Positions 1 through 29,066 of a stretch of DNA of 29,066 bases are shown here, in pieces. The translations under genes and the position numbers were made by a program. The notes beneath the pieces were generated by a model. The model was not told where the DNA came from and did not search any database. It worked only from the letters and a program-made list of their open reading frames with translations. Source of the stretch: Bodo saltans. Taxonomy: Eukaryota > Euglenozoa > Kinetoplastea > Eubodonida > Bodonidae. The stretch spans positions 1 to 29,066 of the forward strand of contig CYKH01000335.1 in the NCBI GenBank assembly GCA_001460835.1, read 5' to 3'. How positions within the stretch are numbered: the stretch's first letter is position 1; each line of letters starts with the position of its first letter.

Positions 1-21
1 CGTTTCTGTACTTTATTGCAG
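1..21 (+). promoter_or_regulatory. Candidate spliced-leader acceptor of the PP4-like pseudogene
   Basis: A pyrimidine-rich run ends in AG at 20-21, 16 nt before the ATG at 38. This is the usual distance and composition for a kinetoplastid trans-splice acceptor. It suggests the broken gene downstream may still give a capped transcript. The assignment rests on composition only. Confidence 0.45.
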
Positions 22-37
22 CCTAAAAAAAGTAAGG

Positions 38-961
38 ATGCCATCAGACCTTGACCGTCAACTCGCGCTTGCCCGTGACGGAAAACTGATCACGGAGCAT
101 GAGGTGATGCTGCTGTGCCAAAGGTGTCAGGATATCTTTGTGGAGGAGGGCAACGTAGAAACGGTTTACGCCCCTGTCACACTGTGCGGCGATATCCACG
201 GTCAATTCTTTGACTTAATGGAGCTGTTTTTAAACGGTGGGGATGCACCGAGCACGCAGTACGTCTTCATGGGCGACTACGTGGACAGAGGATACCACAG
301 TGTCGAAACACTTATTCTGAACGACGACGAATTCCGCGCGATGGGCCTAGCATAATGCGACGACGCGCCGTTGGTGCTCAGGGCGGTCTAATGTGTCCAC
401 ATGCCGAAGATGCTACTTACAATAGCCTTTATACCTTGGAGGTTGCACACCGCTACGACGTGCCTCAACAAGCTAAAATACGGGGAGAGGCGTCAGCACC
501 TCCCTCTACAGAAGACGCACGTGCCACCGGACTCAGGCGTCTAGTTGTCCCTTGAGGAGATTAGCTTGTTAGACAGAAAACAGGAAGTCCCCCATGAGGG
601 CGCAATGAGCGACTTGTTGTGGTCAGATCCGGAAGACGTAGAGGGCTGGGGTGTGTCCCCACGTGGCGCTGGGTACATCTTTGGCGCTGACGTTGCAAAA
701 GCCTTCAACCATAAAAAAGGACTCACCATGATTGCACGTGCGCATCAACTCGTCCTCGAGGGCTACAAAGCGATGTTCGACAACAATTGTGCGACGGTAT
801 GGTCCGCACCGAATTACTGCTACCGCTGCGGCAATGTTGCATCGATCCTTCAAATCGGAGAGAATACTAGAACGGACCGAAATGTCATCACCTTCGGTGC
901 TGCTCCAGCAGAAAAACGAGGCCACCTTGCAAAGCATCCTCCACCGGAGTACTTCCTGTAA
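38..961 (+). pseudogene. PP4-like serine/threonine phosphatase catalytic subunit, degenerate
   Basis: The family consists of PPP-type protein phosphatases (PP2A/PP4/PP6) that remove phosphate from Ser/Thr using two metal ions. Two well-preserved blocks lie in the same frame. The first (38 to about 322) has the metal-binding motifs GDIHGQ and GDYVDRG. The second (545-961) has [27 protein letters not shown] and [11 protein letters not shown], and ends PEYFL, the usual Leu tail. WSDPED-x3-GWG and DRKQEVPH favour PP4 over PP2A or PP6. The stretch between them is decayed: TAA at 353-355 and TAG at 542-544 stop the frame, and the GNHE motif and HGGLSP loop are unrecognisable. Shadows of the lost part remain near 439-500, where YD (454-459) is followed, two bases short of the GAG codon, by codons for CLNKLKYGE. 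Without GNHE the product could not be an active enzyme. A local sequencing error cannot explain so many changes, but a misassembled middle could. Confidence 0.8.
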
Positions 962-1414
962 ACAACGGAAGTAGGGGACGAAACAATGCTGCTTCATGTT
1001 GGCAGCTGCATATCATACAGAGATTTTGTTCTCATTCAATAGAAAACCACTGTTTCTTGCGGTTGCACGTTTTGGCATCGCGCACATTAAAAAAGACACA
1101 AAAAAACACCGTCCACAAAACAAACCCGAAACCAAAAATAACAGGTCGGAGAAGGAGAGAGAGAGAGAGAGCAGCGAGGGTGATTTAAGGGGAGATGTGA
1201 AGAGAGAGAGAATGTTGGCAAAATGATCGAATGAGAGGCTTTTTTGTTGCATTTATTGTGTCGTCTATTTCCCCCCTGTTTTGATCATTTTACGATTGCG
1301 AGAGACATATCCTGCCCAATCTTCCGAAATGGTCAAGTCAATTAGTTTTCTCGTTCATTACTAATTTTTTTTTCTCTCGCCTTTCGGTAGCAGTGGTGTA
1401 AAGAGAGGCACAAA
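962..1414 (+). other. Intergenic region with a GA microsatellite and the acceptor for gamma-COP
   Basis: No gene is supported here. It holds A-rich sequence around 1088-1140, a purine microsatellite of GA repeats at about 1155-1171, and T-rich sequence from 1240. The right end (about 1363-1390) is a pyrimidine tract followed by AG and serves the next gene. Short reading frames on both strands have biased composition and no recognisable domain. Confidence 0.6.
1363..1390 (+). promoter_or_regulatory. Candidate spliced-leader acceptor of gamma-COP
   Basis: A tract of T and C residues is followed by AG at 1389-1390, with a second AG at 1392-1393. The ATG at 1415 lies about 25 nt downstream with no ATG in between, which supports that start. 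Confidence 0.55.
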
Positions 1415-4025
1415 ATGTCCAACCCCAACCACGGTTACGACGAGGAAGATGAGGAGGATCTCATGCCCTTCGAGGGTATTGATAAGGCGGCCGTGCTTCA
1501 GCAATGCCGCGACTTTAGCGCGGTCAATATTAATGTTGAGGCCTGCATTGAGCACATGACTAAGATTCTGTATCTGCTCTCCACCGGCACCACCTTCACC
1601 CCCATCGAGGCCACAGATATCTTCTTTGGCTCCACGAAATTGTTCCAGACCGACGACCAGAAGCTTCGCCGCCTCTTGTTTGTATTTTTGAAGGAGCTTA
1701 GCGGTATTGCAGAGCAAGTGTTTATTGCGTCGTCGTCGCTGGTGAAGGACATTAGTTCCAACAACGATGTCAATCGATGCAACGCTATTCGCACCCTCCG
1801 CAAGGTGACCGACGTGACAATGATTGGTCCGATGGAGCGCTACCTGAAGCAGGCCGTTGTAGACAAACAGAACAGCGTTGTCAGTGCGGCTATCGTGACT
1901 GGTATTCATTTGGCGTACGCCCAGCCTGAGATGGTGAAGCGATGGGGTACCGAAGTCAACGAGGCGCTCAAGAATCGTGGTAGCAAGGTTCAGTACCACG
2001 CCCTGGCACTTCTTCACAAGCTCCGTAAAAATGATCGCGTCTCTGTTCTCAAGCTTGTCCAACAGGCTCAGACTGGCCCCATGGACTGGCCCCATCCGCA
2101 GCGCACTGGCACTTTGCCTTCTCATCAAGATGTGCACGGAGTTGATGCAAGAAGACTTTGGCCAATCGTTGGACTTGTACAAGTTCGTCACCAACATGAC
2201 GCACCACTCCAGCGACAGTGTCGTCTTCGAGGCTGCAAAGGCTATTTGCTCGCTGAAGAACATCACTGCGAAAGAAGTCTCTCCTGCTGTTCTTGTGATC
2301 GGCTTGTACTTGACATCACACAAGCCCGTGCTCCGCTTTGCAGCGATCCGACTCCTCAACCGCGTGGCTACCGTACACCCCTCCGCGGTTGCAACGCTGA
2401 ACGCTGATATCGAGTCACTTGTGTCCGACCCCAACCGTAATGTTGCGACCCTGGCCATCACCACTCTCCTCAAGACTGGTACCGAGTTCAGCATTGACAG
2501 ACTGGTGAAGCAGCTGACGGGCAACCTTGGCGACCTTAGCGACGAGTTCAAGATTGTGATTGTCGACTCCATGCGTGTGCTGAATGCAAAGTTCCCTGCC
2601 AAGTACTCAATCCTTGTCGAATTCCTTTCTAGCGCACTGACCCCGTCTGAAGGCGGCGGTGAGTTCAAGAAAGCCGTTGTGGAGACCATGGTGGCGATCT
2701 CGCAGAGCAACCCTGCCGCGAAGGAGGCCGTGTTGGTCCGCCTCGCCGAGTTTATCGAAGATTGCGAGTACCCCTTCCTGATCAAGCAAGTCCTTACCCT
2801 TATCGGCGAGGAGGGCCCCACCACTAGCAACCCTAAGAGGTTTGTTCGTTACATTTACAACCACGTTCAGCTTGAGTCCCCAGTAGTTCGCGCCGTTGCG
2901 GTGTCGACCCTCGCAAAATTTGCAGCCCAAGTTCCCGCACTTCGCACATCCATCGCGACTTTATTCCAGCGCACCATGAACGACCCAGATGATGAGGTTC
3001 GCGATCGTGCGGTGTTCTTTTACAAGCTCTTTACGCTCGGCGACGAGATTGCCATTCGCACGTTAGTCACCGAAGTGTCATCAGCAGTCATTCGCTCTCG
3101 TGGTGCTGCCCCGAAGCGTGCTGCCGCAATGTCGGGTGCTGAGGACACTGAGGCAGCTGTGGCTGCAGTAGCGGCGGCGACAGGTGCCGCTGCAAGCCCA
3201 AGCACAGGTAGCGCATCCTCTTCCGATCTTAGCATCGCTGTCCTTGCTGGCCGTGACAAACTTCGTCGCATCGCTCAGTTTAAGGAATTCGGAGAGCCCT
3301 CACGCACCCTCGACCCCCTTCCCCTGACCGAGGCTGACAACGAGTACGTTGTCTCGGTGCTGAAGCATCAGTTCGCCGAGCACGTTGTGTTCCAATTTAA
3401 GGTGACCAACACCATGGATAACATCAGCCTTGAGAACATCAACATCGACGCCGACCTTAGTGAGCTGGAGGTAGAGCCCCTCTTCGCCGTGCCCATTTCC
3501 CGAGTGGAGCCAGGATCGACTGAGTACGGATACATCGCCGCACGTTACGAGGCTGGTCAGTTCCCCAGCGGTGCGGTGAAGTGTGCATTCCGGTTCCGCA
3601 TGAAGGAGGGCGATGACGAGCCCTCTGAGGAGGAGGAGTACCCAATCGAGGAGTTCGCTGTCAATGTGTCGGATTTCATCTTACCACTCGACCTTGGCAA
3701 CGGTTTTGAGTCTCAGTGGACCGCCTTCCGCGAAGAGGAGACAATGGACACTTATGCTCTTACGTCGATGCGCAACTTGACGGTTGCGGCGCAGGAGCTC
3801 ATTGACTTCTACGGCATGTGGGTCGAGGGAGGCAAGGTGGAGAAGATCACGACCAAATCACACGTTGTGAACATGTGCGGCGTTCTCCCTGATGCAAAGA
3901 AGACTGTCATCTTGATCAGCGGGAAGGTATTTGTCGCGGCGGATAACAGTGTTGCTCTGCAGCTGGCGATTCGTGGTGGAAATGCTGAGGTGCGTGCATT
4001 CCTTTCGGCTGCCCTGGTGTCGTAG
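1415..4025 (+). CDS. Coatomer gamma subunit (gamma-COP), frame broken by a 13-nt tandem duplication
   Basis: Gamma-COP is a large subunit of the COPI coat that buds retrograde vesicles from the Golgi. The first part (1415 to about 2082) matches the start of the family: an acidic N-terminus, then adaptin-type alpha-solenoid repeats including LRKVTD and YHALALLHKLRKNDR. The second part continues one frame over from about 2096 with LLIKMCTELM and runs to the stop at 4023-4025. It covers the rest of the solenoid (to about residue 555), an Ala/Ser-rich linker (about 558-605), and the gamma-COP appendage (about 630-865, including FKVTNTMDN). The break lies exactly at two direct copies of a 12-mer (2071-2082 and 2084-2095). 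Removing 13 nt gives one 865-residue protein, close to the usual length of about 870. The gene is normally essential, so an assembly error or a non-functional allele is more likely than true loss. Read as given, the first frame ends at 2407. Confidence 0.93.
2071..2095 (+). repeat. 13-nt tandem duplication that breaks gamma-COP
   Basis: The 12-mer gactggccccat occurs at 2071-2082 and again at 2084-2095, separated by one G. The period of 13 shifts the frame. With only one copy, the upstream residues QTGP run directly into IRSALALC in the downstream frame. Confidence 0.9.
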
Positions 4026-4254
4026 AGGCTGCGCGAATGCACGAAAGAGAACTCAAAAAACGCCCAAACCCCAAACAAACAACAAAACCCTGAAGCAAAC
4101 ACAACACAAAAATGAGACAATGACATGGTGAGAGATTAGGAATTTCAAGAGCGACATGCGAAAAAAAAAAGAATTTATCTGTGCTTGTGCTTAGACCACA
4201 AAGTGCCCTCTACAACATCGTAATTTACGAAAATCATAATAACTTGCGATATTA

Positions 4255-4294
4255 TTATTCTCCCACTTCACTTTGAATTCATTCAATTTTTTAG
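4255..4294 (+). promoter_or_regulatory. Candidate spliced-leader acceptor of the Ser/Pro-rich gene
   Basis: A T/C-rich stretch ends in TTTTTTAG (AG at 4293-4294). The ATG at 4302 is only 7 nt downstream, a short but acceptable leader. Confidence 0.45.
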
Positions 4295-4301
4295 AGAAGA
4301 A

Positions 4302-5108
4302 ATGTCGTCGCCATCTTGGCCAACGAACTCACCACCACTCACAGCTCCGACATCGCCAACGCAGTGTTCCTCTTCGTCATATGTCTATGTCACGCCTTCA
4401 GCAAAGCAACAACATCGGTCGTTTGGGGAGAACGTGACAAACCGACAACAGCAAGGCGTGACGACACCCTTTGCGAGTCGTCCATCAACACCCTTGCCAT
4501 CGTCACAAATGAAGCCTGTTATGGTTGGTGGCACTCCTGGCGCAGCAGCAGCTCATCAGCGACTCCCGCCTCGTTCACCCCTGCCGCCATCATCGTGTAC
4601 AGATCAACGCAACGAGGACTATGTCAACAGATCATCGCTAAGCAGAGGTACATCTACAACCCGCAGCACCCCGCAGAAACGTTCAAGGTCACCTGCCAAC
4701 GACGACACAAAGGAAGGAAACGCGGCAGTGTCAGCAGAAACAACGGGAGCCGACGACCCTCAGCACTTGCTATTGGACTCCCCCGAGTTCTGCCATCGGA
4801 TGGAAGATCCTGTTATTGAACACTCCCCTGACGCCATGCCATCGTCCATTCAGCGCGCTGAGGTGGCGATGAAGGATGCTCGTGGCATGCTTCTCTCTGC
4901 AGCGAGAGATGCTTGCGTTGAGTCAGAATTGCGCGCAGAGATAGCAGCCGATGCTGCTAGCGCCTTACGATCGGCGGTTGAGGCGTGGGGCTGTGCAGAT
5001 GATCTGCTGATCAACGAAGAGGAGATGCAACTGTTTGTTGAGAGAATGAAAAGCTTGCCGTTGGATAGCAGCGGTGCTGTTGGGAATTCTGTTATTTCAC
5101 ACGCATAG
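4302..5108 (+). CDS. Ser/Pro-rich protein of unknown function
   Basis: I do not recognise a family for this 268-residue protein. Residues 1-140 are low complexity, rich in Ser, Pro, Thr and Gln, with basic patches (QKRSRSP near 125-131) that look disordered. The C-terminal third (about 180-255) is different: Ala-rich and predicted helical by eye, with regularly spaced charged residues (RAEVAMKDARGMLL, SELRAEIAADAASALRSAV), which could form a short coiled coil. It is supported as a gene by its place between two conserved genes, its acceptor site just upstream, and a frame open from ATG 4302 to the stop. A competing frame (4316-4819) is shorter and lacks the helical part. Confidence 0.65.
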   Translation: MSSPSWPTNSPPLTAPTSPTQCSSSSYVYVTPSAKQQHRSFGENVTNRQQQGVTTPFASRPSTPLPSSQMKPVMVGGTPGAAAAHQRLPPRSPLPPSSCTDQRNEDYVNRSSLSRGTSTTRSTPQKRSRSPANDDTKEGNAAVSAETTGADDPQHLLLDSPEFCHRMEDPVIEHSPDAMPSSIQRAEVAMKDARGMLLSAARDACVESELRAEIAADAASALRSAVEAWGCADDLLINEEEMQLFVERMKSLPLDSSGAVGNSVISHA

Positions 5109-5213
5109 AGAGTCACACCTTTTCGTTTTTCTTGTCATTTTTTTGCGTCACACTCTTTTCTCGACCTGAAGGTAATAAATTCGCGTAGGAGCTTTTCTCC
5201 AATCACTCCCAAG

Positions 5214-5233
5214 TTTTTTTTCTATTAACAAAG
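5214..5233 (+). promoter_or_regulatory. Candidate spliced-leader acceptor of the LC8 gene
   Basis: An eight-T run and pyrimidines lead to AG at 5232-5233. The leader to ATG 5291 is about 57 nt, purine-rich and free of ATG. Confidence 0.45.
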
Positions 5234-5290
5234 AAAGAAAAGAGAAAAGAGAAGAACAAGCGTAGTTAGGCACCCTCCCCGAAGAAGAAA

Positions 5291-5563
5291 ATGACCCAAA
5301 ATGCGCAAGCGACAGTTAAGATCGTAGAAATGCCCAAGGATATGGAAAACTTTGCCATCATCTGCGCGCAAGAGGGCATGGAGAAGTACAACACTGAGAA
5401 AGATATCGCCTCGCACATCAAGAAGGAGTTCGACAGGAAGTACAACCCAACGTGGCACTGCTTCGTCGGTAGAAACTTTGGATCGTTCGTGACGCATGAA
5501 ACGAACCATTACATTTATTTCTACCTTGGGCAGATTGGTGTCATGATCTTTAAGTCTGGATAG
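5291..5563 (+). CDS. Dynein light chain LC8
   Basis: LC8 is a small dimeric hub protein that binds short linear motifs and is a light chain of axonemal and cytoplasmic dynein. In flagellate protists it works in the axoneme and in intraflagellar transport. The 90-residue length fits the family. The whole protein is recognisable: [19 protein letters not shown], then [15 protein letters not shown], then [14 protein letters not shown] and the FKSG end. These cover both helices and the strand-exchange sheet that makes the ligand groove. Nothing is missing. The start is fixed by family length and by the absence of an earlier in-frame ATG in the leader. Confidence 0.97.
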
Positions 5564-6013
5564 ACACAGACAAGACACACAACCTCTTAATTCGAGGGTG
5601 TTGTCGTATCGATGAAGAAAATTCGATTCGCACCAAAGTCTTCTTTTGCCCTTTCCCCGTTTTGACACGAGGGAGCTTTTGAAAACTGAATTTTTTGTCG
5701 ATGATGATGCTGCACAATGTAGAATGTACGTAAGCTACTGAGAAGTAGGGAGGTAGGCGCAGAGAAGGGGGAAATGAGGAGGAGGAGCTACTGTTGTAGA
5801 GAGAAGCTCCTTAGAGTGAGATGAGAATTGGTCATGTGTATTCGTTTTTCCACCACACCAAACAAAACCACTGAAAACAGTGTAGGTGCTTTAAAAACTA
5901 TGCGGAGGTCAATCATCCATTGTGCACTTCTTTTTGTTGATTCTTTCAACAACACCAAGCGGAGGTTTGATAGAGAGGATCACAACACACACAACCAAAA
6001 CACACACAACAAA
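5564..6013 (+). other. Intergenic region and leader of the TPR-like gene
   Basis: No separate gene is supported. It contains a purine-rich block (about 5740-5825) and then a T/C-rich stretch with a candidate acceptor AG at 5958-5959. The frame of the next gene is open back to an ATG at 5828, but that ATG lies upstream of the acceptor, so the extra 62 residues are probably not translated. Confidence 0.55.
5928..5959 (+). promoter_or_regulatory. Candidate spliced-leader acceptor of the TPR-like gene
   Basis: A CTTCTTTTTGTTGATTCTTT tract is followed by CAACACCAAG, with AG at 5958-5959. The leader after it is rich in ACA/CAA and has no ATG until 6014, which decides the start of the gene. Confidence 0.5.
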
Positions 6014-7600
6014 ATGGATGAAAAACCAGACGCCATCGAGGCACGCGCAGTGATGGCAGAGAGCAACGGAGAGTACGCCAAAGCGCTCGCAATTCGAGAG
6101 CGTTTGCTGTTAGCTCTCCAAAAGTTACATGGAGATCCTTGCGACGCTTCTGACGACCAAAAGATCAAAATTTGTGAGCTGATTTGCCTCCTCGCCACTC
6201 AAGAACAGCAAAGCAACATGAATTCTCTGGTGCAAGGCTCGATGGAGCGCCACAGGAAAGAAGCATCCTCGATCAGGGAGTATGGAGAGCCTTCTTTACT
6301 GTCGAACCACCCAAATCGTCTCGCGCAACTGGAACGAAACTCTCTACAGAGTGTCCACCAAACATCTTCCTTCCTGCAAAGCCGAGCTGCGATGAAGAGT
6401 GATGGCGTGGTCACCAAACGCTTGAGTCTGCAAGGTCTATTGGCGTTTGGGGAGAGGTTGATCTCTAAGGAGAACACCCTACCGACATCCCAGCGTAAAC
6501 CTGCACTCCGACAGGCCAAAGCAAACTTACTCATGCTTCTCGTGACGGTGCTGTATCGTCAGAACAGACCGCGAGCTGCCCTCCCCCTTGCACAAGCCGC
6601 GCAGCTTGAGTTGTTGGAATTGGCGGCACCACCCGAGCGAGCATCCTTAGATGTCGCTACAGGTTACCTGACCCTGTCTAGTGTGCTCTCCGCCTCCAAC
6701 AAACACAAAGAGGCGTTAAAGTGCGCATTTCGTGCGTTAGAGGCGTCCCTAGTGCTGGAGGAGCGGTTTGCCAACAATGACTCAACGCTGAGTCGCGCAA
6801 GCCATCCCATGACAGAGAGTGTCAGCGCCAAGAGCCCGTCTTCAGCAGGAACGAGCGGCCGTATTTCTGCGCAGGGTGCCAGCCTTCGTGGAGGCTATCC
6901 TGACCTTGTGCCCGATGGGGCAACTGAAAATGCCGCCGATGACCTTGCTGCAAGCCGAGTCGAACCAGGCTCCTATTTAGGGTCGCTGTTGGCTGCGTGC
7001 TATCATAACATCGGCACCGAGCAAGAACACTTATCGCTCCTCGAACTTGCATTGCGAACGTACGGTCTCGGGTTTCGGATGGCAAAGAAAACGCACGGTG
7101 ACGCACATCCCCTCGTCGAAAGAATGTACAGCAACTACTGTTCCGTGTTTCAGTCTGTGAATTACAAACACTTTTACCCCGACGGACACCGCCCAGGAGA
7201 GACATCCACCGCGCTTGAAAACGCAGATCGCGCCGTTCGTCAACTCAACTTCTCCTTTCTTAGCAGCCACAGACATGAGCTTGCTTGCCAGAAAGAAACT
7301 CGTCAACAAAACGCAATTTTGTCCTCGATCGAAGACCCAGTTCTCGACACGTCACCCTCCCATTCCCAGCACATCTTAGTGGGCAAGATTCGATCGTCCA
7401 GTGCAAACGTCTCGTCATCCGTGTCGCACTTGCGCAGCACCAACGGAGGGGGTGCTGGTGGTGCCACCGGAGGAGGAGCAGGATTGTACAATAATAACAA
7501 CCATACGTCGTCTCTCAAGGTATCGTCATCAGGAGGCCACTCTAGGGGAAATTCTATCTCATCGGTGTCCTCTATTCATCAACAACATCGCCACCTGTAG
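6014..7600 (+). CDS. TPR-like helical repeat protein
   Basis: This 528-residue protein appears to be built from tetratricopeptide-like helix pairs, a fold that binds other proteins. Three areas carry the pattern: residues 6-40 (EARAVMAESNGEYAKALAIR), about 160-250 (LPLAQAAQLELLELA, TGYLTLSSVLSASNKHKEAL) and about 320-380 (ACYHNIGTEQEHLSLLELAL, then KKTHGDAHPLV). The linker at about 255-315 is Ser/Gly-rich. The tail (about 440-528) is low complexity, with Gly-rich, Asn-rich and Ser/His runs. No catalytic motif is visible. The KTHGDAHP piece resembles the loop between TPRs in kinesin-light-chain-like repeats. The partner and role cannot be read from the sequence. Confidence 0.8.
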   Translation: MDEKPDAIEARAVMAESNGEYAKALAIRERLLLALQKLHGDPCDASDDQKIKICELICLLATQEQQSNMNSLVQGSMERHRKEASSIREYGEPSLLSNHPNRLAQLERNSLQSVHQTSSFLQSRAAMKSDGVVTKRLSLQGLLAFGERLISKENTLPTSQRKPALRQAKANLLMLLVTVLYRQNRPRAALPLAQAAQLELLELAAPPERASLDVATGYLTLSSVLSASNKHKEALKCAFRALEASLVLEERFANNDSTLSRASHPMTESVSAKSPSSAGTSGRISAQGASLRGGYPDLVPDGATENAADDLAASRVEPGSYLGSLLAACYHNIGTEQEHLSLLELALRTYGLGFRMAKKTHGDAHPLVERMYSNYCSVFQSVNYKHFYPDGHRPGETSTALENADRAVRQLNFSFLSSHRHELACQKETRQQNAILSSIEDPVLDTSPSHSQHILVGKIRSSSANVSSSVSHLRSTNGGGAGGATGGGAGLYNNNNHTSSLKVSSSGGHSRGNSISSVSSIHQQHRHL

Positions 7601-7914
7601 AAGGCACGCTTTCCTCCTCCTGCGCCCACACACGACCATCCAGTATGGACACATTCTCTCTCTTTTTGTTGTTTAGGTCGTGTTGACTGTGCAGTAGAAG
7701 CATCACAATGCAGGTCAATCTCCTATCTCAAGTAGAAGAGATGCAACCCCCAGACATACAACGCTTTGATGCTTGATGATGCACTGCATTGAGCTGGGAC
7801 GCTGTAGATTATTTGTACGATAGTTACATGTCGTTGTGTATGATGTGAATGTGGATTCTGTTTTTTTTGACGTCACAATTTTTTTCATCTTTGTCGACTC
7901 AAAGTGCACATTCA
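7601..7914 (+). other. Intergenic region before MutY
   Basis: No gene is supported. It contains C/T-rich 3' flanking sequence (7605-7680) and, near its end, a strong pyrimidine tract with the MutY acceptor. Short reading frames here show no domain. Confidence 0.5.
7859..7904 (+). promoter_or_regulatory. Candidate spliced-leader acceptor of MutY
   Basis: Two T-runs and CATCTTTGTCGACTC lead to AG at 7903-7904. The ATG at 7915 is the first downstream, so the upstream in-frame ATG at 7849 would lie before the mRNA 5' end. Confidence 0.55.
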
Positions 7915-9495
7915 ATGGGTCGGGGTCTCGCTTCGACCAAGGCAAAGTTGCCGCCATCGTCAGCAATCACAACATCAGCCACGCACCATGCAACGCCGTT
8001 GTTGTACTTTTCCGATGCGCCGCTCGCCAATACTCTGTGCCGCTCAGTGGCCGCGTGGTTCCAAGTGAACCAACGACCCCTGCCGTGGAGGCCAGTAGTG
8101 AAGGCACCTGAGCAAATCAAGAAGTCGTCGTCGTCATCCGCACCATCACCAACAACACAAGAACCAACGTCGCAAGCTCCCACTGCAGCCGCACCTGCAC
8201 CTCGTGATGCATACGGCACGTGGGTATGCGAAGTGATGTCCCAACAGACGCGGATTCAGACGGTGGTGGAGTACTGGAAGCGTTGGATGGTGGCATTTCC
8301 CACGGTATCAGCCCTCGCTGCGGCCGATGCAGAGCGTGTGCGTTCCCTGTGGAGAGGCTTAGGGTTTTATCGAAGGGCAGCACTTCTGCACAAGGGAGCG
8401 CATTACATTGTCGAGCATCATGGAGGCGAGCTTCCTCGGTCAGCGACGGAGCTACGCGAGATTCCTGGCATTGGGCCCTACACTGCAGGCGCGATCTCAT
8501 CCATTTGTTTTCATGAAATGACCCCTGCCGTGGACGGGAATGTGGTTCGAGTGTTGTCACGGCTGTGCGGAGCTCGCGACTTTGACCCCAAGAATCCAAA
8601 ATCTATCAAGCTAGCGTGGGAGTGGGCAAACACATTATTCAAAGCTGCTGAGGCCGTGCCAAAAGGTTCCCGAAACAAATTGCAGCAAGTAGATGGCTAC
8701 CTACCAGGGGCTCTCACAGAGGGTCTCATTGAGATAGGGGGTACCGTGTGCAAGCCTAACGGCCAACCCGACTGCCACGCTTGCCCCATTTCCACGCACT
8801 GCAGAGCAAAGCAACTTCTGGAGTTAGGCGATATTGAATCCATCGATGGTATCATTCCTTGCAGAGGGGGCAAGCCCAAGGTGACCCTTCAGGAGTGTGT
8901 CAGCGTTGTGCACATGCTCAAGGATGCACCAAACCACTTGGCAGCACAGTATGTACTCGTGCAGAGGCCCCCTTCGGGTTTGCTTGCGAATCTGTATGAG
9001 TTCCCTAACATTCTTCTCCCACAAACTCCTCGTGACACCGACATGTCGGATGATTCAGAGGCCGATGAGGGCGGATCCCAAGATGAGTCGAAGCGTCCGT
9101 TTATCGCAAACATCATTGCGGCTTTGATGAAAGACATCAAAGACGTAGAGCCGCGCTACCTCGGCTCGTATGTTCATAAGTTTTCTCACATTCATCTCGC
9201 TGTCCATATTATCGTTGTGCGACACAAGACGGAGTCAGGTCTTCAACAAATAGCCAATGTGAAGAAGCCGCTTCTTCCGAAAAGCTGTCTGCATGGTGTT
9301 GATGGTGCGACGGTGAGCAGCGATAGCGCCGATAGAAGGGTGGTGTCTATTGAGACAATGAAGGAATTTGGCGTGGCAAAGACTGTGTCAAAGACCATCG
9401 AGGTGATCAAGAAGAAGATGGTAAATTCTGCAAATAGCGACGAAGCACGCAAGCCCAGCAGCAAAGGGCCGTCAAAACGATCTCGCTCCTCTTGA
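7915..9495 (+). CDS. mutY: A/G-specific adenine DNA glycosylase (MutY/MUTYH)
   Basis: This enzyme removes adenine mispaired with 8-oxoguanine and starts base-excision repair. The 526-residue protein has all main parts. RPLPWRP (54-60) is followed by a Ser/Pro/Ala-rich insertion (66-97). The catalytic Glu is E106 in VCEVMSQQTR. The helix-hairpin-helix is at about 183-193 (IPGIGPYTAGA), and the catalytic Asp is D207 in VDGNVVRVLSRL. Four cluster cysteines are C279, C287, C290 and C296. A NUDIX-like 8-oxoG recognition domain begins at about 328 (QYVLVQRPPSGLLANLYEFP). The first two cysteines are seven residues apart instead of the usual six, and the common MLQQT is MSQQT here. The basic tail (KKKMVNS to KRSRSS) could be a nuclear signal, while the N-terminus is also compatible with mitochondrial import. 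The start at 7915 follows the acceptor. Confidence 0.95.
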   Translation: MGRGLASTKAKLPPSSAITTSATHHATPLLYFSDAPLANTLCRSVAAWFQVNQRPLPWRPVVKAPEQIKKSSSSSAPSPTTQEPTSQAPTAAAPAPRDAYGTWVCEVMSQQTRIQTVVEYWKRWMVAFPTVSALAAADAERVRSLWRGLGFYRRAALLHKGAHYIVEHHGGELPRSATELREIPGIGPYTAGAISSICFHEMTPAVDGNVVRVLSRLCGARDFDPKNPKSIKLAWEWANTLFKAAEAVPKGSRNKLQQVDGYLPGALTEGLIEIGGTVCKPNGQPDCHACPISTHCRAKQLLELGDIESIDGIIPCRGGKPKVTLQECVSVVHMLKDAPNHLAAQYVLVQRPPSGLLANLYEFPNILLPQTPRDTDMSDDSEADEGGSQDESKRPFIANIIAALMKDIKDVEPRYLGSYVHKFSHIHLAVHIIVVRHKTESGLQQIANVKKPLLPKSCLHGVDGATVSSDSADRRVVSIETMKEFGVAKTVSKTIEVIKKKMVNSANSDEARKPSSKGPSKRSRSS

Positions 9496-9700
9496 ATTAT
9501 GGCTCATCTTTTCTTGCTGGATGAGCGTGTGTGTGTGTATCCGTGATAATTCATAGACGTACTGCATAGAGACCCCGCGAAATCCTGTTTTTGTTGCATT
9601 TTCAACACCGGGAATTTTGTGCAAGAGTGGATGCACGTTGATGAGAATATGTGGTGAGTGCGGTGCAATGATATTCTTCAATGAAAAACACAACGGCATA

Positions 9701-9748
9701 TTTCTTGATTTCCTTTGTTTTTTTCCTGCCATTATCAACAAATAAAAG
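9701..9748 (+). promoter_or_regulatory. Candidate spliced-leader acceptor of the SET-domain gene
   Basis: A T-rich tract containing TTTGTTTTTTTCCTGCC is followed by AG at 9747-9748. The next ATG is at 9774. The earlier in-frame ATG at 9681 lies before this site. Confidence 0.5.
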
Positions 9749-9773
9749 TTCATCGAAGAGTAATTTGTGCGAC

Positions 9774-11126
9774 ATGCCACCACCCTCCAACAGGAAACGT
9801 GGCCGTGTGCAGGATGTGGCAGGTGCCACGAAGGGCCAATTGCAACATCCAATGATGGTAGGCAGCCAACCTAACGAGCCGCCGCTATTTGCGTTCCTTC
9901 TGTCAAAGTACCTCCGTAGACGACACGAGGAGGGCCAGCAGGCCAACACACAAGTTCTAAGAAACACCAGAGCTGCTGGGTTGCAGATGATCCCAATGCC
10001 ATCGGCGGATATCAACGGGAGGACTTCTTCATCGGAGAGTAGTTTTGCAACGGCAGCAGCAGGTCGTGGTTCCGTTGCTCCTGCTGATGGAGGTAGCTCG
10101 CCATTCATACCCGACTCTGCTGCCACCTCTGAGGAGTACCTGTCAACGCCTGTGCCTCAAGATGATATTCCAGCAGTAGCAGCAGCACCTGTTGTATCAT
10201 CATCTACGACACAACAGTTGCCGACCATCGCGGAGTTATTACCCTACCCGTTGGGTGCTCTTCGCGACCTCGAGACATTTGTAGAGCTGCACTGCGCGCA
10301 TCTTGCTGCCAAGCGTCAGCTGCTGCATGAGGAATATTTGCTTGATGCGCCTCCCACTACATCTGTGATCTTGCGAGCGGTGGGATACCTCGCGTCCGCC
10401 CCGTTGTTGCGCTGCGTGTTGATGCACCACGCATACGAAACAAAGGAGTACCAGCGAGTGCTCACTGTGCTGGACACGCTACGCCGCGACGTTGGGAAGC
10501 TATGGATGCGGTTGGAGTCGCTTCTGCGGGAGTCGATATTTGATGTGGCATCATCCCGTCTGACTTCGTCGTCCATCACGAAGAACGCGATTTTTGTGGC
10601 AGCATTTACCACTGCGCTGCGATACGAAACCAATAAGAAGCTTGAGGCGCTGAAGGCGAATGGCCCTCGACCGGCGCTGCTGATTGTGCCGAGTCAAATT
10701 CGAGTCGCGAACTTTGGCGTATTTCTGCGTGGGTCCATTCCAAAAGATACTCCAATCATGGGCTACGCAGGAGAGCTTGAGGAGGTGGATGCTTACGCCA
10801 GTGGGTATCGAATGGCATGCCAGAAGGGCGTTGTCATTGACAGTTTAATGGAGAGGTGCCTATGTTCCATGATGAACGACGCCAAATTCAGTGTCTTTGC
10901 CAACAATTGCCAGTTTAAAGCTGGGACCAAAGTCACAGGAGTTCGAGCATCCAGCAAACGCCACATTAAGGATGAGGAGTTGTTTGTGAGCTACGGTGCA
11001 AAGTTTCGTTTTGATCTGGAGGGGGTTGCGGCAGGGTTCAGCCGCAGCTTGGCTGCCGATATGTCGTGGTTGGCACGCGGTGTGACCCTTCCTGAGTTGA
11101 ATGTGAACTCGTCGAAGAGTGAGTGA
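9774..11126 (+). CDS. SET-domain protein (putative lysine methyltransferase)
   Basis: SET domains transfer methyl groups from S-adenosylmethionine to lysines of histones or other proteins. The domain fills about 303-408 of the 450 residues. GVFLRGSIPKDTPIMGYAGE matches the first conserved block, NNCQF near 377-381 replaces the usual N-H-S-C core, and EELFVSYG (401-408) matches the end block with its Tyr. The canonical RFxNHxC is therefore only partly kept, so activity is uncertain. The N-terminus starts basic (SNRKRGR), then is Ser/Ala-rich and probably disordered to about 145. A helical region (about 150-295) precedes SET. No pre-SET cysteine cluster or PHD finger is seen. The short cysteine-free tail argues against a post-SET motif. 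Confidence 0.82.
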   Translation: MPPPSNRKRGRVQDVAGATKGQLQHPMMVGSQPNEPPLFAFLLSKYLRRRHEEGQQANTQVLRNTRAAGLQMIPMPSADINGRTSSSESSFATAAAGRGSVAPADGGSSPFIPDSAATSEEYLSTPVPQDDIPAVAAAPVVSSSTTQQLPTIAELLPYPLGALRDLETFVELHCAHLAAKRQLLHEEYLLDAPPTTSVILRAVGYLASAPLLRCVLMHHAYETKEYQRVLTVLDTLRRDVGKLWMRLESLLRESIFDVASSRLTSSSITKNAIFVAAFTTALRYETNKKLEALKANGPRPALLIVPSQIRVANFGVFLRGSIPKDTPIMGYAGELEEVDAYASGYRMACQKGVVIDSLMERCLCSMMNDAKFSVFANNCQFKAGTKVTGVRASSKRHIKDEELFVSYGAKFRFDLEGVAAGFSRSLAADMSWLARGVTLPELNVNSSKSE

Positions 11127-11236
11127 CCCTCTGTCTCTCATACTTTTTCTCTCTGTCTTTGTTGCCCCCACGTACACGGATTTTGTCTTTACAATGAATA
11201 CGAATGCGTAGCTCCCTGTTCCTTTAAAAAACAACG

Positions 11237-11274
11237 TTTGGGCTTCATTCTTTGGAAATCAATAAATATCGAAG
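11237..11274 (+). promoter_or_regulatory. Candidate spliced-leader acceptor of the TerD-like gene
   Basis: A weak T-rich stretch (TTTGGGCTTCATTCTTT) precedes AG at 11273-11274. The following leader, rich in AAC/CAA, has no ATG until 11324. A stronger C/T tract lies farther away at about 11130-11170, so the exact site is uncertain. Confidence 0.3.
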
Positions 11275-11323
11275 TAGATCTGCAATAGAAACAAAACAAC
11301 AAAACAACAACACAACACATTCG

Positions 11324-12982
11324 ATGGCGACCTGCCCTGCTTCCAGCGATGCTCTCATCAACCCGAGCAACCACAATGGAGTGATTATTGCAGAAAGCGC
11401 TACTCAGATCACACTCCGCGTTTTGTGGCCCAAAGAGCTTCTGGTGGATTTAGATTTCGCAGCGGTGCTATTCGATGAACACGGCACCGCAACTGAACTC
11501 GTGTCCTACTCTTCACCCACATCTAGCGATGCTGCTCGCACAGTGTCCCTCGTCACAGGAGACCAGAGGTCTGGCGATATCGGTGAGGCCATCGTTGTTC
11601 GCCTTGCGAACCTCTCCTCGAGCGTCGATGCCATTGGCTTCCTCGTCACGTGCCCTGATACGAAACGATCCATGACGGAGGTTCACGAGCTGCACGTGTT
11701 GGCGACTGCAGAAGGCACTTTCCAATCCTCAGAGGAGAGTGATCCTTCGCCCTCCTCTTGGAAGTACACGTGTGCACCACGTGACGATGCTGTTGAACTT
11801 CGTTTACGTGACCCCATTCACATGCGTATGGTCGCGTCGATTCAGCGAAATCGTGCGGACAAGAACAAAAAGAAATCCCTTCGGAAAAGTGGCGATGAAG
11901 TGACTGGTGATTGGGTGCTGCGAGTGCATCGAAACCTTGTCCACGGGCTCTCCGCACGTGACGCCGCCGCGACGATGGCCGTGGTGCTTGGCTACTGCCA
12001 CACTGCGTCAGAAGCGCATGTGTCCTTCCCATTTCCACTTTATCTTGAGAAGGATCAATGCTTTCACATCCGCGAGGAAACTGCTGCTGCTGATGGTGCG
12101 AGAGGACGTCGACCACGTCACGTGTCGCACAACGAAGGCAGCAACGGTGCGTTTCTCACCGTCGGTGTTGGGTGGGATATTCCCCCAGCAATTTCGGCAG
12201 CCAACGACGAGAATTCATCGGCGAGCGACATTGATCTTTCATGTGTGGCCATTAACGTTCACGAACGGAATGCGCAGAGTCAAATCAAAGATATGCTATT
12301 CTGGGGGAAGATCACTGGCCTCAACGGTGCCATCACACATTCCGGTGACAATACCGATGGTGAGGGCGACGGCCTCGATGAGTTTTTGACGATAGACTTG
12401 TCCCGCATTCCACAGAACGTCACGACGCTTGCATTTATAGTTTCCAGCTACAACAAGCCGACCCTTGATGCGGCGAGGAATATTTTATTTTCCGTTGCAC
12501 GAAACAGCGATGAGGGCGTGCTGGTGCTAATGGAGGGCATCGGTAGTGGTGGGAGTTACACCAGCTTCATCCCATGTGTGCTGGAGAGGCATGAGGAGGA
12601 GCTGGGAGGACCCTTTACGTCGTCGAATGCGCCATCAGCGTCACGTTGGAGAATTCGTGTGCTCTCGTTGCCTGTGGTTGGCCACAGTGTTTCCGACGAA
12701 GCGACACGTGCGTCCGTCTGCGCCACTGTAATAGCAGCAAGCGGCAGAGGTGGCCAAGCTGCACCCCGCGCACTCCATATTAGGCGTTCTGCAGAAGTTG
12801 CTCAGCAACGACGACAACGAAATGCTTTGAGTTCTCAACAATCCCTAAGAGATGGAGATGCACCTGCGAGGAGTTCGCACACTCCTGGTGCTGACTATGA
12901 GCCCTCCAAACTAGTCATCTGGATTTGTGTGGGTTTCATCGTTGTGGTGACAGCATACGTGTTGAGGGGTATGGGACTATGA
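11324..12982 (+). CDS. Tail-anchored protein with two TerD-like domains
   Basis: TerD domains are calcium-binding beta-sandwich modules best known from bacterial tellurite and stress-response operons; they are rare in eukaryotes. The 552-residue protein has a diverged first copy (about 20-130: LLVDLDFAAVLFDEHG, then GDQRSGDIGEAIVVRL) and a clear second copy (about 278-395: FLTVGVGWDIPP, DIDLSCVAI, ITHSGDNTDGEGDGLDEFLT, DLSRIPQNVTTLAFIV). The acidic HSGDN and GDGLDE residues that hold calcium in the family are kept in the second copy only. A hydrophobic segment (about 530-546, LVIWICVGFIVVVTAYV) ends six residues before the C-terminus. This is the form of a tail-anchored protein with its bulk in the cytosol. 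No ter-operon partner is nearby. The role is unknown; calcium or stress sensing at a membrane is inference. Confidence 0.85.
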   Translation: MATCPASSDALINPSNHNGVIIAESATQITLRVLWPKELLVDLDFAAVLFDEHGTATELVSYSSPTSSDAARTVSLVTGDQRSGDIGEAIVVRLANLSSSVDAIGFLVTCPDTKRSMTEVHELHVLATAEGTFQSSEESDPSPSSWKYTCAPRDDAVELRLRDPIHMRMVASIQRNRADKNKKKSLRKSGDEVTGDWVLRVHRNLVHGLSARDAAATMAVVLGYCHTASEAHVSFPFPLYLEKDQCFHIREETAAADGARGRRPRHVSHNEGSNGAFLTVGVGWDIPPAISAANDENSSASDIDLSCVAINVHERNAQSQIKDMLFWGKITGLNGAITHSGDNTDGEGDGLDEFLTIDLSRIPQNVTTLAFIVSSYNKPTLDAARNILFSVARNSDEGVLVLMEGIGSGGSYTSFIPCVLERHEEELGGPFTSSNAPSASRWRIRVLSLPVVGHSVSDEATRASVCATVIAASGRGGQAAPRALHIRRSAEVAQQRRQRNALSSQQSLRDGDAPARSSHTPGADYEPSKLVIWICVGFIVVVTAYVLRGMGL

Positions 12983-13313
12983 TTGTGAGAGGAGTCCTGC
13001 GAAAACCCACCTTCGTTTTTTTTTTTTGAAATCTTACGTGAGTGCACGCATATCATTTTGCTTCTACGGTAGAGTTGCCCTGTGCGCCAATTCTACCAAC
13101 AAGTCATTCACAATTCTTCGCTGCATCGTTTTTTCTCTCTTGTTGTTGCTGCTGAAATGCATTTTGACGCACGTCATGAAACAAATCACAATGCTGCGTG
13201 CCTGAAGTCACTTGCTTTCATTATTCTATTTTGTTGAAATATCACAGCAAAAACTATCAATCAACGTGGGAGTACTGCACAAAGAACCTTTGGTTAAGAG
13301 ACAATTTTCAATT
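12983..13313 (+). other. Intergenic region before Sec10
   Basis: No gene is supported. It has a T-run at about 13016-13026, T-rich sequence, and an acceptor-like site with AG at 13246-13247. The Sec10 frame is open back to ATG 13212, but that codon precedes the acceptor. Confidence 0.5.
13211..13247 (+). promoter_or_regulatory. Candidate spliced-leader acceptor of Sec10
   Basis: The tract TTGCTTTCATTATTCTATTT is followed by ATATCACAG with AG at 13246-13247. The leader to ATG 13314 is about 66 nt and has no ATG. Confidence 0.45.
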
Positions 13314-16300
13314 ATGTCTGAACAAGGAGACGTCTTTGATACCTTATCAAGTCCCCAATCATCTGGACAAGCACCGCTTCTGCTAGATCGTTCTATTTTC
13401 ACTCCTTCTTCTTTTGCCGCACCTGTTCTCGTCAACGCGATATGTCAACGCGTGCTGATGTCTGTCCCAGTAGACACCAGTAACATGCGCGGAGGAAGTA
13501 ACTTCGGAGCAAGCACCTCACAGCAACACCAAGATGAGGTGCCTCAGGAGGTACATCAGAATATTGCTGGCCGGCTTGTCAAGACGCTTGAAGAGGCTGA
13601 GGCACAGCTTGCGCAGCTGTACGCTGAGGAACAGCGTGCAGTACGGCACGCCGAGGGTGATGCGCGTGCGATTGAAGCAAGCAAAAAGTCTCTCCTGAAT
13701 CAAATCCGCGTCGCGTTAAATGATGGCACCTCTCAGAGAATTCGAGGCATGGAGGACGCCATCGGGAACGCACTCACGTCCACAGTCGGGGTGGAGCAGC
13801 ATCTCAATCAATCGAATGCTCGAGTCACACGTGGCCGTGTCGTGTCGCTACTGCTCAAGTACTTTCAAATGTTTTCACACATTGACAGCAAACAGTTTGA
13901 AGGATTGTTAGAAAACTTATCACGAGCCCGTGCGGAGCAGCGGAAGAAGACAACCGACCAGTGGGCGAATGGGGAGGTGTCCTCTGTGGACCCAAAGTAT
14001 TACACCGTTTTCCAACGAGGAGTAGACCTCCAGCAATCACCCTCTAAGAAACAGTTAAAAAGCAAAGCGAATAAAAAGCGCAGGACGCTGAAAACGCCAG
14101 ACGACGATGAAGACGATGAAGACGAGGAGTCAGAAGAAGACAGCGACGATGACGACGTAAAAAGCAAAGCGAAGAAAAAGCGCAGGACGCTGAAAACGTC
14201 AGACGACGATGAAGACGATGAAGACGAGGAGTCAGAAGAAGACAGCGACGATGACGACGACGACGACGACGATGAGGACGACGAAGAACGCGCACGAATA
14301 AAAGCAATCGATGATGATATCCCCTCACCGGAGAATGCGACCGTCGCGTCCAACAAAGTCCCACTGCATCGTTTTGAAATGGTTGCCGTGAGTGGAGGCT
14401 TAGATCGACTGTTCGCACTGCGATACTACACTGAGGCTCAAGTCCCCTGGATGCTGAAACTGAGTGTGCTTAGCAGAGAACTCGCCGCAGTCGCCAACAA
14501 CGCGTCTAATATTGAGCGTTACTTGGAGTGGCTCAAGGAAGAGCTTGAAGAAGACTGCACGCACCTGATGCAATCATTCCGAGCTTTCTACGATGAAAAC
14601 GGAGAAGCCTCAGTGCACATGGCGTATGGAAAGCTTGAAGAAGACTGCACGCACCTGATGCAATCATTCCGAGCTTTCTACGATGAAAACGGAGAAGCCT
14701 CAGTGCACATGGCGTATGGAAAGAGCCTTTTGAAGACACTGGAGCTGAGCGGCAAGTTGTACGGGTCGTTGTGCGTTGCAGCGGCGGCGGCGGATGCCAA
14801 TAGCAGTGCCCAGGACGACGCCACGGCGCTGCTCGACTACGTGATCAAAAAGTCAGCACAGGACTTGGTGACAGAAATGCGCTCGTCGCACTCCCCTAAC
14901 GTGCCACCCGAGCAGCCTCCCCTTCCAGAGATTACACTGTCGACGCTGATGGCCTTCTTTGACGCCAAGACGAAGCCAGGGATTGTCTTGCTATACAATT
15001 TCCTAGAACAGCGTGTGAAGCGAGAGGCGCTGGTGGTGGAGTCTATTGTGGCGGGGTGCTTTGGTCGTGAGGAGCATAATGTGAATGTGAACGCGACGAG
15101 TGCCAAGGCGAAGCATACACCGTCGCTTTCAGGCGAGAGTCAACATCGGCGCACGATGTCGGGATCTTTGACGTCCATCGCTGCGGCCTCTACGACTGGT
15201 AAGAAAAGCTACATGCATGCGTCGGGTACAGGTGGCGGTATGGCGGCCTCGCTGGCGTCAACCGGCCTCACCGATGCGGGCGGCCGCCAAGCTCGACAAC
15301 AGTTACTCTACAAAATTATGGATCAAGTGCTACGACGCTACGTGACGGAATTGCAAAGTGCCGCCAATCAGCACTTTCAAACTCTCCTTACCCTTCTTGT
15401 TCGAGAACGCAGGCGGCGTTTCGCGGCGAGGCGTCCGGCACAACGCCTACGTTACCGGAAGCGAGTATCACAGTGCCGTCTTGAGATGCGTGATACACTT
15501 CTGAAACGGCGGAAGAACCTGCTTCTTAAACGATCCACAACAGAGCTGCAAATGATTTTTGATGTGATCCCGTCGTTGTTCCCTCATCAATCCGAGTATG
15601 TATCCGGGCGACAAGAGGTCAGCCTCCTCCAGCGATACATGCTTGCCATCGACGATACGTACCGACTCACTCTCCTCGTGTCCGCCGAGGTCAACGAGCC
15701 GTTTGATGTGAAACCTGACCAAAGAAGGCGCAGGAATACCTAGAGCGAATGGAGGAGGTGTGCCATCGTGTCTTGACCCTCACGCCTCCCGCTCAGGTAC
15801 CCATGTACATTGTCGATTTGCTTTCACTAGGGATTGAAGAAGTGGCAAAGTACCTCAACGCGGAGGCCGATAAAATGCTGAAGTTTGTGAAGGACGAGCG
15901 TAGTGCGTGGAATAAGAAGCCACACCCTCGTGGTGAGGAGGCTTGGATTAGCCCGTCGCCGGTCGAACGGCAATTGTGTGCCGCCAGGATGATTATCTTT
16001 GCCCAGACCACCATCATGCGTCTCCACGAATACTGCGCGTCGATTGCACTCCAAGCACATCTGGGAGCACTGTCGGCAGATGGACTTCTGGACTTTGCGT
16101 CGCGCTCAGACTTTTTGAAATTAGATGAGACGTTAGAGGAGCTAATCAACCTTGCCGCGGCGGCAATTGTGACGAAAAGCCTCGTGATTTTGTATTACTC
16201 GCAGAACAAACACGACTTCCGGCCAAAAGAAGAGCGTAAGAAAAAAGGCGACGATGATGGTGCGTCCGTGATGGTGGTGCGCCCCTCGACTCGTGCTTGT

Positions 16301-16960
16301 GGTTTGTTTTGTCAGTATGTCAACTTTCAGCTTCTTCAGATACAACCGTTGTTGGATGTCTCTTGCGGACAAATGTGGAGGCAGACGGTGGACGAGGTTC
16401 ACGTCCCCCCAGGAGGCCTAGGAGGAAGGCGAGGCGGGGATGGAGGCGCCACTCCGCCCCGTAGCCCAGCCCTTGGACCCTCAGCAGCCCCAACGGAATT
16501 ACGCGTGGGAGGGGACATCGATCGCACGTTGACCTCACTCCGAAAGAAAAGTGATGCGGTGACCAAAGTCAAGAAGATGTCTTTGCAGCAGCTGATTTTT
16601 GGTGACGGTGGTCCCACGTCCCTCGTACGGTCGATCGGTGTGCCACTGTACCGTGGTCTGTCTGCGCATCTTCGTCAGATGCGGTGCAACGAAGCAGGTG
16701 CCTTTGTGTACAAACAAGACGTCACCGAGTATGCTCGTGCATTACGCCCATTGATGATTGCACCGGGACTGGACTCGATTGTTGTGGAACGACTCATGGC
16801 GGTGCTGAAAGACACGAGTGGGTTGCTGCTTGCTGCCGTGGAGAACATCAAGGCGGTGAAGGGTGCTGGAATCCTTGGGGAGTTGATGAGCAACGAAGAA
16901 AAGGTTGCGTATCTTCAAATGCGTGATGATCTGCGTGAGGGATTTTCTCAAGGTCGATAG
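13314..16960 (+). CDS. Exocyst subunit Sec10-like, with a 1-nt frameshift near 15721
   Basis: Sec10 (EXOC5) is part of the exocyst, which tethers secretory vesicles to the plasma membrane; in kinetoplastids this site would be the flagellar pocket. The N-terminal part has the family's coiled-coil rod and a match to the region before the first helical bundle (LNQSNARVTRGR, LLKYFQMF, about 195-225). The C-terminal part carries the clearest matches: HDFRPKEE (about 966), the ACGLFCQYV stretch, GVPLYRGLSAHL, DVTEYARAL (about 1135), ENIKAV and LQMRDDLREG at the end. The upstream frame stops at 15743. The downstream frame continues from AAG AAG GCG CAG GAA TAC just before that stop, and one more A in the AAA at 15721-15723 would join them into about 1215 residues. 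This is long for the family (700-900), partly from acidic and duplicated insertions. The identification rests on scattered motifs. Confidence 0.8.
14056..14259 (+). repeat. Two 102-nt tandem units coding for basic-acidic blocks in Sec10
   Basis: Units at 14056-14157 and 14158-14259 are nearly identical and in frame (34 codons). Each encodes a basic stretch (KKRRTLKT) followed by an Asp/Glu-rich stretch. The second unit runs on into a longer GAC/GAT tract (to about 14286). The differences are few, so the copies look recent. The minus-strand reading frames here (Ser-rich or Arg/His-rich) are shadows of this repeat. Confidence 0.9.
14544..14723 (+). repeat. Exact 90-nt in-frame tandem duplication in Sec10
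   Basis: Positions 14544-14633 and 14634-14723 are identical base for base. Each copy encodes 30 residues beginning LEEDCTHLMQSFRAFYDENG and ending MAYGK. The duplication keeps the frame. A perfect copy with no synonymous change means a very recent event or an assembly artefact. Confidence 0.95.
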
Positions 16961-17049
16961 TCGAATTCCGCTGTTGAAGACCTTCAATAGACAACATCAA
17001 CCAACAAATAACTGTTACATGTCTCGATACTATTCTCTGTGGATTGCAA

Positions 17050-17081
17050 TTGTCTCATTCTCTCTCATAAAATTCATTAAG
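17050..17081 (+). promoter_or_regulatory. Candidate spliced-leader acceptor of the metacaspase gene
   Basis: A tract with TTGTCTCATTCTCTCTCAT is followed by AG at 17080-17081. The next ATG is 17103, which fixes the start. The hydrophobic stretch encoded upstream (from 17019) is then simply the pyrimidine tract read as codons. Confidence 0.5.
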
Positions 17082-17102
17082 ATACCTCAAATCAAGTGTG
17101 TG

Positions 17103-18146
17103 ATGGATCAAGTTGCTGCAGAGCCACGTGTTCGAGCACTGTTCATCGGTGTCAATGGAACGAACAGTAAGTTGTGTGGGTGCGGCACCGATGTAACTGC
17201 GATGCTTGTGGACCTTCGCGTCCAATGTGCGTTTCAAGATATGCATTTTGAGAATCGTATCTTAGTGGATGATTCACTCTTGCCCGGGAAAATGCCAACG
17301 AAGGGAAATATCAATGAAGGCATCAATTGGTTGGTGCATGACCAACGCCGTGGAGATGCGCTATTCTTCTTCTACTCAGGTCATGGGAGGCAAGTGCTCA
17401 GTCTGAACGGTAATTTTGAAAAAGACGGTTTGGACGAGGCCATTTGCGCCCTTGACGGCGACATCAAGGATGATGACTTATTCAAACTTCTTGCTGGTCG
17501 AGTCCATGCTGGTGTACGCTTGACGTGTGTATTCGACTGCTGCCACAGTGGTACCATTATGGACCTGCCGTTCGAGCTCGTTGGACACTCTGGGCATGCG
17601 GCACGCGATCGACTGCACATGAGCGGCATTCGCAGTAATAATTTCACTGCCGGCGATGTTGTGGTGTTTTCAGCGTGCGCAGACAGTCAAACGAGCGTTG
17701 AAGTTCCGAATACTGCCGATTTTGGAAACGGTAATCGAGGCGCAGGAGGTGCTGCAACACAAGCATTTCTGTGGGCATTGGCGAACGCTTATGGTCTACC
17801 GTTGGGCGAGGTGGTCCTAAAGATGCGCGCTTTTCTGGCTAAGAAGGGATACGAGCAGGTTCCGCAGCTGTCAAGCTCGAGGCGTATTGATTTGAGTATG
17901 CCATTCTCACTGTTTGGTCCTCTTGAAGTCGAACAGCCGCTGGTGCATTACGTTCCACAGCAGTACGCATCGCAGTTCCTCTCAACCAACAAGGCCCGCT
18001 TCAAGGCCCCATACACCAGCCCTGTTGCCGCCAGCCGCATCCGTTTCGGTGCCCGACATGAAGGCCCTCGGCAGCTACAAGGTGACGTTCCACAGCAGCC
18101 AGGGTACCAAGGCGCTCATCGACAATCTCGCAGCAGTTCGTCGTAG
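17103..18146 (+). CDS. Metacaspase (clan CD cysteine peptidase)
   Basis: Metacaspases cut after Arg or Lys and usually need calcium; in kinetoplastids they take part in recycling, cell-cycle or stress responses. The protein (347 residues as read) starts directly with the p20 fold: VRALFIGVNGT (10-20), the catalytic His H94 in YSGHGRQV, the DGLDEAI pocket loop (108-114), and the catalytic Cys C147 in FDCCHSG. The second part has FSACADSQTS and a GAATQAFLWAL helix. No Pro/Gln-rich prodomain is present, so this is a short form. Codons up to about 18045 favour G/C in third position; after that a different frame (from GAC ATG AAG GCC at about 18055) looks more coding-like, so the last 30 residues may result from a frameshift. 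Confidence 0.92.
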   Translation: MDQVAAEPRVRALFIGVNGTNSKLCGCGTDVTAMLVDLRVQCAFQDMHFENRILVDDSLLPGKMPTKGNINEGINWLVHDQRRGDALFFFYSGHGRQVLSLNGNFEKDGLDEAICALDGDIKDDDLFKLLAGRVHAGVRLTCVFDCCHSGTIMDLPFELVGHSGHAARDRLHMSGIRSNNFTAGDVVVFSACADSQTSVEVPNTADFGNGNRGAGGAATQAFLWALANAYGLPLGEVVLKMRAFLAKKGYEQVPQLSSSRRIDLSMPFSLFGPLEVEQPLVHYVPQQYASQFLSTNKARFKAPYTSPVAASRIRFGARHEGPRQLQGDVPQQPGYQGAHRQSRSSSS

Positions 18147-18487
18147 CCTGCGTTCGCAACGATGGCAGCTACAACCTAGCAGGTGGGAACAAATCGAAAT
18201 TTGCACATAACAAGAATGCCTCTGATGTGGCAGAAATCTCTTCGTTGCATACCCACGTCATAGTGCTCATCATTATTATTCTATTTGAAGTGTCATTGAC
18301 TTCCGTTGAAGTCGTTAAGCAACAACCTATTCATACCTGATCGTTCTGGGATGCAACAGCACAGAAAAAACATGTGTTCGACAATGTCGTCTTTGCATGA
18401 ATGCGGAGGTATTTCTCTTCCCCCCCCTCGATAAAGATCGTCAACGAAGTAATCTTTTTGCAATAAATCAAACCACAAAAACAAATA
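18147..18487 (+). other. Intergenic region with possible remnants of the metacaspase tail
   Basis: The first 90 nt still look coding in shifted frames: frame 1 to about 18145, then TGC GTT CGC AAC GAT GGC at 18149 in frame 2. After about 18240 the sequence is T/A-rich. It ends with a C-run and an acceptor-like AG at 18435-18436. No independent gene is supported. Confidence 0.4.
18410..18436 (+). promoter_or_regulatory. Candidate spliced-leader acceptor of the 40-residue-repeat gene
   Basis: The pyrimidine tract TATTTCTCTTCCCCCCCTCG is followed by ATAAAG with AG at 18435-18436. The leader to ATG 18488 is free of ATG. Confidence 0.45.
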
Positions 18488-20353
18488 ATGGACATCAACG
18501 AAGTGTTAGACCGTCTTGACGAAGACGCCCCAGTCGTCGAAGAACAAGACGAAGACCTCCTGCGTGCCTACGGCCTCCACAAGTCTGAGGACGTCAAGGC
18601 AGTACGAGGCGACAAAACGGCGCGTGGTGACAAGATGGCGCACTACATGCACATGATTCACGTCCACCCAGATGTAGCGGAGTCGTACTTTCGCCTTGGC
18701 CAACTCATGCGTCGCGACGAAATTGTTCGCCTACGCAGCAGAGACACAGTAGATCGGCGTGATGTATGGGCAATGGGCATCAAGTACGAGCCAACCAATG
18801 CCCGTGCGTATTACCACCTTGCTAGAGACTTGGCGCACATCAAGAGCGAGGATCATATTGCATTTCCTGATGGGAGGTCAATGACCCCCACGGAGCTGTG
18901 CATCGAGGCCATCCGCCATAAGCTAGACTTTGCGGAGTGTTACTACTACCTCTCGACACTACTACCTGATGCCACGTCCACCGTGACGCTTTACAACGGT
19001 CGCATCGCAAACAGGCGGGAGCTGCAGCTCGATGCCGTTGCGTTGGACAAAACTATTTTCTATGCGTACAGCTCCATTGCCTTTGGGATGGAGATTGACG
19101 ACGTGATTGAGTTCGCTGGGAACACCCTCATGAAGAATGACTTCTACGCCCTCGCCATTCATTACGGTCCACACGATGCTCGAGCATACATCAATCTGGC
19201 AGCAAACTTGAAGAAGGGCGAGTCGTTTAAGCTTTTAGATGGCAAGAAGCTATCCCGAAAGGAGTTGTATACGGCCGCTATTGAACGAGATGAGGAATCG
19301 ATCCAAGCAGTGTACAACTTGGCCATCGAGCTCGGCAGTGGGGAAGAGATTACCCTCAAGGACGGCACTGTTACCACAAAGCGAGCGTTGCTATGTAAGG
19401 TGTTGGACATGGACCCATACTACAAGAAGGCATACGGTGCCCTAGCCTACGATATGAAGAAGAAGGAGGTCATCATGCTGCGTGATCCGGACGAAGACTT
19501 CGACGACGAACCAACTGCGAAGACAAAGCGCATGTTGTACGCACTGGCTGGCATTGATTTTAGTGTTCCTGTTGGTCTCAATGACGACGAGGATCACCTG
19601 CTCGCGTTACAAACGATTGAGGTTACTCAAGAAGAGCTCGAGAAGGTCCGACGAAAGGAGGCGAAGAAACGCCGCATTGCTGAACTCCGACGCATGATGG
19701 ATGACCAGAATAAAGCAGAGTCAAAAGGGAAGAAGCTCCCTCGCAGGCGTCGTGAGGGCAGCAAGAAGAAAAAGAAGGAGAAGAAAGTAGAAGAAGACGT
19801 ACCCGTGGGTGCGGTGCTCGCACCTGGAACGCGCCTCCGCCTCAGCAGATTCTTCCGTGCTCACGCCCCAGAAAAACTCGACGACATTGACAAGCTTCTA
19901 CCGCTGTTTGCAGGTCGAGAGGAGAGCCGCTTTCAACTGCTGATTAACATTTACGGGCCTGAACCGTCAACGATGGATTTCGTTGCCGAGTTCGATGATA
20001 TTACGATCAATGCTGATGGTGGTGCGACGACGCCAGCAGCAGGAGGCAACACATCCATTTCTGTTAGCAGCAGCAGTGGCGGCACTCGTGGCGGTGGTGG
20101 GAGAAGTTATTCCCCACCTGACGTACCGTCACCGACGTCGGCGCAAGGAGGACGCCGCGGCAGGCTCCCGCCAGCGGCGCGGCTCAAAGAGGAAGGTTTG
20201 TCACCTTCGAATCTTGCCAACTTCGACAGAGGCGAGATGGAAGAGGAATCACCGAGTTACTTCACGGGAGGGAAATTTGACAGGGGTGAGAGTAACTACG
20301 AAATGTTGAATTTCAATACAGACAACGACGATCAACGACCATCGTACTTTTAG
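18488..20353 (+). CDS. Protein of about 40-residue helical repeats with a basic linker
   Basis: I do not recognise a named family. Residues about 60-360 of 621 hold seven or eight degenerate repeats of about 40 residues. A typical unit reads AYxNLAxxLxxGExxxLxDGxxxxRxELxxxAIxxD, for example ARAYINLAANLKKGESFKLL. This is a TPR/Sel1-like helix pair followed by a short hairpin carrying a DG turn. A strongly basic segment follows (about 395-450, RRKEAKKRRIAELRR and GSKKKKKEKK) and may bind nucleic acid or act as a nuclear signal. The tail is Gly/Ser-rich and acidic and ends RPSYF. A scaffold role is the most that can be inferred. The 3' end and flank are tandemly duplicated just downstream. ATG 18488 is the first after the acceptor. 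Confidence 0.82.
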   Translation: MDINEVLDRLDEDAPVVEEQDEDLLRAYGLHKSEDVKAVRGDKTARGDKMAHYMHMIHVHPDVAESYFRLGQLMRRDEIVRLRSRDTVDRRDVWAMGIKYEPTNARAYYHLARDLAHIKSEDHIAFPDGRSMTPTELCIEAIRHKLDFAECYYYLSTLLPDATSTVTLYNGRIANRRELQLDAVALDKTIFYAYSSIAFGMEIDDVIEFAGNTLMKNDFYALAIHYGPHDARAYINLAANLKKGESFKLLDGKKLSRKELYTAAIERDEESIQAVYNLAIELGSGEEITLKDGTVTTKRALLCKVLDMDPYYKKAYGALAYDMKKKEVIMLRDPDEDFDDEPTAKTKRMLYALAGIDFSVPVGLNDDEDHLLALQTIEVTQEELEKVRRKEAKKRRIAELRRMMDDQNKAESKGKKLPRRRREGSKKKKKEKKVEEDVPVGAVLAPGTRLRLSRFFRAHAPEKLDDIDKLLPLFAGREESRFQLLINIYGPEPSTMDFVAEFDDITINADGGATTPAAGGNTSISVSSSSGGTRGGGGRSYSPPDVPSPTSAQGGRRGRLPPAARLKEEGLSPSNLANFDRGEMEEESPSYFTGGKFDRGESNYEMLNFNTDNDDQRPSYF

Positions 20354-20526
20354 TGTGGGGTTGTCCTTACTCACGTTTTAGTTAGCGTCGGGTGCAGCAA
20401 CGTACAGGGGTGAGAGTAACTACGAAATGTTGAATTTCAATACGGACAACGACGATCAGCGGCCATCGTACTTTTAGTGTGGGGTCGTCCTTACTCACGT
20501 TTTAGTTAGCGTCGGGTGCAGCAACG
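20280..20526 (+). repeat. About 123-nt tandem duplication of the gene end and its 3' flank
   Basis: Copies at 20280-20402 and 20404-20526 differ at four positions, all transitions. The first copy holds the last 24 codons (including the stop) and 50 nt of 3' flank. The second lies wholly after the stop codon. Three differences fall in the coding part and all are synonymous (ACA/ACG, CAA/CAG, CGA/CGG). Confidence 0.95.
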
Positions 20527-20772
20527 GTGTGTTTGCTTTCTTTTTTATTTTGTGGTGGCGAGCATATGTTCCCACACAAAGAGTTGACGAGCGCTTCTCT
20601 CTCTCGTCACCAGTTGTACAACGCGTCGAACGAATCGGGAGGAGCGAGATTGGGAGAACCAGATCTCTCGGATGTGGGCTTGTTTTTCGAATTTTTTTTA
20701 AAATGTGCCCCCTTTCCTCCCTTTCAGTTGTGTTACTCAACAGGAAAAGGAGAGGAGAAGAAAAATACGGAG
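20354..20772 (+). other. Intergenic region holding the second repeat copy and the methyltransferase leader
   Basis: The left third is the second copy of the 123-nt repeat. The remainder contains two T-rich stretches (about 20530-20552 and 20683-20700) and a C/T tract ending in AG at 20726-20727. The methyltransferase frame is open back to 20527, but the added residues are repeat-flank and tract sequence and look untranslated. Confidence 0.5.
20708..20727 (+). promoter_or_regulatory. Candidate spliced-leader acceptor of the methyltransferase gene
   Basis: CCCCCTTTCCTCCCTTTCAG ends at 20727. It is the clearest pyrimidine tract before ATG 20773, with no ATG in the 45-nt leader. Confidence 0.55.
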
Positions 20773-21516
20773 ATGGAGAATAGCAAACCGTCATCGTCGG
20801 CAGTGAGCAGGAGGTACTCCATCCCATCCCTTCGCTCGTGGGTCTACGATACCGTGATTGTCAACATGACCAAACGATGGTATCGGGAGGTGCTCACAAA
20901 GCTCCCCGTCAATGCTCGCATCCTCGACGTTGGGATCGGCACAGGCACAAGCCTCTTGGAGAACAGAGATCTGATTGTGTCGAAACATTTGCACGTCACT
21001 GGTGTGGACTACGATGAGCACTACGTCATCGCTGCGATTGAGAATGTGAAACGGTTTGGCCTTGAGCAGCAAGTTGCGCTAGTGCATGCAAGCATTCATG
21101 ATTACTCTCCATCGCCGTCATCCTCCTCTTCGGGTGATGATGAGAAGGAGAACCAACGACCCTTCGACGCGATTTACTTCTCAGGTAGCTTCATGATCAT
21201 CCCTGATAAGGCGGAGGCTCTCAAGCGCTGCGTACGTATGCTGAAACCAACGACAACCGCGAGCTCAAGCGGCAGTGGTCGTGTGTACTTCACGCAGACA
21301 TTTGAGCATGAGGGTATCGTAGGGCGCTATGTCACGCCTTGGGTGAAAGCAGCCTTGAAGACGCTCCTGACCATTGACTTTGGCACTGTGACGTTTGAGA
21401 AGGACTTCTTAGCGGTGTTGCAAGCGGCAAATGTGGAGGTGGAGCAACGAATTAGCTTAGGCAAGGCGATGTTCCGAGAGCAGGTCTTGATTGTCGCCAT
21501 GGTCCCTGTGAGCTAA
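20773..21516 (+). CDS. Class I SAM-dependent methyltransferase
   Basis: The 247-residue protein has the Rossmann-type methyltransferase fold. Motif I is ILDVGIGTGTSL (50-61). The acidic residue that binds the SAM ribose is D79 in VTGVDYDEHY. A post-II region follows (VALVHASIHDY), and FDAIYFSGSFMIIPDK (131-146) sits at the motif IV position. A Ser-rich acidic insertion (113-129) separates the last two. RVYFTQTFEHEG (170-181) fits the strand after the C-terminal helices. The substrate cannot be told from sequence: small-molecule, lipid and protein methyltransferases of this type look alike. Two hydrophobic stretches (192-203, 212-220) are helices of the fold, not clear membrane spans. ATG 20773 follows the acceptor. 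Confidence 0.85.
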   Translation: MENSKPSSSAVSRRYSIPSLRSWVYDTVIVNMTKRWYREVLTKLPVNARILDVGIGTGTSLLENRDLIVSKHLHVTGVDYDEHYVIAAIENVKRFGLEQQVALVHASIHDYSPSPSSSSSGDDEKENQRPFDAIYFSGSFMIIPDKAEALKRCVRMLKPTTTASSSGSGRVYFTQTFEHEGIVGRYVTPWVKAALKTLLTIDFGTVTFEKDFLAVLQAANVEVEQRISLGKAMFREQVLIVAMVPVS

Positions 21517-21870
21517 CAAAAAGGAAGCTCACTGACAAAGGAACGAGGCTCTCTCTCAATAACGTAATCAGACGAGAGGGACGCTTATGTCTCTTGGTTT
21601 TACGAGATCAAAAAATCCAGTTTCTTTTGCGCGGCTTTGTATTGAGCAGACTTGAACCTGATGAGCGGCAAGAAGAATCCCTGTGCTTTTTCTTTATTCT
21701 TCGCCACTCGGATTCTTACTGAGCAAACTCTCCTGTCCTCCCCATGCCTATGACCCTCCTTTGCTCGTCTATGACTAATGCATATTTAGCTTCGCTCTTC
21801 TCACCTGAGAAACAATCTTTTTTACTATGCACCACGAAAGAATTTTTCTGTTTTTTTCTTTCGCCTCACT
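21517..21870 (+). other. Intergenic region before the CS-domain gene
   Basis: No gene is supported. The sequence is mixed, with T/C-rich runs at 21690-21780 and a strong tract at 21841-21870 that leads into an acceptor AG. Confidence 0.5.
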
Positions 21871-21872
21871 AG
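21841..21872 (+). promoter_or_regulatory. Candidate spliced-leader acceptor of the CS-domain gene
   Basis: A strong T/C tract ends in CTCACTAG, with AG at 21871-21872. It lies exactly at the left edge of the 304-nt duplication. The first ATG after it (21884) belongs to the duplicated partial copy, not the intact frame at 22188. Confidence 0.55.
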
Positions 21873-22478
21873 AAGTTCGTGGAATGTCAAATTATTTCCT
21901 TGGCAACGGTGTTGTGTGGGTTCAGTCGACCGAAGAAGGCGACACGTCCCTCGAGGTTACCGTCCCCGTGGTGCTGCCCGCTGGTGTCCGCACCAAGGAG
22001 CTCACCGTGTTAGTCAAGGAACGCGATGTGCTGTGCATCAAGTACAAGGAGTCTACCCTTGTGCAGTGGCGTCTGTACAGCCGTGTTTCTGAGGACGTGG
22101 AGTGGCGTGCAGTAAATAGCAATGTCGTCGTGGACCTCGTCAAGGCCGAGGCTGCAACGTGGCCGTGCCTCTTGAGAAGTTCGTGGAATGTCAAATTATT
22201 TCCTTGGCAACGGTGTTGTGTGGGTTCAGTCGACCGAAGAAGGCGACACGTCCCTCGAGGTTACCGTCCCCGTGGTGCTGCCCGCTGGTGTCCGCACCAA
22301 GGAGCTCACCGTGTTAGTCAAGGAACGCGATGTGCTGTGCATTAAGTACAAGGAGTCTACCCTTGTGCAGTGGCGTCTGTACAGCCGTGTTTCTGAGGAC
22401 GTGGAGTGGCGTGCAGAGAATAGCAATGTCGTCGTGGACCTCGTCAAGGCCGAGGCTGCAACGTGGCCGTGCCTCTTG
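21871..22478 (+). repeat. 304-nt tandem duplication of the 5' end of the CS-domain gene
   Basis: Copies at 21871-22174 and 22175-22478 differ at three bases. Each starts at the AG of the acceptor, includes the ATG and covers 97 codons. The period is not a multiple of three, so translation from the first ATG (21884) leaves the gene's frame at the junction and stops at 22345. One difference is synonymous (ATC/ATT); the other two change one codon (GTA/GAG, Val/Glu). Confidence 0.95.
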
Positions 22479-24032
22479 AACCTCCCCATGCGCCCCGATG
22501 ACGCACTGCTGACGACGACAGCCGAGCTGGATGTCCTGTTCGCCAAGGAGGTAAGGCCCCTCCCCCCAGTAAAGGTTGCCCCCGCTGCCGTCGAGGCGAA
22601 GGCGGACGGGATTGATGAGGAGGATCTTGACCGGATGCTCGAGGAGACGGTACAAGAAGTGCAAGAGCTCAATATGTACGTGAAGGCCGAACTTAAGGGA
22701 ATGGAGGAGGAGGAAGCGGAGATGAAGGCAAAGCTGCAGGAGCTCGAAGAAAGCCTCACCACGGTTGAGGACGAAGAGGCAAAGGAGACCACAAAGAAGC
22801 AAATTCTTCTAGTGGAGAAGATGCTGGAGATTCACAACAAGACTCGTGAACTCCGCTCGCATGAATGTACAGTGGAGACCTTCCTTCAGACCCAAGTGCT
22901 GGACCTGCGCAAGTCTCGCATCAACGTCGGAGAGCTGAACGAAAACGAAACAGAGGCGTTCCTCAACGACGAGGAGCGAGCCATGTCTGCGCATGAGCTC
23001 TTCGCAGTAGGTGTCGGCGCTCTGCAAGAGCAGCAGATTGAACAAGCATTGCACTTCTTGCGCCTTGCCGCTGTTCACCACAGGCACTCGCAAAGTATTT
23101 CCATTTTATTCCGCATCTACTCCGAGCTTGGCTCTGCTCGCGGTGCGTACATACTCCTGCAACGTGCCAAGGAGAACGACGATCTGCTTGACGTGACCTC
23201 CAATTTGCAGGTGGCAGAAATGTTCGATCGAGGTGCACGCCATTTCCCTCCGATCTTCGGTGCTGCGGTGTATTTCTACCAACGCGCAGCTCGTTGCGGC
23301 AGCGTGCACGCTATGATTGGACTCGCTCAATTGTTCCTCCGCGGGTCCACCACCGCCACGACCCTCAACGAGGAGGAGCGTGAGGCCAACATTGATAAGA
23401 AGAAGTACCACGCGTGGTTGGAGCAGGCTATTGGCCGTGGCTCCGGTGCTGCCTTGTTTATCAAGGGATGCATGCACTTGCGTGGCGAGCACGGCTGCGA
23501 GAAAAGCTATCGTGTCGCGAAGGACTACCTCGAGCGCTCTGGCAAGTGCCAGCCTGAGATTATCAAGCGCTCAGCTGGCGTCAACGCAGCACTTGAGAAG
23601 CTGCGCATTGAGGAGGACGCCGCCTCTGGGAACACCACCGAGCTGGGATCGCCCATGTCGCCCCCAACGCCACCGACCTCACCGTCCGGCGGACTGACCA
23701 CGGCTCCTCAACGTAGTGCTCCAAAGGTTGACGTTGCCGCACGCCTTGCCGCCCTAGACAACCAGAGCCCTTTGAGCCCTGTCGAAGGCGCTGCTAGGAA
23801 ACCAGCGAAGAAGGCAACCGGAGGTTCTCACGCCGCTGCCTCAGCCCGCTCTCGTGCCTTCTGGGAGCGCGCCACCGTCACCGGCACTGCAGTGTATGTT
23901 GTCTACACGTTGGCCTTCCCACTGCGCGTGATGTTCCTGCCACAGTTCTACACTGCGATCCAATGGTTCCTTGACTTGTTTGGCTTTGGAGGTAGCTCCA
24001 GCGGATTGGATGCGCGCGGTTTGATGATGTAA
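22188..24032 (+). CDS. CS-domain, coiled-coil, Sel1-like protein with C-terminal membrane segments
   Basis: The 614-residue protein joins several parts. A CS (p23/NudC-like) beta-sandwich fills about 8-98: VVWVQSTEEGDTSLEVTVPV, VEWRAENSNVVVDLVKAE, then the TWPCLL end. Such domains often act as HSP90 co-chaperones. A Glu/Lys-rich coiled coil follows (about 145-225). Sel1/TPR-like helix pairs fill about 265-455 (ALHFLRLAAVHH, AAVYFYQRAARCGSVHAM, AWLEQAIGRGSGAALFIKGC). A Pro/Ser linker leads to one or two hydrophobic segments (about 565-600). Sel1 repeats plus a C-terminal membrane anchor are known from ER quality-control proteins, but a CS domain at the front is unusual. The frame is complete from 22188, yet an upstream partial copy carries the acceptor and an earlier ATG, so translation of this frame as drawn is uncertain. 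Confidence 0.85.
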   Translation: MSNYFLGNGVVWVQSTEEGDTSLEVTVPVVLPAGVRTKELTVLVKERDVLCIKYKESTLVQWRLYSRVSEDVEWRAENSNVVVDLVKAEAATWPCLLNLPMRPDDALLTTTAELDVLFAKEVRPLPPVKVAPAAVEAKADGIDEEDLDRMLEETVQEVQELNMYVKAELKGMEEEEAEMKAKLQELEESLTTVEDEEAKETTKKQILLVEKMLEIHNKTRELRSHECTVETFLQTQVLDLRKSRINVGELNENETEAFLNDEERAMSAHELFAVGVGALQEQQIEQALHFLRLAAVHHRHSQSISILFRIYSELGSARGAYILLQRAKENDDLLDVTSNLQVAEMFDRGARHFPPIFGAAVYFYQRAARCGSVHAMIGLAQLFLRGSTTATTLNEEEREANIDKKKYHAWLEQAIGRGSGAALFIKGCMHLRGEHGCEKSYRVAKDYLERSGKCQPEIIKRSAGVNAALEKLRIEEDAASGNTTELGSPMSPPTPPTSPSGGLTTAPQRSAPKVDVAARLAALDNQSPLSPVEGAARKPAKKATGGSHAAASARSRAFWERATVTGTAVYVVYTLAFPLRVMFLPQFYTAIQWFLDLFGFGGSSSGLDARGLMM

Positions 24033-24540
24033 GAACATACATTCGCGCGCGTGTGCAAAGCACGCAAGCAAAAGCCATCACAACAACAAAATGCTCTTAC
24101 TGAGTCATCACCACACACAAAATTACCTCTTCACACAACACCCACAACAAAGGGATGAACGAAAGAAAAAAAACCATCAAGGCGAATGCCACACCTGAGA
24201 CAGTTAATACGGGAGTTAAGCGCAGACACACACACAAACACAACAGCAACAAAAAACAAGACACGAACAACATTGAAGAACGAACAAAAAAGTACCGCGC
24301 AATCGAGTGTCAATAGATCTATTTCTTCATTAGCGTTTCGCGAAAACGCCGGAAGAATTTCTTTGACCTTCGTTGCCCCAAATTCTAACCTTCACACACT
24401 ATCACTGCACCTTCACTTTTATCAACAAAGAGCGAGTGGTGTTGCGATCCCGCTTAGAAAAATATTGTGTGTGGGAAAATAATTCATTTCTCTCCTTTGT
24501 TGATTTTCATAAAAAAAAAACAGTCACCGGCGTCGGGACA
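24033..24540 (+). other. Intergenic region before the PPR-like gene
   Basis: No gene is supported. It is rich in CAACA/ACACA between about 24075 and 24290. The frame of the next gene is open back to an ATG at 24373, but that part reads a T/C-rich tract and precedes the acceptor AG at 24522-24523. Confidence 0.55.
24484..24523 (+). promoter_or_regulatory. Candidate spliced-leader acceptor of the PPR-like gene
   Basis: TCATTTCTCTCCTTTGTTGA is followed by a ten-A run and CAG, with AG at 24522-24523. ATG 24541 lies 17 nt downstream. Confidence 0.5.
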
Positions 24541-25467
24541 ATGCACTCCGCACGACTACAAGTATCAACCATGAGAGCCATGCGACGAGCAGCACCGGCT
24601 GCTACCATTGCACTCTTAGGATCGTCGCCCTCCCCGTCTTCCTACGGACTTCTGCACAACACTGCTAGCTGTATTGCCCTCAGCAACTCAGTGAGATGGT
24701 GCAGCACCGCCTCAACTAGTAGTGCCGGCGCTTCGTCGACGACGACTGCAGCGCAAGGCAATTTATTTGATCGGACGGCGGCTGCTCGACGTGAAATTCA
24801 CGACCTTTGGGCGGGGTCTCAAACAGCTGCTTCTGCCGAACAAGAGTCTGCACGTCAGAATCAAATCGTGGAATTGATTGAGCGGTATCAACTCGGCCCC
24901 ACAGGCGCAAAGGAGGAAGATATTATCAGATCTCTTGGCGAGTCCTTTGATCGACTGCTGCTCCTTTGTGTGCCTCTGGGCGAGAAGGGGGCTGCGTCGC
25001 TCGAAGCATTGCTTGGTAGCGCTGGCCGCCTTGGTCGGGAGATTGGCATTCGAACGATTCAGCATTTGTTTTCTCGTTGTGCGTCGTATGCAGAGGCAAT
25101 TGCCATCTTTTACACGCTGCGCCGATGCAACGTTAACATGAATATGGAATCTTACTACGCGATGCTCTACTCACTGCAGCGCTTAGAAGAGGAGTCATGG
25201 GCATTGAAGTTTGCTGATGAACTTGACGAGAAGAAAACTGTTTCCGAACAGGCGTTCGACTTTATGATGCAAGGTTGCGCGAATCAATTGTTGCCGGAGA
25301 ACAAACCTTGGATTGGTAATGTGATGTATGCGGATGGCAATGGCACCGCACCACAACCTTCGATGAGAGCATCACAAGAAGAGTACGATAAGTTAGGCGA
25401 GAAGTGGACGAAGAGGTACAAGGAAGGACCCACTGCGGGATTCGTCTCGTCCCAGTCGAGTGCGTAA
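24541..25467 (+). CDS. Mitochondrial PPR-like protein
   Basis: The first 50 or so of the 308 residues are rich in Arg, Ala and Ser with no acidic residue (MHSARLQVSTMRAMRRAAPA), as expected for a mitochondrial import signal. The middle is helical. At about 177-250 there is a pentatricopeptide-like pattern (ASYAEAIAIFYTLRRCNVNM followed by ESYYAMLYSLQRL and a second pair). PPR proteins bind organelle RNA, and kinetoplastids have many, including subunits of the mitochondrial ribosome. The repeat count is low (about two), so a ribosomal or assembly protein is as likely as an RNA-specific factor. No catalytic motif is visible. Confidence 0.65.
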   Translation: MHSARLQVSTMRAMRRAAPAATIALLGSSPSPSSYGLLHNTASCIALSNSVRWCSTASTSSAGASSTTTAAQGNLFDRTAAARREIHDLWAGSQTAASAEQESARQNQIVELIERYQLGPTGAKEEDIIRSLGESFDRLLLLCVPLGEKGAASLEALLGSAGRLGREIGIRTIQHLFSRCASYAEAIAIFYTLRRCNVNMNMESYYAMLYSLQRLEEESWALKFADELDEKKTVSEQAFDFMMQGCANQLLPENKPWIGNVMYADGNGTAPQPSMRASQEEYDKLGEKWTKRYKEGPTAGFVSSQSSA

Positions 25468-25587
25468 CCAACCCGTTGTGCTGTGTGAGTTAGGAAGGGA
25501 CGCGTTTTGGACCCGGCTATCAAATCCAACAAAAAAATGTGAGTCTTTTTTCTTACCTTGCACCATAACACATCTGCATGCAACTTG

Positions 25588-25633
25588 AACTTTTTTTTCT
25601 TGATAATTTTGCTTCTTTTTTGATGCGCGCCAG
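25588..25633 (+). promoter_or_regulatory. Candidate spliced-leader acceptor of the potassium-channel gene
   Basis: A T-rich tract (TTTTTTTTCTTGATAATTTT, then GCTTCTTTTTT) is followed by GCGCGCCAG with AG at 25632-25633. ATG 25657 is the first after it. Confidence 0.5.
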
Positions 25634-25656
25634 AACAGCGCTGTCCGATTTCACCG

Positions 25657-28600
25657 ATGAAACAACGAATCAAGACGCGTCGAGTTTCGATGCTAGATAG
25701 CGAAGAGACGCCAGCTAGAGGTGCCAACCACCGTGCAGTTGAGGCTGAGCCGGCATCAGCACCAGCTGCAGCGGTCGACAGCAGCATACCATCGGCGGTT
25801 GCAACATCGTCAACGTCGTCAACAACGACAACGGAACCGCTGAATTTACTGCCTCAGAAGCAGGAGCGGAAGCGAAGGGGAGCGCCTCCCAGTGGTCGCC
25901 CTCTTGCGGAGATGGACATCGAAACTCTTTGCGACATCCTGTGCCCTGATTCACTCCTTCCTGCCTTTCGTCGTGTGCCCACCGTCGCTTCGGAAGTGCT
26001 ACAGCGTTATCAACGAACAGCAGCTGCACGGTCTCACAAGATACTATCCGAGATGAAAGCAACGGATGGAGAAGGGGCGGAGGATGTTGGGGTCGCCGTC
26101 GAGCAGCTGGCCCAAGCATGCGAGGCTTACGTGAAGCGCTACAAGAAAAGAATGGAACTCCTCGTTCAATACAGCGAAGACGCAACAACAGGCGCCCAAT
26201 CGTTAACGTCATCGCCTTCTTCTGGCAACAACGGTGGTCGTGGAGTGCGTGACTGGTGCCAACGTGTTCAGGACTACTACGCACGGCCCCTCTCTACCTT
26301 ACAAGGGCGCATCGTATTCGCATTTCACGTGATCCTGTGCATGGCCACCCTCACCTCCATCACCCTGCAGACACTTCCTACCATCAACCCGCGTCTTCAC
26401 CCTGACTACACCAGCACGTGGAATGGGGTTGAGGGAACGATCTCCGCTCTGATGCTGCTGGACGTACTCGTGATCTTTTTAGCGAACCTTTTTGACCCGG
26501 ATCGTGCTGTGTCACATTCCATGAAGTTGTACATTTTATCTTTGAGCAATTGTTTTGACGTCGCCGCCCTTATTCTGCCCACCATTCAAATCGCAACAGG
26601 CACAAGCGCTGCGTTTTCGTTAGTCCCCACAAATGCGTCTAACGCTACCAATTCAACCGGAGGGTACTACTTCATCCCGCGAAATAATTTTGCATTCGAC
26701 GCGGAAGGCGAGCTGGTCATTGTCCACGGCCAAGACGATCCATTTTTGCTCTTTCGCCTCTTACGCGTCTACCGTATGATGCGTGCCCTTCGACATTTCT
26801 ACGCGTTTGAGGATCTTTTTGAAACGCTCCGTCGATCCGCCATCCCCCTTATTGGGCCGGTCGTGGCAGTCCTTATTTTTGTGGTGGGATTCGCGTCGAT
26901 TGTGTACACCATGGAGGCTGGGTCCTACATGAATATGATGTTTATGGTGCGCGATGAAGATTGTGAATCACGGCCGCTGTTTGTCCTTGGCCTGGAGACG
27001 TGTCCTCGAACAGAGTCCAAGTTCCTGTCTATTTTCCATTCCATGTGGTTTGCATTGATTTCATTGCTGACGATCGGCTTTGGGGACATGGTGCCCAAGA
27101 CACTCTTAGGGCGCATGGTCAGCCTCGTGTGCATTGTCGTGGGGCAACTCTTAATGGCGATGCCGATTGCGATTATTGGCAATAAATTTACGTATGTCGT
27201 CACGAACCTGAAAGCGGAGCGCCGAGCTGTGTTAGAGTACATACACATCCGTAAGCAGCAACACTTGGACGACGAAGCGAATATGGATGAGGCTGCCCGT
27301 AAAATACGCGGTGGTGGTGGCGGTGGCAATGGTTCTTCTTTGGCGCTTAACGGCCTCATCACAACAACATCTACAGTGACCACTGATATGTCTGTTATCA
27401 TTGGTGGTCGAAATTCTGTCGGGCAAGGTGGTGACGAGTTGGATGAGGAGATGTGGCGCGTAGATGGAAACCGAAAGAAGAAGGCAGAGTCTTCGATCGA
27501 GGAAGACGATGCGGAGGAGCATCATCACTTTGGTAACGGCAATCACAAGCGCACGCTACTCACATTCTCGGACGACAATGTTGCTGCGCTTCATCGTGAG
27601 CATGATGTGCGGGATTTGACGCACATCACACTGCCTGGGGGGAGCCCTGGTGGTGGAAGTCGGTCGGTGCCTCTTGTCATTGCTGCGATGACGACACGTG
27701 ACACGACGCAACAATGGGCGTCAGCTGCAACACGAGATGATGAGAAGCGTTCGTTAGCTCAGCAACAACAACAACAAGATGACTTGGCAGAGTTTGACGT
27801 CCTCGACTCGGACGAGGTGAAGCCTCTCAGTGCTACGCGTGTTCTGACGACACGTGACACGACGCAACAATGGGCGTCAGCTGCAACATGACGACACGTG
27901 ACACGACGCAACAATGGGCGTCAGCTGCAACACGAGATGATGGGAGACGTTCTTCAGCTCAGCAACAACAACACGATGACTTGTCAGAATTTGACGTTAT
28001 CGACTCGGACGAGGTGAGGCCTCTCAGTGCAACGCGTGTTCCTTCACTCCCAACACTGCCGTCGGTCATGTTTTGCCGATACCTTCAGTTCGCCACGAAG
28101 CAGCAAACACTTGATCTGACTGCAGGGGACCGGCTTGTTGTGTACGCCGTGGAAATGTACTTGCGGCATGCTGCGAAGCGATACTTGCGACACAACGCGA
28201 GCAGAAATGATTCTGATGCGCACACTGGTGAAGAGGGTCGTTCCGCAGAACCTAATACCGCCGCGACTGCTCCTCCAGTCACTACAACGACAGCGACCAA
28301 CACCAAGCGCCATCTTGTCCTTGTACATCCCGATGTTGCCAACGTTGTCGAGTTGGCCACGCACACATCGTACGACATCGGTGAAGATGCAAGTTGCGAG
28401 TTACAGCTGAGAGACCCGCTGGTGCGAGCGTTGGCCATGTCACTGTACTCCGAGAAGCCTCGACGTGAACTCCAGCAGCGCTCGAATATCGGCAACACGA
28501 GCCCCCGACGCGATGGCAGCGGCTACACACCATCTTCATCTTCCTCGGGTGCAAAGCTGTCAAGTGCTGGGAGAGCCACACCGTTGAACATTTCTTTACG

Positions 28601-28937
28601 GCAAAGCTATGGCCTTGCGCCAACACACTGCAACATCAACTTTTGGCATTCCATTGTCCAGCATCCCAGTGAAGTTTCGTCGAGTGGCAGCGTAGCAACT
28701 ATGAACCCCGCAGGAACAGCTGCAGTCTCCTCAGCAGCCATCCCGTCTCTGTTCCTAGAGAATCCATACGGCAATACCGTGTTAGTCAATGGCCAATCGC
28801 TATCGGTTCATGGAGAACGCCATTTGAAGGATGGGGATGTGATTCAGTACTCTAAAGTCTGTGACGCGGTGAGCACGACGATTGGCTCTTCCTACGCATA
28901 TGATGTGGATGCTGTGGTGCGTGGTAGAAATGAGTGA
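25657..28937 (+). CDS. Voltage-gated potassium channel with C-terminal FHA-like domain, frame broken by a 44-nt repeat
   Basis: The first part encodes a six-helix cation channel: S1 about 217-240, S2 258-278, S3 293-313, S4 361-382, S5 393-417, pore helix 455-470, filter TIGFGD (472-477) and S6 487-507. S4 has five arginines every third residue (R367, R370, R373, R376, R379), the mark of a voltage sensor. TIGFGD is the potassium filter, so potassium selectivity is expected. The S3-S4 loop is long, with Asn-x-Ser/Thr sites (NASNATNST). The cytosolic tail is Gln/Asp-rich. As given, the frame stops at 27889-27891. Downstream, in another frame, the same tail repeat continues and leads to an FHA-like domain (about 865-1050 of the joined protein): YDIGEDASCELQLRD, then ENPYGNTVLVNGQ and LKDGDVIQYSK. 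Removing 44 nt joins both into 1078 residues. FHA domains bind phosphothreonine. The channel is certain; the FHA call is weaker because of a Ser-rich insertion. Confidence 0.9.
27689..28044 (+). repeat. Tail repeat of the channel: two 156-nt units with a partial 44-nt copy between
   Basis: Units beginning TGACGACACG start at 27689, 27845 and 27889. The first is 156 nt long (52 codons: TTRDTTQQWASAAT, then Gln-rich, then FDVLDSDEVKPLSATRV). The second is cut to 44 nt (27845-27888) and matches the start of the third exactly over 44 bases. The third is again full length but shorter in its CAA run and more diverged. The 44-nt step shifts the frame. Confidence 0.92.
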
Positions 28938-28978
28938 TGCATCGAACGTGTTAGTGACCCCTCCATTGTTTGTGCGTG

Positions 28979-29042
28979 TTTTTTTTTTTTTTTTGCTGTT
29001 GTGTGTGTGTGATTTCATTCAATTTTGCTATTTTCACTTAAG
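28979..29042 (+). promoter_or_regulatory. Poly-T and GT-rich tract with AG, probable acceptor of the next gene
   Basis: After the channel gene come a long T-run (about 28980-28994), GTGTGTGTGT (29001-29010), and a T-rich stretch ending in AG at 29041-29042. The layout matches the other acceptors here, so another + strand gene is likely just outside the window. Confidence 0.4.
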
Positions 29043-29066
29043 GGTGTGCCTCTTGTTATTTTTCTT

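Follow-up and report, generated by a model that had tools for sequence, protein, structure and literature searches.

Two TerD domains and a likely C-terminal membrane anchor in a protein of the kinetoplastid Bodo saltans

The Bodo saltans DNA analyzed here (the window, 29,066 nucleotides) encodes a 552-aa protein with two TerD domains, the first degenerate and the second with a nearly complete calcium motif, followed by a hydrophobic C-terminus that is likely a single membrane anchor. What sets it apart in a small kinetoplastid family of TerD proteins is that a protein with two such domains also ends in this probable anchor. The gene, its domains and a tract upstream of it are the following:

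11127..11169 (+), pyrimidine-rich tract 3′ of the upstream gene's stop codon (read from the sequence)
11324..12982 (+), coding sequence, 552 aa, with two TerD domains and a C-terminal hydrophobic segment (open reading frame, Pfam)
11366..12010 (+), TerD domain 1, about aa 15-229, with a degenerate calcium motif (profile, shuffles, fold)
12152..12718 (+), TerD domain 2, about aa 277-465 (Pfam, profile, fold)

The initial annotation had proposed a protein with two TerD-like domains at 11324..12982; these coordinates are exact, and the profile searches bear it out. TerD (PF02342) is the only Pfam-A family that matches the open reading frame (ORF) at E ≤ 10 (E 2.4e-23, in two stretches), and the 83 bits of the whole protein pass the curated cut-off of 25.3 bits. 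Scanned alone, aa 246-552 score 63.3 bits, also above the cut-off, and aa 1-255 score 22.4 bits (E 9.2e-5), slightly under it. A profile of our own, made from 168 TerD domains taken from bacterial, plasmid and phage loci, gives the protein 91.2 bits at aa 277-426 and 32.0 bits at aa 27-125; with aa 1-255 it gives 35.3 bits, against 8.3 for the best of 2,000 shuffles. By these sequence scores domain 1, which had been described as diverged, is a degenerate TerD domain. Among solved structures, phmmer matches the TerD proteins 3ibz (E 7.4e-10, aa 277-403) and 2kxt (E 8.8e-10, aa 280-377). The TerD structure is C2-like. A better match to C2 or another beta-sandwich family was named at the outset as a finding that would overturn the assignment; no C2 family matches the whole protein, aa 1-255 or aa 246-552 in Pfam at E ≤ 10.

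The gene sits among eukaryotic genes. Most long ORFs in the window are on the plus strand, and the neighbors with Pfam matches include gamma-COP, a glycosylase of the MutY type, a weak SET match (E 0.044), part of Sec10, a protease with the caspase fold, a methyltransferase and an ion channel; Rfam has no matches in the window at gathering thresholds. The codon usage of 11324..12982 correlates with that of the other 14 ORFs at 0.705 in frame, and at 0.223 and -0.036 in the other frames. Bacterial contamination is unlikely, since the gene lies among eukaryotic genes and shares their codon usage. The pyrimidine-rich tract is compatible with a trans-splice acceptor region.

The calcium motifs of the two domains are very unequal. 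Two elements of it lie in domain 2:

12227..12235 (+), DxD (D302, D304) of domain 2 (motif alignment)
12338..12382 (+), HSGDNTDGEGDGLDE motif of domain 2, aa 339-353, in which L351 replaces the usual Asp (motif alignment)

The TerD motif (DxD, HSGDN, GEGDGDDE) is complete in domain 2 save for one Asp: D302/D304, H339-N343 and E347-G350 are present, followed by L351-D352-E353, and at the position of L351 Asp is nearly invariant in an 18-row alignment (A3). The calcium residues first noticed in this domain thus hold as a near-complete motif with DxD and HSGDN kept. Domain 1 has D42/D44 and GDQ (79-81) and is without the GEGDG loop, so that of the full motif it retains DxD and GD only.

The C-terminal part of the protein is made up of a predicted spacer, a hydrophobic segment and a very short end:

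12761..12853 (+), predicted helical spacer, aa 480-510, block mean pLDDT 60-89 (model)
12911..12964 (+), hydrophobic tail segment, aa 530-547 (hydropathy, model)
12965..12979 (+), C-terminal five residues, RGMGL (sequence)

The anchor that had been proposed here agrees with the one hydrophobic segment at aa 530-547, where the Kyte-Doolittle 19-residue mean is 2.43. When the last 43 residues are shuffled, 6 of 10,000 permutations reach this value, as do 16 of 2,000 for the whole protein, and windows that end before about aa 508 have a maximum of 1.54. Among the 15 plus-strand ORFs of the window this is the only one that exceeds 1.5 in its last 43 residues (gamma-COP has 1.47). The protein has the sequence properties of a tail-anchored protein, namely one C-terminal segment, a tail of less than about 30 residues and, as judged by hydropathy, no N-terminal signal-like segment (the first 48 residues peak at 0.85). 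The call is based on hydropathy and a structural model, not on a trained tail-anchor predictor, and this leaves some room for a GPI-type signal or a buried helix in place of a tail anchor. We consider this very unlikely, since a GPI protein needs the N-terminal signal-like segment that is absent here, and since the 18 mostly apolar residues enclosed by K529 and R548 are confidently modeled as an isolated helix.

The window gene is not the only one of its kind in this genome, where PF02342 exceeds its cut-off in at least five stretches of at least four genes (C664, C631 with two domains, the window gene and C845); a sixth stretch (C421, 15.7 bits) is under the cut-off. KMP-11 (E 1.1e-51) and flagellar-rod genes (E 9.0e-105), which are kinetoplastid markers, are present in the same genome. 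The window protein has only itself as a full-length match here, and its relatives are 31-37% identical in short stretches. In the C664 TerD gene, a stretch 5′ of the first ATG in the same open frame (L007:3293-3457) reads HGGDRRDGAASGIDEAI; it matches TerD profile positions 70-112 at a sub-threshold 15.5 bits (E 0.012), and stops break both other frames. By sequence C664 seems to carry part of a worn first TerD domain too, and it may be a third two-domain TerD gene whose 5′ part is broken or unseen; if this domain is real, three of the four TerD genes have the two-domain layout. C664 also contains an exact 108-base tandem duplication (L007:3814-4029), which makes 36 TerD-core residues occur twice and may be an assembly artefact, and a small C2-domain protein (L007:2753-3223, E 7.9e-9) is encoded upstream of it on the same strand.

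The initial annotation placed the clear eukaryotic TerD cases chiefly in Dictyostelium, and this view is contradicted by Chlamydomonas radial spoke protein 1 (RSP1, below) and by published kinetoplastid cases: TerD is reported in Trypanosoma brucei Tb927.4.5000/Tb927.8.7420 and Leishmania tarentolae LtaP31.3020 (PMC3814921), and both T. brucei FAZ28 and FAZ30 have a TerD domain (PMC10953051). The window protein joins these as a kinetoplastid TerD protein. The C631 gene (L008:4810-6867; 685 aa, two TerD domains) lies directly after calreticulin, and T. brucei calreticulin is Tb927.4.5010/Tb927.8.7410 (PMC2797082), next in number to the TerD pair. C631 is therefore likely the orthologue of Tb927.4.5000/Tb927.8.7420, with T. 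brucei adjacency taken from gene numbers; that pair is described elsewhere as having a C2 calcium/lipid-binding region (PMC2212663), and we infer that FAZ28/FAZ30 may be the same two genes. Hydropathy of the C631 protein is strongest at aa 155-161, not at the C-terminus, and its aa 453-685 are without an assigned family. Calreticulin is absent among the 15 window ORFs scanned with Pfam, and the window gene is probably another family member, not the orthologue of the T. brucei pair. For LtaP31.3020 one of two methods predicts one transmembrane segment, and an ER signal peptide is listed (PMC3814921); a membrane-linked kinetoplastid TerD protein is thus not in itself new. The window protein likewise has one hydrophobic segment but apparently lacks a signal peptide. 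No description of a tail-anchored TerD protein was found in the open-licence literature searched, in which LtaP31.3020 is the nearest case. Wide presence in kinetoplastids with no link to bacterial TerD had been named as a result that would tell against the initial annotation; the first half applies, as other kinetoplastids do have the domain, and the second does not, as its relationship to bacterial TerD is evident.

The window protein is predicted to have the TerD beta-sandwich fold, and the structures that it matches most clearly in fold comprise solved TerD proteins, chain 9a6r_B (SCP2) and a radial spoke chain that matches both of its domains. Domain 1 is modeled poorly in the full-length prediction (block means 25-54 across aa 1-230), and its separate model was built with TerD rows in the alignment, so that its fold depends on the sequence call. 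RSP1 (PDB 7jtk chain A, 7jrj chain F) has two TerD-fold regions by profile and fold alignment, as in the window protein, but the similarity in sequence is much weaker, and RSP1 is an 814-aa component of the axoneme. These comparisons link the attachment-zone TerD proteins of T. brucei and Leishmania with the TerD-like fold of an algal radial spoke protein, and a structural role of the kind that RSP1 and the FAZ proteins suggest is the strongest functional rival to the calcium-dependent role proposed below. The TerD domains would then be inert beta-sandwich blocks, as they may be in RSP1, in a cytoskeletal or flagellar protein whose anchor docks it beside the flagellum. We regard this as rather unlikely, since most calcium-motif residues are retained in domain 2, although an inert block would have no need of them, and since phmmer with the window protein at E ≤ 10 matched two bacterial TerD proteins and not RSP1.

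With the bacterial TerD family (PF02342, including TerD, TerZ and SCP2-type proteins; 3ibz, 2kxt, 2qz7, 2qng) the window protein shares the profile match, the beta-sandwich, DxD and HSGDN. It differs in L351 in place of Asp, in its genetic neighborhood (no terB, terC or other ter gene among the 15 window ORFs scanned with Pfam), and in the added C-terminal hydrophobic segment, which none of 142 sampled bacterial TerD ORFs has; the suggestion that such a tail is atypical of the bacterial forms is borne out in this sample. The protein could still have a stress function similar to the bacterial one (redox, metal or envelope stress) and simply be fixed to a membrane. Bacterial genes annotated as TerD and TerZ are matched, and a Streptomyces coelicolor TerD-domain gene is cited in calcium homeostasis and redox adaptation (PMC8123226), but this seems improbable with no ter gene among the Pfam-matched neighbors (gamma-COP, MutY-like, weak SET, Sec10, caspase fold) and with the bacterial role itself poorly defined.

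A worn first domain combined with a canonical second one is ordinary in bacteria (37 of the 62 double ORFs sampled), so a eukaryotic fusion of two TerD domains need not be invoked. Sequence collections searched were this genome, PDB chains, prokaryotes, phages, viruses and plasmids. In the tree, domain 1 of the window protein falls in the group of worn domains (99/92) on a long branch (3.19), and its amino acid sequence scores 21.9 bits with a profile of canonical single domains and 19.3 bits with one of worn N-domains (top of 300 shuffles, 14.9). Direct descent from bacterial double-domain proteins was set aside, as the domain 1 branch is long and the profiles do not favor the worn group. A supposed resemblance between GDQRSG and TerA's second domain also failed the test (1.3 bits against 2.7 for the top shuffle). 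A single clade of this genome's six domains is not rejected (p 0.091; p 0.355 for five domains), and the tree tests do not settle whether there was one origin or more; the tree program flagged a meeting of long branches (window domain 2 and C845). Kinetoplastid TerD may instead have descended from an older eukaryotic pool (RSP1, Dictyostelium capA/B), without a transfer specific to kinetoplastids. TerD-type domains do occur in an alga, in kinetoplastids and in Dictyostelium, whose capA and capB are listed as candidate transfers (PMC3188802), and the unrejected single clade agrees with such descent. We nevertheless think it somewhat unlikely: five domains of this genome, the less worn ones, reach 60-106 bits with the canonical single-TerD profile and RSP1 22.5-35.9 bits with TerD profiles (a rough comparison, as the profiles differ), and the only eukaryotic TerD domains in the tree are those of this genome. 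Transfer from bacteria to a kinetoplastid, as initially proposed, is plausible from the sequences, and the long branches leave it short of demonstration.

Our tentative proposal, to which we give somewhat less than an even chance, is that the window gene encodes a tail-anchored adaptor facing the cytosol, with domain 2 as a calcium switch and domain 1 as a scaffold. The calcium-dependent membrane sensor of the initial annotation likewise stays hypothetical. Sequence and modeling identify the two TerD domains, a spacer predicted to be helical and a single hydrophobic helix at the C-terminus; the N-terminus has no signal-like segment. The tail helix would be inserted post-translationally into an internal membrane, leaving both TerD domains in the cytosol; a first guess at the target is the ER or some other secretory-system membrane, because the helix is highly hydrophobic and the tail is short with one basic residue. 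In domain 2, the DxD, GDN and DE residues would bind calcium, and the domain would switch its contact with a lipid surface or a protein partner. Most of the motif is gone from domain 1, which would serve as a fixed scaffold for a partner. A rise in calcium would make the protein collect a partner at one membrane. The replacement of the near-invariant Asp of the domain 2 motif by Leu counts against this proposal. Other TerD proteins of this lineage are at the flagellum attachment zone: Leishmania mexicana FAZ28/30 are reported at the cell-body attachment zone, with a shorter FLABP signal in the null mutant (PMC10953051). Since C631 is the probable counterpart of the FAZ proteins and of LtaP31.3020, the window protein may not share their location.

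A bolder form of the adaptor proposal, which we think quite unlikely, is a calcium-gated membrane tether, synaptotagmin-like with TerD in place of C2, in which the worn domain holds a partner, the live one meets calcium together with a partner or a membrane, and the tail attaches both domains to a single organelle. Such a tether would have a fold related to that of bacterial stress proteins and would be a branch of an expanded kinetoplastid TerD family that may act in membrane contacts close to the flagellum. Although TerD domains are widespread in bacteria, what they do biochemically is poorly understood; a eukaryote with four TerD genes, one product probably fixed to a membrane and one gene matching a trypanosome gene, is a clean setting for asking whether they form a calcium-operated membrane or scaffold module.

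Some neighboring ORFs of the window appear broken. Gamma-COP is split over two frames, with Adaptin_N positions 5-192 in 1415-2407 (+) and positions 192-522 plus the appendage domains in 2031-4025 (+), through either an assembly frameshift or a real break. The Sec10 match covers only profile positions 452-629 of 637, in a 403-aa ORF (15749-16960, +) that follows an 809-aa ORF (13314-15743, +) in another frame, possibly another frame break. The caspase-fold protease ORF (16926-18146), which we take to be of the metacaspase type, overlaps the end of the Sec10 ORF by 35 bases.
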